DNA from: Streptococcus merionis DSM 19192
Lineage (GTDB): Bacteria > Bacillota > Bacilli > Lactobacillales > Streptococcaceae
DNA length: 64,000 nt
Direction of reading: 5' to 3'
Assembly: GCF_000380085.1 (NCBI RefSeq)
Contig: NZ_KB904539.1
Span: 62,001 to 126,000, forward strand
This document shows, one piece after another, positions 1 through 64,000 of this stretch. The first letter of the stretch is position 1. Every line of letters begins with the position of its first letter. The position numbers and the translations under genes were made by a program. The notes beneath the pieces are model-generated. The model saw only the letters and a program-made list of their open reading frames with translations. It searched no databases and was not told where the DNA came from.

Positions 1-1
1 T

Positions 2-277
2 ATCGCCCCTTATGATGAGGGGAATATTTGGAATCAGGATCCTGAGCGGACTCGAAAGTTGTTATTACGCCGCAAGCAAATCAATGCCTTAGAGCAGGAG
101 CTCAAAGGTTCAGGCATGACACTAGTGCCGCTCAAGGTCTACCTCAAGGACGGCTACGCCAAAGTTCTTTTGGGGCTCGCTAAGGGGAAACACGACTACG
201 ACAAGCGCGATTCCATCAAAAAACGCGAGCAAGACCGTGATATCAAACGCCAGATGAAGAACTTCAATGGACGGTAA
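2..277 (+). CDS. smpB: SsrA-binding protein SmpB, C-terminal part (5' end outside window)
   Basis: The open frame runs in from the left edge and ends at 277. It encodes the last 91 or so residues of SmpB, the partner of tmRNA in rescue of stalled ribosomes. Recognisable family features are the [15 protein letters not shown] segment, the [22 protein letters not shown] strand region (residue run shortened in family alignments to LKxGxAKV), and the basic tail with [14 protein letters not shown], which enters the ribosome in known structures. The true start lies upstream of the window. A TTG at 59 is only an internal codon. Identification is from the family motifs and is secure. Confidence 0.95.
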
Positions 278-324
278 TCAGAAGTTATAGTCGATTGAAA
301 CGGGATTATCAATGTATTAGAGCC

Positions 325-462
325 TAATCAGCAGTGGTTCATTGTCGTTAAAGCGCCTAATGATCTTTGCAGGGGTAAGACTAAGTTGGCGGGTCAACAG
401 GTCTTACTCCCAACCACTGCGTTGAGATGTTGACGCAAACGATGAGTGGTGAGGTTGGCCTT
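325..462 (+). repeat. Dispersed palindromic repeat, family R, copy 1
   Basis: This fills most of the gap between smpB and gshAB. The core (331-420) is bounded by the inverted pair GCAGTGGTT and AACCACTGC. It holds an internal hairpin of GTAAGACTAAGTTGGC against GTCAACAGGTCTTAC. The same sequence recurs inverted at 63785-63922 and rearranged at 14838-14929. No coding signal is visible. It looks like a small non-autonomous palindromic element. Confidence 0.7.
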
Positions 463-601
463 TTTGCTAGCCTTTTTATTTGTTAGATTTTGACTTTTCA
501 GTTGGCCCGTTTAATCATTTTCTATTTTGTTCAAAAATTTTTGCTTTTCCAGCTTCTTTTTGATAAGTTAATGATAACGATATAAACTAGGTGGAAATAG
601 T

Positions 602-2860
602 ATGTCACTGAAAAAGGCCATTTTGGAAAAGGGGCTGGAAGCCTTATTTTCTCAAGCTACGATTGGGATTGAAAAGGAAGGTCAACGGATCGATCTACAA
701 GGAAACATTAGCCAAACACGGCATCCCAAAGCTTTTGGATCTCGGACTTTTCATCCTTATATTCAGACAGATTTTGCGGAGTCGCAGTTGGAGCTGATTA
801 CACCGGTCTGTGAGTCATCAGCAGAGGCACTTCGCTTTTTAGGCGCAGTCCATGAAGTGACCTTACAGCAGTTACCTGAAAGCGAGCTGCTTTGGCCTTT
901 TTCAGTACCAGCACTCTTGCCTTCAGAAGATACGATTTTAGAAGCCCAGATGGCAGATGAAGACCGTCATTATCGGGAATATTTGACTGAAAAATACGGC
1001 AAATATAAGCAAATGGTGTCTGGCATTCATTATAATTTTGGCCTGACGACAGAATTTTTGAAAAAGCTGGCAGAGGAGGGCGAGTCCTTAGTCGATCTTC
1101 GTAACCGGGTCTATATGAAGCTTGCGCGTCAATTTTTGCGTTACCAGTGGCTTCTGGTTTACCTGCTTGGGGCATCACCTTTTGCGCCTGATGCTTATTT
1201 TAGGAATGGGGAGGTTTTGAGCAAACCTGTTCGTTCTCTGCGTGCTAGTCGTTTTGGTTATGCCAATGCTCCTGAGATTTCGGTTTCCTTTGACAGTTTG
1301 GACGCTTACATCTCAGATCTTCGCCAGCTGGTTGACACAGGGCAGCTTATTGCAGAAAAGGAATTTTACGAAAGTGTTCGCTTTCGTGGAGCCAAGACAG
1401 TCCGTGATTTTCCGACAAAGGGGATTCAATATCTGGAGTTCCGCCTCTTTGACCTCAACCCTTTTGCGCCTTATGGCATCACTGCTGAGGATGCTCGCTT
1501 TATTCATCTCTTTCTCATGGGGCTACTTTGGATGGAGGAAACTCCAGATTATCGTGTAGGATTTTCTCTCAAGGAAGAAACAGCCTTGGCGCATCCACTT
1601 GATTCAGCGCTTGACTTAGCAGAGGCTGAGCAGATTTTTAAAATTTTGTCGGAAATGGCAGAGCTCCTCGACCTACCAGATAGCGATCGTGAACTTTTGG
1701 CCACCAAATGTTCCCAGCTGAGACAGCCTGAAAAAACAGTTGGAGGCCAACTCTGGCAGACCTGTCAAGATCAGGAAAGTTTGTTAGCTGTTGGCCTCAA
1801 TTTAGCCAAGACTTACAAGTCAAAAGTTATGAAACGCCCTTTTGGTCTCCAAGCTTATGCTCAGATGGAGCTCTCGACTCAGGCTTTTCTGGCAGATGCT
1901 ATTCAGTACGGTTTTCAATTAGAAATTCTAGATGAGCGCGATCAATTTGTCAAGCTGACTTTTGGCAAACATATCGAGTATGTCAAGAATGGCAATATGA
2001 CCAGTCAAGATAGCTATATTTCCCCTCTTATCATGGAAAATAAAGTCGTGACCAAGAAGATACTGACTCAGGCAGGCTTTGCTGTTCCAGCCAGTATTCA
2101 GGTAACGAGTCGTTTTGAAGCTGAACGCTCCTTTGGCTTGGTAGCAAATAGGCCTATCGTGATAAAACCCAAATCGACCAATTATGGACTAGGAATCAGT
2201 ATCTTTGAGCAAGGAGTGAACGACAAGGCTGATTATTTGGAAGCCATTGAACTGGCTTTGAAAGAAGACAGCGAGGTCATGATTGAGGACTTTCTTGCTG
2301 GAACGGAATACCGTTTCTTTGTCCTAGATGGGGAGACAAAGGCTGTCCTCCTGCGCGTGCCAGCGAATGTCACGGGAGACGGTGTGTCAACGGTAAGTCA
2401 ACTGGTCGCTGCTAAGAATGATAACCTCCTACGAGGCGATGGTAAATCTACACCACTTAAGCAAATCGAGCTTGGAGCTTTAGAACGCCTACAGCTCAAG
2501 GCTCAGAGCTATACTGTTGACAGTGTGATTCCAAGTGGCAAAATGGTTTATTTGCGAGCGAATTCTAACATCAGCACAGGTGGTGATTCTATTGACATGA
2601 CTGATGCTGTGCATCCGTCTTACAAGGACATCGCAGTGGCTATTGCGTCTGCCATAGGAGCAAAAGTTTGCGGAGTGGATCTGATCATTCCTGACATCAG
2701 TCTACCAGTGGACAGTAACTCGCAGAGCTACGGGATTATTGAAGCCAATTTTAATCCCATGATGATGATGCATATCTTCCCAGCAGTCGGCCAGTCCCAT
2801 CGCCTGACAACTGATGTGCTCAAAATGCTTTACCCAGAATATCCGTGGGATAAAAACTAG
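602..2860 (+). CDS. gshAB: Bifunctional glutamate-cysteine ligase / glutathione synthetase
   Basis: A single 752-residue chain makes glutathione from Glu, Cys and Gly in the cytoplasm. The N-terminal 470 or so residues are a gamma-glutamylcysteine ligase module (GIEKEGQR near residue 25, the FGSRTFHPYIQTDFAE segment). From about residue 480 there is an ATP-grasp glutathione synthetase module (KVVTKKIL, then RPIVIKPKSTNYGLG). Length matches the fused GshF/GshAB enzymes of streptococci and Listeria, which differ from the two separate enzymes of proteobacteria. The ATG is preceded by AGGTGG with suitable spacing. A TTGATA/TAAACT promoter-like pair (560-588) lies very close to the start, so the leader may be extremely short. 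The gene stands alone. Confidence 0.96.
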   Translation: MSLKKAILEKGLEALFSQATIGIEKEGQRIDLQGNISQTRHPKAFGSRTFHPYIQTDFAESQLELITPVCESSAEALRFLGAVHEVTLQQLPESELLWPFSVPALLPSEDTILEAQMADEDRHYREYLTEKYGKYKQMVSGIHYNFGLTTEFLKKLAEEGESLVDLRNRVYMKLARQFLRYQWLLVYLLGASPFAPDAYFRNGEVLSKPVRSLRASRFGYANAPEISVSFDSLDAYISDLRQLVDTGQLIAEKEFYESVRFRGAKTVRDFPTKGIQYLEFRLFDLNPFAPYGITAEDARFIHLFLMGLLWMEETPDYRVGFSLKEETALAHPLDSALDLAEAEQIFKILSEMAELLDLPDSDRELLATKCSQLRQPEKTVGGQLWQTCQDQESLLAVGLNLAKTYKSKVMKRPFGLQAYAQMELSTQAFLADAIQYGFQLEILDERDQFVKLTFGKHIEYVKNGNMTSQDSYISPLIMENKVVTKKILTQAGFAVPASIQVTSRFEAERSFGLVANRPIVIKPKSTNYGLGISIFEQGVNDKADYLEAIELALKEDSEVMIEDFLAGTEYRFFVLDGETKAVLLRVPANVTGDGVSTVSQLVAAKNDNLLRGDGKSTPLKQIELGALERLQLKAQSYTVDSVIPSGKMVYLRANSNISTGGDSIDMTDAVHPSYKDIAVAIASAIGAKVCGVDLIIPDISLPVDSNSQSYGIIEANFNPMMMMHIFPAVGQSHRLTTDVLKMLYPEYPWDKN

Positions 2861-3037
2861 ATAGTTGCAGTATAGACATTCCACTTGCAAATAGTCTATC
2901 AACTGTTCTGCTAGGTGTTTAACTAATACACCTTCAGAAATTTCTGTAGAAATAGTACACATACTTTTCTACAGTGTAAAATATAATATTAAACTCTTGT
3001 TTATTTAGCACTACACACCAGAGGCGAATCCCATTGT

Positions 3038-3172
3038 GCAAGTTTTGGAGACAATCAGGATATCAATCAGATCTTTTCATCTCTTGAAGCGGTGATGGAT
3101 CATCTCTATGATGGAATCAATTCTTTGACAGTAGCTACTATCAAATCAATAACGGTATATATTAGCCATTAA
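3038..3172 (+). pseudogene. Possible C-terminal fragment of a lost gene
   Basis: In the 390-base gap after gshAB there is an open stretch of 44 codons with a protein-like composition (SFGDNQDINQIFSSLEAVM, then ITVYISH and a stop). It has no start codon with a ribosome binding site. It looks like the tail of a decayed gene rather than a gene. I do not recognise the family. Confidence 0.3.
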
Positions 3173-3191
3173 ATTAGAATCAGTATAAGAG

Positions 3192-3224
3192 ACAAAAGGA
3201 CTCAGAGTGCATGAGTCCTTTTGT
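3192..3224. terminator. Bidirectional intrinsic terminator
   Basis: A 13-bp perfect stem (ACAAAAGGACTCA / TGAGTCCTTTTGT, 7-nt loop) ends in T-rich runs on both strands. It sits between gshAB and the convergent PRD regulator gene and can serve both. Confidence 0.8.
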
Positions 3225-3249
3225 ACTGTTTACAGATACTGTAATAAAA

Positions 3250-5175
3250 TCAGTTTAATGAGAATATATCCATAAATGTTTGGTAGTTTGCCTCTTTTAA
3301 AAGTTTTGTCTGAAGTTTATCAGAACTGATAAAATCTAATAACTGATCATAAAATTGTTGCATTTGATTAGAATTTTCTGAGTTGATTGCGAACAGAAAG
3401 ACAAATTTTACTATTTTGTCATCCCAGATAATTCCCTTTGGTGCAATAACTGGAAAGATAGAGCTTTTTATAACACTGTCACCTAATGGGTGAGGAACTG
3501 CGATAGAATCAGAAATGGTTGTGGAAGAAATTTCTTCACGCTTTTGAATATCCTTCAAGAAATTAGAATTTACTAGTCCTTGTTCTAGTAATTTATTATT
3601 TAATAAATGTAAGACATCTTCTTTTTTTGTTCTTTCTTCAAGGACTAAAAACCTATTTATTGAGAAAAGATCATCGTTACTTTCTAAGAAATTCAATTCA
3701 GAAAGTTTATTTTCGATTTGATTCATTGAAGTATCTAAATCATCAATATTTATTTGGATAACTGGGAAGTCTGAAGTTTTTATCGGAACTGTAGAGATGA
3801 TGATGTCAAATTTTTCAAGGTCCTCCGTATTTTGGAAGGTAGAATAAGAAAATTTTACAATTTTTGCGAAGCGATTTGGGAAATGTCGCTTTATTTTAGC
3901 CTCTATGATTGAGCTAAATGTTCTTCCATTACCACATATTATTGCTAAAGAAAGTTGTTTAAGTGTAGAAGTGCTATCACGTTCAATTGCATTAGCAAAA
4001 TGGAGCGCAATGTAAGAAATCTCATCCTCAGAAAAATGAATATTATAGTTACGAACAATCTCTTGACTACAATTAATTGCTAAGTCAAACGCATAGGGGA
4101 AACTGTTCTTTATAGTTTCAAGAAGGGGATTATTTCTATTCCCCTTAATGACCTGTACCTTAAGAAATAGCTTAATATGCTCAAGTAGATTTTTTTCTAA
4201 AGAGCTATCAAGTACCCAAGCTGAACTACTTAGGGACTTCAAGAAATTTTGAATTGTTTTTACAATCTCTTCAGCTAATTGTTGGTTAGATTTGGTTAAA
4301 CTATCGTCAATAAAATTAGGATAGTTTTCTGCTATACAAAACTGCAGGTAGTCTTTTTCCATATCAGAAAAAATTAAATTAAACTCACTCTCTACTTCTT
4401 GAATAAAATTCTCAACAATTTTGGCTGAGTGCCTATCTAATTTTATGCTCTGATTAAAGTTTTTTAGTGTGTGCCCAGATTTTACTCGACTTGCTGCTAG
4501 AAGTAAGCTAGAGAAAATATTGCGATAAAAATAATCCGAATCTAAGTGAATCATATTTGAAAAATAGTTTAAAAAGATATCATTAAATTGTCTATAGCTG
4601 ATGTTATTACATATATTTCTGTCAACTGTAATTGAGCCAGTCAAATAGTCAGTCAGGTTTTCTTTGAAGATTAGGTTAATGATGGCAGACCTAATATTTT
4701 GTTCTTCACCTTCTAATCTATATCCCAAGTTACTTTTGTTTGCAATTTTAAGACTGTAGGGAGATAAATACTGCTTTAGGATTCGAAAGTCACTATACAA
4801 AGTATTTTGGCTAACAAATAAGATGGATTGTAGGTATTCTTGTGTTATATAAGAATTGTTTGTCAAAAATAGCCTAATAAGATAAGTTAAGCGGGAGGTA
4901 GAAGTCGTAAATAAGAATGTACCTGTATCTTGATTATTCCAGAAAGTGTCAAACTCATTTTTATCACTATACTCAATAATATATCCTTGCTTACGAATCA
5001 GGACGATGTGTGCACCATGTTTAACTATATAGTCATTAATTGTATTTATATCAGAGCGAATTGTCCTGTCGGAAACATTACAGTATGAGCTGATTTCTTC
5101 AATATGAATAGCTTCTTCTCTTTGTACTAGAAGATTCAAAATATTATCAAGTCTCTGATAGTCAAAAATGGACAT
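3250..5175 (-). CDS. PRD-containing PTS regulator (MtlR/LicR type)
   Basis: A 641-residue transcription activator of the BglG/MtlR type. Order of parts: N-terminal DeoR-like winged helix (about 1-65, SYCNVSDRTIRSDINTIN), a second HTH/Mga-like region, two PTS regulation domains (about 180-400), an EIIB-like domain with a Cys-containing loop (LAIICGNGRTFSS), and a C-terminal EIIA-like domain with the His motif IAVPHPLGDSV. Such proteins sense PTS flux through phosphorylation of PRD histidines and activate the adjacent PTS operon. Start: the ATG at 5175 follows GAGGAGG with 8-nt spacing, and an in-frame GTG 9 bases upstream is less likely. It is divergent from the fructose-type PTS and mannosidase genes and probably controls them. 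Confidence 0.9.
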   Translation of the reverse strand: MSIFDYQRLDNILNLLVQREEAIHIEEISSYCNVSDRTIRSDINTINDYIVKHGAHIVLIRKQGYIIEYSDKNEFDTFWNNQDTGTFLFTTSTSRLTYLIRLFLTNNSYITQEYLQSILFVSQNTLYSDFRILKQYLSPYSLKIANKSNLGYRLEGEEQNIRSAIINLIFKENLTDYLTGSITVDRNICNNISYRQFNDIFLNYFSNMIHLDSDYFYRNIFSSLLLAASRVKSGHTLKNFNQSIKLDRHSAKIVENFIQEVESEFNLIFSDMEKDYLQFCIAENYPNFIDDSLTKSNQQLAEEIVKTIQNFLKSLSSSAWVLDSSLEKNLLEHIKLFLKVQVIKGNRNNPLLETIKNSFPYAFDLAINCSQEIVRNYNIHFSEDEISYIALHFANAIERDSTSTLKQLSLAIICGNGRTFSSIIEAKIKRHFPNRFAKIVKFSYSTFQNTEDLEKFDIIISTVPIKTSDFPVIQINIDDLDTSMNQIENKLSELNFLESNDDLFSINRFLVLEERTKKEDVLHLLNNKLLEQGLVNSNFLKDIQKREEISSTTISDSIAVPHPLGDSVIKSSIFPVIAPKGIIWDDKIVKFVFLFAINSENSNQMQQFYDQLLDFISSDKLQTKLLKEANYQTFMDIFSLN

Positions 5176-5286
5176 GGTAAACACCTCCTCAATTTATACA
5201 GTATCTTTATTTTAACATAAAACCTCTATAGGACTTTTTACCCTTTTTCCGAATAAAAGTTGAAAAAATTGTAAAATATTTTTTAA

Positions 5287-5313
5287 TTTTTTCCAGGAGG
5301 AAAGTGGAAAAAA
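5287..5313. promoter_or_regulatory. Inverted repeat, candidate operator of the PRD regulator
   Basis: TTTTTTCC and GGAAAAAA arms separated by 11 bases lie in the divergent region between the regulator and the PTS genes. MtlR-type activators are known to bind TTTTCC/GGAAAA-like arms. A second dyad (AACCCC / GGGTGTT) follows at about 5325-5345. The role is inferred. Confidence 0.45.
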
Positions 5314-5376
5314 GTGTTAGTGACAACCCCTATTTTGGGTGTTATCATTAGTTTGTAAATGCAAGGAGGAAGAGAT

Positions 5377-5832
5377 GTGAAGTTTGATAGAAAAAATATT
5401 TTATTAGATGTAGATGCTAAAGATAAACTTGAATTGTTTGGCATAATTGCTAATTATGCTCTAAAAAATGAAATTGTAGATGATAAAGAAAAGTTGGTCA
5501 ATGCATTTTTAGAAAGGGAGTCTGAAGTTTCTACAGGTCTTCAAGATTCATTTGCTATTCCACATGCAAAATCAGATTTTATAAAATTGCCAATGATGCT
5601 CTTTTTGAAATTACAAAATCCTATTGAGTGGGAGACATTTGATGATAAGCCGGTATCAAATGTATTCGCTTTACTAGTACCAAGTAAGTTTGAAGGTACT
5701 CTTCACCTAGAAATGATAAGCAGAATTGCTACGTCTCTACTAGAAGATGAATTTACCAATTCAGTTAAAAACTCATCTGATATAGATGAATTGGAAAAAC
5801 AAATCAATAAAGCAATGGAAGGAGCTTATTAA
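5377..5832 (+). CDS. PTS EIIA component, fructose/mannitol type
   Basis: A 151-residue cytoplasmic phosphocarrier that takes phosphate from HPr and passes it to the EIIB encoded next. The fold is PTS_EIIA_2, and the phosphorylated His lies in the motif SFAIPHAKSD, about residue 61. Start choice: GTG at 5377 follows AAGGAGGAAGAGAT. An ATG 18 bases upstream would place the Shine-Dalgarno inside the coding region. It ends one base before the EIIB ATG, so translation is probably coupled. Separate A, B and C polypeptides contrast with the fused MngA of E. coli. Confidence 0.9.
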   Translation: MKFDRKNILLDVDAKDKLELFGIIANYALKNEIVDDKEKLVNAFLERESEVSTGLQDSFAIPHAKSDFIKLPMMLFLKLQNPIEWETFDDKPVSNVFALLVPSKFEGTLHLEMISRIATSLLEDEFTNSVKNSSDIDELEKQINKAMEGAY

Positions 5833-5833
5833 T

Positions 5834-6151
5834 ATGAAAATTGTAGGAATTACTTCTTGCCCTGCAGGATTAGCCCATACACCAATGGCAGCTAAGGCAC
5901 TAGAAAAAGCTGGACCCAAATTAGGTCATGAAGTTCGAATTGAACAACAAGGTTCGATGGGACAAGTCAACAAACTTACTCCACAAGAAATTTCTGAAGC
6001 TGATTTTGTCTTATTAGCAACGGATCAGAAAATTGTTGGTCAAGAACGTTTCGAAGGTAAAAAACAAATTCGTGTCAATATTGCAACTTGCATTAAAGCA
6101 CCTGAAGCAGTCCTTACTAAATGTGCAGATGCAGTAGCAAAATCAAACTAA
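5834..6151 (+). CDS. PTS EIIB component, fructose type
   Basis: A 105-residue PTS_IIB_fruc domain that carries the phosphate on Cys9 (motif GITSCPAGLAHTPMAA). It hands the phosphate to the sugar during uptake through the EIIC encoded next. The ATG at 5834 matches the family N-terminus exactly. Longer in-frame readings overlap the EIIA gene and are not credible. Length is normal for a stand-alone EIIB. Confidence 0.92.
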   Translation: MKIVGITSCPAGLAHTPMAAKALEKAGPKLGHEVRIEQQGSMGQVNKLTPQEISEADFVLLATDQKIVGQERFEGKKQIRVNIATCIKAPEAVLTKCADAVAKSN

Positions 6152-6173
6152 TTAATATAAGGAGAATATAGAG

Positions 6174-7268
6174 ATGAAAAAATTTCTAAATAATGCTAAA
6201 GGTCACTTGATGACTGGGATTAGTTATGCCCTCCCTATGATTATTGGTGCATCATTAGTAGTAGCAATTCCTAAGATGATTGCTCTAGCTATGGGGATTA
6301 CAAGTTTAGATCCATTCGCTGAGACAGGTGGATTTGAACACTATTTATATCAAATTGAACAGGTTGGTTGGACAGGTATTGGACTAATTAATACTGTACT
6401 TGCAGGTTTCATTGCCTATTCGATTGCTGATAAAGCTGCTCTTGGAGCAGGTTTGATTGGTGGAGCTATCGCTTCAAAAACAAATGCAGGCTTCCTCGGT
6501 GCAATGATTGCAGGTTTTGTTGCAGGTTATGTGGTAGTTTGGTGCAAAAATAATGTAAAAGTTCCTGAAAAATACAATGGTATCTTACCTTTGATTGTCT
6601 TCCCACTCTTTGCAACAATGTCAGTTGCTCTAGTGATGGGGGTCCTGCTTGCTGGACCTCTTGGTGCAATAAATACTAGTCTCGTTGCTTGGATTAAAGA
6701 AATGATTGAGAATGATGTCAATAAGATTGTTCTTGCGCTTATTATGGGAGCAATGATTGGTTCCGACCTGGGAGGCCCAATTAATAAAGCCTCTTGGATG
6801 GCAGGTAATGTATTGTTAGCAGAAGGAATTTATTTACCAGCAATTATCGTTAATGTAGCAATCTGTGCTGTACCAATGGGATATGCTTTGGCTTCATTAT
6901 TCCACAAGGATAAGATGAGTGATGAATTGCTTGATGCAAGTCGGAATAACTATGTAATGGGCTTTATTGGAATTACTGAAGGAGCTATTCCGTTTACAAT
7001 GGTTAATCCATTGAAACTTGTGCCAGTAAATATGATTGGTGGAGCCTTAGCATCAGCGATTGGTATTGCTTTAGGAATGTACGATAAAATGCCGCCAGTA
7101 GGTGGAGTATATGGCTTCTTTACAGTTGGTAACGGATGGGCTTACCTAGTTGGATTGTTTGCAGGTGCGGCATTCATTGGTTTTGTAGCTCCTAAATTGG
7201 TTAACTTTAAAGAGACTAATTCAACAGAAGAAATCGGTGTTGATGATATCGAAATTAGTTTCGAGTAA
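6174..7268 (+). CDS. PTS EIIC permease component, fructose family
   Basis: A 364-residue membrane permease with about ten hydrophobic segments and the family motif GSDLGGPINKASWMAG near the middle. A second conserved block, GFIGITEGAIPFTM, is typical of fructose/mannosylglycerate EIIC domains. It imports and phosphorylates its sugar together with the two upstream proteins. RBS AAGGAG lies 9 bases before the ATG. An intrinsic terminator separates it from the mannosidase gene, so that gene may be expressed at a lower level. Confidence 0.92.
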   Translation: MKKFLNNAKGHLMTGISYALPMIIGASLVVAIPKMIALAMGITSLDPFAETGGFEHYLYQIEQVGWTGIGLINTVLAGFIAYSIADKAALGAGLIGGAIASKTNAGFLGAMIAGFVAGYVVVWCKNNVKVPEKYNGILPLIVFPLFATMSVALVMGVLLAGPLGAINTSLVAWIKEMIENDVNKIVLALIMGAMIGSDLGGPINKASWMAGNVLLAEGIYLPAIIVNVAICAVPMGYALASLFHKDKMSDELLDASRNNYVMGFIGITEGAIPFTMVNPLKLVPVNMIGGALASAIGIALGMYDKMPPVGGVYGFFTVGNGWAYLVGLFAGAAFIGFVAPKLVNFKETNSTEEIGVDDIEISFE

Positions 7269-7280
7269 TACAGTATTGTT

Positions 7281-7309
7281 AGCACATATCTCATGATATG
7301 TGCTTTTTC
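7281..7309 (+). terminator. Intra-operon intrinsic terminator
   Basis: AGCACATATC and GATATGTGCT form a perfect 10-bp stem with a TCAT loop followed by TTTTTCTT. It lies 13-41 bases after EIIC and just before the mannosidase RBS, and would reduce read-through into the hydrolase gene. Confidence 0.75.
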
Positions 7310-7325
7310 TTAGAAAGGATTTAAC

Positions 7326-9989
7326 ATGAAGAAAACAGTGCACGTCGTACCGCATTCTCACTGGGATAGAGAATGGTACTTCACAACAAGTCGTTCAAAA
7401 ATATATTTGATGAACAACCTTAAGAAGATTATAAAACTTTTAAAAGATAATAATGGCTATGATCGCTATACCTTAGACGGTCAAGCTTCATTACTAGATG
7501 ACTATTTAGCATGGTGCCCAGAGGACAAGGAAGTTATTAAAGAACTTGTTCAAGAAGGCAAACTTATCATTGGTCCTTGGTATACGCAAACAGATCAAAT
7601 GGTTATTTCTGGAGAGAGTATTGTCCGAAATATGCTCTATGGGATGAATATCTCTGAGGAATTCGGAGGTTATATGAATGTTGGGTACGTCCCAGATTCA
7701 TTTGGTCAGTCCGCAGCTATGCCACAAATTTATAAAGAGTTTGGAATAGATGACACTCTTTTTTGGAGAGGAGTAAGTGACGATGATGTCCAACATTCTG
7801 AGTTTAAATGGCGAGGAGAGGATGGTTCAGTCGTTAATGCCTACCAAATTCAATCCGGTTACTATATAGGTGGGGATATTCCTGAGGATGAAGATGAGTT
7901 GAAAGAGTATCTTCGTAAGGAACCTTACAGTCGTATTTGGCCAAAAAGCACAACAAATCAAGTAGTTTTTCCTAACGGATTTGACCAAGCACCGGCTCGT
8001 GAAAATCTAGTTGAATTGCTGGAAAGGATGAGAAAAAATTATCAGGATGAGTACGATTTTCAAATTTCTACCTATATCGATTATATTAAAGCAATTAAGG
8101 AGCAACACCCTGAACTAGAAGAAGTTGCTGGAGAACTTTTAAATGGTAAGTTAATGCGTATCCATAAATCGATTTTCTCTTCTCGATCTGATTTAAAAAA
8201 ATTAAATACTCAAGTTCAAAATTACCTAGTAAATGTTCTTGAGCCACTACTTTCATTATCTTGGAATCTAGGTTTTGATTATCCAGTTGAAATTATAAAA
8301 GAAATATGGAAGTTAATGTTTGAGAATGCTGCTCATGATTCTATAGGTTCATGTGTTTCGGATACTACAAATGAGGATGTGTATCTCCGATATAAAAAAG
8401 CACGTGATTTAGCAGAGAACTTGGCAGAGTTAAAAATGCGTGAAATTGTAATGCATTTGAATTGTAACGAGACGATTACAGCGACTGCATTTAATCTCTC
8501 AGGTCGTCACAAGAAAGGTATTGTTGAGACAGAATTTTACGTCCCACAGCTTGATTTTGCGATTAAAGATGAGGCTGGAAATGAGTATGTGTACACGATT
8601 ACCTCATACGAAGACCAAACAGATTACATTTTGGGACAAGGAAATGTTTTAGATTCTGCTAGAGATACTTATAAACCAGAGAAAGTTTATAAAGTAGCGA
8701 TTGCTATTGCATTTGATAATTTACCGACTTTTGGATATAAGAATTTTTATCTTGATTTATCTCATGATAGTCATCATAAACAAGAAGTTGGTTCCTATCA
8801 AGTAATTGAAAATGAGTTTTACAGTATTTTAGTTAACTCTAATAATACTTTAGATATCCTTGATAAAGAGTCTGGTAAACTATACAAAAATCAAGCAGTT
8901 TTACAAGAAAATGGTGATGATGGTGATTCGTTCAACTATTCTCCACCAAGAAAAGACTTAATAACGGAATCATCAGAGTTTACACCGGAGGTTCAAGTAA
9001 CCGGTTCAGATATCATTCAAAACATGACCCTTACTTATGAATTTATGGTTCCAGAAAATCTTGAAAACCGTGCAAAAGGGTTGAGAAACAGTAAATTACC
9101 AGTTCGTTTAACAGTAACATTAAAATCTGGTTCACCAGTCATCGAGTTTGGATTTACTGTTGATAATCGCTTTGTCGATAGTCATCGTATGTGTGTGCTA
9201 TTTAATAGTGAAATTGCATCTAAATTCTCAAAAGCTGATCACCAATTTGGTTCTATAAAACGTCCGGTGGTAAGGGAAGAAATGAAGCTATGGGAAAAAG
9301 AGCCAGAGAAATGGAATGAGGTACCTATTGCGATTGAAACATGTCAGTCATATGTTACACTTGATAATGAAGATAGAGGGGTTGCAGTAATTCCTAAAGG
9401 CGTAAGAGAATATGAAATTATTGGTGATGACTTTGATAAGATACGTTTGACACTCTTTAGAACATATGGATATATGGGACGAGAAAATCTTTTGTACCGC
9501 CCAGGTCGCGCATCGGGAGAGACAGTTATTACGACTCCAGACGCTCAGTGCCATAAAGTAATGAATTTTGAGTTTTCAGCGATTTATTATCAAGGTGATA
9601 TGAATAGCTACAAGCTTGCAACAGTTGTTAGTAACTATTTGAAAGATGTTCAGGTCTATCAATATTCAGATTACTTAAATACACGCTTGCGCTTTACACA
9701 GTTTGATGTTAAAAAGTATTTACCGATGGAATACTCAATATTTAGTATTGATGGAGATGGTGTTTTAAGCGTAGTGAAGAAAGCTGAGAAAAAAGACGGG
9801 TACATTATTCGTTTATTCAATGGGGATTATAAGAATACCAATAACATCAGTATTAGTTTTTATAATAAGCCAACAGTTATTGAACTTGTCGACTTGAAAG
9901 AGGATACTAAACAAGTTGTTAATCCACAAAAAATGGTATTATCAGAGTTGGGGCATAATAAATTTATCACCTTATACGTTGAATTCTAA
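7326..9989 (+). CDS. mngB: GH38 alpha-mannosidase, probable mannosylglycerate-6-phosphate-type hydrolase
   Basis: An 887-residue retaining alpha-mannosidase of glycoside hydrolase family 38. Metal-site motif HSHWDREW is at residues 11-17 (His and Asp ligands). The nucleophile motif PDSFGQ is at 123-128 (Asp124), and AAHDSIGSC near residue 337 supplies a further His/Asp pair. No signal peptide, so it acts on cytoplasmic, PTS-phosphorylated substrate. In E. coli, MngB with the fructose-type PTS MngA degrades 2-O-alpha-mannosyl-D-glycerate. The same gene pairing here suggests that substrate, but another alpha-mannoside is possible. RBS GAAAGGA precedes the ATG. Confidence 0.88.
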   Translation: MKKTVHVVPHSHWDREWYFTTSRSKIYLMNNLKKIIKLLKDNNGYDRYTLDGQASLLDDYLAWCPEDKEVIKELVQEGKLIIGPWYTQTDQMVISGESIVRNMLYGMNISEEFGGYMNVGYVPDSFGQSAAMPQIYKEFGIDDTLFWRGVSDDDVQHSEFKWRGEDGSVVNAYQIQSGYYIGGDIPEDEDELKEYLRKEPYSRIWPKSTTNQVVFPNGFDQAPARENLVELLERMRKNYQDEYDFQISTYIDYIKAIKEQHPELEEVAGELLNGKLMRIHKSIFSSRSDLKKLNTQVQNYLVNVLEPLLSLSWNLGFDYPVEIIKEIWKLMFENAAHDSIGSCVSDTTNEDVYLRYKKARDLAENLAELKMREIVMHLNCNETITATAFNLSGRHKKGIVETEFYVPQLDFAIKDEAGNEYVYTITSYEDQTDYILGQGNVLDSARDTYKPEKVYKVAIAIAFDNLPTFGYKNFYLDLSHDSHHKQEVGSYQVIENEFYSILVNSNNTLDILDKESGKLYKNQAVLQENGDDGDSFNYSPPRKDLITESSEFTPEVQVTGSDIIQNMTLTYEFMVPENLENRAKGLRNSKLPVRLTVTLKSGSPVIEFGFTVDNRFVDSHRMCVLFNSEIASKFSKADHQFGSIKRPVVREEMKLWEKEPEKWNEVPIAIETCQSYVTLDNEDRGVAVIPKGVREYEIIGDDFDKIRLTLFRTYGYMGRENLLYRPGRASGETVITTPDAQCHKVMNFEFSAIYYQGDMNSYKLATVVSNYLKDVQVYQYSDYLNTRLRFTQFDVKKYLPMEYSIFSIDGDGVLSVVKKAEKKDGYIIRLFNGDYKNTNNISISFYNKPTVIELVDLKEDTKQVVNPQKMVLSELGHNKFITLYVEF

Positions 9990-10009
9990 CACTCATGGAG
10001 ATTTGATCG

Positions 10010-10480
10010 AGAAGTAGTATAGAAACTATCCTCAGAGAACAGACAAGTATGGATTTGAGTGAGGTTTCAAAATTTACGAAGTTATCCCCTATCTAGGAAA
10101 GCGAGGAACTGGACAAACCATCGTGAGTGGAAAAGGGAAATCTCAAACAAATTCATTATAATCCCACTTGGAACTATTTCAAAGAGCTTGTCAAAGAAGA
10201 ACTAGTAAGCGAATGAGGAGCATGTGTTTATGCCAAACGAAAGGTAGGTGTCGATCCTTGATTTTCTAGGATGAAGGGTGGTTTAGCATGCGTAGAGTCC
10301 ATGTTAGGCGTAATCAAAAGGTTGTAACAGAGACAGGAAGAGCTTTGCCTTCACAGAATTGGCTAAGAACTAGCCCCAATAATAGAAATAAACGAAAAAC
10401 ATAGGCAGCCAAACAGGAGATGTTCAAAATCAACCTGAATCTGTCTGTGTTTTTTAGTTCAGGGATAGCTTTGACTAGTT
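10010..10480 (+). mobile_element. Decayed insertion-sequence transposase (C-terminal remnant)
   Basis: This 660-base gap contains frame-shifted coding remnants: NPTWNYFKELVKEELVSE, then YAKRKVGVDP, then HVRRNQKVVTETG in another frame. The order (a Y..RK.V.V metal-site-like segment, then an R.N..V.TE.G helix) resembles the end of IS1182/IS5-type DDE transposases. Several stops interrupt it and no terminal inverted repeats were found. Family placement is from memory and uncertain. Confidence 0.5.
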
Positions 10481-10561
10481 TCTCCTACATATTACTATTA
10501 CTCTTTTCACGAATCAAAAATGACTGAACTTAAACGTCATCGCATTCTGTCAATTCTGTTG

Positions 10562-10587
10562 AAAAAAGTTCTCCTGAGAACTTTTTT
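10562..10587. terminator. Perfect hairpin upstream of the MarR gene
   Basis: AAAAAAGTTCTC and GAGAACTTTTTT form a 12-bp stem with only two intervening bases and a T run. It can act as a bidirectional terminator. It also repeats the AGTTCTC half-site found in the MarR-gene operator 45 bases downstream, so it may additionally bind the repressor. Confidence 0.65.
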
Positions 10588-10588
10588 A

Positions 10589-10633
10589 TTGACTTGAAAA
10601 TGAAAAAAGTATAAACTAGTTCTCATAGAAACT
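10589..10633 (+). promoter_or_regulatory. Promoter with overlapping dyad operator for the MarR-ABC operon
   Basis: TTGACT (10589-10594), 17-nt spacer, TAAACT (10612-10617). Immediately downstream is the dyad AGTTCTCATAGAAACT (10618-10633). A dyad over the start site fits autorepression by the MarR protein encoded next. Confidence 0.65.
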
Positions 10634-10653
10634 AATTAGAAAGAAGGAGGCAC

Positions 10654-11148
10654 ATGAATAATCCGATTACTGAGTTGCGACAATTTGCCAATCGGCTGGA
10701 ACGCTTTTTTGATGATTATGCCAAGGCCTATGATGTCGAAGGGTTGGGTGGCCCACAAGGGCATGTCATTCTTTATCTGACTAAGCACACGGGTGAAGAT
10801 ATTACCATCAAGGTGATTGAAGATGAACTCAAGATTTCCAAGTCTGTGACTTCTAATTTGATTAAACGGATGGAAAAGAATGGCTTTATCAAAGTTATGG
10901 CTTCTCAACAGGATAAACGCAGCAAGTTGCTTTATCTGACAGAACACGGACGAGCTCAGGCTGGTAAGTATGAGGAGTTTATCGATGCCGTCCATGTGCA
11001 GATGTTTAAAGACATTGAAATGGAACACATGCGACAGGCTTTTAAGGTTTTTGAGCAGTTGAGACGCAATATTTCTGAGGACTGTTCCGCAGTAGGAAGT
11101 AGCGACGATAACGTACAGAAAACGCAAGAAGAGGTGACCGATGCTTAA
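10654..11148 (+). CDS. MarR-family transcriptional regulator of the ABC exporter operon
   Basis: A 164-residue winged-helix repressor. The recognition region reads ISKSVTSNLIKRMEKNG, followed by the wing (ASQQDKRSKLLYLTEHGRAQ). RBS AAGGAGG precedes the ATG. The stop overlaps the first ABC gene by 8 bases, so the three genes form one operon. MarR repressors usually sit on a dyad at their own promoter and leave when a toxic ligand binds. The layout (MarR, half-transporter, half-transporter) resembles the satR-satAB and PatAB-type drug exporters of streptococci, but I cannot confirm orthology. Confidence 0.9.
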   Translation: MNNPITELRQFANRLERFFDDYAKAYDVEGLGGPQGHVILYLTKHTGEDITIKVIEDELKISKSVTSNLIKRMEKNGFIKVMASQQDKRSKLLYLTEHGRAQAGKYEEFIDAVHVQMFKDIEMEHMRQAFKVFEQLRRNISEDCSAVGSSDDNVQKTQEEVTDA

Positions 11149-12907
11149 ATTATTACGACGTTTTACAGGAGTAGAAGTAGCCATGTTGCTGGTGACGGTA
11201 GTCTTGGTCGCTTGCAGTGTTTGGCTGGACTTGGAACTACCGGCTTATATGTCTGAGATTACGACGATTCTACAAACGCCAGGATCGACTGTTACGGATC
11301 TACAAGACCCTGCTTTTAAGATGGTTGGCCTATCTTTGGCTAGTTTCGCAGTAACGGTTGTGGTCGGATTTGTCGCTGCTAGGGTGGCGGCTTCTTTCAC
11401 AACACGTTTGCGAAGCGATGTTTACCACCAAGTCATGGATTATTCGCAAGCAGAAATCAAACGGTTTTCCATTCCAAGTCTTTTGACGCGGACGACCAAC
11501 GACTTGACACAGCTCCAAACGACGATTACCATGGGATTGCAGGTCGTGACCAAAGGACCGATGATGGCGCTTTGGGCGGTGACCAAGATTGCTGGGAAGT
11601 CTGGGCAATGGTTGATGGCGGTAGGAGCGGCAGTTGCTGTTGTCCTTCTGATGCTTTTGGTTTTTCTCTTTCTGGCTTTTCCAAAACAACGGCGTATTCA
11701 AGGTTTGGTTGATAACCTCAACGCCCTTACTCGTGAAAGTTTGACAGGGATTCGTGTGGTTCGTGCCTACAATGCTGAAGACTACCAGACAGATAAGTTC
11801 AATCACGCTAACGATGAATTGACCAGACTGCAACTGTTTGTCGGACGACTCTTCTCACTTATGGGACCTGTCATGAGTTTTGTCTCGTCCTTCTTGACCT
11901 TGGTCATTTACTGGATTGGGGCTCATTTGATTTCAGAAGCTGCTATGGAGGCTAAAGTTGGGCTTTTTGCTGATATGGTAGTCTTTACCTCCTATGGGAT
12001 GCAGATTATCATCGGGTTCATGATGATGATGATGGTCTTCATGATTTTGCCTCGGGCTATGGTGTCTGCTGGTCGTATCAATGACGTTTTGACGCTTGAT
12101 AGCAGCATTCTTTATCCTGAGCAGACAAAAAGCACGTCTGATGCAAAAGGCCAAGTCGTTTTTGAAGATGTGTCCTTCCGATACAGCAAGACCTCAGAGG
12201 CTGTTATTGAGCATGTTTCTTTTAGGGCTAATGCTGGTGATACAATCGCATTTATTGGCTCGACAGGTTCTGGGAAATCAACTCTGGTAAACTTGATTCC
12301 ACGTTTTTATGATGCAACGCAGGGACACGTTTTGGTCAATGGTGTCAACGTCAAGGACTACGACCAAAAAAACTTGCACAATCTGGTCGGTTATATTCCC
12401 CAAAAAGCTGTTCTCTTTTCAGGAACGGTTCGTTCCAATATGGCTATGGGAGAATCAAAGGCTGGGCAATTGACTGACAGTGACATCTGGGAAGCTCTAG
12501 AATTAGCCCAAGGAAAGGGCTTTGTTCAGGCTCTAGATAAAGGGTTGGACGCTGAAGTAGCTCAAAACGGGACAAACTTCTCAGGTGGACAGCGGCAACG
12601 TTTGGCTATTGCAAGAGCCTTAGCCCGAAAACCTGAGATCTTGATATTTGACGATTCCTTCTCAGCGCTGGACTATCAGACGGACAAGGCACTGCGCCAA
12701 GCGCTTAATGAGCGGACTGCTGGCTTGACGAAGCTGATTGTTGCACAGCGGATTTCAACTATCATGGACGCAGATCAAATCTTGGTTCTTGACCAAGGCA
12801 AGGTGGTTGGCCAGGGAACTCATCGTGAACTTTTAGCAACAAACCCTATTTACCAAGAAATCGCCTATTCACAATTATCCAAGGAGGAACTCGAACATGG
12901 CAACTAA
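11141..12907 (+). CDS. ABC exporter half, degenerate-site subunit
   Basis: 588 residues: six-helix exporter membrane domain (about 1-320) followed by a nucleotide-binding domain. Walker A is GSTGSGKST, the signature is SGGQRQRLAIARAL, and Walker B reads ILIFDDSFSALD. The catalytic glutamate after Walker B is replaced by aspartate (DDSF instead of DEAT), the usual sign of the degenerate half in heterodimeric type IV exporters such as LmrCD, BmrCD or TM287/288. It should pair with the next gene's product. Probable role is efflux of drugs or other amphiphiles. It ends 11 bases inside the next gene. Confidence 0.92.
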   Translation: MLKLLRRFTGVEVAMLLVTVVLVACSVWLDLELPAYMSEITTILQTPGSTVTDLQDPAFKMVGLSLASFAVTVVVGFVAARVAASFTTRLRSDVYHQVMDYSQAEIKRFSIPSLLTRTTNDLTQLQTTITMGLQVVTKGPMMALWAVTKIAGKSGQWLMAVGAAVAVVLLMLLVFLFLAFPKQRRIQGLVDNLNALTRESLTGIRVVRAYNAEDYQTDKFNHANDELTRLQLFVGRLFSLMGPVMSFVSSFLTLVIYWIGAHLISEAAMEAKVGLFADMVVFTSYGMQIIIGFMMMMMVFMILPRAMVSAGRINDVLTLDSSILYPEQTKSTSDAKGQVVFEDVSFRYSKTSEAVIEHVSFRANAGDTIAFIGSTGSGKSTLVNLIPRFYDATQGHVLVNGVNVKDYDQKNLHNLVGYIPQKAVLFSGTVRSNMAMGESKAGQLTDSDIWEALELAQGKGFVQALDKGLDAEVAQNGTNFSGGQRQRLAIARALARKPEILIFDDSFSALDYQTDKALRQALNERTAGLTKLIVAQRISTIMDADQILVLDQGKVVGQGTHRELLATNPIYQEIAYSQLSKEELEHGN

Positions 12908-14660
12908 AAAATCAAATCTGTTGACCCAGTTGACACCTCATATCAAGGGCTTCAAATTTCCTTTTGTGATTGCCGTTTTGGGAGCTGTTATAGCCAATAT
13001 CATCACAGTTTATGGGCCACAGCAAATCAGCAAGATAACCAACCTGATTACAGAAGGTATCATGGGGGTTATGGATATCGAAATGATTGGGCGCCTAAGT
13101 CTCTTTATGGCTATTTTGTATATTACCAGTGCGGTCATCAACTACCTGCAGGCCTTTATCCTAAACACGATCGTGCAGCGCTTTTCTCGACGTCTACGCT
13201 CTGCTATTGCCCATAAAATCAACCGTGTTCCTCTAAGTTATTTTGATAGTCACTCTCAAGGCGACACCTTATCGCGAGTGACCAATGATGTAGACACGGC
13301 GTCTCAGTCTCTGACCCAGAGTGTGGGGACACTCATCACATCGGTAACCCTATTGGTAGGTGCAGTGGCCATGATGTTTGTGACCAATCATTTGCTGGCC
13401 TTGACCGCTATTGTCTCGACAGCTGTCGGTTTTGTTGGAGTGACTTTGATTATGGGGCGGGCACGTGGCTTTTTCAAGGCACAGCAGGCTAACCTAGCAG
13501 CTATCAATGGTTATGTTGAGGAATCTTACACGGGCCACAATGTCATTACCAGCTATAACGCAATTGAGGAAAATTTGGCCCGTTTTGCAACCTTAAATAG
13601 CAATCTCTACCAATCCATGTGGAAATCTCAGTTTATCTCAGGTATCATGATGCCTATGATGATGTTTATTGGTAATTTTAGTTATGTTATGGTCTGTGTG
13701 ATTGGTTCGGTTTTGCTGATTAACGGTCATATAAGCATGGGAGTTATTGTGGCTTTTATGATGTATGTCCGGATCTTCTCACAGCCTCTACAACAGCTCT
13801 CTCAAGCCTTGACCCAACTCCAGGCTGCTAGCGCAGCTATGGAGCGTGTTTTGGAATTTCTGAATGAAGAAGAATTGGAAGACGAATCCAGCAAGATTCG
13901 CCAATTGAAAGAAGTCAAGGGGCGTGTGACTTTCGAGAAAGTCTTCTTTGGTTACAATTCTGACAAGACCATCATTCATGATTTTTCAGCTCAGGCCAAA
14001 CCTGGTCAAAAAGTAGCTATTGTTGGTCCGACTGGGGCAGGAAAGACCACTATTGTCAACTTGCTCATGAAGTTTTACGAGATTGACAGTGGACGGATTG
14101 CTATTGATGGTGTGGATATCAAGGACATGACGAGAAGTGAAGTCCACGACCAGTTTTCTATGGTCTTGCAGGATACTTGGCTTTTTGAGGGGACGATTAG
14201 GGATAATCTTGTCTATAATCAAAAAAATATCAGCGAGGAGCAAGTGTTGTCTGCAACCAAAGCTGTCGGTGTTCATCATTTCATCATGACTTTGCCAGAA
14301 GGGTACGATACGGTTCTTGACGACACGGTTACACTTTCAGTTGGTCAGCGTCAGCTCTTGACCATTGCTCGTGCTCTGTTGAAAGACGCTCCTCTTCTCA
14401 TTCTGGATGAAGCGACTTCTTCAGTTGATACGCGGACAGAAGAGCTGATTCAGCAAGCTATGGACAAGCTCATGGAAGGTCGGACCAGCTTTGTCATCGC
14501 TCATAGATTGTCAACCATCCGTAATGCTGATCTGATATTGGTCATGAAAGATGGCAATATCATTGAGCAGGGTAACCACGATGAACTCATGACCCAGTCA
14601 GGCTTCTATGCTAATCTCTACAATTCTCAGTTTGAAAAAGGGAATGAAGAGGTCGCTTAA
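12897..14660 (+). CDS. ABC exporter half, catalytically complete subunit
   Basis: 587 residues with the same layout as the preceding gene: exporter membrane domain, then a nucleotide-binding domain with Walker A GPTGAGKTT, Walker B LILDEATSSVD (catalytic Glu present) and a variant signature LSVGQRQLLTIARAL, in which the canonical second Gly is Val. In heterodimeric exporters the altered signature normally faces the degenerate site, so the pair has one good and one poor ATP site. Overlap with the upstream gene and AAGGAGGAA just before the ATG support co-translation. Confidence 0.92.
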   Translation: MATKKSNLLTQLTPHIKGFKFPFVIAVLGAVIANIITVYGPQQISKITNLITEGIMGVMDIEMIGRLSLFMAILYITSAVINYLQAFILNTIVQRFSRRLRSAIAHKINRVPLSYFDSHSQGDTLSRVTNDVDTASQSLTQSVGTLITSVTLLVGAVAMMFVTNHLLALTAIVSTAVGFVGVTLIMGRARGFFKAQQANLAAINGYVEESYTGHNVITSYNAIEENLARFATLNSNLYQSMWKSQFISGIMMPMMMFIGNFSYVMVCVIGSVLLINGHISMGVIVAFMMYVRIFSQPLQQLSQALTQLQAASAAMERVLEFLNEEELEDESSKIRQLKEVKGRVTFEKVFFGYNSDKTIIHDFSAQAKPGQKVAIVGPTGAGKTTIVNLLMKFYEIDSGRIAIDGVDIKDMTRSEVHDQFSMVLQDTWLFEGTIRDNLVYNQKNISEEQVLSATKAVGVHHFIMTLPEGYDTVLDDTVTLSVGQRQLLTIARALLKDAPLLILDEATSSVDTRTEELIQQAMDKLMEGRTSFVIAHRLSTIRNADLILVMKDGNIIEQGNHDELMTQSGFYANLYNSQFEKGNEEVA

Positions 14661-14750
14661 TAATATAGGAATCGGAGCAAGTATGGTATTTTGGGACTTG
14701 AACCCATTCTTCAACCTACCGCGAATAGTAATTGTGACAAAATGAGTTTG

Positions 14751-14815
14751 TTATACATCATCTTCAATTGTTACACGCTTTGGAGGTGAGGGATGCCACC
14801 ATGGTGGTTTGTACC
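14751..14815 (+). repeat. Dispersed repeat family V, copy 1
   Basis: This segment (TTATACATCATCTTCAATTG, then GTTACACGCTTTGGAGGTGA and CCACCATGGTGG) recurs at 41733-41802 and, inverted, at 56233-56304 with scattered differences. It is non-coding and contains the small palindrome CCACCATGGTGG. Confidence 0.55.
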
Positions 14816-14837
14816 ACTCTTATTCTATAATTCTAGT

Positions 14838-14929
14838 TCAGCAGTGGTTCATTGAGACTGGGTAAAAAGGTCAACCTCACCTCTCATCGTTTGCGTAAAC
14901 ATCTCAGCGCAGTGGTTGGGAGTAAGACG
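14838..14929 (+). repeat. Dispersed palindromic repeat, family R, copy 2 (rearranged)
   Basis: It shares the left end GCAGTGGTTCATTG with copy 1. The remainder (CAACCTCACCTCTCATCGTT to GTGGTTGGGAGTAAGAC) matches the right half of copy 1 on the opposite strand. It therefore looks like an internally inverted copy. The 14661-15082 gap holds this, the neighbouring family V copy and nothing else recognisable. Confidence 0.6.
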
Positions 14930-15082
14930 ACGAAGTTGATTTCATTGAAATTACGACTTCTGTCTTGCTCCTTTTTTATGCGTTTATCGTGATAGGCTGT
15001 GTTTCCAATCTAGCGCATTTTCTGAGAGAATCAATTTTTTTGCTTAGCTTGATGATCTAAGAAAAAATTTTTATAAAAACGC

Positions 15083-15123
15083 TTTACAAGTTTAAAAAAT
15101 CGTGCTATACTGGAAACGTTTCC
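15083..15123 (+). promoter_or_regulatory. susR promoter with LacI-type operator
   Basis: TTTACA (15083-15088), 17-nt spacer, TATACT (15106-15111), overlapped by the perfect palindrome GGAAACGTTTCC (15112-15123). The same operator half-sites recur upstream of susT1. The palindrome is also close to a CcpA cre site, so dual control is possible. Confidence 0.75.
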
Positions 15124-15157
15124 GAAAGAGGTAAAAAATCAGAGAAAGGAGAAGGCC

Positions 15158-16132
15158 ATGGCAACCATGAAAGATGTGGCTCATCTGGCGGGGGTCGGTG
15201 TTGGGACAGTGTCACGAGTCATTAACAATGGCCAAGTCAAGGCGAGCACTCGGCAAAAGGTGGAAGAAGCCATCGCCCAGCTTAATTATGAGCCAGATAA
15301 TTATGCGCGTGGTCTTAAGCTCCAAAAGACCTTTGTAGTCGCTCTCATCCTACCGACTGTTTGGCATCCTTTTTACGGAGAGTTTGCCTATCATGTGGAA
15401 AATGAACTGGCTAAACTTGGGTATAAGTGCATGATTTGTAACTCTGATGGCCGATCGGATCGGGAGTTGGAGTACATCAAGATGATGCAGCAAAATAAGG
15501 TCGATGGCATTATTGCCTTGACCTACAGCGACATTGATCCCTATATTACATCGGCCTTGCCTTTCGTCAGTGTTGACCGTCATTTCTCTAATGAAGCTGT
15601 CTCGGTTTCAGCGGATAACATGGGGGCTGGAAGTCTAGCCGCTGAGACACTCGTAACAAAAGGTTGCCAGAACATTGCCTACATCGGCGGGAAAGCCAAA
15701 TATCCGACAGAAGTCGGCAAGCGTCAACTCGGTTTTACTGAAAAAAGTGAAAAGCTAGGAGTTGCCAATACTTTCCTACTGATGTCGGAGCCTATCCATG
15801 ACATGGAAGGTCAGATTGAACGATTTTTCAAAGAAAATCCAACACTTGATGGCATCTTTGCGATAAATGATTTTATGGCCTTGGACATTATCCGTGTGCT
15901 TAATCACATGGGAAAATCCGTGCCAGAGGATGTTCAAATTATTGGCTGTGACGGTATCCGAATGGCAGCTGAGCGACCGATTGTTGTCTCCACCATCCGG
16001 CAACCGCTAGAACAAATGGCCATAACTTCGGTGACCTCTCTCATTGGGCTTATGAATAAAGAAGATGTCCCAACCTATAATGTCCTTCCAATTTCCTACA
16101 TAGAAGGAAGTAGCACAAAAAATAGCAGTTAA
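15158..16132 (+). CDS. susR: LacI-family regulator of the sucrose/fructan ABC locus
   Basis: 324 residues: N-terminal LacI helix-turn-helix (MKDVAHLAGVGVGTVSRVIN, residues 4-23) and a periplasmic-binding-protein-like effector domain. It heads a cluster with two CUT1 permeases, a lipoprotein and a GH32 hydrolase, the same composition as the pneumococcal sus locus (susR, susT1, susT2, susX, susH), and is named on that basis. Palindromic operators GGAAACGTTTCC and GGAAACGTTTCT lie before susR and before susT1, which fits repression of both units. RBS AGAAAGGAG precedes the ATG. Confidence 0.82.
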   Translation: MATMKDVAHLAGVGVGTVSRVINNGQVKASTRQKVEEAIAQLNYEPDNYARGLKLQKTFVVALILPTVWHPFYGEFAYHVENELAKLGYKCMICNSDGRSDRELEYIKMMQQNKVDGIIALTYSDIDPYITSALPFVSVDRHFSNEAVSVSADNMGAGSLAAETLVTKGCQNIAYIGGKAKYPTEVGKRQLGFTEKSEKLGVANTFLLMSEPIHDMEGQIERFFKENPTLDGIFAINDFMALDIIRVLNHMGKSVPEDVQIIGCDGIRMAAERPIVVSTIRQPLEQMAITSVTSLIGLMNKEDVPTYNVLPISYIEGSSTKNSS

Positions 16133-16174
16133 TCTCTAAGTCTCAGGCTTTGAGATTAGCTCTTAACAAAAACT

Positions 16175-16186
16175 GGAAACGTTTCT
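16175..16186 (+). promoter_or_regulatory. Second SusR-type operator, upstream of susT1
   Basis: GGAAACGTTTCT differs by one base from the palindrome at the susR promoter and lies 260 bases before susT1, ahead of the intergenic repeats. A weak TTGTTC/ATTATT promoter-like pair follows it. Confidence 0.6.
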
Positions 16187-16221
16187 AATTGTTCCTTCCT
16201 AGAGTATTTACATTATTCGTC

Positions 16222-16431
16222 AATTTTCTTAACGGCCTCGTATCTTAATTAACTGAATTCGGCCTAAAAAGCTAAATGGAGTTTGGTATGGTTAGGGCCG
16301 TAGCCGTCTGGATTTCCTTCGATTTCATCTGTGGAAATCCTAGTCGTCTTGGCCGGGGTGCGTCAACGTCATCGAAGATGACTGACTTACCGCCATTTTT
16401 CAACGCTTTTCTTAACGGCCTCATATCTTAA
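16222..16431 (+). repeat. Covarying hairpin repeat (family H), copy A, with remnant of another copy
   Basis: 16222-16248 is the tail of a copy (CTTAACGGCCTCGTATCTTAA). 16249-16431 is a full long-form copy beginning TTAACTGAATTCGGCC and ending CGGCCTCATATCTTAA. Nested stems: GGCC/GGCC, AAAAAGC/GCTTTT, AAATGG/CCATTT, and an inner arm GGATTTCC/GGAAATCC. It ends 7 bases before the susT1 RBS. Confidence 0.75.
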
Positions 16432-16446
16432 AATAAGGAGAAGTTT

Positions 16447-17364
16447 ATGTCGACAACTGTTGCTAAAACATCTGTTTGGACTCAGATGAAGAAATATAAG
16501 ATGCTTTACTTGATGTTAATTCCAGGCCTCTTGATGACCTTCATTTTTAAATATATTCCCATGTATGGCGTATTGATTGCCTTTAAGAATTACAATCCTT
16601 TACGTGGCATTTTAGGCAGTAGCTGGGTTGGTTTTCAGGAATTTCAAAAGTTTCTATCGGCTCCTAACTTAGGGCTCTTGCTAGGGAATACTCTCAAACT
16701 TTCTATCTACGGACTCTTGTGGGGCTTCTTTCCACCGATTATTCTCTCGATTATGCTAAATCAGCTGATGAGTGATCGGATTAAGAAACGCCTGCAACTT
16801 ATTCTGTACGCACCGAACTTTATTTCCCTTGTGGTTATTGTCGGTATGGTCTTTCTTTTCTTCTCTATTGAAGGGCCGATTAACAATATCTTAGGGATGT
16901 TTGGTGTTAAAGCTAGCTTTTTGACCAATCCAGATTATTTCAGAACCCTTTATATCGCTAGTGGTATTTGGCAGGGAATGGGCTGGGCTTCAACGCTCTA
17001 TACGGCAACGCTGGTCAATGTCGATCCAGCCTTGATTGAAGCCTCCAAACTAGATGGTGCAAATATTCTCCAGCGGATTTGGCATATTGACTTGCCAGCC
17101 TTAAAGCCAGTTATGGTGATTCAGTTTATCCTAGCAGCAGGGAATATCATGAGTGTCGGCTACGAAAAGGCTTTCCTAATGCAGACATCACTTAACTTGC
17201 CAGCTTCTGAAATTATCTCCACCTATGTCTACAAACAAGGTTTGGTTTCAGGGAACTATTCCTACTCAACAGCTGTCGGTCTCTTTAATACCATTATCAA
17301 CGTGATACTTTTGATTGTCGTGAACAAGATTGTGCAGCGCATCAATGATGGCGAAGGCCTATAA
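16447..17364 (+). CDS. susT1: Sugar ABC transporter permease (CUT1, LplB type)
   Basis: 305 residues with six membrane segments and the ABC-permease EAA loop (EASKLDGANILQRIWHIDLP). The N-terminus YKMLYLMLIPGLLMTFIFKY is typical of LplB-like permeases of the CUT1 family. It forms the transmembrane channel with the next gene's product. No ATPase is encoded here, so a shared ATPase such as MsmK encoded elsewhere is expected (established for other streptococcal CUT1 systems). A family H repeat occupies the leader. RBS AAGGAGAAG. Confidence 0.88.
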   Translation: MSTTVAKTSVWTQMKKYKMLYLMLIPGLLMTFIFKYIPMYGVLIAFKNYNPLRGILGSSWVGFQEFQKFLSAPNLGLLLGNTLKLSIYGLLWGFFPPIILSIMLNQLMSDRIKKRLQLILYAPNFISLVVIVGMVFLFFSIEGPINNILGMFGVKASFLTNPDYFRTLYIASGIWQGMGWASTLYTATLVNVDPALIEASKLDGANILQRIWHIDLPALKPVMVIQFILAAGNIMSVGYEKAFLMQTSLNLPASEIISTYVYKQGLVSGNYSYSTAVGLFNTIINVILLIVVNKIVQRINDGEGL

Positions 17365-17373
17365 GGAGGAAGT

Positions 17374-18261
17374 ATGAACGCTCAGTTACAAACAGATTTT
17401 GATAAACGAATCCTCTGGATTAACCGTATCTTACTTGGTTTAGTTGTTCTCATCACTTTTGTCCCTCTCGTTTACATTTTGCTGGCGTCGTTTATTGAAC
17501 CATCAGCGCTGCTGGCTAAAGGCATCAGTCTAGATCCAAATGATTGGACGATGGAGGGCTATAAGCGTGTCTTCTCAGATTCTTCCATCTTGCGAGGGTT
17601 CTTAAATTCTTTCCTTTATTCAACTGTTTATGCCTTAATCACAGTGGCCTTGTCCATGCTGACTGCTTATCCGCTTTCTAAAAAGGATTTGCCAGGCCGT
17701 CGGTTGATCAATGCCTTTCTTGTTTTTACAATGTTCTTCGGCGGAGGCTTGGTGCCTACCTATCTCTTGGTTAAAAATTTGGGCATGCTCAACTCCATTT
17801 GGGCTATCGTCTTACCTGGAGCCATTAATGTCTGGAACATTATTTTAGCTAGAACCTATTTCCAAGGCTTACCTGAGGAGTTGGTTGAGTCTGCTAAGTT
17901 AGATGGCGCCAATGATTTTCAGATTTTTATCAAAATCATGTTGCCACTAGCTAAGCCAATCATGTTCGTTTTGTTCCTCTACGCTTTTGTTGGTCAATGG
18001 AATTCTTACTTTGATGCCATGATCTACCTCAAAGACCCGAATCTTGAACCTTTGCAATTGGTATTACGTAAGATTCTCATTCAAAATACACCTGAGCAAA
18101 ACATGGTCGGTGGTCAAGCTGCTATGGCTGAGATGAAACGGATTGCTGAGATGATCAAGTACGCTACAATCGTTATTTCTAGCGCACCGCTTCTCATCAT
18201 GTACCCATTCTTCCAGAAGTACTTTGATAAGGGCGTTATGGTTGGCTCGCTTAAGGGCTAA
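17374..18261 (+). CDS. susT2: Sugar ABC transporter permease (CUT1, YtcP type)
   Basis: 295 residues, six membrane segments, EAA loop ESAKLDGANDFQIFIKIMLP. It is the second channel subunit of the importer, 9 bases after susT1 and behind AAGGAGG. Family members pair with LplB-type permeases and with large lipoproteins like the one encoded next. Between this gene and the lipoprotein gene sit two tandem family H repeats, which probably tune read-through or mRNA stability between permease and binding-protein genes (inference). Confidence 0.88.
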   Translation: MNAQLQTDFDKRILWINRILLGLVVLITFVPLVYILLASFIEPSALLAKGISLDPNDWTMEGYKRVFSDSSILRGFLNSFLYSTVYALITVALSMLTAYPLSKKDLPGRRLINAFLVFTMFFGGGLVPTYLLVKNLGMLNSIWAIVLPGAINVWNIILARTYFQGLPEELVESAKLDGANDFQIFIKIMLPLAKPIMFVLFLYAFVGQWNSYFDAMIYLKDPNLEPLQLVLRKILIQNTPEQNMVGGQAAMAEMKRIAEMIKYATIVISSAPLLIMYPFFQKYFDKGVMVGSLKG

Positions 18262-18287
18262 ACTTGTTTGATGACAAGAAATGTAAA

Positions 18288-18400
18288 TAACTGAATTCGG
18301 CTTAAAATCCTCGATAAAATTCGAAAATTTCCTCAAGTCCAGAGACTTGTCGTCAGTTTTCTCATTTTCCATCGGATTTTTTCACGGCCTCATATCTTAA
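18288..18400 (+). repeat. Covarying hairpin repeat (family H), copy B
   Basis: 113-base short form from TAACTGAATTCGGC to CGGCCTCATATCTTAA. Nested stems: AAAATCC/GGATTTT, AAAAT/ATTTT, GAAAA/TTTTC and a terminal hairpin CAAGTC-CAGA-GACTTG. Directly abuts copy C. Confidence 0.8.
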
Positions 18401-18514
18401 TAACTGAACATGGGCTAAAATGCTCGGTAAAATGCGTGAGTTCCCTTGAGTCTTTGGACTCATCGGTCACTCCCTTATTTTCCATCGCATTTCTTCACGC
18501 CCTTTGTATCTTAA
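18401..18514 (+). repeat. Covarying hairpin repeat (family H), copy C
   Basis: Same architecture as copy B with changed bases that keep pairing: GGGC/GCCC, AAATGC/GCATTT, AAAAT/ATTTT and terminal hairpin TGAGTC-TTTG-GACTCA. It ends two bases before the AAAGGAGG of susX. Confidence 0.8.
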
Positions 18515-18530
18515 AAAAGGAGGTTTTCAA

Positions 18531-20144
18531 ATGAAAACTTGGAAAAAACTTGCTGGCTTTGGCCTTGCTTCTCTATCTGTTGTAACACTTGCTGCTTGTG
18601 GCAGTTCTGGTGGTGGTGCGTCTTCTCCTGACTATGAACTCAGCAATGTCACTTTCCCGCTTAAGGAGAAAGTGAGCTTGAAAATCACAACAGGAAGCTC
18701 AACCTTAGCACCACAGGATCCTAATGACAAGCTCATTTACAAACGCTTGGAGGAAAAAACAAACCTGCATATTGACTGGACTAACTATACTAGTGACTAT
18801 GCTGAAAAACGAAATCTTGACATCTCCTCAGGTGATCTTCCAGATGTATTTTGGAACTCTGGCGCCTCTGATGTGGAATTGATTAACTGGGCAGAAGATG
18901 GGGTGATCGTGCCGATCGAAGATCTCATTGACCAGTATATGCCAAATCTTAAAAAGGTTTTGGATGACAATCCAGAATACAAGGCTATGATTACAGCGCC
19001 AGACGGACACATTTACTCGCTTCCTTGGATTGAGGAACTAGGTTCTGGTAAGGAGTCCATTCACAGTGTCAATGACATGGCTTGGATCAACACCGAGTGG
19101 TTGAATAAACTGGGCCTTGAAATGCCAAAGACGACTGATGAACTGGTGAATGTTCTCAAAGCCTTTAAAGAAAAAGATCCTAACGGAAACGGACAAGCTG
19201 ATGAAATCCCGATGTCCTTTATCAACGATGGTGGTAACGAAGACTTTAAACTGCTCTTTGCTGCCTTTGGTATCGGAGATAACGATGATCACATTGTCGT
19301 TGGCAATGACGGTGTTGTAGATTTTACAGCTGATAATGAAGACTACAAAAAAGGAGTAGCCTTCATGCGCAAGCTTTACGAAGAAGGTCTCCTTGATCCA
19401 GAAGCCTTTGAGCAAGATTGGAATACCTATGTTGCTAAGGGGAATGAGCAGCGCTACGGTGTCTACTTCACTTGGGATACCAATAACATTGCTGGTGATA
19501 AAAATTATGATGTCCTTCCAGTTCTTGAAGGACCAAATGGTCAGAAAAATGTTACCCGTACGAACAACATTGGTTTTTCTCGTGACCGTATTGTCATCAC
19601 AAGTGCCAATAAGAACTTGGAGTTGACCGCACGCTGGCTTGATCTCATGTATGAACCACTCCAGTCTGTTCAAAACAACTGGGGAACTTACGGTGATGAT
19701 ACGCAGCAAAATATCTTTGAATTTGACGAAGCTAAAAAGATGCTCAAACACTTGCCACTTGAAGGGACAGCACCTAGCGAACTTCGTCAGAAGACAGAGG
19801 TTGGTGGTGGTCTTGCCATTCTTGACGAATACTATGGTACTGTGACAACGATGCCAGATGATGCGAAATGGCGTCTGGATCTTTTAAAAGAGCACTATGT
19901 CCCTTATATGAGTAACAATGAGATTTACCCACGTGTCTTTATGGAAACAGAAGATTTGGAGAAAATCGATCTTATCTCAGCCGACCTCATGGACTTTGTT
20001 AATCGCAAGCGCTCTGAGTGGATCGTAAACGGTGGCGTTGAAAAAGAGTGGGATGCCTACATCGCTGAATTGAAACGCTTTAAGCTGGACGAGTTTGTAG
20101 CCATCAAACAGAAATACTATGATGATTACGCTAAGTCTAAATAG
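18531..20144 (+). CDS. susX: Sugar-binding lipoprotein of the ABC importer
   Basis: 537-residue extracellular solute-binding lipoprotein. A positively charged start (MKTWKKL), a hydrophobic stretch and the lipobox LAAC with Cys23 show lipid anchoring. The mature protein is a large family 1-type binding protein of the LplA kind, and in the pneumococcal sus locus SusX binds sucrose or fructo-oligosaccharides. The ATG at 18531 follows AAGGAGGTTTTCAA. An upstream in-frame ATG overlaps the repeat and lacks an RBS. Followed 8 bases later by the hydrolase gene. Confidence 0.88.
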   Translation: MKTWKKLAGFGLASLSVVTLAACGSSGGGASSPDYELSNVTFPLKEKVSLKITTGSSTLAPQDPNDKLIYKRLEEKTNLHIDWTNYTSDYAEKRNLDISSGDLPDVFWNSGASDVELINWAEDGVIVPIEDLIDQYMPNLKKVLDDNPEYKAMITAPDGHIYSLPWIEELGSGKESIHSVNDMAWINTEWLNKLGLEMPKTTDELVNVLKAFKEKDPNGNGQADEIPMSFINDGGNEDFKLLFAAFGIGDNDDHIVVGNDGVVDFTADNEDYKKGVAFMRKLYEEGLLDPEAFEQDWNTYVAKGNEQRYGVYFTWDTNNIAGDKNYDVLPVLEGPNGQKNVTRTNNIGFSRDRIVITSANKNLELTARWLDLMYEPLQSVQNNWGTYGDDTQQNIFEFDEAKKMLKHLPLEGTAPSELRQKTEVGGGLAILDEYYGTVTTMPDDAKWRLDLLKEHYVPYMSNNEIYPRVFMETEDLEKIDLISADLMDFVNRKRSEWIVNGGVEKEWDAYIAELKRFKLDEFVAIKQKYYDDYAKSK

Positions 20145-20152
20145 GAGGACTT

Positions 20153-21589
20153 ATGACTGAAACAACCTTTACTCTAAGTCGTGCTGAGGCGTTTATCGCT
20201 GAGCAGACAGCAGGAGTAGATCAATCCTTTAAACCTGGGGCGCACTTTAGTGCCCCAATCGGTTGGCTCAATGACCCTAATGGTTTTTTCTTTTTCCGAG
20301 GGGAGTACCATCTCTTTTACCAGTTTTACCCTTACGATTCTTGCTGGGGGCCGATGCACTGGGGACATGCCAAGTCTAAAGACTTAATCAACTGGGAACA
20401 TCTGCCAGTAGCCTTAGCTCCAGACCAATCTTATGATCATAACGGTTGTTTTTCAGGCAGTGCCATTGTCAAAGATGACCGCCTCTGGCTCATGTACACG
20501 GGCAATATCACTCTTGAAGACGGTACAGGTCGCCAAGTGCAAAATATGGCTGTCTCAGATGACGGGGTGACTTTTACCAAGCTTGCTAGCAATCCGGTCA
20601 TGATTGGCGAGGATGTGCCTGATATTAATCCAGCTGACTTCCGTGATCCCAAACTCTTCGAAAAGGATGGCCGTTACTACTCAGTCTTGGCTGCCAAGCA
20701 TGTTGACGAAGTGGGCTGTATTGTCCTTCTCGGCTCGGATGACTTGGAAAACTGGTCTTTTGAGTCTATCTTCCTCAAGGGAGAGAAAGATCAGGGTGTT
20801 ATGTGGGAGTGCCCTGACTACTTTAAACTGGCTGGGCAGGATTGCTTGGTCATCTCGCCTATGCAGTTTCCAGTAGTGGGCGATGATTACCAAAACCTCA
20901 ACTCGAATATCATCTGCTACGGTCTGGTGGATTGGGAGAGTAAGACGTTTGCGGTGGAACGCATCGAAGAGATTGATCACGGACATGATTTTTACGCTGC
21001 GCAATCTCTCAAAGACAATCAAGGTCGTCGGATCATGATTGCTTGGATGCAAAATTGGGGGCGCAAATTCCCGACCCATGACTTACGCCATGGCTGGGCA
21101 GGACTTATGACGGTTCCTCGTCAGCTTCAGCTAGTTGATGGAAAACTGGTTCAAGTTCCTTTCTTGACAGAGGGCTCATCAGACTGGACAAGTCTACAAG
21201 CAGGAGAACATTTGGAGTCTAGCAAACCGTGGCCAATCCGACTTGACCTAAAGACCGGTCTCAGTCAACATTGGCGGTTGGAAGCCGGTTCCGTTGCTGA
21301 CCAGCTAGTTCTGGTTTGGCAAGATGGTCAGTTGACTCTTGATCGTACGGGTCTAGAACACCAACTAGGTGGCGAGGAAAAAGAACCGCTTCTGACGCGT
21401 TCTATCCGCTTAACAGAAGGCTTGATAGATGTGACTGTGCTGATTGATCGCTCTTCTATTGAGGTCTTTGTCAATGGTGGACAAGCCAGTCTGTCATCAA
21501 CAGCCTATATTGCTGAACATCTTCTATCCTTCTCAGTGGCAGAAGGGCAGGTTGAAGTTGCTTTACAAAACTTGAATGAAATAAGGTAA
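20153..21589 (+). CDS. susH: GH32 sucrose/fructan hydrolase (beta-fructofuranosidase)
   Basis: 478 residues without a signal peptide, so it cleaves imported sucrose or fructo-oligosaccharides in the cytoplasm. GH32 catalytic triad motifs are clear: WLNDPNG (nucleophile Asp, about residue 40), FRDPK (transition-state Asp, about 163) and MWECPDYF (acid/base Glu, about 220). A beta-sandwich follows to the C-terminus. RBS AGGAGG precedes the ATG. Delivery by a non-phosphorylating ABC importer argues for free sucrose or short fructans rather than sucrose-6-phosphate as substrate. Confidence 0.9.
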   Translation: MTETTFTLSRAEAFIAEQTAGVDQSFKPGAHFSAPIGWLNDPNGFFFFRGEYHLFYQFYPYDSCWGPMHWGHAKSKDLINWEHLPVALAPDQSYDHNGCFSGSAIVKDDRLWLMYTGNITLEDGTGRQVQNMAVSDDGVTFTKLASNPVMIGEDVPDINPADFRDPKLFEKDGRYYSVLAAKHVDEVGCIVLLGSDDLENWSFESIFLKGEKDQGVMWECPDYFKLAGQDCLVISPMQFPVVGDDYQNLNSNIICYGLVDWESKTFAVERIEEIDHGHDFYAAQSLKDNQGRRIMIAWMQNWGRKFPTHDLRHGWAGLMTVPRQLQLVDGKLVQVPFLTEGSSDWTSLQAGEHLESSKPWPIRLDLKTGLSQHWRLEAGSVADQLVLVWQDGQLTLDRTGLEHQLGGEEKEPLLTRSIRLTEGLIDVTVLIDRSSIEVFVNGGQASLSSTAYIAEHLLSFSVAEGQVEVALQNLNEIR

Positions 21590-21690
21590 TGCATTTAGCT
21601 AAAAAATAGTAAGCGACGCCCAGCTGATGTCTCAAAACGGTTAACGTGCTTGGATTAAGTGAAACTACTATTTACAAACTAAAATGCTGT

Positions 21691-21728
21691 AAAACGACCA
21701 ACTGCTTCAAAACAGTTAGTCGTTTTTT
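21691..21728. terminator. Convergent intrinsic terminator
   Basis: AAAACGACCAACTG pairs with CAGTTAGTCGTTTT (one mismatch), followed by TTTT on the plus strand and with an A/T run on the other. Lies between susH and the convergent TetR gene. Confidence 0.8.
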
Positions 21729-21739
21729 GATGTTTGGCG

Positions 21740-22312
21740 CTATTTTTCATAATCCTGATTGACTTGTCGAACGATGAGTTGGGTGATAGTGTCGATGGGA
21801 TCGACCATTCCTTTTTTAACCCATAGAAGAAAGATGGAGACGATTCCTGCAAGTAGGATTTCTTTGCCATAATCATTGGTTATTTGCGGAGCAATATGAT
21901 CAGTATCGTCCCAGTCTTGAATTTGATGATAGAATTGATTGATGATGGTTCGCAGCAATTCTGTTAGAAAACTAGCCTGATTCGACAAGACCAAGGCCTG
22001 GATAAAGGGTTGATCTTCCTTGAGGTAGGTTAGGATTTGGGAGATGGCTTGGGACAAAGAGGCGGATGGTTGGTCTGGATTTTGAGGCTGACAGGCGGCC
22101 TCGGTCAAAATAGCCATCAACTGCTCAACCATACTAGCAATCAATTGATCCCTGAGGTCAAATTTGTCTAGGTAATGCTTGTAAAAAGTGCTGCGGTTAA
22201 TTTGAGCAAGTCTAATGATATCACTGACCGTCAGGTGGTCAAACCCTTTGCTTTCCAAAAGTTGCGTAAAGGCTGCTTTGATTTTAGCTTTGGTTTGAGT
22301 CTGGCGTTTCAT
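21740..22312 (-). CDS. TetR-family transcriptional regulator
   Basis: 190 residues: N-terminal helix-turn-helix (LTVSDIIRLAQINRSTFYKHY, about 23-43) and a helical C-terminal ligand/dimer domain of the TetR_C type. Divergent from the MacB/FtsX-like ABC pair with 109 bases between the start codons. That region carries the ABC promoter, so this protein probably represses the transporter. Effector unknown. RBS AAGGAGAACC precedes the ATG on the minus strand. Confidence 0.88.
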   Translation of the reverse strand: MKRQTQTKAKIKAAFTQLLESKGFDHLTVSDIIRLAQINRSTFYKHYLDKFDLRDQLIASMVEQLMAILTEAACQPQNPDQPSASLSQAISQILTYLKEDQPFIQALVLSNQASFLTELLRTIINQFYHQIQDWDDTDHIAPQITNDYGKEILLAGIVSIFLLWVKKGMVDPIDTITQLIVRQVNQDYEK

Positions 22313-22350
22313 GGTTCTCCTTAAAACAACACTTCGTTTGATTTTGTCTG

Positions 22351-22379
22351 TTGAGTTTTACTGCCTAAGATTATATAAT
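22351..22379 (+). promoter_or_regulatory. Promoter of the ABC ATPase/permease pair
   Basis: TTGAGT (22351-22356), 17-nt spacer, perfect TATAAT (22374-22379). It sits in the TetR-ABC divergent region, 43 bases before the ATPase start. Confidence 0.75.
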
Positions 22380-22421
22380 ACTGATAACACAAATGCAATG
22401 ATTTAGAAAGGGACGTGTGAG

Positions 22422-23123
22422 ATGGCATATATCGAGTTAAAGCATGTGAACAAGGGCTTCAAGGTTGGAGATACCACCATTATGGCCAATAAGGATATCA
22501 GCTTTGAGATTGAACAGGGAGAATTGGTCATGATTTTGGGTGCTTCAGGTGCTGGTAAATCAACTCTGCTCAATATTTTGGGTGGCATGGATACCTGTGA
22601 TTCTGGTCAAGTTATCATTGATGGAAAGGACATTGCTCAGTTTGATTCCCATCAACGAACGAATTATCGAAGAGACGATGTCGGTTTTGTTTTTCAGTTT
22701 TACAATTTGGTTGCTAACTTGACAGCCAAGGAAAATGTGGAGCTGGCAACGGAGATTGTCAAGGACGCTTTGGACCCTGCGGAGACTTTGAAAGATGTTG
22801 GTCTGGGTCACCGTCTCAATAATTTTCCAGCGCAGCTATCTGGTGGCGAACAACAACGGGTCTCCATCGCGCGTGCCGTGGCCAAAAATCCTAAAATTCT
22901 GCTTTGCGATGAGCCGACAGGCGCCCTTGACTATGAGACCGGCAAGCAAGTGCTGAAAATTCTGCAAGATATGGCGCGTGAAAAGGATGCAACGGTCATC
23001 ATCGTGACCCACAATGCAGCTTTGGTGCCTATCGCAGATAGGGTTATTCACCTGCGAGATGCTAAGGTCAAGGATCATTACCTCAATGATCAGCCGCAAG
23101 ACATTGCCACTCTGGAATATTAG
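22422..23123 (+). CDS. ABC transporter ATP-binding protein (MacB/LolD type)
   Basis: 233-residue cytoplasmic ATPase: Walker [10 protein letters not shown] (about 43-51), signature [14 protein letters not shown], Walker [13 protein letters not shown]. The type VII/MacB-like subfamily partners with FtsX-type permeases, as encoded 9 bases downstream. Such pairs act in peptide sensing, antimicrobial resistance or export rather than nutrient uptake. The N-terminus [17 protein letters not shown] is a normal start. Confidence 0.92.
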
Positions 23124-23132
23124 GAGGGCAGT

Positions 23133-25766
23133 ATGATGAAAATTTCCATTTATTGGCGCGATATTTGGCGGTCCATCAGGACGACCAAGGGACGTTTCTT
23201 GTCCATCGTGAGTTTAATGGCTCTGGGGTCTTTTGCCCTTGTTGGCCTTAAAGCTGCTGGCCCCAATCTGGAGCAGACAGGTGCTGCCTATTTGGACAAG
23301 TATCAGGTCATGGATCTGGCTGTTATGGCTGACTACGGGTTAGGGAAAAACGATCAGAAAGAGCTGAAAAATCTTGACGATGCTCAAGTGGAATTCGGTT
23401 ACTTGACTGATAAGGTGCTAGATGATGCAACGGATGCGGTGCGCGTCTTTTCAAAACCAAACACGATTTCCCAGTTCCAGCTGTTAGAGGGGGAATTGCC
23501 GACAACAGACCGTGAGATTGCACTATCAGCAAATTATCAAGGCGATTATCAGCTGGGAGATACAGTCCGTTTTACAGATGACGGGGACGATAGCTTAGCA
23601 CAGTCTAGCTACACTCTGGTCGGTTTTGTCAATGCTAGTGACATCTGGTCCAAGACAAGTTTTGGGGCGACAACTAAGGGTACGGGTGAGCTGAGCGGTT
23701 ATGCCGTGGTGGTTGAAGAGGCATTCAAGGCTGAACAATACGCCATCGCTCGCCTGCGATATGACGATTTGGCGGAGCTTAATCCCTTTGACAGTGCCTA
23801 CACGAAAGCTCTAGACAAACATCAAGCTGATCTGGAAAATCTGCTGAAAGATAATGGAGCGCAGCGTCTGGCAGAGCTAAAAAAAGACCCACAGGCTGAG
23901 ATTGATAAGGGACAAGCAGCAGTCAATGAGGCAAAAACGCAATTGAACCAGCAAACGGAGCAACTAAAAGCCTTCGGCAGAAATATGTCAGACGTGCCAG
24001 ATTTAGTCAAACTCCAAGAAGCTATCAGTGAAGAACAAGGAAAACTTGATAAAGCCCAGAAAGAGCTGAATGATCTAGAGGAGCCAGAGTATCAAACCTA
24101 TACTCGTCGGACTCTCCCTGGTGGTGGAGGTTTTCAGACGTATGGCTCGTCGGCGGAATCGATTTCTCAGGTTGCTAACATCTTTCCAGTGGTGCTCTAC
24201 TTTGTGGCAGCTCTAGTGACTTTTACAACCATGACCCGCTTTGTGGACGAAGAGCGAACCAATGCTGGGATTTTTAAGGCTTTGGGATATAGCAGAGCGG
24301 CTATCAGGCGAAAATTTGTCATTTATGGCTTGGTTGCTGGACTGATTGGAACTATGCTGGGCATTCTAGGTGGCCACTTTATCCTAGCTCCTGTCATTGC
24401 TAATATCATTACCAGCAGTAGTACCATTGGAGCTGCCCAGCTCTTCACTTACCCAGATGTCATGCTCTGGGCCTTAGCCCTCTCGCTCATCTCAGCCGTG
24501 CTGCCTGCCTATCTGATTGCTAATAAAGGCTTGCGCGAAAAGACCGCTTATCTCCTGCAGCCAAAACCACCTGTAAAAGGCTCAACCATCCTTTTAGAGC
24601 GGGTCAATTTTATCTGGAATCGTCTCAGCTTTACGCACAAGGTGACTGCGCGCAATATCTTTCGTTACAAGCAGCGCATGCTTATGACCATCTTTGGGGT
24701 GGCAGGATCTGTCGCTCTGCTCTATGCTGGGCTAGGTATAAGATCTTCCTTGAGTGGGATTGCTGAGACTCAGTTTGGGCAGATATTGACCTATGATATG
24801 CTGGTGGTGGAAAATGTTGACGCGACGGACGCAGAAAAAGCTGATTTACAAGCACAGTTGAAAGACAGCGACATCGCCCTGACTAAACCCATCTATACCA
24901 ACACTTTTGAAAAGGATTTTGCAGGCTTAGAAGATCGTCAATCAGTGACTCTCATGGTTGCAGAAGGAGAAAGTTTTGGTAACAATCTCCATATCTTGGA
25001 GGCTAAGTCCAAAAAAGAACTCCCACTACCAAGTCAGGGAGCCATCCTTTCTGAAAAATTAGCGCAACTGTACAAGGTTGGTGTAGGCGATAGCATTTCT
25101 GTGACTGTAGATGATAAGGAGTATTCCGTCAAGGTCGCGGGCATTGCCCAGCTCTTTACGGGTCATTTTATCTTTATGAGTCAGACAGCTTATGAAAATG
25201 CCTTTGATAAAGCTCTCACCAGCAATAGCTATCTGGTCAGTCTCAAAGATAATAGCGATAGGGCCATCAAGGCTAAAGCTACAGATTTTCTAAAATTACC
25301 AGCCGTCAGCGCTTTATCACAGAATAGGGCAGTCGTTGAACAGGTCAATCAAATTGTCAACTCGCTGACTTCGACCATGTTGCTTTTGATACTGGTATCA
25401 ATTTTGCTGGCTGTGGTGATCCTCTACAACCTGACCAACATCAATGTGGCAGAGCGCATCAGAGAACTCTCGACCATCAAGGTTTTAGGTTTCCATAACA
25501 AAGAGGTCACACTTTACATCTATCGAGAGACCATTATGTTGACCCTGATAGGGATCGGGCTAGGCTTGGTGACAGGCCATTACCTTCACCAATTCCTTAT
25601 TAACATGATTGCGCCAAGCAATATGATGTTTAATCCAAAGGTGACAGCTGAAGTTTGGCTCATTCCGTTGGTTGCTGTAAGCATCATTCTGGCCGTTCTT
25701 GGTTGGCTGGTCAATCACCGGCTGAAAAGTCTGGATATGCTTGAAGCCCTTAAGGCCAATGAATAG
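23133..25766 (+). CDS. FtsX-family ABC permease with extracellular coiled-coil insert
   Basis: 877 residues: an N-terminal membrane helix, a large extracytoplasmic region containing a predicted coiled coil (about 265-325, rich in Q, K, E and L), then two FtsX membrane blocks (about 360-510 and 740-877) with characteristic FKALGYSRAAIRR and STIKVLGF motifs. It is the permease partner of the preceding ATPase. The overall shape matches large streptococcal 'ABC transporter permease' proteins of unknown substrate. ATGATG start behind AGGAGG. Confidence 0.9.
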   Translation: MMKISIYWRDIWRSIRTTKGRFLSIVSLMALGSFALVGLKAAGPNLEQTGAAYLDKYQVMDLAVMADYGLGKNDQKELKNLDDAQVEFGYLTDKVLDDATDAVRVFSKPNTISQFQLLEGELPTTDREIALSANYQGDYQLGDTVRFTDDGDDSLAQSSYTLVGFVNASDIWSKTSFGATTKGTGELSGYAVVVEEAFKAEQYAIARLRYDDLAELNPFDSAYTKALDKHQADLENLLKDNGAQRLAELKKDPQAEIDKGQAAVNEAKTQLNQQTEQLKAFGRNMSDVPDLVKLQEAISEEQGKLDKAQKELNDLEEPEYQTYTRRTLPGGGGFQTYGSSAESISQVANIFPVVLYFVAALVTFTTMTRFVDEERTNAGIFKALGYSRAAIRRKFVIYGLVAGLIGTMLGILGGHFILAPVIANIITSSSTIGAAQLFTYPDVMLWALALSLISAVLPAYLIANKGLREKTAYLLQPKPPVKGSTILLERVNFIWNRLSFTHKVTARNIFRYKQRMLMTIFGVAGSVALLYAGLGIRSSLSGIAETQFGQILTYDMLVVENVDATDAEKADLQAQLKDSDIALTKPIYTNTFEKDFAGLEDRQSVTLMVAEGESFGNNLHILEAKSKKELPLPSQGAILSEKLAQLYKVGVGDSISVTVDDKEYSVKVAGIAQLFTGHFIFMSQTAYENAFDKALTSNSYLVSLKDNSDRAIKAKATDFLKLPAVSALSQNRAVVEQVNQIVNSLTSTMLLLILVSILLAVVILYNLTNINVAERIRELSTIKVLGFHNKEVTLYIYRETIMLTLIGIGLGLVTGHYLHQFLINMIAPSNMMFNPKVTAEVWLIPLVAVSIILAVLGWLVNHRLKSLDMLEALKANE

Positions 25767-25908
25767 AAAATAAATCACCATTTTTAGGAACAGTATTGTT
25801 TGAAAAAAACAGAAAATACTAAATACAGAAGACACACATGTTGCATATTGAATCTTGGTTGAGTCTTATTTAAATGGATTTAGCTCTGGCAGATACAGAT
25901 TTTAAAGC

Positions 25909-25961
25909 ATGACATAAAAAACGAGCATTTCCAGATTACGGATTTGCTCGTTTTGTCATAG
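25909..25961. terminator. Long intrinsic terminator
   Basis: ATGACATAAAAAACGAGCA pairs with TGCTCGTTTTGTCAT around a 17-nt loop. It ends the ABC operon. The remaining 299-base gap before the thioredoxin-like gene shows nothing else clear. Confidence 0.7.
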
Positions 25962-26065
25962 GCGGTTGCTTGAATCAAGAAACGTATCATTTCATTAAGG
26001 TGGATTAAATGAGAGACCACTTTTGAGAAAGGATTGTCCCAGCCTCACTTCATTTAGTCGGTCAA

Positions 26066-26743
26066 TTACTTTTTCTTTGGCAAGGCTGTAAGCCACTCAG
26101 GGAGTGATATCTCTGATTCATCTAAAATGTCATATGTACCGTCATCTTTGAGATAAATGAGAGTTGGAACGCCTACGATTGGGTACTTGGCCAAAAGCTG
26201 CTTTTTCTCATCTTCAGTAATCTCTTCTACATTGCAGTAGTAGACCTTTGATACTATAGCTAATTTTTGCATATTTTCATGAAAAAGAGGCACAAAATCT
26301 CTACAGTATGGACAGGATGCTTTTCCTAAAAACAATAAACTATTTTTAGAAAAAGCATCATTTACCAGCTCATCAATTGTCAAAGGAGTATAATTTGAGA
26401 CAATACTCTGGTACTGCTTAATACTATCTTCTTCAGTATTAGTTAAGCTGCTTTCTATAGGCGGTGGAGAATCAGAAGAACGCTCTTTTTTAGAAGCACG
26501 CCCCTGAAATAAAAGACATAACGACAGTAATAAAAGTATGAGAATCAGCCACTTGGCTCTTTTTCGTTCAGCAGTCTGCTCCGTCAAAGCAATCAATAAT
26601 TGAAATAACAACAAAAAGATCGCTAACAACGTCAACCATTTCGAGCGCTGAAACAGACCTTGTTTCAAAAAGAGAATCAAATTGAAAAAGAACAGATAGA
26701 AGAGAGGATTTTTGTAAAAGTCCTTGTTAAACGAAAAATTCAT
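26066..26743 (-). CDS. Membrane-anchored thioredoxin-like protein (bacteriocin-accessory type)
   Basis: 225 residues: two or three hydrophobic segments at the N-terminus (about 13-80), a Ser/Pro/Glu-rich linker, then a thioredoxin fold with the active-site motif GKASCPYCRDF and the cis-Pro loop VGVPTLIYL. The family resembles the PedC/BrcD 'bacteriocin transport accessory' proteins, thought to act in disulfide handling, but no bacteriocin gene is adjacent. Start: ATG at 26743 follows AAAGGGGG with good spacing. A longer TTG-initiated reading is less likely. Function beyond thiol-disulfide chemistry is not established. Confidence 0.78.
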   Translation of the reverse strand: MNFSFNKDFYKNPLFYLFFFNLILFLKQGLFQRSKWLTLLAIFLLLFQLLIALTEQTAERKRAKWLILILLLLSLCLLFQGRASKKERSSDSPPPIESSLTNTEEDSIKQYQSIVSNYTPLTIDELVNDAFSKNSLLFLGKASCPYCRDFVPLFHENMQKLAIVSKVYYCNVEEITEDEKKQLLAKYPIVGVPTLIYLKDDGTYDILDESEISLPEWLTALPKKK

Positions 26744-26941
26744 ATTTCCCCCTTTGTTTCTGTATTCGTTTACATCATACCTAAAAAAGATAATTTTGTC
26801 CATCAAATAGATGCCGTAGGAAATGAATTTCAAACTTCCTAGTTATAACACGAAAGACATATTTTTGTACCTGAAAGAAGTGTCGTCATAGGGCTATTTT
26901 TAGGTGTCCTCCTACTGAATACTGTGGCTTTTTATAATAAG

Positions 26942-26970
26942 TTGCAATAGACAGTTTGAAGTGTTATACT
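26942..26970 (+). promoter_or_regulatory. Promoter of the C39-like lipoprotein gene
   Basis: TTGCAA, 17-nt spacer, TATACT (26965-26970), 47 bases before the start codon. Confidence 0.6.
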
Positions 26971-27016
26971 AAAAGAGAGGTAAGCGGATACAAAAAACAA
27001 TGGGAGGTCGGAGGAT

Positions 27017-27904
27017 ATGGTAGATTTCAAGGCTATTAAGTTTTTAACAGCTGCGCTCCTGTGCGTCACCCTATTAGTAGGTTGCCAATCAAAGTCTAGG
27101 GATGTAGGAAAAGCTGCAAACACAACAAAAACCAGCAGTCAACAGAAAACATCTGGAAAAGAAGCCAGTCAAGAGTCATCTAGCTCTGAGACCGATAGTC
27201 TCACAGATGAAGCAAAAAGGTCTAAAGAAAAGACGATAGCTACTACAGAACGATCAGGAGCAGCTGTTTCTACGGACAATACTCCACCTCTGTCTCAAGA
27301 TACCATTGACAAGATCAATGGCCAAGGGCAAAATTCTGGTCAAGGTGGAACTAAACATCAACTTCAGGTTACTCAACAGGTGCAACGTGATTGGAATACC
27401 TGTGCCCCGACAACTGTCAGCATGATGTTATCTGCCCGTGGTGTAACAGCCAGTCAAGAAGAACTAGCTCAGGCTATGGGAACGGATGATTCCTTTGGAA
27501 CGCATAATACCGATGCTATTCGGGTACTCAATCGCTACCTTTTTGGTTACGAACAACCAACTGGTAATCAATCTGGTTACCGCCTTGCCACTGTGACGAC
27601 AGCTGATTTGAATTCGGAAGAAATGCGGGTCTTTAAAGAGCGCCTCAAGCAAAATATTGCTGATGGCTATCCCATGTATTATACGTTTGACAATGCCAGA
27701 ATTTACCCAGGAAGCTCAGGAGAGCATAATGTTATTGGGACAGGCTACCAATTGACTGAAGACGGCAGTGACATTGCTTATCTTTATTACATTGACCCCT
27801 CCTACACTCAGCAGGATCCGACCTATGGCGGTTTGAAAAAAATAACCCCACAAGAACTTTTCCACGCTATGCTGACTTGTGTCGAGCCTAATTATGGCTG
27901 GTAA
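27017..27904 (+). CDS. C39-like cysteine peptidase lipoprotein
   Basis: 295 residues. A signal peptide with lipobox LVGC (Cys23) is followed by a long Ser/Thr/Lys/Glu-rich linker (about 24-115) and a C-terminal peptidase C39-like domain. Catalytic candidates: Cys in NTCAPTTVSMML (about 134), His in SGEHNVIGTGY and Asp in YYIDPSY. Surface-anchored through lipid. Streptococcal C39-like proteins of this kind are mostly uncharacterised; cell-wall or peptide cleavage is possible. RBS GGAGG before the ATG. Monocistronic by context. Confidence 0.82.
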   Translation: MVDFKAIKFLTAALLCVTLLVGCQSKSRDVGKAANTTKTSSQQKTSGKEASQESSSSETDSLTDEAKRSKEKTIATTERSGAAVSTDNTPPLSQDTIDKINGQGQNSGQGGTKHQLQVTQQVQRDWNTCAPTTVSMMLSARGVTASQEELAQAMGTDDSFGTHNTDAIRVLNRYLFGYEQPTGNQSGYRLATVTTADLNSEEMRVFKERLKQNIADGYPMYYTFDNARIYPGSSGEHNVIGTGYQLTEDGSDIAYLYYIDPSYTQQDPTYGGLKKITPQELFHAMLTCVEPNYGW

Positions 27905-28019
27905 TATAGTTGATTGAAACAAGGTTAGGAAAAGTTATCTCAAAATCAGAGCATCACCTAGTATACGTTCCTGAACCACAGCTGTACTGTTCTTGATTCA
28001 ATTGACTATACTTTTCAAA

Positions 28020-28105
28020 AATCAAATTCAAACATCGTTAGCGTCGCCTTGCCGTACGTCAGTACCGCCTTCGGCTAGTTTGCTTTTTGATTTTTATTGA
28101 GGTGA
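28020..28105 (+). repeat. Intergenic repeat-like segment upstream of lacR
   Basis: ATCAAATTCAAACATCGTTA followed by GCGTCGCCTTGCCGTACG resembles a degenerate intergenic sequence common in streptococcal genomes (recalled, not searched). A related but diverged stretch, TTTAAATATCGTTAACTCAG, occurs at 28238. The 520-base gap before lacR otherwise holds only TGTTTA motifs near 28165-28180, candidate LacR half-sites. Confidence 0.4.
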
Positions 28106-28427
28106 GTTAGAAACTCTTTTCCTATTTTGGAGAGGAGTTTTTGTTCAATTTCTCAGAAAAGTAATGTTTAAAAATGTTTATTTTTTTAAAATATGTTAGA
28201 ATAATATAAAAGGGAAAATAGTACTTGTCAAAATTCGAATTTAAATATCGTTAACTCAGCTTGATAAACTTCAGTTGAGCTTGCGCTTTTATCACTTAGT
28301 CAGTTTGGATAGCGTTATGGTGTTGCGTAATAATACACGATTACCTATCATTTCAAAACTGTCAACGTACTCGGCGCAAATAAGGACACGATTTTATAAG
28401 CTGAAACATTATATAAAGGAGAACAGT

Positions 28428-29183
28428 ATGAATAAATTTCAACGTCTTGAAGAAATCACAAAACTGGTCAATCGTAAAGGCACTGTCCGAATTTCTGAGA
28501 TTATGGAAGCCTTTGGAGTGACGGATATGACGGTGCGTCGTGATTTACTAGAACTTGAAGAACAAGGAGTGCTCAAAAAGATTCATGGTGGCGCACGAAG
28601 CCATTCGGCCTTTCAATACCGTGAAATTTCCCACAAGGAGAAGCACACCCTCAATATAGAAGAAAAAAGGCATATTGCCAAATTGGCGGCTAATCTTATC
28701 GAAGAAGGCGATACAGTTTTTTTAGGACCGGGAACCACCGTTGAAAGCTTGGCAGAGGAGATTAATCACCAACGCCTGAGCGTGGTCACTAACTGTCTGC
28801 CAGTTTTTAATATCCTCCTTAAGAAAAAGTCTGAGACCTTTAAGGTCTTTCTATTGGGTGGGGAAATGCGGAAGGTAACGGAGTCTTTCGTTGGGGAAAT
28901 CACGAATACCAGCCTTGAAAAAATGCATTTTGGCAAACTATTTTTCAGCGCGAACGGGACCAAGGAAAATGATGTGATGACTTCCACCGTTGAAGAGGGG
29001 TATACTCAGCGACTTGCTCTATCACGATCGGTTGAACAATATTTACTACTAGATAGTTCAAAGGTGGGCAAAGAGGATTTTTCAGTGTTTTGCCAGCTAT
29101 CACAATTAACTGCTGTCATTACAGACAAGCAGGATGACGAAAAAATCACTCAGCTCTCCAAATGGACTGAGGTCATCAATTAA
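28428..29183 (+). CDS. lacR: Lactose phosphotransferase system repressor (DeoR family)
   Basis: 251 residues: N-terminal DeoR helix-turn-helix ([20 protein letters not shown], about 19-38) and a C-terminal sugar-phosphate-binding DeoRC domain with the HGGARS hinge region. LacR binds tagatose-6-phosphate pathway intermediates and represses lacABCD and the downstream genes. Start: ATG at 28428 follows AAAGGAGAACAGT, and the longer in-frame reading lacks an RBS. Length and position directly before lacA match other streptococcal lac operons. Confidence 0.93.
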
Positions 29184-29392
29184 TCTTTGTCAAAATGATG
29201 TTCTAATCTTGTTAGCTGACTTCGCTGAAAGCATAAGATACAAAAGCCGTAAGGTAAGCAAGTATACCCAGAGGGTATCTAGATCTGTCAAACGAGCAAG
29301 TTCGTAACGGCTACAGATGTTGATTTTCATAGAGTGTATAAGGGGGCAATCGTCGGTTGTTCCTTTTTATTAAACAAAAAGCACAAAAACGG

Positions 29393-29421
29393 TTGACAAA
29401 GTGTTTGTTTATGTTTATAAT
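29393..29421 (+). promoter_or_regulatory. lacA promoter with LacR half-sites
   Basis: Consensus TTGACA (29393-29398), 17-nt spacer, TATAAT (29416-29421). TGTTTGTTTATGTTTA overlaps the spacer and AAATAAACA follows downstream, a dyad-like arrangement suited to LacR binding. The rest of the 286-base lacR-lacA gap has nothing recognisable. Confidence 0.8.
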
Positions 29422-29469
29422 CTGGTTATAAAATAAACAAAAAAACATTTTTGAACAGGAGGGTTTCAA

Positions 29470-29895
29470 ATGACTGTTATTATTGGCGCCGATAAGGCGG
29501 GGCTAGCACTGAAAGAAACGGTAAAGGCTTATTTACTTGAGTCAGGTCATGATGTGCAGGATGTTTCTAAAGAAGGAGCTGATTTCGTTGATACGACTTT
29601 GGCTGTTGTTAAGGAAGTGACTGCCAACGATGTCAATCTTGGTATTGTCATTGATGCTTATGGTGTAGGTCCCTTTATGACTGCGACTAAGATCAAAGGG
29701 ATGGTTGCAGCAGAAGTGTCAGATGAACGCTCAGCCTATATGACACGTAGTCACAACAATTCGCGCATGATCACAATGGGAGCGGAGATTGTAGGACCTG
29801 GTGTGGCAAGAAATATTGCTAAGGGTTTTGTAGAGGGTGAGTACGATGGCGGTCGCCACCAAATCCGTGTGGATATGCTCAATAAAATGTGCTAA
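29470..29895 (+). CDS. lacA: Galactose-6-phosphate isomerase subunit LacA
   Basis: 141 residues of the RpiB/LacA_B fold ([21 protein letters not shown] at the start). With LacB it forms the isomerase that converts galactose-6-phosphate to tagatose-6-phosphate in the cytoplasm. RBS AGGAGGG precedes the ATG. Length equals that of known LacA proteins. First gene of the lacABCD unit. Confidence 0.95.
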
Positions 29896-29926
29896 ACAAT
29901 TAAAAAAAGGAATTGAGGACAAACTC

Positions 29927-30442
29927 ATGAAAATTGCTGTTGGTTGTGACCATATCGTAACAAATGAAAAAATTGCAGTTGTTGATTATCTTAAAACACA
30001 GGGGTATGACGTCATTGATTGTGGAACTTACGACAATGTTCGTACCCACTACCCAATCTTTGGTAAAAAAGTTGGTGAAGCTGTTGCAAGTGGCCAAGCA
30101 GATTTAGGCGTATGTATCTGCGGGACTGGTGTTGGCATCAACAATGCTGTTAACAAAGTACCTGGCATTCGTTCTGCTTTGGTTCGAGACATGACGTCAG
30201 CCGTCTATGCTAGAGAAGAGTTGAATGCTAATGTCATCGGCTTCGGAGGTAAAATCACAGGTGGTCTCTTGATGACTGATATTATCGAAGCCTTCATCCA
30301 TACAGAATACAAACCAACTGAAGAAAACAAGGCTTTGATTGACAAAATTGCCAAAGTTGAAAGCCTGAACCAAGAACAGGCTGATCCACACTTCTTTGAT
30401 GAGTTTTTAGAAAAATGGGATCGCGGAGACTATCACGACTAA
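29927..30442 (+). CDS. lacB: Galactose-6-phosphate isomerase subunit LacB
   Basis: 171 residues, RpiB-like, with the catalytic-region motifs [15 protein letters not shown] at the start and [16 protein letters not shown] (conserved Cys) near residue 65-80. Partner of LacA. Start at the ATG after AATTGAGGACAAACTC gives exactly the usual LacB length. An upstream in-frame ATG overlaps lacA and is rejected. Confidence 0.96.
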
Positions 30443-30454
30443 GGGGATATAGAC

Positions 30455-31387
30455 ATGATTCTGACCATTACAATGAATCCGTCTATGGATATTGCTTATC
30501 AGTTGGACGGTTTCTGCCTAGACACTGTGAATAGACCGCTTGAGACCTACAAGACAGCCGGTGGCAAAGGGTTGAATGTGACCCGTGTCCTTTCGCAACT
30601 AGGCGAGTCCGTTATAGCAAGTGGCCTCTTGGGCGGTAAAATTGGCGAGTTTATCCAAGAAGAATTAGATAAAGTTACTATTGCTCATGATTTTTACCCA
30701 ATTTCAGGAGATACTAGGAGTTGTATTGCAATGCTTCATGGTGAGCAGCAAACTGAAATTTTAGAAAAAGGGCCAACAATTCTCAAAAGCGAAGCTCAAG
30801 GCTTCTTAGAGAAATTTGAAGAACGGGTTCAAACAGTATCTATTATTTCTATCTCAGGTAGTCTACCAAATGGCTTGCCAGTAAACTTTTATGAAAAAAT
30901 AATAACCATTTGTCAAAAGTATGACAAGCCAATTGTCCTAGATAGTTCTGGTGACAGTTTGAAATCTGTCCTGACAAGTGAACAGAAGCCAACAGTCATC
31001 AAGCCAAATAGAGAAGAGCTTTCACAGCTGTTAGGACGAAACATCACAGGCGACATTGCTAGTCTGAAAAAGGCTCTTCAAGAGGAACTTTTTAATGGGA
31101 TTGAGTGGGTGATCGTATCGTTAGGGGCCAACGGTGCCTTTGCTAGGCACATTGATAGGTTTTATAAGGTTTCTATTCCTAAAATTGAAGTGGTTAATCC
31201 TGTTGGTTCAGGAGATTCCACAGTCGCTGGCATTACGTCTGCTCTGGCTCATGCAGCATCAGACGAAGATTTGTTGAAAAAATCAAACGTTCTTGGTATG
31301 CTCAATGCTCAAGAAAAACAAACAGGCTACGTCAACATGGAGAATTACGCAGCATTATTTGAAAAAATCAAAGTAGAAGAGGTATAA
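30455..31387 (+). CDS. lacC: Tagatose-6-phosphate kinase
   Basis: 310 residues of the PfkB kinase family. It phosphorylates tagatose-6-phosphate to tagatose-1,6-bisphosphate with ATP. N-terminal [15 protein letters not shown] (about 39-53) is the PfkB signature 1 region, and [14 protein letters not shown] (about 248-261) holds the catalytic Asp and anion hole. It lies 12 bases after lacB and 2 bases before lacD. Confidence 0.95.
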
Positions 31388-31389
31388 TC

Positions 31390-32370
31390 ATGGTTTTAAC
31401 AGAACAAAAACGTCGGTATATGGAAAAACTAAGCGATGAAAATGGCATCATTTCAGCCCTTGCTTTTGACCAGCGTGGTGCTTTGAAGCGCTTGATGGCA
31501 CAACACCAGGATGATGAGCCGTCAGTAGCACAAATGGAGGAATTGAAGGTTTTGGTGGCAGAAGAGCTGACACCGTTTGCCTCCTCAATGCTCTTAGATC
31601 CAGAGTATGGGCTTCCCGCGACTAAAGCCCTTCATAAAGGAGCAGGTCTGCTCTTGGCTTACGAGAAAACAGGATATGATACGACCAGCACAAAGCGCCT
31701 ACCGGATTGTTTGGTAGATTGGTCTGTCAAGCGCCTGAAAGAAGAGGGGGCAGATGCGATTAAGTTTTTGCTTTACTATGACGTTGATAGTGATGAAGCA
31801 ACGAATCGTCAAAAACAGGCCTATATTGAGCGCATCGGGTCAGAATGTACAGCAGAAGATATTCCTTTTTATCTTGAAATTTTGGCTTATGATGAAAAGA
31901 TTGCGGATGCTTCAAGTGCAGACTATGCTAAGGTGAAGCCGCGCAAAGTCATCGAAGCGATGAAAGTTTTCTCTGATGAACGTTTTGGTATTGATGTTCT
32001 CAAGGTTGAAGTGCCGGTCAATATGAACTTTGTAGAGGGCTTTGCAAATGGCGAAACAGTTTACACGAAAGAAGAAGCTGCCTCTTACTTCAAACAGCAA
32101 AACGACGCCACACCTCTTCCTTATATCTACTTGAGTGCTGGTGTTTCTGCCAAACTCTTTCAGGATACACTTGTTTTTGCGAAAGCATCTGGTGCAAACT
32201 TTAACGGGGTATTGTGTGGTCGCGCAACATGGGCTGGCAGTGTCAAAGCCTATATTGAAAAAGGCGAGGCAGCTGCTCGTGAATGGTTGCGTACAACTGG
32301 ATTCCAAAATATTGACGAGTTAAATAAGGTTCTAAAAGAAACTGCAACCCCTTGGACAGCTCGTGTTTAG
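31390..32370 (+). CDS. lacD: Tagatose-1,6-bisphosphate aldolase (class I)
   Basis: 326 residues. Cleaves tagatose-1,6-bisphosphate to dihydroxyacetone phosphate and glyceraldehyde-3-phosphate, the last step of the pathway. Class I (Schiff base): the lysine candidate lies in [12 protein letters not shown], about residue 205, and [14 protein letters not shown] at the N-terminus is a family signature. Translation is closely coupled to lacC (2-base gap). LacD.1 paralogues have been described as regulators in group A streptococci, but nothing here suggests that role. Confidence 0.95.
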
Positions 32371-32431
32371 ACAATAAACAACATAAAGTAAACAATTTTT
32401 GAAAAAATTATTATTTTTTAAACAGAAAGGG

Positions 32432-32460
32432 TTTACATTTATAATCCTTTGTGCTATAAT
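32432..32460 (+). promoter_or_regulatory. Second promoter in the lac operon, before lacT
   Basis: TTTACA (32432-32437), 17-nt spacer, perfect TATAAT (32455-32460). It precedes the LacT-type leader and would let lacTFEG be transcribed separately from lacABCD. Confidence 0.75.
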
Positions 32461-32479
32461 GAACTCATCAATCAAATAT

Positions 32480-32563
32480 GGGTAGATCGTAACTAGATAA
32501 ATAGGCGAGACTACAAATGAACAAAAGGGCTAATACTCTGGGTTTATTTGTGGTCTCTTTTTG
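32480..32563 (+). promoter_or_regulatory. RAT-like antiterminator site with overlapping terminator
   Basis: GGGTAGATCGTAACTAGAT with AATAGGCGAGACTACA resembles a ribonucleic antiterminator (RAT) of BglG/LacT proteins. It overlaps the 5' arm of a strong terminator stem, GAGACTACAAAT (32507-32518) against ATTTGTGGTCTC (32546-32557), followed by TTTTTG. Binding of LacT should block the terminator when lactose is present. Confidence 0.75.
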
Positions 32564-32580
32564 TACCCAATAGGATGAAA

Positions 32581-32723
32581 CACCATGGGCTAAAATGCTA
32601 AATTTGGTAGAACCGTAGCCGTCTGGATTTTCTTCGATTTCATCTGTGAAAATCCTCGTCGTCTTGGTCGGGGTGCGTCGACGCCATTTTTCGTCGCATT
32701 TCTTAACGGGCTTTGTATCTTAA
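32581..32723 (+). repeat. Covarying hairpin repeat (family H), copy D
   Basis: Long form related to copy A: AAATGC/GCATTT stem and inner arm GGATTTTC/GAAAATCC, which differs from copy A (GGATTTCC/GGAAATCC) by a compensatory pair change. It ends CTTTGTATCTTAA and abuts copy E. Confidence 0.75.
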
Positions 32724-32838
32724 TAAACTGAATTCGGCCTAAAATCCTCGATAAAATTCAAAAACTTCCTCAAGTCCAGAGACTTGTCGTCTGTTTTCTC
32801 ATTTTTCATCGGATTTTTTCACGGCCTCATATCTTAAT
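32724..32838 (+). repeat. Covarying hairpin repeat (family H), copy E
   Basis: Short form nearly identical to copy B of the sus locus (AAAATCC/GGATTTT stem, CAAGTC-CAGA-GACTTG tip, CGGCCTCATATCTTAA end). It ends 3 bases before the AAGGAGG of lacT. A D-E tandem mirrors the B-C tandem. Confidence 0.8.
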
Positions 32839-32853
32839 AAAAGGAGGATCTGC

Positions 32854-33687
32854 ATGTATCGTGTTTTACAGGCGCTCAATAATAATGTTGCCCTTGTAAA
32901 GGATGAGCATAACCAACAATTTGTTGTCATGGGGTTGGGCATTACGTTTCAAAAACGAAAAGGAGATCTCATCATTGAGGAAAAAATTGAAAAAGTCTTT
33001 TCGCTCAAAAGTACAGAATCAAGAGAGAACTTCATGACGCTCTTGAAAGATGTGCCACTTGATTTCATTACTGTTACTTATGATGTTATTGAGACGCTTT
33101 CTGACAAGTATGATTATCCTTTTCAGGAATACCTCTATGTGACCTTGACAGACCACATTCACTGTGCCTATAGGGCTGTTTTGGATGACAATTATCAGGA
33201 AAGCAAGTTGCCTAATATTTCTCAGGAATACAGTATTGAATATGTTATGGCAAAAGAAGCTTTAGCAATGTTTCGGCAAAAGATTTTAGATGATTTTCCT
33301 GATGATGAAATTGGGCGAATTGCCCTTCATTTTATTAATGCAAAAGGTGTGACAGCAGTTGAGAAAACACCAAAAGTTAAGTTGACACGATCGGTATTAA
33401 AAAAAGTACAGGAGGAGTTAGAACGCTTAGGTATCAGACGGACTAGGGAAAATAGTAATTTCTATGATCGTCTCATGATTCACTTGACTTATTTTCTGCA
33501 ATACTTAGATCGTAGTCCAAATGAGAATGCTCCCTTGATGGATATGGGGAAACACATTCAAATCGCTTACCCAGAAGCCTATGACATTGGTAGTAAAATC
33601 TATGAGATGATCGCTTCGGAAGCAGGAGTTGAAATTTACGAAAGTGAAAAATTTTATATTGTCCTTCATATACAACGCCTACTCTAA
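32854..33687 (+). CDS. lacT: Transcriptional antiterminator LacT (BglG family)
   Basis: 277 residues: N-terminal RNA-binding CAT domain ([18 protein letters not shown], 1-55) and two PRD domains with the His pairs expected for PTS control ([12 protein letters not shown] near 111; [11 protein letters not shown] at the C-terminus). It should bind the RAT site at about 32480-32510 and allow read-through into lacTFEG when LacE/LacF transport lactose. Start behind AAGGAGGATCTGC. Confidence 0.94.
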
Positions 33688-33713
33688 TCACTAAAAATAA
33701 AGGAGAAAACAAA

Positions 33714-34031
33714 ATGAATAGAGAAGAAATTACCCTCTTGGGCTTTGAGATTGTATCATACGCTGGTGAAGCACGCTCGAAGTTGTTGGATGCTTTAAAG
33801 GCTGCTCAAAATGGAGAATTTGAAAAAGCTGAAGAGCTAGTAGAATCAGCAAATTCAAGTATTGTTGAGGCACATCATGCACAAACGAGCCTACTTCAAA
33901 AAGAAGCTGCTGGTGAGGATTTAGCCTTTAGCGTGACATTGATGCACGGTCAAGACCACTTGATGACAACTTTGCTGTTGAAAGACATGATGAAACACAT
34001 GATTGAACTTTACAAGAGAGGTACTAACTAA
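33714..34031 (+). CDS. lacF: Lactose-specific PTS EIIA component
   Basis: 105 residues, all-helical lactose/cellobiose EIIA. The phosphorylated histidine is His78 in the motif [10 protein letters not shown]. It carries phosphate from HPr to the EIIB domain of LacE. RBS AAGGAG; overlaps the lacE start by one base (TAATG), so the two are co-translated. Confidence 0.96.
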
Positions 34032-35725
34032 TGGATAAGTTAATTGCTCAAATTGAAAAAGGAAAGCCATTCTTTGAAAAACTTTCCCGTAATATCTACT
34101 TACGCGCTATCCGTGATGGATTTATCGCTGGTATGCCAGTAATCCTGTTCTCAAGTATATTCTTACTTATTGCCTTTGTTCCCAATTCATGGGGGTTCTA
34201 CTGGTCAGATGACGTTGTTGCATTTTTAATGAAACCTTATGGCTATACAATGGGGATTCTAGCTTTGCTAGTAGCAGGAACAACTGCGAAATCGTTAACG
34301 GACTCAGTCAACCGTGATTTGGAGCAAACGAACCAAATCAACTTTATGTCAACGATGCTAGCATCAGTCTGCGGTCTACTAATCTTGGCTGCTGATAGTC
34401 TTGAAGGTGGCTTTGCAAATGGTTTCCTTGGGACAAAAGGTCTTTTGTCAGCCTTTCTTGCAGCATTTATCACGGTTGCGGTTTATAAATTCTGTGTGAA
34501 AAATAATGTAACCATTCGCATGCCTGAAGAAGTGCCACCAAATATTGCCCAAGCTTTTAAAGATGTCTTTCCATTTGCAGGAACAATCCTTTCACTTTAT
34601 GCTCTAGATTTATTAGCCCGCAATACTGTTGGAACAGGTGTTGCAGAAGCAATTGGTAAATTCTTTGAACCATTGTTTAGTGCAGCAGACAGCTATGTTG
34701 GGATTACCATTATCTTTGGTGCTTTCGCCTTTTTCTGGTTCATAGGAATCCACGGCCCGTCAATCGTAGAGCCAGCTATTGTAGCGGTGACTTATGCTAA
34801 TGCTGAACTGAACTTGGGCCTCTTACAGGCAGGTCAGCATGCTGATAAGATTTTGACTTCAGGTACTCAAATGTTTATTGTAACCATGGGTGGTACTGGC
34901 GCTACCTTAGTTGTTCCATTCATGTTCATGTGGCTGTGTCAATCAAAACGAAATAGAGCTATTGGACGTGCCTCAGTGGTTCCAACTTTCTTTGGCGTCA
35001 ACGAACCAATCTTGTTTGGTGCGCCACTTGTTTTAAACCCAATCTTCTTTATCCCATTTATCATGGCACCAATTGTTAACGTATGGTTATTTAAATTCTT
35101 CGTTGACACTTTGGGAATGAACTCATTTACAGCTAACTTGCCATGGACAACGCCAGCACCACTTGGTTTGGTCATGGGGACAAACTTCCAAGTATTAGCA
35201 TTTGTCCTTGCTGTTACTTTGATTGTAGTAGATACCTTGATTTACTATCCATTCTTAAAGGTTTATGACCAGCAAATTCTTGCAGAAGAACAGACAGGTC
35301 TTGCTTCGAATGATGCGCTCAAAGAAAAAGTTGCTGCTAACTTTAATACGAAAAAAGCTGATGCTATCCTTGAAAAAGCAGGTGTAGTCGAAGCGAAAGA
35401 AATCACGGAACAAACGAACGTTTTGGTGCTCTGTGCTGGCGGTGGGACTAGCGGCTTATTGGCTAATGCTCTTAATAAAGCGGCGAAAGAATATGGTGCG
35501 CCAGTGACAGCTGCAGCTGGAAGCTATGGCGCTCACCGTGAAATTCTTCCTCAATACCAGTTGGTCATTCTGGCCCCTCAAGTAGCCTCTAACTATGAAG
35601 ATATGAAACTGGAAACAGATAAACTTGGTATTCAATTAGCCAAAACAGAGGGGGCTCAGTACATTGGCTTAACGCGTGATGGACAAGGTGCTTTAGACTT
35701 TGTTAAACAACAACTAGCAAACTAA
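34031..35725 (+). CDS. lacE: Lactose-specific PTS EIICB component
   Basis: 564 residues. The N-terminal EIIC domain (about 1-410) has around ten membrane segments and the conserved block [17 protein letters not shown]. The C-terminal EIIB domain carries the phosphocysteine Cys468 in [13 protein letters not shown]. It imports lactose and releases lactose-6-phosphate inside, the substrate of LacG. Length is normal for streptococcal LacE. Confidence 0.96.
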
Positions 35726-35765
35726 ACATTTTGTTGAGGACGGTTGAAGCGATCAATCATCCTAA

Positions 35766-37190
<1,425 letters not shown>

Positions 37191-37232
37191 GCTTGAAGCT
37201 CAGAGTTTAGAGTCCCAATAAAATAATAAAAG

Positions 37233-37285
37233 AATAGCAAGTGCTGATTGTTCCATTACTGGAGAAGATGAGCCTTGCTATTTTT
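37233..37285 (+). terminator. Terminator after the lac operon
   Basis: AATAGCAAG (37233-37241) pairs with CTTGCTATT (37274-37282) followed by TTTTGATT. The loop is long (32 nt), so it is a plausible rather than a strong terminator. Confidence 0.6.
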
Positions 37286-37376
37286 GATTGGCTGAACATA
37301 CCGAGACATCAATAGTAGCTGACGAAGTATGCTTTTGATTTTCAAAGAGTACTGGTGTTTCTGTGAAATTTTTGAT

Positions 37377-37430
37377 AGGACAGCCTGACTGTTTTTGTAT
37401 ATAATAGAACTAGTGAAGAAAGCGTTTACT
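37377..37430 (+). promoter_or_regulatory. glpK promoter with downstream cre site
   Basis: AGGACA, 17-nt spacer, perfect TATAAT (37400-37405), then AGAAAGCGTTTACT (37417-37430), which matches 13 of 14 positions of the catabolite response element consensus TGWAARCGYTWNCW. A cre just after the start site suggests road-block repression by CcpA, encoded 12 kb away in this window. Confidence 0.7.
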
Positions 37431-37432
37431 GA

Positions 37433-38974
<1,542 letters not shown>

Positions 38975-39187
38975 AAGCTGCTGCTTTCTAAACGCAGGCT
39001 ATAATCAGGAAAGCACAGGGAAAATACTACCTGTGAAAAAGCAAAAACGACTGATAACAATTCTTTGAGACATAAAGATTGTCTATCAATCGTCTTTTTG
39101 CAGTTAATTTCTAGTTTTTTAAACATTATTTTTATTAGATTGCAGTGAATTCAGAACAGACAGCCTCTTCTTGCTGTGCCTATAATT

Positions 39188-39214
39188 TAAAAACCAGCCA
39201 ATTTAGCTGGTTTT
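39188..39214. terminator. Terminator of the small peptide gene
   Basis: AAAACCAGC and GCTGGTTTT with a 7-nt loop, bordered by A and T runs so that it can work on both strands. It begins 5 bases after the stop of the minus-strand peptide gene, as expected for a short monocistronic transcript. Confidence 0.75.
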
Positions 39215-39218
39215 AGTA

Positions 39219-39335
39219 TTATTGCTGGTTAATACCAGGTTTTGGAGGTGTTTCAACACCTCCAGAAGTTGTAATCACATCTTCTTTTTCAAAAGTGACA
39301 GTCTTAAACTCGGGTTTTTGATAGTCTTTTGTCAT
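39219..39335 (-). CDS. Candidate RiPP precursor peptide (38 residues)
   Basis: A short gene with every expression signal: RBS AAAGGAG 6 bases before the ATG, a TTGACA/extended-TAGACT promoter (39369-39397) and an intrinsic terminator directly after the stop. The 38-residue product has a leader-like start (YQKPEF at residues 5-10), an acidic stretch (EKED at 16-19) and a hydroxyl-rich patch VITTSGG (20-26) followed by a Pro-rich polar tail ending in Gln. The YxKPxF motif resembles the YxxPxL recognition motif of lasso-peptide leaders, which bind PqqD-like proteins. It is divergent from an operon with two PqqD-like domains, a kinase and sugar enzymes. I infer a precursor modified on Thr22, Thr23 or Ser24. 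No homologue search was possible. Confidence 0.75.
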   Translation of the reverse strand: MTKDYQKPEFKTVTFEKEDVITTSGGVETPPKPGINQQ

Positions 39336-39368
39336 AAAAAACTCCTTTTACTAATTTAATTTACCTAG

Positions 39369-39397
39369 AGTCTATCATATAATAAATGGGTTGTCAA
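39369..39397 (-). promoter_or_regulatory. Promoter of the peptide gene
   Basis: On the minus strand: consensus TTGACA (39397-39392), 17-nt spacer ending in TGA, then TAGACT (39374-39369), that is, an extended TGn -10. The start codon lies 33 bases downstream. Confidence 0.7.
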
Positions 39398-39481
39398 GAA
39401 CTACTGCAAAAAAACAGATTAAATACAGAAGGGGTCTGCATTTTTTAGCAGGTTCAACCTATGAGAGCATCTTGATGCTCC

Positions 39482-39510
39482 TTGAATTTACCTCTGTTTT
39501 TGTGTATAAT
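39482..39510 (+). promoter_or_regulatory. Promoter of the modification-enzyme operon
   Basis: TTGAAT, 17-nt spacer, perfect TATAAT (39505-39510), 33 bases before the glycosyltransferase ATG. The two divergent promoters are about 85 bases apart (-35 to -35). Confidence 0.75.
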
Positions 39511-39543
39511 AGGAGAACAGGTTCATTGAAAGTGAGGAGAAAA

Positions 39544-40749
39544 ATGTACATAATCACCTGTACAAAAGCTAGCCTGCGCTATCGTTGGGAAAGCGAGGTG
39601 CTTCTAACGAATCTTCAAAAGCACGGGTCATATGACATTATCTTCCTGCTGTATGGAGAGGATCGTTCCATGGGCCCTTACTTACAAGAAAAGTACGGAA
39701 TCAGTTATTACCATTTTGAAGATAATCGCTCTCAAAAACAGTATCCAACCTCTATTCGCCCCTATCTCTGGTATCAATTTTTAAGCCAACATCCCCAGAT
39801 GGAAAAGGAAGTTTTCTTTTACATAGACACAGATATCATTTTTCGAGAAATGATTGCTTTTGACAAGATCCCTGTTGATGCTCAAAATTGGTATGGAGCT
39901 GATAGTTATTGCGTGAAAGCAAGTTATTTGCGAGCTAAGCATCCCCTTTATTTACAGGGGCTGCAAACTATTTTATCTGTGACAGATGAGGAATTGAAGT
40001 GGACAGAAGATAGCCCAGCCGGTGCACAGTGGCTTATTGCTCAGCCAACAGCAGCTTTTTTTAATGAAATGTATGTGCATTGCGAACGCGTCTATGACTT
40101 TCTAGTCACCATGGAACGGATTCCACATTTACAAAAAGAGGAGCGATTAGAAGAGTATGGAAAATGGTTGACAGACATGTGGTGCATGGCATGGTTGGCA
40201 CCTAAATACGGCATTACTGTTCATATATCATCTGAATTGGATTTTTCATGGCCAACTTATTCCGCTGAGCATTGGGAGCGCTATAAGATACTCCATAATG
40301 CAGGAGTCACTAGTGAAAATGCAGATGCTTTTTACAAGGCCAAATGGACACATATTCCTCCTTTCTTTTTTAATCATGATAACGTCTCTTCTAAACTTGG
40401 TTCCATTTATTACGTAAAGGCGGTACAAGCTGTGACTATCAGACCACAAGACTACGATAAGGTTAAAATCCTAGGAACTTTTATTACTAATCAGGTGAAA
40501 GACACCTATATTGCGATTCCTTTGGATGAGGCAAAGCAAAAAGTTTCTGGCTACATTGAACTCAACGACAGTAGCTATTTGCTTTGGACATTGATTCAAG
40601 AAAAGGGTTCTATACAAGAAATTATTGAAGCTTATAGTCAAACCTTTGAGATTGAGAAAGACCAAGCCAAGCAAGATTTATTTGATTTTATCGCATATTT
40701 GGATACGATGAAGATTATTCAGTTTGAGTGTGGAGTTAGCACTGATTAA
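39544..40749 (+). CDS. GT-A-type glycosyltransferase fused to a PqqD-like domain
   Basis: 401 residues. The N-terminal 310 or so resemble a nucleotide-sugar transferase: VFFYIDTDIIF near residue 93-103 gives the DxD metal site, and a second half with ELDFSWPTY and IPPFFFNHDN follows. The last 80 or so residues (NQVKDTYIAIPLDEA, then LLWTLIQEKGS, then AKQDLFDFIAYLDTM) look like a PqqD/RRE winged-helix domain that binds peptide leaders. A natural fusion of transferase and recognition domain would bring the enzyme to the precursor. Start: ATG at 39544 behind GTGAGGAGAAAA; the longer reading begins upstream of the promoter and is rejected. Sugar and acceptor are unknown. Confidence 0.75.
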   Translation: MYIITCTKASLRYRWESEVLLTNLQKHGSYDIIFLLYGEDRSMGPYLQEKYGISYYHFEDNRSQKQYPTSIRPYLWYQFLSQHPQMEKEVFFYIDTDIIFREMIAFDKIPVDAQNWYGADSYCVKASYLRAKHPLYLQGLQTILSVTDEELKWTEDSPAGAQWLIAQPTAAFFNEMYVHCERVYDFLVTMERIPHLQKEERLEEYGKWLTDMWCMAWLAPKYGITVHISSELDFSWPTYSAEHWERYKILHNAGVTSENADAFYKAKWTHIPPFFFNHDNVSSKLGSIYYVKAVQAVTIRPQDYDKVKILGTFITNQVKDTYIAIPLDEAKQKVSGYIELNDSSYLLWTLIQEKGSIQEIIEAYSQTFEIEKDQAKQDLFDFIAYLDTMKIIQFECGVSTD

Positions 40750-41002
40750 GTTAGAAAATTTCCCTTGTTTTAGAATGGCGTAGGCAGTGATTGAATGACT
40801 GTTTTGCCCACTTCTACAGAACCTAACATTTCTATTTTTGCTGGTCAAAAAAACGTTGGTATCAGCATTTCGGATTTTCACAAATAGGTTTTTAGAGGTG
40901 TCCTTTTCAAAAATGCCTAAAGTTAATAAGTTTTAACGGGAGACGTTAAAGGGCTCAAAATCATTATTTAGCGTTTTCCTCACTAATGAAAGGATGTTGT
41001 AT

Positions 41003-41674
41003 TTGACAGCACAGTCGTTTATTGCGATTATCACTGCAAGAAGTGGTTCAAAGGCGCTACCTAATAAAAATATTCAAAAAGTAGGAAATCGGACGCTGAT
41101 TGAAATCACTGCGGAAGAAGCTCTTGCTTCTGGTATTTTTTCTGAGATTGTCTTTTCAACGGATTCCGAGGAGTATGCAGAAATCCTACGTCCTTACGGT
41201 GTTACAATTGACTTACGTCCCCAGTATCTTGCTGAGGATACCACGCCACATTTGGATACACTACGCTATGTCTTACGGCGTTATCCAGATCATCAGGATT
41301 ATATGCTTTTACAACCGACTTCTCCATTCAGACGGGCAGAACATATGATTGAAGCATATAAACTATATCAGACGGGACAATTTGACAGTGTGGTCAGTTT
41401 TACTCAGGTTGATAAGCCAACACGCCTAATCACACGCTTAGTTGATGATAAGCCTGTTGATATTTATGGTAATGACAAGGCTTACACGCGCCAAGGTCAA
41501 GAAAAAGAGTACACCACAAACGGTGCTATCTATATCTCATCAAAGGGAAACTATCTGAAAAAAGGCTCCTATTTGGATGAACATTGCGGTGTCTATCTGA
41601 TGAATAAGCGTGACTCTCTCGATATTGACGATGAGATAGATCTGCTGCTAGCAAATGTTTTAAACAACCAGTAA
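41003..41674 (+). CDS. CMP-sugar synthetase (acylneuraminate/Kdo-type cytidylyltransferase)
   Basis: 223 residues of the CMP-NeuAc synthetase-like family: ITARSGSKALPNKNI near the N-terminus is the CTP-binding signature, EIVFSTDSEEYAEI and MLLQPTSPFRRAEHM follow in family order, and NGAIYI is near the C-terminus. It should activate a nonulosonic acid or related 2-keto sugar as its CMP derivative. No sugar-acid synthesis genes are adjacent, so the substrate must come from elsewhere. Start is uncertain: TTG at 41003 has GAAAGG at 9-nt spacing, while the ATG at 40994 sits directly on that site. The 250 bases upstream contain no other gene. Confidence 0.8.
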   Translation: MTAQSFIAIITARSGSKALPNKNIQKVGNRTLIEITAEEALASGIFSEIVFSTDSEEYAEILRPYGVTIDLRPQYLAEDTTPHLDTLRYVLRRYPDHQDYMLLQPTSPFRRAEHMIEAYKLYQTGQFDSVVSFTQVDKPTRLITRLVDDKPVDIYGNDKAYTRQGQEKEYTTNGAIYISSKGNYLKKGSYLDEHCGVYLMNKRDSLDIDDEIDLLLANVLNNQ

Positions 41675-41732
41675 ACCCAGACAACTATTGCGTCGAATAG
41701 GTCAAACTAGAAAAGAAACGAGACGGAGTATT

Positions 41733-41802
41733 TTATACGTAATCTTTAACGATTATACGCTTTTGTGATGAGGGGAAGCCGTCATGGTGGTCTGTTTCAG
41801 CC
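41733..41802 (+). repeat. Dispersed repeat family V, copy 2
   Basis: TTATACGTAATCTTTAACGA, CTTTTGTGATGAGGGGAAGCC and GTCATGGTGG match, with scattered changes, the copy at 14751 and the inverted copy at 56233. It lies between the cytidylyltransferase and kinase genes, inside the candidate RiPP operon. Confidence 0.55.
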
Positions 41803-41878
41803 GCATTAGATTTGATTTCATACGTTAAGAAGCCAAAATTTTTAGACATAGATACCCTAAAAGGATCAGGAGGAAACA

Positions 41879-42631
41879 GTGGAGCGATTTCGTATTGGTT
41901 TGGCAGGTCTGGTGATCCAGATAACTTGCCGTTTTGATTCAACACGGATATTTTGCAAAGATTACCTAACGGATGCTGAACCTGATTTTGAAATCAATGT
42001 TGAGCAGAAAGACATTGACTTTGAGCGAGCAAGAGGCGGTGAAAAAGCTCGGCATTTTTCAGGAAACTATTTAGAACAAATTGCCTTATATCGATTGATC
42101 TGCGAAGTATTGCCAGCTTATGATCGACTACTCATTCATGGGTCGGCAATCGTATTAGATGATCAAGCCTATTTATTTACAGCACCAAGTGGAACAGGGA
42201 AATCAACTCACAGCCAGCTATGGCTGAAAGTCTTTGGTGATAGAGCCCGTATCTTAAACGATGATAAGCCCTTGTTACATATCACAGGTGAGCAAATTTT
42301 GATCTATGGAACGCCTTGGGATGGGAAACATAGTAGGTCTTACAATGGTTCTGCGCCATTAGAAGCCATCTGTTTTTTAAACCAAGGCTTAGAAAACGCG
42401 GCTATCCGGTTATCTGAAACAGTTGCTTTTGATGCTTTGGTAACGCAAACTTACAGACCCCTGCAATCAATTGACCAACTGAAAAAAACATTAGCTTTGC
42501 TGCAAAAAGTAAGCCATCTACCGACTTACCAATTAACCTGTACGATCTCTACAGAAGCGGTAGATGTTATTTACGAGAAAATGACACATAAAAATCATTC
42601 CAACAAAATAAACAACAACGAGGAGAAATAA
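41879..42631 (+). CDS. HPr-kinase-related kinase
   Basis: 250 residues. A Walker A loop APSGTGKSTHSQ lies at 102-113, followed by RILNDDKPLL, typical of the HprK/PEPCK-like P-loop kinases found in peptide-modification clusters (the paeninodin lasso cluster uses one to phosphorylate a C-terminal Ser). It lacks the N-terminal domain and the P'-loop context of true HPr kinase. The family N-terminus (FRIGLAGLVIQI) supports the GTG start at 41879 behind ATCAGGAGGAAACA. It ends one base before the PqqD gene. It may phosphorylate Ser/Thr of the precursor, which the nucleotidyltransferase could then elaborate. Confidence 0.8.
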   Translation: MERFRIGLAGLVIQITCRFDSTRIFCKDYLTDAEPDFEINVEQKDIDFERARGGEKARHFSGNYLEQIALYRLICEVLPAYDRLLIHGSAIVLDDQAYLFTAPSGTGKSTHSQLWLKVFGDRARILNDDKPLLHITGEQILIYGTPWDGKHSRSYNGSAPLEAICFLNQGLENAAIRLSETVAFDALVTQTYRPLQSIDQLKKTLALLQKVSHLPTYQLTCTISTEAVDVIYEKMTHKNHSNKINNNEEK

Positions 42632-42632
42632 A

Positions 42633-42902
42633 ATGAAGTTAAAAGAAGGGATCTTGCGCCATCACGATCGTAACGATGAGTATATTGGCGTTACAACAGG
42701 AGATTTGGCAGAAACGTTCAATGGCATGATTCGCTACAATACGACAACCCATTTCATTTTAGAAAAACTTCAGGCTGATACTACAAAAGAAGAATTAATT
42801 ACTAGCCTTTGTCAAGAATATGATGTCACTCCTACAGAAGCCAGTGCTGACTTGACGCCATTACTTCAAGAATTGACGACGCTGGGTTTATTAGAGAAAT
42901 AA
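42633..42902 (+). CDS. Stand-alone PqqD-family peptide-recognition protein
   Basis: 89 residues with the PqqD layout: an N-terminal beta-hairpin (short Gly/Asp-rich strands up to TGDLAETFNGM), then helices FILEKLQADTTKEELI and a final LTPLLQELTTLGLLEK. PqqD-like proteins chaperone RiPP precursors by binding their leaders. This one sits next to the kinase, as in HPr-kinase-related peptide systems. It is the second PqqD-like unit of the cluster, the other being fused to the glycosyltransferase. Last gene of the rightward operon, with RBS GAGGAG and a terminator after it. Confidence 0.82.
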   Translation: MKLKEGILRHHDRNDEYIGVTTGDLAETFNGMIRYNTTTHFILEKLQADTTKEELITSLCQEYDVTPTEASADLTPLLQELTTLGLLEK

Positions 42903-42916
42903 ACTAAATATAGAGT

Positions 42917-42960
42917 AAAACACTGAAAATAGGGAAGCGGCCCTTGTTTTCAGTGTTTTT
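42917..42960. terminator. Bidirectional terminator between the two converging cluster operons
   Basis: AAAACACTGAAAA pairs with TTTTCAGTGTTTT (13 bp, loop of about 17) with T runs on both strands. Confidence 0.85.
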
Positions 42961-43070
42961 AGATTACGTGACTTTAAGCCGTTTTATTGGTTAGGCAATA
43001 TTTTCTCAAAAGTGGGAAGGGTAACTAATTGTTTTTCAACTTCCTGACTTTTTAGTGAGCTTTTAATTGT

Positions 43071-43997
43071 TTACGGGCGGTTTTGGCTGTTGGTAAGCTG
43101 CTCTGTATAAATCACACGTTTTTCTTTAACCTTTGTGATTCCTTCAATAGAAGAAGACATTAAGGTTGCAGCCACATCAAACGAAGTTGAAAGCCGTAAA
43201 TCAATCATTTCCATCGGTGTATATCTCGGTAAAATCGTTACCTCCGGAATTCCATGATAGTCAAGATCGTCTCTTGGATGCGGCTTGAGGTAGACATGAT
43301 AACCTGCCTCTTTTGCTTCTTGGGCCATCTTAAAGTAGAAGTAGTACTGCTTTGCATAATCCGGACTTTTATCTTCTTTTTTGAAAGTAGACCAAAAATC
43401 GTCAGCTAAAGGCTGAGTTAAAATCAGATAAGACGGTGAAATAAGATTAATATCTTCTACTTGATAAAGCGCAAATAACTTTTTCAGATGGGTTTCTTCC
43501 TGACGCTCAAACAATTCTCTACGAGGGACTTCAATAAATTTGTCCAAAAAACGGGCGTAGAAGCTGTTATCTTTAATCTTACTAATGTCATTAACTTCAA
43601 TATCCAAACAAGCCGGGTTGAATCCGTAATGTTCTAGAGAAGAATCAACATCTGATAAGCCAGCGAGTTGGGCATAATGATAGTGAAAATTTAAACCGTC
43701 TTCTATTAGATGGTAAGGGTATTTTCTATCCCGAAATTCCTGACCAACCTGATCAGCATCATTAAAAAGATAAACATGATCCTCTTCTTCAAGCCAATCA
43801 AAATACTGCTTGGTCTGAATGATTTTGCCTGTTAGAATTTCAACCCAAATATCAGGGAAAAATGCTTTTATACGCTCCGCTAATTCTTGATGTCCACGAA
43901 CATTAAAATGGAGAAAGAGCGCTATGGATTCTCCTTTTTGTTTTTTCATCAAGGAAATCATAACTTGCATATTGGTAAAACAAATATATTTTTTCAT
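43071..43997 (-). CDS. Sialyltransferase-like (GT52/polysialyltransferase-type) enzyme
   Basis: 308 residues with the three marks of bacterial GT-B sialyltransferases: an E-D-G motif (YHLIEDGLN, about residue 98), an H-P motif (YLKPHPRDDLDYHG, about 252) and a Ser pair near the end (TLMSSSIEGI). Such enzymes use CMP-activated sugars, which fits the CMP-sugar synthetase of the opposite operon. The likely acceptor is the peptide or a sugar already on it. After the TAA at 43071-43073 the same frame stays open for 28 further protein-like codons to 42984, so the protein may be C-terminally truncated. No signal peptide, so it acts in the cytoplasm before export. Confidence 0.7.
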   Translation of the reverse strand: MKKYICFTNMQVMISLMKKQKGESIALFLHFNVRGHQELAERIKAFFPDIWVEILTGKIIQTKQYFDWLEEEDHVYLFNDADQVGQEFRDRKYPYHLIEDGLNFHYHYAQLAGLSDVDSSLEHYGFNPACLDIEVNDISKIKDNSFYARFLDKFIEVPRRELFERQEETHLKKLFALYQVEDINLISPSYLILTQPLADDFWSTFKKEDKSPDYAKQYYFYFKMAQEAKEAGYHVYLKPHPRDDLDYHGIPEVTILPRYTPMEMIDLRLSTSFDVAATLMSSSIEGITKVKEKRVIYTEQLTNSQNRP

Positions 43998-44020
43998 CGT
44001 GGCTCCTCTTTATTTAAGCG

Positions 44021-45130
44021 CTATTTTTCTTTTTTCCGGCTTAGTAAACATACTGCTAATGAAAAATTTCGCCATCTTTTGGATGTTGGAATCAAGCGAT
44101 AAAGATAAAAGAGAGGCAAAAGATAACGATGCTTTTGCAAGGTAGGAAAACGCAACTGCATCGTCTTTACCGGAGGAAAGAAGCGCTCTTTCCAGTAGAG
44201 CCATTGATTGCCATTAGAATAGTTTACCTCATTGATAATCTGGTTTTCCATCAAACCATAGGTACCGGATGACAACATGTAGGAAAGGACGTTTCTGTCA
44301 TCATCTGTCAAGTCAGTCAAAGAGACGGCGTGTGCCCCAAATAATTTAAAAGCCAATTTTCGTTGTTGCTGTTCAAAGTCAGTCAGGTTGAGTTTAAACA
44401 ACTCTTTCTTGATATAACTCCAATCTAAGTTGTCGTACTCAGTTTCTAAAAATAAGAAAAGATCAACCAAGCTACGGATACCAGTCCCTGATTGCGAATA
44501 ATGTTTGTAATCATGAAGCATTTGATAGAGATAAAAATCTTCCAAGCTGAAATGGTAAGCAAAGGGCCTATCTTGATCTGGCAGGAGACGAGATTTGACA
44601 TCATCATAATAATCACTATCTATTCTACTCAGCGGATCTATTAACTTTCGATGCATTTCGAAATGAAAAATAGGCTTTTTCATATAAGCATCAACATTAA
44701 TTTCATAGGTAAAGCTATATCCCTCTTCTGTGAAAAAATGCTTAACTTCTTTTTGAAAGGATTCATCAAAGAGAATATCATTATCGGACATCTCACGCAT
44801 CCCTAGTTTGGGATAATAGGTTTTTAAAAGAATGCCCTTTAATTCCATATACCAAATTCCTGAACGGCTTAGCCATTGGGTTATTTTTTGACGTTCATGA
44901 TCAAACAGTAATTCTCTTCGAATACCTTGATTTTTAGCTTCTTGAAGCTCCTTTGGTAGTTCAATATAGTCTTCTAGAATCATTGCTACCATAGCAGATA
45001 GACTATGAAATTGAGCAAACTGAGCAAGATTTTCTAAGTTCATCTTTGCTATGATGTCATGATTAATCGGCTTTCTTTGAAGGTAATACCTTAATAAATA
45101 GATGATATCTTCGTGTGTTTTTGAAAACAT
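44021..45130 (-). CDS. Nucleotidyltransferase family protein (PF14907 type)
   Basis: 369 residues. The core motif ELKGILLKTYYPKLGMREMS followed by DNDILFD (about 115-140) is the hallmark of the NTP_transf_5 group, whose members recur in lasso and related RiPP clusters beside HPrK-like kinases. In the paeninodin-type clusters it is thought to add a nucleotide or modify the phosphorylated peptide (not firmly established). A second conserved block, YQMLHDYKHY, lies near 205. The gene lies 11 bases after the ABC exporter gene and 23 bases before the sialyltransferase-like gene. Confidence 0.78.
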   Translation of the reverse strand: MFSKTHEDIIYLLRYYLQRKPINHDIIAKMNLENLAQFAQFHSLSAMVAMILEDYIELPKELQEAKNQGIRRELLFDHERQKITQWLSRSGIWYMELKGILLKTYYPKLGMREMSDNDILFDESFQKEVKHFFTEEGYSFTYEINVDAYMKKPIFHFEMHRKLIDPLSRIDSDYYDDVKSRLLPDQDRPFAYHFSLEDFYLYQMLHDYKHYSQSGTGIRSLVDLFLFLETEYDNLDWSYIKKELFKLNLTDFEQQQRKLAFKLFGAHAVSLTDLTDDDRNVLSYMLSSGTYGLMENQIINEVNYSNGNQWLYWKERFFPPVKTMQLRFPTLQKHRYLLPLFYLYRLIPTSKRWRNFSLAVCLLSRKKEK

Positions 45131-45141
45131 ATTCTTTCTTC

Positions 45142-46845
45142 CTAACTGTGTTTGGTATGCAGTGCTATTTCAGAGTCTGAAAAATGCAGTTGTTTGTTAC
45201 ATATTTCTAGGGCAGCTGGTCTATGGGTTACAATAATGATCGTTTTATCTGTCAGAGCTTTCATATTTTCTAAAATAGCTTTTTCAGTCTCTTCGTCTAA
45301 AGCACTGGTTGATTCATCTAGTACCAAAATTGGCGATTGAGAATAGATAGCACGTGCTATTGACAAACGCTGCAATTGACCTTCTGATAAACCTGAACCA
45401 TCCTCCCCTAAGACAAAATCCAATCCTTGAGGAAGTTGCTCAACCAGTTCACGTGCACAAACCAAATTAAGTGCCTGCCAAAGACGGCTTTCTTCTTCTG
45501 CAGTCAAACTGTCAGAAAAGGTAATCACTTGACGAATTGTTCCAACCATGAGGAGCTTCACTTGGGGGACATAGGCAAATAAACGATGAAAGCTCGAATC
45601 TAAGGCTACTTTTTCCCCATTTGTCAGGCGTAAGAAAAGTTCTCCCTTTTGAAGCTCATAGATGGAGAGAAGCAATTTAGTCAGAGTACTTTTCCCACAG
45701 CCGGATGGACCTAAGAAAGCAATATAATCTCCTTTTTGAATCTCAAATTGAATATTTTCCAAGAGTTTTCGATCTGTATAAGAAAAACTTGCTTGTTCAA
45801 AAACAATAGCATCAAGCTTTCTATAAAATTTTGTAATTTCGGAATGTGTCTTCAACTCTGTTTTCAGAACTTTAAGCTCTTCTACTTCCATTAAGCGTTC
45901 GCAACTAACTAACATGGAATAAAAACTCGGAATATAGACAGTTGCATTTGCAAATGGGTAACTAACTTGGGTAACCAAGCGAGTAATCGCTATAAAAGTC
46001 CCATAAGACATCGTTCCGATATAAATGCCGTAGGCACAGTAAACCGCTACGAATAGGTAGGCTAACTCTAGAACAGCATTGAGACCTGTAATGTTGATGT
46101 TGGAGAATGTAGCCTGTTCTAATCTGGCTTTTTTGTGTTCATCCAAATACTGTTGAGCCTGTTTAGTCACTTTTCTCTGAAGAGAGAAGGCATTAATCAC
46201 TAAGAGACTGCTCAAATAATCCTGATAGAAGACTTGCAGTTGACTAACTTTTTTTTGGATATTATGGTATAGATAACGCAGCTTTAATTTTAATCCCAGA
46301 CCAATCATAATATAAAGCAGTCCCATCAGAAAAATGAGCCATAAAAATTTGCTATCAATATAGCCCACCATCAGTAGAACCGCAAAGAGTTTGCTAAAGA
46401 TACCAACTAAACCTGGGACGATTGTAGCCACGCCTCGTGAAATGATACCAGTATCTGATGTAAGGCGGCTAAGCCATTCGCCAGTGTGGATTTGAGAAAT
46501 GGCTTGGAACTCCCTTTGAAGCAGAGTCGTCAATAAGTAAGCCTTAAGATAGTTTTCAATATTAGCTTTAGTTGCTTCTTCCTGATAACGTTGTAGCGAT
46601 TGAAGGATGAGTTGAGTAAGTACAATCATCAGGAGCATCATGGCTGAAAACCAAAAAAACTGACTATTTTTTGAAACAGCCGCATCAATGATATTGCGAA
46701 AGTAAACCACAAATACGACTGATAAAACGGATAGAACCAATTCTAAAGTACAGAGTAAAGCAACCTGTAATTTGTAAGACGTAGGTAAAGTGAAAAATAA
46801 CCATGTCAAGATTTTTTTAAGAGACAAGCGTTGTAAATCTTTCAT
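45142..46845 (-). CDS. ABC exporter (membrane domain plus ATPase)
   Basis: 567-residue half-transporter expected to work as a homodimer. Six membrane segments (about 20-310), then Walker [10 protein letters not shown], signature LSEGQLQRLSIARAI and Walker B ILVLDESTSALD with catalytic Glu. There is no N-terminal C39 peptidase domain, so leader removal must come from another enzyme, plausibly the S26 peptidase encoded upstream, which overlaps this gene by 4 bases (ATGA). Likely exporter of the modified peptide. Confidence 0.88.
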   Translation of the reverse strand: MKDLQRLSLKKILTWLFFTLPTSYKLQVALLCTLELVLSVLSVVFVVYFRNIIDAAVSKNSQFFWFSAMMLLMIVLTQLILQSLQRYQEEATKANIENYLKAYLLTTLLQREFQAISQIHTGEWLSRLTSDTGIISRGVATIVPGLVGIFSKLFAVLLMVGYIDSKFLWLIFLMGLLYIMIGLGLKLKLRYLYHNIQKKVSQLQVFYQDYLSSLLVINAFSLQRKVTKQAQQYLDEHKKARLEQATFSNINITGLNAVLELAYLFVAVYCAYGIYIGTMSYGTFIAITRLVTQVSYPFANATVYIPSFYSMLVSCERLMEVEELKVLKTELKTHSEITKFYRKLDAIVFEQASFSYTDRKLLENIQFEIQKGDYIAFLGPSGCGKSTLTKLLLSIYELQKGELFLRLTNGEKVALDSSFHRLFAYVPQVKLLMVGTIRQVITFSDSLTAEEESRLWQALNLVCARELVEQLPQGLDFVLGEDGSGLSEGQLQRLSIARAIYSQSPILVLDESTSALDEETEKAILENMKALTDKTIIIVTHRPAALEICNKQLHFSDSEIALHTKHS

Positions 46846-47300
46846 TTCCCTATCATCTTTCTTTTAAGTTTAGAGAGTTGCTGGCGAAGAAGCATTAATG
46901 GTTTACGAACCCAGAAGCTGTGTAACCAGACCAGAACATAAGCTTGGTAAATCTTGCTATCTGTTGACAACCATTTCCCATTTCGATAAATTTTTGTTAC
47001 ATAGCCAAACACGTATTCTCGTGGTACTTTTTCACCAGACACACAGTTGTCCCCGCGCGTGTAGTAATAATCATCATCTGAAGCAATGAGACGATGCAGA
47101 ACTAGCTGACCATTGGATTGTTTTTGGAAAATAGGAATATCACCGATGGCTAGCTGATGATGCGTCAGCGGTTCTAAATAAATTTGGGTGGCTTTCGGAT
47201 GGTTCTTGTCGTACAAGAGCGGACGCATACTAACTCCTTGGGTAAAATAAATGATCGATCGTCCCGCTTCTAATTCTTTTCGAATAAGTGAGTTATGCAC
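46842..47300 (-). CDS. S26 signal-peptidase-like protease (SipW/ER type)
   Basis: 152 residues from a GTG start with GCGAGGAC 7 bases upstream; a TTG-initiated form from 47360 (172 residues) is possible but has no RBS. Catalytic Ser24 is in FTQGVSMRPLL. The second catalytic position is His69 in QLVLHRLI, where bacterial type I enzymes have Lys, so this is the Ser-His SipW-like kind. The conserved RGDNC motif follows, then YVFGYVTKIYR and a hydrophobic C-terminal helix. S26 peptidases recur in HPrK/PqqD-type peptide clusters and may trim the leader or cleave during export. Confidence 0.75.
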   Translation of the reverse strand: MHNSLIRKELEAGRSIIYFTQGVSMRPLLYDKNHPKATQIYLEPLTHHQLAIGDIPIFQKQSNGQLVLHRLIASDDDYYYTRGDNCVSGEKVPREYVFGYVTKIYRNGKWLSTDSKIYQAYVLVWLHSFWVRKPLMLLRQQLSKLKRKMIGK

Positions 47301-47374
47301 AATTCTGTCCTCGCTGATGTGATTGTTGATATTAAAAATAGTTTTTTGGGGGGCCTGCAATGCCTGCTTCTAGG

Positions 47375-47467
47375 TTAAATTTTTACAAACTGTTCAAGAA
47401 TATCTTGATACCCGACTAACTGAGCCCCTTGTGGTGATATTTGACTTGAAAGAATGATATAGAGGGG
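47375..47467 (-). pseudogene. Fragment of a lost gene
   Basis: Thirty open codons ending in a stop, with protein-like composition (LSSQISPQGAQLVGYQDILE, then QFVKI). No start codon or RBS. Probably the decayed tail of an unrelated gene displaced by the cluster. Family not recognised. Confidence 0.3.
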
Positions 47468-47582
47468 CTATTATAGAAAGATAAGGCAAGCAACTCTATC
47501 AATCGCTAACTTACTTGCAACTTAAAAAGAATACTCATTCCTGATTCCATCATCTGGTACGTTGTATTTTGATGCACTTATA

Positions 47583-47611
47583 ACGATACCGCTTCTCTAT
47601 ACCTTTGTCAA
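47583..47611 (-). promoter_or_regulatory. Candidate promoter of the export/transferase operon
   Basis: Minus strand: consensus TTGACA (47611-47606), 17-nt spacer, TATCGT (47588-47583). It lies about 285 bases before the S26 gene. The remaining 47612-47914 gap holds only a palindrome, ATTTCACTGACGTTAGTGAAAT, near 47835 and no gene. Confidence 0.45.
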
Positions 47612-47914
47612 GAGACAATAGTAAAATATTAGAACCTGTAGTCACAGTTCAACACTTTGATTCAAGGATAAATTTCCACACTCGTCGTTCGTTTTTTCAA
47701 AATATAGTTTGTATTTTGAAAAACTTGCCTTGATGATCGAAAAATGATTTCCTGAATTAAAGAATCTTACTGATGTCTACAGGTTCTTAGACTTGTTTGG
47801 AGACGATAAGTCTCTTGAATCGGTGGAGAAAGCATTTCACTGACGTTAGTGAAATCACGGCTTTTGTCTCACTCCCCAGTCAAATATTCCCAAATTAGAT
47901 TTGGTGAGGTGCTC

Positions 47915-48994
47915 TTAAAAATATAATAATTCTTTAGGTGTCTGGGTGAAGAGGTCAAAACCTGTCTCGGTTACAACACCGCAGTCTTCAATACGGACAC
48001 CGACCTTGCCTGGGATATAGATCCCTGGTTCAACGGAGAAGGCCATCCCTGGCTCAAGAACCAAATCATTACCCTCCATAATGGATGGGAATTCGTGGAC
48101 GCTGCTCCCAATTCCATGTCCCAGACGATGATTGAAATACTCACCGTAGCCAGCTTTAGCAATGACGTTTCGGGCAGCGGCGTCAACTTCTGCTGCAGTC
48201 ACACCAGGTTTGATGGTATCAATAGCTGTCAGCTGCGCTTCCAAGCAGAGATGGTAGATGTCTTTTTTGAACTGGTCTGGCTGACCAACAGCTACGGTTC
48301 GTGTCATATCAGACATGTAGCCATTGTTTTCCGTTCCAAGATCAAAGAGCAAAAGGGCATCATTTTGGATCAGGTTATTGCCGGGATGACCGTGCGGATT
48401 TGCAGCATTGTCGGCTGATAGAACCATGGTCTCAAAGCTCATCTTGGACACACCAGCTTTTTTCATGCCAAATTCAATCTCGGTGATGATGTCTGTCTCC
48501 GTTTTTTCCAATGAAATCGCCTGAAATCCGATTTGCATAGCCTTGTCAGCAAAGCTTCCTGCATACATAAGTTTGGCCACCTCATCAGCTGATTTGATCA
48601 ATTTCATACGGTTGATTAACGGGGTTAGGTCTGCAAAGTCGGCCGAGATAGCCTGACGGAGACCGTGGTATCTAGTCAGATTGAGACTGTCAAACTCTGC
48701 CAAGACTTTATTTGAGGAGAGCTGACCAATAGCGTCTGCAATCTTAGTCCACGGATTTTCTGAGTCTTGATAGCCGATGACCTCAAAAGGGACCTTGTTT
48801 TTTGCGCCAGCGGTTTCCAGAGCTGGTAGGAAAAGTAGCGGTTCGCGGTCTCTAAAGACGAAGAGGAAGAGATGACGTTCGTGCGGATCGCTGTAAAATC
48901 CAGTCAGGTAATTGATGGAGACAGGATCTGAAAAAATAGCTAGACCAGCATTTTCACTGTCCAAGTGGGCGACGATTTGATGTATTTTTTCCAT
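47915..48994 (-). CDS. pepQ: Xaa-Pro dipeptidase
   Basis: 359-residue cytosolic M24B metallopeptidase that splits X-Pro dipeptides. Metal-ligand motifs are complete: LLLFDLGTENNGYMSDMTRT (two Asp), HGIGSSVHE (His), EPGIYIPGKVG (Glu) and VRIEDCGVV (Glu). The ATG at 48994 gives the normal start MEKIHQIVAHLD; a longer in-frame reading extends into the ccpA promoter region and lacks an RBS. The divergent pepQ-ccpA arrangement is standard in lactic acid bacteria and streptococci. Confidence 0.95.
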   Translation of the reverse strand: MEKIHQIVAHLDSENAGLAIFSDPVSINYLTGFYSDPHERHLFLFVFRDREPLLFLPALETAGAKNKVPFEVIGYQDSENPWTKIADAIGQLSSNKVLAEFDSLNLTRYHGLRQAISADFADLTPLINRMKLIKSADEVAKLMYAGSFADKAMQIGFQAISLEKTETDIITEIEFGMKKAGVSKMSFETMVLSADNAANPHGHPGNNLIQNDALLLFDLGTENNGYMSDMTRTVAVGQPDQFKKDIYHLCLEAQLTAIDTIKPGVTAAEVDAAARNVIAKAGYGEYFNHRLGHGIGSSVHEFPSIMEGNDLVLEPGMAFSVEPGIYIPGKVGVRIEDCGVVTETGFDLFTQTPKELLYF

Positions 48995-49166
48995 AAAATA
49001 GACCAACTTTCTAATCTTAGAAATTAAGTTATTCCCATTTTTCCAAAAAATCTCTGAAAAAGCAAGGAAAAAGAGCGTTTTCACTTGAAAGACATTCTAT
49101 AAAATGTTAAACTAAAGGATAGAATGTAAGCGAAATTTTCAAAAACGATAGAAAGGACATTCATTT

Positions 49167-50171
49167 ATGTTAAATACTGACGAAACAGTCACCATTTATG
49201 ACGTTGCTCGTGAAGCAGGAGTTTCTATGGCAACGGTTAGCCGTGTCGTTAACGGCAACAAAAACGTTAAGGAAAATACCCGTAAGAAAGTCCTCGAAGT
49301 TATCGAGCGCTTGGACTACCGTCCCAATGCCGTTGCGCGTGGACTGGCAAGTAAGAAAACAACGACAGTTGGGGTCGTGATTCCAAATATCGCTAATGCC
49401 TATTTCTCAACTTTAGCGCAAGGGATCGACGATATCGCCGAAATGTATAAGTACAACATCATCATTGCGAACAGTGATGAAAACGATGATAAGGAAGTGA
49501 ACGTAGTCAATTCTCTTTTTGCAAAACAGGTTGATGGGATTATCTTCATGGGCTACCATTTGACAGATAAGGTACGTGCTGAATTTTCGCGCTCCCGCAA
49601 GCCGATCGTTCTTGCAGGAACGGTTGATTTGGAACATCAATTGCCAAGTGTTAATATTGACTACAAGCAAGCCACAGCTGACGCTGTTAAGCTCTTGGCG
49701 AAAAACAATAAGAAAATTGCCTTTGTATCTGGCCCTCTTCTGGATGAGATTAATGGTAAGGTGCGCTTAAAGGGTTATAAAGAAGGGCTAAAATCTAGCA
49801 AGATTTCCTTTAACGAGGGGCTTGTCTTTGAAGCTAAGTATAAGTATCAAGAAGGTTATGCACTGGCGGAGCGTGTGCTTAAGTCAGGTGCCACAGCAGC
49901 AGTGGTGGCAGAGGATGAAATTGCTGTCGGTCTTTTGAATGGTGTTGAGGATGCGGGGATTAAGGTTCCTGAAGACTTTGAAATCATCACCAGCAACGAT
50001 TCAACGCTCACTAAGTTTGCGCGTCCAAACTTGACCTCTATTAGCCAACCAATCTACGATATTGGTGCCATTGCTATGCGGATGTTGACTAAGATCATGC
50101 TCAAAGAAGACCTAGAAGACCGCGAAGTGATCCTTAACCACACGATTGCAGAGCGCAAGTCAACTAAATAA
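49167..50171 (+). CDS. ccpA: Catabolite control protein A
   Basis: 334 residues, LacI family. HTH TIYDVAREAGVSMATVSRVV (about 9-28) and the CcpA-typical NVKENTRKKV hinge entry, then the effector domain with the HPr-Ser-P-binding surface. It represses or activates carbon genes by binding cre sites, one of which I see before glpK in this window. TGTAAGCG in its own upstream region (about 49125) is half a cre. RBS AGAAAGGACATTCATTT. Followed by a strong terminator. Confidence 0.96.
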   Translation: MLNTDETVTIYDVAREAGVSMATVSRVVNGNKNVKENTRKKVLEVIERLDYRPNAVARGLASKKTTTVGVVIPNIANAYFSTLAQGIDDIAEMYKYNIIIANSDENDDKEVNVVNSLFAKQVDGIIFMGYHLTDKVRAEFSRSRKPIVLAGTVDLEHQLPSVNIDYKQATADAVKLLAKNNKKIAFVSGPLLDEINGKVRLKGYKEGLKSSKISFNEGLVFEAKYKYQEGYALAERVLKSGATAAVVAEDEIAVGLLNGVEDAGIKVPEDFEIITSNDSTLTKFARPNLTSISQPIYDIGAIAMRMLTKIMLKEDLEDREVILNHTIAERKSTK

Positions 50172-50177
50172 ACAATA

Positions 50178-50207
50178 AAATCCAGCTCAGTTGTGAGTTG
50201 GATTTTT
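50178..50207 (+). terminator. ccpA terminator
   Basis: AAAATCCAGCTCA-GTTG-TGAGTTGGATTTT, 13-bp stem with one G-T pair, followed by TTAA. Confidence 0.85.
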
Positions 50208-50238
50208 AAGGTCCATAGCCATTGTAATCACCTGTCCA

Positions 50239-50267
50239 TTGTCTTTTTGTCTTGAAAAAGCTATAAT
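50239..50267 (+). promoter_or_regulatory. Promoter placed directly on the glycosyltransferase start codon
   Basis: TTGTCT (50239-50244), 17-nt spacer, perfect TATAAT (50262-50267). The ATG at 50274 is 6 bases after the -10 hexamer, where transcription would begin. No Shine-Dalgarno precedes it, so the mRNA should be leaderless. Confidence 0.65.
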
Positions 50268-50273
50268 AAAACC

Positions 50274-51269
50274 ATGAAGATTTTGTTGTATTTAGAGGGA
50301 GAAAAGTTAATCTCTAAGTCAGGGATTGGCCGCGCTATCAAACATCAGGAGCGGGCTCTGGCTTTGGCTGGGATTGCTTATACGACTAACCCTAAGGAAG
50401 ACTATGACATTGTCCACATCAATACCTATGGATTTAAGAGTTTACACCTTTTGCGCCGTGCTAAAAAGCAGGGGAAGCGTGTGATTGTACACGCCCATTC
50501 GACTAAAGAAGATTTTGAAAACTCCTTTAAAGGCTCGAACTGGTTGGCTCCTTTTGTTAAAAATTATCTGACTTTCTTTTATCAGCAGGCGGATCATATT
50601 ATCACGCCGACCCCTTATTCAGAGAGTCTTTTGCGCAGCTATGGGATTACTCGCCCGATTTCGGCTATTTCAAATGGCATTGAACTCAGTAAATATCAGC
50701 CAAACGAGGCCAAAGAGCAAGCCTTTCGCCAGTATTTTAATTTGAGTGCTGAGGATAAGGTTGTCGTTAGTGCAGGGCTTTATTTTAAGCGCAAGGGGAT
50801 AGTGGATTTTGTCAAGGTGGCCGAGCGAATGCCTCATGTGCGCTTTATTTGGTTTGGTCAGATTAATAAACACTTGATTCCGCGGGATGTTGTCGATATT
50901 GTGGAGAAAAATCATCCTGAAAATGTTAGTTTTCCTGGCTATATCAAAGGCCCTGTTTTTGAGGGTGCTATGAGTGGTGCGAATGCTTTCTTTTTCCCGT
51001 CTTATGAGGAGACTGAAGGGATTGTGGTGCTAGAAGCTTTGGCTAGTTACCAGCATGTGCTGGTTCGAGACATTCCTGTTTATCGGGGCTGGCTGGATGA
51101 GTCGGCTGTTGTGATGGGAAGCTGCAATGACGATTTTGTTGCCGCACTTGATGCTATTCTAGCTGGCCAGTTGGACCGCCGAGAGGCGGGATACGGTGTG
51201 GCTGAGAGTCGCTCCATTGAAGCAGTTTCCAAACAATTAGCTCAGGTTTACCATCGCGTTATGGAGTAA
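50274..51269 (+). CDS. cpoA: GT4 glycosyltransferase, glycolipid synthesis (CpoA-like)
   Basis: 331 residues, GT-B fold, GT4 family: N-terminal LYLEGEKLISKSGIGRAI, mid-region VSAGLYFKRKGIVDFVK and the E-x7-E motif in PSYEETEGIVVLEALA. By position (after ccpA, before a second GT4 gene and thrS) it matches the pneumococcal cpoA gene, whose product adds the second sugar of the diglycosyl-diacylglycerol membrane lipid and anchors lipoteichoic acid synthesis. It has no RBS and appears to be translated from a leaderless mRNA. The N-terminus is conserved-looking, so a later start is unlikely. Confidence 0.82.
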   Translation: MKILLYLEGEKLISKSGIGRAIKHQERALALAGIAYTTNPKEDYDIVHINTYGFKSLHLLRRAKKQGKRVIVHAHSTKEDFENSFKGSNWLAPFVKNYLTFFYQQADHIITPTPYSESLLRSYGITRPISAISNGIELSKYQPNEAKEQAFRQYFNLSAEDKVVVSAGLYFKRKGIVDFVKVAERMPHVRFIWFGQINKHLIPRDVVDIVEKNHPENVSFPGYIKGPVFEGAMSGANAFFFPSYEETEGIVVLEALASYQHVLVRDIPVYRGWLDESAVVMGSCNDDFVAALDAILAGQLDRREAGYGVAESRSIEAVSKQLAQVYHRVME

Positions 51270-51272
51270 GAT

Positions 51273-52604
51273 ATGCGTATTGGACTTTTTACAGATACTT
51301 ATTTTCCTCAGGTTTCAGGTGTTGCGACATCAATCAAGACCCTGAAAACAGAGCTGGAAAAGTTAGGTCATACGGTCTTTATTTTCACAACTACAGATAA
51401 GCATGTCAATCGTTACGAGGATTGGCAGGTGATTCGTATTCCTAGTGTGCGGTTTTTTGCCTTTAAAGACCGTCAAATCGCCTATGCTGGATTTACGGAT
51501 GCGGTCAAGATTGCAAAGCGTTATCATCTAGACATTATTCATACTCAGACGGAGTTCAGTCTGGGGATTTTAGGGAAAATGATTGCCCGGGAATTGAAAA
51601 TTCCAGTGGTTCATACCTACCATACCAACTATGAGGATTATGTCCACTATTTGGCTAAGGGAAAAATTATTCGACCGAGCATGGTCAAGTACATCGTGCG
51701 TTCTTACTGTACTCAGCTAGATGGGGTAATCTGTCCGAGTGAGATTGTCGAAGACATGCTGACAGATTACAAGATTAATGCACCAAAGCGTGTCATCCCA
51801 ACAGGTATTGACCTAGAGAAGTTTCGCAGGCCAGAATTGACGGACGGGGACATTCGAGCTATTCGCGATCAACTGGGCATTCTTGATGATGAGACCTTTT
51901 TACTCAGTCTATCGCGTGTCTCTTATGAGAAGAATATTCAGGCTATTATCAAGGCCATGCCGTCTGTATTGAGTCAAGGTTTGCAAGCTAAATTGGTCAT
52001 TGCAGGCGATGGACCCTACCTGACTGACTTAAAGCACTTGGTAAGTGAATTAGGGCTTGAGGAGGTCGTTCAGTTCACAGGCATGATTGCGCCAGGAGAG
52101 ACTGCACTCTACTACAAGGCAGCAGACTTTTTCGTATCAGCTTCTACGTCTGAAACTCAGGGATTAACCTATCTTGAAGCGCTTGCTACAGGGACGCCAG
52201 TGATTGCTCATGCCAACCCTTACCTCAATCAGCTCATTACGAATCGGATGTTCGGCACGCTTTACCCTTACAATCAAGATTTGGCCGATGCTATCGTGGA
52301 TGCTATCATCACAACTCCAGATATGACTCAAGAAGCTTTGGAGGAAAAGCTCTACGAAATTTCAGCAGAAAATTTTGGGCGTACTGTTGCGGAATTTTAT
52401 CTGGATACCATTATGAACCACGAAGCCCGTAGGGCTAATGGCGAGTTTGCTCCTATTCCTGTTGTCATTGCCAGAAAAGCAACCAAGACAGGTATTGTCG
52501 TTGCTAGAAAGAGCATTTACCTACCCAAACGGATCTTGATGAAATCCACAGTTCGCTCCAGACGGTTTATTCGTGATTTGAGCAAACGGATTGAGAAAGA
52601 CTAG
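51273..52604 (+). CDS. GT4 glycosyltransferase, monoglucosyldiacylglycerol synthase-like
   Basis: 443 residues: MRIGLFTDTYFPQVSGVATS start, VVHTYHTNYEDYVHYLAKG, VIPTGIDL and STSETQGLTYLEALATG (E-x7-E), all typical of 1,2-diacylglycerol 3-glucosyltransferases of Gram-positives. It works with the preceding gene to make membrane glycolipids, and in group B streptococci the related IagA is needed for lipoteichoic acid anchoring. The basic C-terminal tail (KATKTGIVVARKSIYLPKR) suits membrane association. It lies 3 bases after the previous gene. Confidence 0.86.
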   Translation: MRIGLFTDTYFPQVSGVATSIKTLKTELEKLGHTVFIFTTTDKHVNRYEDWQVIRIPSVRFFAFKDRQIAYAGFTDAVKIAKRYHLDIIHTQTEFSLGILGKMIARELKIPVVHTYHTNYEDYVHYLAKGKIIRPSMVKYIVRSYCTQLDGVICPSEIVEDMLTDYKINAPKRVIPTGIDLEKFRRPELTDGDIRAIRDQLGILDDETFLLSLSRVSYEKNIQAIIKAMPSVLSQGLQAKLVIAGDGPYLTDLKHLVSELGLEEVVQFTGMIAPGETALYYKAADFFVSASTSETQGLTYLEALATGTPVIAHANPYLNQLITNRMFGTLYPYNQDLADAIVDAIITTPDMTQEALEEKLYEISAENFGRTVAEFYLDTIMNHEARRANGEFAPIPVVIARKATKTGIVVARKSIYLPKRILMKSTVRSRRFIRDLSKRIEKD

Positions 52605-52614
52605 GAGACTTGCC

Positions 52615-52975
52615 ATGAAGAAGTACGGATCTTATCTTACTGGACTGAGGAGATTTATCGGCTTTTGGCTTATCTAGGAGTGATTGTTTATGATGAGATG
52701 ACAGCGAAAGCTTGGATGGTCTCTAGCCTTGTTTTTCACAACCCGTTTTGATTGCTTTTTTCTCTCTGCTGTTCGGGTTAAGGCGAGGATTTGCTTGGAC
52801 TTTCCCAATTCTAGTCAGTTTGTTATTTGTGCCATCTGTGATTTACACATATGTCGCTTATCCTGCTGAGGGAATGGAAGCTTACCTGTTGCCTTATGGC
52901 CTCATTTCTTTAGTATTTATCACCCTTGGCGCAGTGATTCGAAAAATGGTTAAAAATCTTTGGAAAAATACCTGA
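52615..52975 (+). pseudogene. Frame-shifted gene for a small membrane protein
   Basis: Three consecutive reading frames together give one plausible protein: MKKYGSYLTGLRRFIGFWL, then (shifted) LAYLGVIVYDEMTAKAW, then (shifted again near 52748) FFSLLFGLRRGFAWTFPIL and onward to a stop at 52975. Two frameshifts break it near 52672 and 52747. The reconstructed product of about 119 residues has three or four membrane segments. It starts 11 bases after the glycosyltransferase stop. The family is not identified. Confidence 0.6.
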
Positions 52976-53063
52976 AAAATGTTCGTTAGGACTAGCAGTC
53001 AAAAGACATTTACAGGAGATACTATTTTCTTCTGTGTCAACCTTGCCAAAAAGATAATCTAGC

Positions 53064-53092
53064 TTGCAATCCAGATTTTCTTGTGCTATACT
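53064..53092 (+). promoter_or_regulatory. Promoter of the T-box leader
   Basis: TTGCAA (53064-53069), 17-nt spacer, TATACT (53087-53092), immediately upstream of the T-box RNA. Confidence 0.7.
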
Positions 53093-53098
53093 ATCTGT

Positions 53099-53317
53099 CA
53101 GAGACATGTCAAATGAAGCTAGGCTGGCCTAGAGAGTGCGTGGCGCTGTGAATCGCACCCAGCTGTTTGTTTGGTACTCCTCGTTATGATTTTATGCAAA
53201 CATAAAAGGGTGGTTCCCTTATCGCCAAACATGAGGTTCATGGTTCTTTTGGATACCATGGATAAATGAAGGTGGAACCACGTTGCGACGTCCTTTTTGA
53301 GGATGTCGTTTTGTTTT
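53099..53317 (+). ncRNA. T-box leader (probably threonine-specific)
   Basis: The antiterminator T-box motif AGGTGGAACCACG is at 53270-53282, directly followed by the terminator GCGACGTCC...GGATGTCGTTTTG (53285-53313). Upstream, GTGCG/CGCAC and GGTTCC-type helices fit stem I. Uncharged cognate tRNA stabilises the antiterminator and lets transcription continue. A Thr codon (ACC) lies in GCACCCAGC of the putative specifier region, but I could not fold it to prove the specifier. Cognate target is probably thrS, 970 bases downstream, with another gene between. Confidence 0.82.
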
Positions 53318-53546
53318 TGGTGAAAAATTTTTTGACACTCTCTTAGGTGGTGTCGTCGTGAGCTTGATGATGTTTCTTTCTAAGATTTTTTCTTTGTTAT
53401 TCTACAAATACCAAGAAAAATCAAGAAAGAAATCGTATTAATCTCCCTGACTAATTTGAAAGCCTCGGGTCTTTCAAGCTGCGAGAATTCACCACGGCGG
53501 AGAGTGTCAGCATAGTTCAGAGTAAGAAAAAGAAAGGATCTGTTAT

Positions 53547-54014
53547 TTGGAAATTACAGCTTTTGAAGAGCGTTATCAATCCCAAGTGATTGATTTCATT
53601 CTAAGGATTCAGCAAGAAGAATTTGAATTGAGTATCTCTTTGGACGAACAGCCTGACCTGCTTGATATCAAGAAATACTATCCGAATCGTTTTTGGTTAG
53701 CTACTGAGAAGGAGCAAGTGATTGGTTGCATTGGGTTAGTACTTTTGGATAATGACAATGTTGCTCTAAAAAAGATGTTTGTTCATTCAGCTGCTCGTCA
53801 AAAAGGAGTTGGTAAACTTCTAATGGTACAATTTATGAATTATTGTCAAAAATGCGGCATACATTCTGTATTTCTTGGCACCACAAGTCGGTTTAAAGCA
53901 GCTCAATATTTTTACCAAAAAGTTGGTTTCGCTGAGATAACAAAGGACAATCTCCCAGATGATTTTCCTATCTTAGATGTTGATGATAGATTTTATCAAT
54001 TCCATTTGAACTGA
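53547..54014 (+). CDS. GNAT-family N-acetyltransferase
   Basis: 155 residues: GNAT fold with the acetyl-CoA pyrophosphate loop in FVHSAARQKGVGKLLM (about 92-107) and the C-terminal AAQYFYQKVGFAEI strand. TTG start with AGAAAGG at suitable spacing. Substrate unknown. It sits between the T-box leader and thrS in the same direction with no terminator seen after it, so it is probably under threonine T-box control, either by insertion or by design. The 230 bases before it contain a small hairpin (TTGAAAG/CTTTCAA) and no gene. Confidence 0.8.
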   Translation: MEITAFEERYQSQVIDFILRIQQEEFELSISLDEQPDLLDIKKYYPNRFWLATEKEQVIGCIGLVLLDNDNVALKKMFVHSAARQKGVGKLLMVQFMNYCQKCGIHSVFLGTTSRFKAAQYFYQKVGFAEITKDNLPDDFPILDVDDRFYQFHLN

Positions 54015-54032
54015 CCAAAATAATCTAACAGT

Positions 54033-54088
54033 ACTGAGCGAGCCTTGCGAGCACAAACGATAGTTATCGCCGAGGTGGGGCTCTCAGT
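54033..54088 (+). repeat. Palindromic structured element upstream of thrS
   Basis: ACTGA-gc-GAGCC pairs with GGCTC-TCAGT, enclosing a second hairpin CGATA-GT-TATCG (54058-54069). It resembles a small extragenic palindromic element. Confidence 0.55.
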
Positions 54089-54110
54089 AAAAGTAAAGAC
54101 GATCGTTTCT

Positions 54111-54287
54111 AAAGTGGGAGGAAATGAGTATAAATTTAATGGTATCTTCCTTGGAACGCTTACAGGAATTTCGATTCAGTTTGTTTTGAAAAATCCAGAT
54201 ATTTCTTGGATTGCAATAGGAACACTAACAGGTGTGCTAATTGGTTCTGTTATAGATTTTAAAAATAAAAGGAGAAAACAAAAATGA
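54111..54287 (+). CDS. Possible small membrane protein or gene remnant before thrS
   Basis: An open frame ending in a 4-base overlap with thrS encodes two Gly-rich hydrophobic segments ([15 protein letters not shown] and [15 protein letters not shown]) and a basic tail (KNKRRKQK). No convincing start exists: a TTG at 54045 lies inside a palindromic element, and the GTG at 54111 has no RBS. It may be the remaining tail of a lost gene. Coordinates assume the GTG. Confidence 0.3.
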
Positions 54288-56227
54288 TTAAGATTACTTT
54301 TCCAGATGGCGCGGTGCGCGAATATGAATCTGGCGTGACAACTTTTGAAGTGGCTGAGTCAATCAGCAAATCCCTTGCTAAGAAAGCCTTGGCTGGAAAG
54401 TTCAACGGCAACTTGGTGGATACCAATCGTGCTTTAACAGAAGACGGAGCGCTTGAAATTGTCACTCCTGACCATGAGGACGCTCTTTCTATCTTGCGTC
54501 ACTCAGCTGCCCACCTCTTTGCTCAAGCTGCCAAGCGTCATTTCCCTAACCTACGTTTGGGTGTTGGCCCAGCGATTGAGAATGGTTTTTATTACGATAC
54601 AGACAATGAATCTGGTCAAATTTCTAATGAAGATTTGGCTAAAATCGAAGATGAGATGCGCAAAATTGTCAAAGAAAACCATCCATCTATCCGTGAGGAA
54701 ATCACAAAAGAAGAAGCGCTTGAATTATTTGCGGATGACCCATACAAATTGGAGCTGATTCAGGAACATGCTGGTGCTGGTTTGACCATTTACCGTCAGG
54801 GTGAGTTTGTTGACCTTTGCCGTGGCCCACATGTGCCGTCGACTGGCCGTATCCAGGTCTTCCAACTGCTTAATGTAGCGGGTGCTTACTGGCGTGGAAA
54901 TAGCGATAATGCTATGATGCAACGGGTTTACGGAACAGCTTGGTTTGACAAGAAAGACCTGCAAGACTATATCAAGATGCGTGAGGAAGCCAAAGAACGT
55001 GATCACCGTAAATTAGGTAAAGAGCTTGACCTCTTCATGATTTCTCAAGAAGTTGGTCAAGGCCTTCCATTCTGGTTGCCAAATGGGGCGACTATCCGTC
55101 GTACGCTTGAACGCTACATCACTGACAAGGAATTGGCATCTGGTTACCAACACGTCTACACACCGCCGCTCGCTTCTGTAGAGCTTTACAAGACTTCTGG
55201 TCACTGGGAGCATTATCAAGAGGACATGTTCCCAACTATGGACATGGGCGATGGGGAGGAATTTGTCCTTCGTCCAATGAACTGTCCGCACCACATTCAG
55301 GTTTACAAAAATCATGTGCATTCTTACCGTGAGTTGCCAATCCGTATCGCTGAACTTGGCATGATGCATCGCTACGAAAAATCTGGATCTCTGACTGGTT
55401 TACAGCGTGTGCGTGAGATGACCCTTAACGATGGTCACATCTTTGTAACGCCAGAGCAAATCCAAGAAGAATTCCAACGTGCTCTTCAGCTCATCATTGA
55501 TGTGTATGCGGATTTCAACTTGACGGATTACCGTTTCCGTCTGTCATATCGTGATCCTAAGGACAAGGAAAAATACTATGATAACGACGAGATGTGGGAA
55601 AATGCTCAAAGCATGCTGAAAGCTGCCCTTGATGAAATGGGGGTTGAATACTTCGAAGCAGAAGGAGAAGCAGCTTTTTACGGTCCGAAATTGGATATCC
55701 AAGTTAAGACAGCCCTTGGCAATGAAGAAACCCTGTCAACTATCCAGCTGGACTTCCTTTTACCAGAACGCTTTGAACTTTCTTATATCGGCGCTGATGG
55801 TGAGGAGCACCGCCCTGTCATGATTCACCGCGGCGTGATCTCAACTATGGAGCGCTTCACCGCTATCCTGATTGAGACTTATAAAGGTGCCTTCCCAACT
55901 TGGTTAGCGCCACAACAAGTCACTGTTATCCCGATTTCCAACGAAGCACATATCGATTACGCTTGGGAAGTCGCTAAGCTTCTGCGTGATCGTGGTGTTC
56001 GTGCGGAGGTTGATGAGCGCAATGAGAAGATGCAATACAAGATCCGCGCCAGCCAGACACAAAAAGTTCCTTACCAACTTATCGTTGGAGACAAGGAAAT
56101 GGCTGACCGAGCCGTCAACGTTCGTCGCTACGGCAGCAAAGAAACTCACACCGAGTCACTTGAGCGGTTTGTGGAGATTATCCTTGCGGATATTGCGAGA
56201 AAGTCTAGACCAGAAGAAATGGAATAA
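54284..56227 (+). CDS. thrS: Threonyl-tRNA synthetase
   Basis: 647 residues in the standard class II ThrRS order: TGS domain (1-62), editing/SAD domain (about 63-230, [10 protein letters not shown] and [11 protein letters not shown]), catalytic core (about 240-540; motif 2 [17 protein letters not shown], motif 3 [15 protein letters not shown]) and the anticodon-binding domain ([12 protein letters not shown] to the end). RBS AAGGAGAAAAC. Probably controlled by the T-box leader at 53099, although two coding regions intervene. Confidence 0.97.
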
Positions 56228-56232
56228 ATCAA

Positions 56233-56304
56233 GATGAGGCTGAGACAACCATGATGGCTTTGCCCTCACCCTCAAAGCATGTAACCGTTGAAGATTACGT
56301 ATAA
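56233..56304 (-). repeat. Dispersed repeat family V, copy 3 (inverted)
   Basis: The reverse complement reads TTTTATACGTAATCTTCAAC, GGTTACATGCTTTGAGGGTG and CCATCATGGTTG, matching the copies at 14751 and 41733. Confidence 0.55.
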
Positions 56305-56430
56305 AAGGTAATCATACTCTTTGAAAATTAAAAGTATACACAGTCACCTCGTCTTGCCGAACTTCATTCTATTTGCGATTTTGTTTCCTAGAGTATAAGA
56401 TACTAAGGACGTTAAACAGTAACTGAAAAG

Positions 56431-56485
56431 AAAAAAGATAGCCTTCCGCGTGTGCATCGAACACAAGGAAGGCTATCTTTTTTTC
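56431..56485 (+). terminator. Strong intrinsic terminator before the pst operon
   Basis: AAAAAAGATAGCCTTCC pairs perfectly with GGAAGGCTATCTTTTTT (17 bp, 19-nt loop), with T runs on both strands. It isolates the pst locus from thrS. Confidence 0.9.
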
Positions 56486-56646
56486 GAGTTTTTAGTCCGA
56501 GTTCAATTTGTCTACCTTTGATTTTCTTTGAGTATCAGTCTCGTTTCTTTTATCGTTTGACCATTTGACGCAGTATTACCACCGTAACCGCGCAGAGGAT
56601 AAAAAATCCATGCCTCTGGAATCATGATTTCTGCCTTCTCCCTCCT

Positions 56647-56688
56647 GATTTTACATAGATTTTACAAGGGAAGAGATTGGATTTTACA
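56647..56688 (+). promoter_or_regulatory. Pho-box-like direct repeats upstream of pstS
   Basis: GATTTTACA at 56647-56655 and 56658-56666 and GATTTTACA at 56680-56688, that is, start spacings of 11 and 22 bases (one and two helical turns). This matches the 11-bp TTTACA-type repeat pattern bound by PhoB/PhoP/PnpR regulators. PnpR is encoded 4.5 kb downstream. Confidence 0.7.
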
Positions 56689-56741
56689 TGACTTTGGTAT
56701 CCTATGCTTGTAATACTTAAGACAACAGAGGAGTTTTCAAG

Positions 56742-57554
56742 ATGAAAAAATCATTTCTTTTTATACTGACAGCAGTAGCGGGTCTTTCTTTGGCAGCCTG
56801 TGGCGGTGGTGCTGAAAGTGGTGCGGGTTCTGTCAAAACGAACGGTTCAACTTCTATGGAAAAAGTCATAGGCACACTCGGTGAATCCTTCATGCAGTCA
56901 AACTCAGAAATAACCTTTACGTATGACCCAACGGGTTCGAGTGCTGGGATCAAGGCTGCTAGTGATGGTACTGCAGATATCGGACTATCTAGTCGTGAGT
57001 TAAAAGATGATGAAAAAACAAGCCTTGAAGCGACAGTCTTGGCTTACGATGCGATTGCAGTTGTGACAAATCCAGCAAACCCTGTCCAAGATTTGTCAAA
57101 AGAAGATTTGGCAGCCATCTATAAAGGTGAGATCACAAACTGGAAGGACCTTGGTGGTAAAGATTTAGAAATCGTTCTTATCGGTCGTGAAGCAGGTTCA
57201 GGTACTCGTGACGGGTTCGAGTCTATCCTTGACATTGAAGATCAGGCGAAATACCGTCAAGAGTTAACGTCAACAGGAGACGTCATCTCAACAGTAGCTT
57301 CCAACGAAAATGCAATTGGTTATGCTTCATTTGCTTCTGTCTCTGATGAAGTGGCAGTTCTTGATATTGATGGTGTCACAGCTTCTGAATCAACCGTTCT
57401 TGATGGGTCTTACGTGATGCAACGTCCATTCCTCTTAGTGACTAAGAAAGGGGCAAAATTATCAGAAGCAGCTAAAGCGTTCTTTGACTATGCGACCTCC
57501 GCAGAAGCTAAAGACTTAATCTTAAAGGCAGGTGTGTTTCCAGCAGGTAAATAA
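56742..57554 (+). CDS. pstS: Phosphate-binding lipoprotein
   Basis: 270 residues. Signal peptide with lipobox SLAAC (Cys20), then the PstS fold with the phosphate-binding motifs VKTNGSTSMEKVIG, DPTGSSAGI and GREAGSGTRDGFES. It captures phosphate outside the membrane for the PstCAB transporter. RBS GAGG precedes the ATG, and Pho-box-like repeats lie 55-95 bases upstream. A 214-base gap with a weak GTCTTG/CAAGAC hairpin separates it from pstC, which could set a higher PstS level (inference). Confidence 0.96.
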   Translation: MKKSFLFILTAVAGLSLAACGGGAESGAGSVKTNGSTSMEKVIGTLGESFMQSNSEITFTYDPTGSSAGIKAASDGTADIGLSSRELKDDEKTSLEATVLAYDAIAVVTNPANPVQDLSKEDLAAIYKGEITNWKDLGGKDLEIVLIGREAGSGTRDGFESILDIEDQAKYRQELTSTGDVISTVASNENAIGYASFASVSDEVAVLDIDGVTASESTVLDGSYVMQRPFLLVTKKGAKLSEAAKAFFDYATSAEAKDLILKAGVFPAGK

Positions 57555-57768
57555 CGTGCTTGGAACAGTTTAGTCTTGTATTTTCTGATACTATTTTCAA
57601 GACTTATCACTTACTTTTGTGAGCAATGAGTCAATGAAACAGGATATTTTTGCAACACGGTTTTAGCTGTGAAAAGTCAGTTTGGATTTGCTGGTGACTG
57701 TGGAGCAGCTAAAAAATATCTTGGATTAGGAATACAAGGAAATAAAACGATACTCATCAGGAGTTTTC

Positions 57769-58632
57769 ATGAAAAAGAAGTTTGATTGGGAGATGCTGGT
57801 TCACAGCATCTTTCTTACCTTAGGGCTTGTGAGTGTGGCATCGGTCCTGCTCATTACGATTTATTTGATTATTGCAGGTTTGCCAGCAATTTTTGAAATT
57901 GGTTTCTTTGATTTTTTATTTGGCAAAGAATGGGCTTCAACTGCAGGTGCAGCTAAGTACGGAATTCTGCCGTTTATTCTCTCCAGTGTTTATGGAACTT
58001 TAGGAGCTCTTTTGATTGGTGTTCCTATAGGCATTTTGACAGCTGTATACTTGTCTAAAGTGGCCTCGCCTAAAGTTAAGGTGGTCGTTAATGAAGCGAT
58101 TAACCTTTTGGCAGCCATTCCGTCAGTGGTTTACGGTTTGGTGGGGATGTTGGTTTTGGTGCCCAGTATTAAAAAGCTATTTCACCTCTCTGACGGTGCG
58201 AGCCTTTTAGCGGCGATCATCGTATTGGCCATCATGGTTTTGCCATCGATCATCAAGACCGCAGTAGTCGCTTTGGACGCGGTGCCGCGGGACTATGAGG
58301 ATGCTTCCTTAGCACTTGGTGCCACTGAGGTGGAGACCTATTTCCGAGTATCTTTGCCAGCAGCCAGAAGCGGTGTAGCAGCGGCGATTGTACTTGGTGT
58401 TGGCCGTGCCATTGGTGAAGCCATGGCTGTCATGATGGTGTCTGGTAACGCAGCTAATATGCCATCGCTTTTTGAGAGTGTGCGGTTCTTGACCACAGCT
58501 GTTGCCAGTGAGATGTCCTACTCGTCTGGTTTGCAACGCCAAGCGCTCTTCTCGATTGCCTTGGTCCTCTTTACCTTTATCATGTGTATCAACCTCTTAC
58601 TCAATTATCTCTTAAAGAAAAAGGAGCGCTAG
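57769..58632 (+). CDS. pstC: Phosphate ABC transporter permease PstC
   Basis: 287 residues, six membrane segments, and the permease loop DASLALGATEVETYFRVSLP with GVGRAIGEAMAVMMVSGN, all characteristic of PstC. It forms the channel with PstA, and one base separates the two genes. RBS TCAGGAG. Confidence 0.95.
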   Translation: MKKKFDWEMLVHSIFLTLGLVSVASVLLITIYLIIAGLPAIFEIGFFDFLFGKEWASTAGAAKYGILPFILSSVYGTLGALLIGVPIGILTAVYLSKVASPKVKVVVNEAINLLAAIPSVVYGLVGMLVLVPSIKKLFHLSDGASLLAAIIVLAIMVLPSIIKTAVVALDAVPRDYEDASLALGATEVETYFRVSLPAARSGVAAAIVLGVGRAIGEAMAVMMVSGNAANMPSLFESVRFLTTAVASEMSYSSGLQRQALFSIALVLFTFIMCINLLLNYLLKKKER

Positions 58633-58633
58633 C

Positions 58634-59491
58634 ATGGAAGACACGCGCTTGTGGCAAAAACGTCGTCTTTACAGTGCGGCGCTCAAAACAGCCATGATTT
58701 TATCAGCTGCCATTACGGTTGGTCTGGTTTTGTTTATCATCGTCTATGTCGTCTGGAACGGTGCTCAGCACTTGTCTTGGAAGCTCTTGATGACGAGTCC
58801 TAGCTATTTGACTGGAAATATTGGGATTTTACCAGACATTCTGAATACGATTTATATGGTGATGACGACGTTAGCAATCGTTTTACCGATTGGTATCGGG
58901 GCAGCCATTTACTTGACAGAATACGCTAATCACCCTCGCTTAATCAGCTGGATTGAATTCACAACGGAGACGTTATCAGGGATTCCGTCAATTATTTTTG
59001 GCTTAGTTGGGATGTTAGCCTTTGCTCAACTCTTCGGCTTTGGGACTTCGATTATTGCGGGTGCTCTGACCTTAGTCATGATGAACCTTCCCATCATCAT
59101 TCGTACAACACAAGAGAGTTTAAAAACAGTGCCAAATAGCTATCGCGAAGGAGCCTTTGCTCTGGGGGCTGGTAAATCACGAGTGGTCTTTACAGTTGTT
59201 TTGCCAAAATGTGTGGCCGGTATCGTTTCAGGGACTATCTTGATCATTGGCCGAATTTTAGGAGAAACAGCAGCTCTTCTCTACACAGCTGGTCTAGCTC
59301 ATGTAGCGACAGGCTACTTCTCAGCGCTCTTCAAATCAGGTGCAACCTTGACTGTCTCACTCTATGTCTACGCTAAGGAACAAGGGGAGTTTCAAGTCGC
59401 TTTCGCTATCGCGACGATATTGCTTATCTTGACCTTTATCATCAACCAAATCGCTTATCAGGTGACCAGACTGTCACGGACGAAGGAGTAA
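58634..59491 (+). CDS. pstA: Phosphate ABC transporter permease PstA
   Basis: 285 residues, six membrane segments. TLSGIPSIIFGLVGMLAF and EGAFALGAGKSRVVFTVVLP are PstA family blocks. It partners PstC. It is followed by a 301-base gap before pstB that holds no gene; its end (GTCTCGTATCTTAA, 59755-59776) is a short remnant of the family H repeat directly before the pstB RBS. Confidence 0.95.
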   Translation: MEDTRLWQKRRLYSAALKTAMILSAAITVGLVLFIIVYVVWNGAQHLSWKLLMTSPSYLTGNIGILPDILNTIYMVMTTLAIVLPIGIGAAIYLTEYANHPRLISWIEFTTETLSGIPSIIFGLVGMLAFAQLFGFGTSIIAGALTLVMMNLPIIIRTTQESLKTVPNSYREGAFALGAGKSRVVFTVVLPKCVAGIVSGTILIIGRILGETAALLYTAGLAHVATGYFSALFKSGATLTVSLYVYAKEQGEFQVAFAIATILLILTFIINQIAYQVTRLSRTKE

Positions 59492-59792
59492 GGTAGACTG
59501 TTTACATCAATGCGATCATTCTTATCCGGTAAAAACAGATTAACGAAGCGGTGCTACTAATAGGTTTTTTGAAAAAAGTAGCAATGAAGTTCGAAAGAGC
59601 TTGTTTGCACCCGCACAACTTAAGACAATAGCTCAGTATGACTTGTAAATTCAGGTTTTTCAAAGTTGGCAGTTCTGTATTGTTTAGTAGCAATCAAGTA
59701 CAGCGTTTCATTCTCCACCTGTTTTCGCGTTTTTCTGTAAATTTTTATTAGGAATTTTTAATAGTCTCGTATCTTAAAAAGAAGGAGCTTTC

Positions 59793-60554
59793 ATGACGAC
59801 ACAAACGCTTTTAACCGTTGACCACTTGGACTTGTGGTACTCAGAGCACAAGGCCTTGAAAGACATCAATATGACTTTTCCTGAAAATACCATCACGGCT
59901 TTAATTGGGCCGTCTGGTTGTGGAAAATCCACTTTCCTCAAAACGATTAACCGCATGAACGACCTCGTCAAAGGCGTTCATTACGAGGGAATTATCTCTT
60001 ACGACGGAAATAATATCTTTCATTCAGATGTTAATGTCACTCATTTGCGCAAGAAGATCGGTATGGTTTTCCAGCGTCCTAATCCTTTTGATAAGTCTAT
60101 TTATGACAATATCGCCTATGGACCTCGTACTCACGGCATTCGTAGCAAGGCGGAGCTTGATCCCATCGTTGAAGATTCTCTGAAAAAAGCGGCGCTTTGG
60201 GATGAGGTAAAGGACCGATTGCACAAGTCTGCTCTTGGTCTGTCTGGTGGTCAGCAACAACGTCTATGTATTGCGCGTGCCCTTGCAGTCAATCCTAAAA
60301 TCATTCTCATGGACGAGCCGACCTCAGCTTTGGATCCGATTTCGACAGCCAAAATTGAGGAGCTGATGATTGACCTCAAAAAGGATTATACAATCATCGT
60401 TGTGACCCACAACATGCAGCAAGCCCTGCGGATTTCAGACTACACAGCTTTCTTCCTTTTGGGGGAGTTGATCGAGCATGGTAAGACACAAGAACTCTTT
60501 TCTAACCCCGTTCAAGAGCGGACGGAGGCCTATATTACAGGAAGGTTTGGTTAA
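59793..60554 (+). CDS. pstB: Phosphate ABC transporter ATP-binding protein PstB
   Basis: 253 residues: Walker [12 protein letters not shown], PstB-specific block [20 protein letters not shown], signature [15 protein letters not shown] and Walker [13 protein letters not shown]. It powers PstCA. RBS AAGGAG. It ends 2 bases before phoU. Only one PstB gene is present in this locus, whereas some streptococci carry two. Confidence 0.96.
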
Positions 60555-60556
60555 TC

Positions 60557-61207
60557 ATGAGAGAACGTTTTGATCATCAGTTGGAAAAAATGCATAGCGA
60601 ATTGGTTGAGATGATGGCTATTTCCGAAAAAATGATGTCTTTGACCCTTCTAGAGTTGAAAAATCCTGGCAATCATACTATGATAGAAGTAAGTCCACTC
60701 TATGAAACCATCGAAGAATTAAAGAAAAAAGTTGAAGCTCGCTGTTTGAAGTTGCTCTTGCAACAACAGCCAGTGGCGCGCGACTTAAGAAGGATTTCAT
60801 CAACCCTTGAAATGATTACGGACTTTGACCGTATCGGTGAGCAGATTCTGAATATCAACGGTATGCTAGATAAGACGATTCCATCTGATAGTTTCGCTTA
60901 TACGTCATTGTTTGACTTAACTCAGGTTACTCAAAAAGCTTTGACCTTGAGCGTTCAAGCCTATATCAGGGAGGATGTTGCCATGGCTGAGGAGATGGTA
61001 GCCTACGATGACGTGGTGGACAAAGCTTTCAAAACCATGAAGAAATCCCTCATCAAGACCATGAAGTTGGAAGACGATGAGACCAAGGAAGAAGAGATTT
61101 TGGACTTGCTTTTGATTGCCAAATATTTTGAAAAAATTGCCGACCATTCTGCCAATGCGGCGCGGTGGCTGATTTTCCTCGTCACTGGGGAGAGAGAAGG
61201 AACGTAA
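60557..61207 (+). CDS. phoU: Phosphate transport regulator PhoU
   Basis: 216 residues, all helical, with two PhoU repeats (acidic/metal-binding segments around EEMVAYDDVVDKAFK and the second-helix ISSTLEMITDFDRIGEQ). PhoU links Pst transporter activity to the sensor kinase, here PnpS encoded two genes on. Spacing of 2 bases from pstB and 4 bases to pnpR indicates one transcript. Confidence 0.94.
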   Translation: MRERFDHQLEKMHSELVEMMAISEKMMSLTLLELKNPGNHTMIEVSPLYETIEELKKKVEARCLKLLLQQQPVARDLRRISSTLEMITDFDRIGEQILNINGMLDKTIPSDSFAYTSLFDLTQVTQKALTLSVQAYIREDVAMAEEMVAYDDVVDKAFKTMKKSLIKTMKLEDDETKEEEILDLLLIAKYFEKIADHSANAARWLIFLVTGEREGT

Positions 61208-61211
61208 GTTT

Positions 61212-61901
61212 ATGATCTGGTGTTTAGAAGATGACGATAGTATTCGTGAAATTGTGCTTTATACTCTGAAGTCAACAGGATTTGAAGGTCGTGGTTTTCC
61301 TGATGCCCGGTCATTTTTTGAAGCTCTATCTAGCAAGGAGGTCGATCCACCCGATCTCCTTCTTTTAGATATCATGCTACCAGATCAGGATGGCGTTGCT
61401 GTCTTAAAAGAGTTGCGATCACAGTCTGATTTTGGTGATTTTCCGATTATTATGACGACAGCTAAGGGAAGCGAATACGACAAGATCAAGTGTTTAGATC
61501 TGGGAGCTGATGATTATATGGTTAAACCCTTTGGAATGATGGAGATGATTTCCCGTATCAAGGCTGTCCTCAGGCGCTATCAAGGTCCAACTAATCAGGT
61601 GGAGCGCCTGACTTTTCAGGAGCTTAGTCTCAATTTAACCGAGCATAAAGTCAAACTGATTGATGAAACCATCAGCCTGACCTTCAAGGAGTTTGAACTC
61701 TTAAAACGGTTTTTAAAACACCCGAACCGCGTCTTTACGCGTGAAGAGTTGCTTCAAAAAATCTGGGGAATGGACTATTTAGGAGAAACACGCACAGTGG
61801 ATGCTCATATCAAGACGTTGCGACAAAAGCTGGGTGAGTATGGCAGTCATATCCGCACCATTCGCCATGTCGGTTACAGCTGGGAAGCAGGTGACCGATG
61901 A
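61212..61901 (+). CDS. pnpR: Phosphate response regulator (OmpR family)
   Basis: 229 residues: receiver domain with acidic pocket (LEDDDS, residues 5-10) and phospho-acceptor Asp53 in LLLDIMLPDQDG, and an OmpR/PhoB winged-helix DNA-binding domain (TRTVDAHIKTLRQKLG with VGYSW). It is the expected binder of the repeats before pstS. In pneumococcus pnpRS also lies beside pst, but upstream of pstS; here it is downstream of phoU. It overlaps pnpS by 4 bases. Confidence 0.92.
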   Translation: MIWCLEDDDSIREIVLYTLKSTGFEGRGFPDARSFFEALSSKEVDPPDLLLLDIMLPDQDGVAVLKELRSQSDFGDFPIIMTTAKGSEYDKIKCLDLGADDYMVKPFGMMEMISRIKAVLRRYQGPTNQVERLTFQELSLNLTEHKVKLIDETISLTFKEFELLKRFLKHPNRVFTREELLQKIWGMDYLGETRTVDAHIKTLRQKLGEYGSHIRTIRHVGYSWEAGDR

Positions 61902-63595
61902 CGCGAACTATCTTTCGAGCCATCTGGCTGATTTCAAGCCTGACGCTCTGCCTTAGTCTTTTTGGAGTAGGCTTAGTATCCTATCAGTACTGGTCGCAGC
62001 AGCAGGAGCGTATGCTTGACAGTCAGCTCCAGACTTTGGTGCAAATAGCGGAGCAGCAAGGTGAGCAAAGTCTTGAAAGTTTAGACAGTATTGATTTTCG
62101 ATTGACCTTGGTCGATGAAGAGGGGCGTGTTACCTATGATTCAGAAAAAAACGCCAAGACTCTCATGAATCATGGCCAGCGTGAGGAAATCTTAGAAGCG
62201 CAAAAAACAGGTTACGGAGAGAGTACCCGCTACTCAACGACCATGACTGAGCAGACCGTTTACCGCGCCAGACAGTTGTCATCTGGAACAGTGCTTCGCT
62301 TAGCAGTACAGTTTACCTCTTTTCTGGGAACTTTAAAACAATTTTTTGGCTTCCTCCTAGTTATTTTTCTGCTATCACTATTTGCAGCCTACTACATGGC
62401 TAAGTTGATCGCTAAGCGCATCATGGTACCAGTCAATAAAATTGATTTGAACGATCCTTTGTCTAGTCAGGTCTATAATGAGTTTGCTCCGCTGCTACAT
62501 CGGATGGACTTTCTAAATGAGACCAATAGGTCTCAATTGCAACAAATTCAGCAAAATGAAAAGGAACTTCAGTTCATCACGGATCAGATGGCAGAGGGCT
62601 TGGTTATCTTAAATCGGCAAGACGAGATTATGTTGCTCAATCAGTCAGCAATCACGATTTTTCAGGCAGTTACAGAAAGCAAAGGAAAGCCGTTTTATCA
62701 GCTTTACCATGCCTATGATTTGCAGCAAACATTGACCAAGGCCAAGGAAACTGGTCGTGCCACTTATCTAATCGAGGAGCAGGACAGAACCTATCAGCTG
62801 ACGATGAACCGTGTTGACGACGAGCAAACCTACATGGGGCTTGTGCTTTTGGTTGTTGACGTTACTGAGCAAAAACGCTTGGAAAAAATGCGTCGTGAAT
62901 TTACAGCCAATGTCTCCCATGAGCTTAAAACCCCTCTTCAAACTATTATGGGGGCTAGCGAGCTACTCGCTAACAATATGGTGCCTGAGGATAAGCAGGA
63001 ACGCTTTGTCAATCATATTCAAGCTGAGGCTAAGCGACTGCTAAAGCTGATCGACGATGTGATTAAGCTTTCTCAGTTGGATGAGCAGAATCGGCCTGAA
63101 GATGAGGTCGTTGACCTCAGAGCTATTTTGCGACCAGTCCTTGATAGCTTACAGGAAACTGCCCAGCTCAAGGACATCCGTCTAGAAGCTAAACTTATTT
63201 CAGCGGCTGTCAAAGGCAGTACCAAGATTTTGACAGATGTGTTTTATAACCTCGTTGAAAATGCCATCAAGTACAGTCCAGCTGATAGTCAAGTCATTCT
63301 TGATATGGAGATTGTTTCTGACCAAATCAAGATCACGGTTAGTGATCAGGGGGAAGGCATTGCTCTTGAGCAACAAGAGCGTATCTTTGAGCGTTTTTAC
63401 CGTGTGGATAAGAGCCATTCTCGCAAAACTGGTGGTACAGGCTTAGGTCTCTCTATCGTCAAAAACGGCGTAGACTACCACAAAGGGCAACTTGTTCTAA
63501 CCAGTCAACTAGGCCAAGGAAGTCAGTTTACAGTTCAGCTGCCATTAGTGGTAGGACAAGAGAAGTTGACAGATGCGGCCTCTTTAAAACTTTAA
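61898..63595 (+). CDS. pnpS: Phosphate sensor histidine kinase
   Basis: 565 residues: membrane helix (about 8-28), an extracytoplasmic segment of about 120 residues, a second helix (about 146-168), a HAMP-like linker, a PAS domain (about 220-320), HisKA with His341 in NVSHELKTPLQTI, and HATPase_c (NLVENAIKYSP, SDQGEGI, GGTGLGLSIV). It pairs with PnpR and responds to phosphate limitation through PstSCAB/PhoU. The external sensor segment is of the PhoR type. Confidence 0.93.
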   Translation: MTRTIFRAIWLISSLTLCLSLFGVGLVSYQYWSQQQERMLDSQLQTLVQIAEQQGEQSLESLDSIDFRLTLVDEEGRVTYDSEKNAKTLMNHGQREEILEAQKTGYGESTRYSTTMTEQTVYRARQLSSGTVLRLAVQFTSFLGTLKQFFGFLLVIFLLSLFAAYYMAKLIAKRIMVPVNKIDLNDPLSSQVYNEFAPLLHRMDFLNETNRSQLQQIQQNEKELQFITDQMAEGLVILNRQDEIMLLNQSAITIFQAVTESKGKPFYQLYHAYDLQQTLTKAKETGRATYLIEEQDRTYQLTMNRVDDEQTYMGLVLLVVDVTEQKRLEKMRREFTANVSHELKTPLQTIMGASELLANNMVPEDKQERFVNHIQAEAKRLLKLIDDVIKLSQLDEQNRPEDEVVDLRAILRPVLDSLQETAQLKDIRLEAKLISAAVKGSTKILTDVFYNLVENAIKYSPADSQVILDMEIVSDQIKITVSDQGEGIALEQQERIFERFYRVDKSHSRKTGGTGLGLSIVKNGVDYHKGQLVLTSQLGQGSQFTVQLPLVVGQEKLTDAASLKL

Positions 63596-63699
63596 AAGTT
63601 TTGTATTGCCTAGTGATTTGGTAAAAAATAGGATGTGATTACTCATTTCTATACTTTTATACTCAATAAAAATCAAAAAGTAAACGAATTGAATTTGGG

Positions 63700-63782
63700 T
63701 TAAGCACTGCGGCTCCATTTGGGGGCAAATCTTCCTAGAGTCCAGAGACTCTTCTACGCCCTCGTATCTCGTATCTTGTATA
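63700..63782 (+). repeat. Degenerate family H repeat
   Basis: It contains the tip hairpin GAGTC-CAGA-GACTC and the end signature CGCCCTCGTATCTCGTATCTT, as in the copies in the sus and lac operons, but the outer stems have decayed. Confidence 0.5.
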
Positions 63783-63784
63783 AA

Positions 63785-63922
63785 GCCAGCCTCACCACTC
63801 AGAGTTGACGTCAACATCTCAGCGCAGTGGTTGGGAGTAAGACTTGTTGGCCATGCCAACTTAGTCTTACCCCTGCACAGATCATTAGGCGCTTTAGCAC
63901 CAATGAATCACTGCTGATTGGC
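63785..63922 (-). repeat. Dispersed palindromic repeat, family R, copy 3 (inverted)
   Basis: The reverse complement runs from CCAATCAGCAGTGATTCATTG through GTAAGACTAAGTTGGC to CCAACCACTGCGCTGAGATG, matching copy 1 (325-462) over its full length with few changes. The central hairpin GTTGGC-CAT-GCCAAC within GTAAGAC/GTCTTAC arms is better preserved here. The end of the window after it shows no gene. Confidence 0.7.
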
Positions 63923-64000
63923 CAAAAATGTTATACTAGTAGTAGTTCATATTTTGACCGATCGTTTTTAGAGGTACTCCTGAGTTATTCAACAAGCCTC

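Follow-up and report, generated by a model that had tools for sequence, protein, structure and literature searches.

The window, a 64,000-nucleotide stretch of the Streptococcus merionis DSM 19192 genome, contains nine ORFs between 39219 and 47360, and the ORF list and Pfam place all of them where the sequence-only reading had noted them. A 38-residue precursor peptide is encoded on the minus strand (39219..39335), with a likely terminator, a hairpin and T run read by eye, 3' of the gene (39190..39214, minus strand). The plus strand encodes a glycosyltransferase-RRE fusion (39544..40749), a CMP-sugar (NeuA-like) synthetase (40994..41674), an HPrK-like kinase (41879..42631) and a discrete PqqD/RRE protein (42633..42902). 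Beyond these, the minus strand encodes a GT52/polysialyltransferase-like enzyme (43071..43997), a PF14907 NTP_transf_5 protein (44021..45130), an MsbA-like ABC exporter (45142..46845) and an archaeal-type signal-peptidase-like putative leader peptidase (46842..47360). A role like that of PsmN, which we take to be a PF14907 protein, or of LppN is proposed for the NTP_transf_5 protein. The nearest flanking genes are glpK and pepQ-ccpA, and no capsule genes flank the cluster among the neighbours checked. In similarity searches the best relative of the CcpA protein came from Latilactobacillus (61.8%). The absence of a lasso cyclase claimed earlier for the locus was borne out by Pfam and other HMM scans of the nine proteins.

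The peptide gene is real and not a chance ORF: 10 other ORFs, located at two syntenic loci, share its N-terminal region, and dN is far below dS. Computed over leader codons 2-24, dN and dS are 0.02-0.06 and 0.16-0.64 between the window and Cricetibacter, and 0.15-0.19 and 0.67-1.80 between the window and G181, a genome of the window's genus. Purifying selection has kept the 24-residue N-terminal region of the Cricetibacter and G181 precursors conserved; their cores vary. The window's cluster has one precursor, the only copy in its genome, against six in Cricetibacter and four in G181. The peptide is predicted to consist of a leader of residues 1-22 (Y5xxP8xF10 ... E18DVIT22) and the core TSGGVETPPKPGINQQ, with cleavage predicted after Thr22 (VIT|TS) by analogy with LppA (PMC13381572). 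YxxP in the leader and Ser24 are both unchanged in 11 of 11 peptides. Should the cut fall after Thr22, Ser24 would be core position 2. Among the residues after Ser24, a TP motif is found in 10 of the 11 cores, nine times at one fixed position, and a count of 10 was reached by one of 10,000 shuffles; the single core without the motif is encoded at 8427-8558 of L002. Ten of the 11 cores are cysteine-free.

The same gene order is present in three genomes: that of the window, Cricetibacter (Pasteurellaceae) and G181. The clusters of the latter two hold all genes of the window's cluster except the CMP-sugar synthetase, and in all three both glycosyltransferases lie between the peptides and the peptidase. 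The nearest neighbours of the Cricetibacter cluster are PBP1B and ErpA, and the block is common to two phyla as a unit. The cluster is rare, with the fusion in two of 284 congeneric genomes and one of 140 Pasteurellaceae, and it has moved between a Gram-positive genus and the Pasteurellaceae. Nine other genomes of the 398 examined in the phylum have HPrK-like matches (E 1e-10), and 11 stretches from these nine genomes hold no homologue of the fusion's glycosyltransferase, the GT52-like enzyme or the CMP-sugar synthetase (phmmer, 1e-3). The sequence-only reading had made its RiPP interpretation depend on homologous clusters keeping a small peptide and a PqqD partner. All three fusion-bearing clusters hold conserved small peptides and a discrete PqqD protein, and that interpretation is well supported.

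The domain content computed for the window includes a five-gene core (HPrK-like kinase, discrete RRE, PF14907 NTP transferase, MsbA-like exporter and a protease of archaeal SpI type) that resembles the core of linear polyphosphorylated peptides (LPP), a family described in May 2026 from the lpp cluster of Paenibacillus alginolyticus (PMC13381572). As far as the available excerpts of that description go, the roles of the LPP kinase, RRE and SpI-like peptidase were demonstrated experimentally, core Ser3 carries multiple phosphates, and the final product was not known. The systems also share a YxxP leader, a conserved leader with a variable core, and the lack of a cyclase. The leader consensus after YxxP is not the same, however: the VLxHQxIxFETxxS part of the LPP precursor motif YxxPxVLxHQxIxFETxxS is missing, with E-D-V-I-T-T-S instead. 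In the same excerpts LPP clusters have one to three precursors and are restricted to Bacillota, whereas up to six precursors are found here and one cluster is in Pasteurellaceae. Further additions in the present system are the GT-RRE fusion and the GT52-like enzyme, together with a NeuA-like enzyme in the window alone; those excerpts describe none of them for LPP. The sequence-only reading did not name LPP and knew of no described system of this composition, but the core resembles that family.

The HPrK-like label is the weakest of the earlier assignments. An invariant P-loop (GTGKST), an upstream His (His87) and an NDDKP-type Asp (Asp129), kept in 11 of 11 aligned proteins, speak for it, but the protein has no Pfam match and its HMM matches, to ScmC and HprK_rel_A only, are below threshold. 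Alignment A9 takes in a selection of seven HPrK-like ORFs from L060-L070. None of eight HPrK-like proteins scanned from other genomes had a Pfam match, and a PDB search with a kinase profile ranked P-loops of ABC proteins between PEPCK (0.058) and HPrK (0.27). HPrK-like matches also occur in three plasmid records. The protein at 42633-42902, the counterpart of the discrete RRE in LPP clusters, is a PqqD match (PF05402, 2.3e-11). A ten-row mixed RRE profile that includes it matched TfuB1 (5.7e-9), TbiB1 (1.2e-8), PbaB1 (6e-5) and LppB (9x8z, 3.5e-3); this search was used in place of the PDB matches of the single protein, mostly TAL repeats, which were taken as chance. The protein at 44021-45130 matches NTP_transf_5 (PF14907, 1.3e-37), as do proteins in L002 and L006, and corresponds to the LPP NTP transferase on the assumption that the NTP transferase of PMC13381572 is PF14907. 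The exporter exceeds the cut-offs of ABC_membrane (PF00664) and ABC_tran (PF00005), in agreement with the LPP exporter; it matches MsbA_lipidA at 1.8e-58, under the equivalog cut-off, and its Pfam matches include no peptidase domain. The protease (46842-47360) has no meaningful Pfam match and matches sigpep_I_arch below cut-off (2.6e-5); aligned with its relatives it gave a six-row profile that matched SEC11 (1.2e-3). Its Ser44, His89 and Asp104 are kept in all six aligned sequences, in line with the LPP SpI-like peptidase. The gene probably starts later than 47360, given orthologue lengths of 152 aa in L002 and 151 aa in L006.

Pfam PqqD is found in the C-terminus of the ORF at 39391-40749 (1.6e-10), downstream of a GT-A domain at about residues 1-300. 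A start at 39544 (ATG) is more likely than the TTG at 39391, as an ATG is present there in L002 and L006 also. The glycosyltransferase domain matched no Pfam family, giving no family assignment by sequence. In a predicted model (pLDDT 76, with a low-confidence stretch at 300-340) it has a GT-A fold like that of UGGT, glycogenin and LgtC, aligning by VIA-align to UGGT (Z 15.9, 242 residues, rmsd 4.1) and glycogenin (Z 15.8, 223 residues, rmsd 3.3). The modelled fold and a DxD motif (DTD) suggest a GT8/GT24-like enzyme.

The enzyme at 43071-43997 exceeds the cut-offs of both Glyco_transf_52 (3.2e-12) and A-2_8-polyST (5.5e-6), as do its counterparts in the other two clusters. It contains EDG (99-101), HP (240-241) and SS (281-282), and the D/E-D/E-G and HP motifs are kept in all three. 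The family profile and both motifs are those expected of a GT52/GT38 bacterial sialyltransferase, the meaning of the motifs being treated in excerpts of PMC4202792 and PMC5517516. The excerpted literature also places the HP motif in beta-Kdo transferases, and describes SpsB as having such motifs, yet legionaminic acid transfer does not need SpsB. No PDB sialyltransferase matched the GT52-like enzyme by sequence, and the enzyme was not found in plasmids or viral contigs. A structure model built from two sequences was discarded (pLDDT 33.8).

The protein at 40994-41674 matches CTP_transf_3 (2.7e-21), and its best match among solved structures is 1eyr, a CMP-Neu5Ac synthetase (3.6e-28, query residues 9-225). 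It is thus a PF02348, NeuA-type sequence as in CMP-nonulosonate synthetases; against the PseF equivalog it scores 112.7, under the 205.7 cut-off. It does not belong to the conserved cluster: the gene is in one of three clusters, missing in both relatives, and lies within a stretch of about 1.1 kb (40760..41835) that has no counterpart in L002 or L006 (blastn junctions). The window's genome has no NeuB and no PF02348 gene other than that in the cluster, but it has a nan-type uptake region; Cricetibacter and G181 have NeuA and NeuB family genes outside the cluster. A search for PF13088 sialidases in the window's genome and in G181 found none. CMP-Neu5Ac is the probable CMP-sugar in the window's organism; the cluster's NeuA-like enzyme would make it from sialic acid that is probably scavenged, entering via the nan region.

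The reading that best fits this gene content is a phosphorylated and glycosylated product, possibly with a sialic-acid-like sugar. We conclude with moderate confidence that the locus is an LPP-like RiPP cluster with an added leader-guided glycosylation module, for which we infer the following chemical steps, sites, sugars and order. Both RREs, the discrete one and that on the glycosyltransferase, would bind the YxxPxF leader, and the kinase would phosphorylate Ser24, an invariant residue shortly after the cut. Guided by its RRE, the fused GT-A enzyme would transfer hexose from a UDP-sugar to the core, with a core Thr (most likely Thr29 of the TP motif) or phospho-Ser as acceptor; the GT52-type enzyme would cap this hexose, using a CMP-activated nonulosonic acid. 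On the phosphate, the PF14907 protein may put a sugar or nucleotide. The Ser-His signal-peptidase-like enzyme would then cleave after Thr22 and the ABC pump export the linear core.

Somewhat unlikely, in our view, is that the sugars sit on phosphate and not on Thr, with the kinase forming Ser24-P, the PF14907 protein adding a hexose, and the GT-RRE and GT52-like enzymes extending it. Such a model suits the invariance of Ser24 and, in excerpts of PMC13381572, the modification by LppK of a core Ser close to the cut site and the lack of effect of lppN deletion, where the authors suspect that a partner from outside the core was lacking. It also recalls PsmN, reported to add hexoses to phospho-Ser, although the excerpted review allows for a host enzyme (PMC9266682). 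It does not call for the TP motif, however, which all but one of the 11 cores have, and PF14907-type proteins occur at L007, L062 and L066, loci without a GT homologue.

GT52 includes alpha-glucosyltransferases, and its donors are mixed. The GT52-like enzyme might accordingly use a UDP-sugar, giving a phospho-glycopeptide without sialic acid beside a NeuA-like gene that is a chance neighbour, and both the absence of that gene from two of three clusters and a structure prediction that brought no confirmation are compatible with this. We regard it as unlikely given the two sialyltransferase motifs and two Pfam families in every cluster; all three hosts have a PF02348 gene, the window's sole copy being in the cluster, yet so do 11 of 14 control genomes. 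That the transferases form a surface polysaccharide pathway beside a plain LPP-like cluster is highly improbable: LPP clusters may lie in glycosyltransferase-rich loci (excerpts of PMC13381572), but here one GT is itself fused to an RRE, both keep their place between peptides and peptidase, the nearest flanks are those named above for the window and Cricetibacter, and two phyla share the block as a unit. A lasso or other cyclised RiPP with its cyclase elsewhere in the genome, suggested by the lasso-like YxxP leader and RREs, is scarcely credible: the cores are Pro-rich, and the nine proteins include neither a cyclase nor a B2 protease but a Ser-His signal-peptidase-like enzyme.

A more ambitious proposal, which we consider possible but offer tentatively, is that this is the first RiPP family with nonulosonic (sialic) acid, added via a leader-guided RRE-fused glycosyltransferase and a sialyltransferase. 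In the window's organism, a NeuA acquired by the cluster would activate scavenged sialic acid. The export product would be a phospho-sialoglycopeptide on a mucin-type-like TP-x-P core, and its precursors would form arrays that diversify behind a single leader and pass between a Gram-positive genus and the Pasteurellaceae. No relevant paper came up in literature searches that paired RiPPs or RREs with sialic acid or with sialyl- and polysialyltransferases. The cluster is compact and lends itself to reconstruction in a laboratory strain. It offers candidate partners for the NTP transferase of LPP, where deleting the gene left no visible change, and it is a testable example of direct RRE attachment to a glycosyltransferase, of a ribosomal peptide that may carry sialic acid, and of the LPP-like type beyond Bacillota.

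The phosphorylated lasso peptides paeninodin and pseudomycoidin have an HPrK-type kinase, where this system has an HPrK-like protein, and share with it an RRE and a nucleotidyltransferase-like protein. Ser phosphorylation and hexosylation are reported there; the window's nine proteins lack a lasso cyclase or B2 protease, and the leader motif has Tyr where theirs has Trp. Glycocins are likewise glycosylated secreted peptides, as proposed here, but 10 of 11 cores here are cysteine-free and a kinase and RRE core is present. RREs joined to glycosyltransferases were predicted by RRE-Finder (PMC7470986) and in PF00535 fusions (PMC12710340), listed in the available excerpts as domain architectures; the window's cluster adds precursors, a kinase, a second glycosyltransferase and a peptidase, and its GT domain, unlike the PF00535 fusions, matches no Pfam family.

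Relatives of the GT domain were aligned from eight of 13 GT-only genomes plus L024 (alignment A3) and from 10 of 80 kept viral loci (A4). Eight plasmid records have such relatives, none a GT-RRE fusion, and no fusion was found in viral contigs. Enterococcus phage proteins share 33-37% identity with the fusion's GT domain and keep the DxD, although the phage protein, at 290 residues, is without an RRE. In an annotated phage record, the GT relative lies just after the major capsid gene and one gene before the head-closure gene.

The nine-gene block at 39219-47360 of the window is a RiPP locus, bracketed by glpK and pepQ-ccpA in a genome of 2.36 Mb (24 contigs). The gene list given by the sequence-only reading proved correct when ORF positions and domain assignments were checked. 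In the upstream half, the peptide gene on the minus strand is followed on the plus strand by genes for a glycosyltransferase fused to a C-terminal PqqD/RRE domain (the fusion), a NeuA-like CMP-sugar synthetase, a putative HPrK-like kinase assigned from a sub-threshold match, and a discrete RRE. The convergent operon encodes, in gene order, an S26-type peptidase, an ABC exporter, a PF14907 protein and a GT52-like enzyme.

The closest known system is the linear polyphosphorylated peptide (LPP) family, defined by an SpI peptidase, discrete RRE, HprK-like kinase, NTP transferase and MsbA-like exporter (PMC13381572), and the window cluster has a corresponding core, with the kinase as its putative member. 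According to that description, LppK phosphorylates core Ser3, the LPP RRE binds YxxP, and LppS cleaves after T-1 and requires F-3, E-2 and T-1 (PMC13381572). The invariant V20-I21-T22 of window-type precursors may be the counterpart of F-3/E-2/T-1; by analogy with LppS, leader removal would occur after T22 and yield a core beginning T-S. Ser24 is also invariant among the precursors. Beyond YxxP, the precursors depart from the leader consensus reported for LPPs in that source, so we describe the cluster as LPP-like and do not place it within the family.

A search of genome contigs with the fusion as query returned a single relative, at 92% identity, in Cricetibacter osteomyelitidis (Pasteurellaceae). 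In the window's genus, two genomes out of 284 encode the full fusion, the window's own and G181 (75% identity), as does one of 140 in the Cricetibacter family, Cricetibacter itself; the full fusion is absent from all 397 other genomes sampled across the phylum, eight of which match the C-terminal part alone (residues 266-395). Within the order sample (395 genomes), own genome apart, the GT part alone was found in 13 and the RRE part alone in two. The fusion clusters compared come from three genomes, and gene order is identical in all three. Only the window cluster contains the NeuA-like gene. As this gene is missing from the more distant G181 too, acquisition in the window lineage is the preferred reading.

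In blastn alignments, the Cricetibacter block and the window are 94% identical in DNA across two segments, of 4.2 kb and 1.15 kb; for the peptide and fusion genes (1.6 kb) the figure is 86%. Identity between G181 and the window is 71-72%. The tetranucleotide profile of the Cricetibacter block correlates at 0.87 with the window's flanks versus 0.58 with its own flanks, its G+C is 0.361 versus 0.438 and 0.396, and it is flanked by PBP1B on one side and by ErpA and methionyl aminopeptidase on the other. Together, these features point to a donor resembling the window's genus, from which the block entered a Pasteurellaceae chromosome.

One precursor gene adjoins the fusion in the window, six in Cricetibacter (L002 7624-9727) and four in G181 (L006 12381-13110). 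Across the 11 peptides, 18 of the first 24 residues are invariant, and dN is far below dS over this segment. AAAGG precedes the start in all 11 (AAAGGAG in eight). The cores are variable, yet TP occurs in ten, at the same position in nine (shuffle mean, 3.6). The sole core without TP (L002:8427-8558) has two cysteines (NSYCGTTNPLYDGCDNTDR), so a common leader may serve cores of different chemistry. In Cricetibacter, the precursor genes are arranged as repeats of ~380-430 bases. Non-coding parts of the units in this array (L002:7440-9845, units of ~400 bases) are repeated too, and the array may therefore grow by unit duplication. Beside the G181 array, 53 bases (L006:12154-12206) match the beginning of an intact precursor gene at 74%, with no ATG in place, and may represent a decayed fifth copy. 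A secreted-looking protein encoded at L006:4024-4626, ~0.6 kb away from the G181 cluster, contains a 28-residue repeat (NGDTRLAGYLYSRGLTNNDYGNEEKHDY) in six copies.

The GT52-like enzyme keeps its EDG and HP motifs in all three clusters. Motifs of this type provide the catalytic base and CMP binding in bacterial sialyltransferases (PMC4202792, PMC5517516). SpsB has similar motifs, yet is reported to be dispensable for legionaminic acid transfer, which counts against reading the enzyme as a sialyltransferase from its motifs (PMC7439481). The single PF02348 match in the window's genome is the gene inside the cluster, and PF03102 (NeuB) has no match there. In G181 and Cricetibacter, both families are represented at loci outside the cluster. 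PF02348 is also present in G110, another genome of the window's genus, and 11 of the 14 control genomes have it as well. A nan-type region in the window's genome encodes NanE, solute-binding proteins, permeases, a YhcH-type anomerase (below the equivalog cut-off), a DHDPS-family lyase, a ROK kinase and an RpiR regulator; its lyase, kinase and transporter are, judging by this neighbourhood, probably specific for sialic acid. Given this region and the lack of a PF03102 match, the organism could take up sialic acid and seems unable to synthesize its own, so CMP-Neu5Ac made from scavenged sialic acid would be the simplest donor. No PF13088 sialidase was found in the genome, and free sialic acid would therefore need another source. 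We infer the identity of the sugar, its attachment site and the order of steps. A literature search of a limited collection found no described sialylated RiPP.

The GT domain of the fusion, modeled with good confidence across most of residues 1-250, matches UGGT, glycogenin and LgtC in structure comparison (Z 15-16). These three enzymes use UDP-hexoses. Among the sequence relatives of the domain is a gene on a plasmid rich in phage genes, Enterococcus faecium pF39_2, where the annotated record places this phage homologue (L024:12001-12876) directly 3' of the major capsid gene; the homologue may glycosylate a virion protein. Relatives of this phage gene are encoded in 119 viral-contig stretches, of which 80 were kept (L073-L152). 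RRE-GT fusions have been predicted in general terms (PMC7470986, PMC12710340).

Similar cores also occur without the window's sugar-transfer genes. At L007:6891-12057, in G110, a kinase/RRE/S26/ABC/PF14907 core has no GT homologue and is accompanied by a candidate peptide, MKNTYTSPLVEVVTFDQNDIVVNLATSGETIGEVQLEGDAE. HPrK-like, RRE and S26 homologues occur together without sugar-transfer genes in seven of 11 phylum stretches, with leader-like peptides that include those at L062 (KKIYEKPVIEIEIFEIEDIITSSG) and L060 (KELYEEPVIEIVHFQPEDIITNDS; a weak match, E 0.26). A different arrangement was observed in G058, of the window's genus, where L037:7056-12600 encodes two short peptides, an Asn_synthase protein (2.9e-24), a PqqD protein (2e-13) and ABC proteins, and is likely a lasso peptide cluster.
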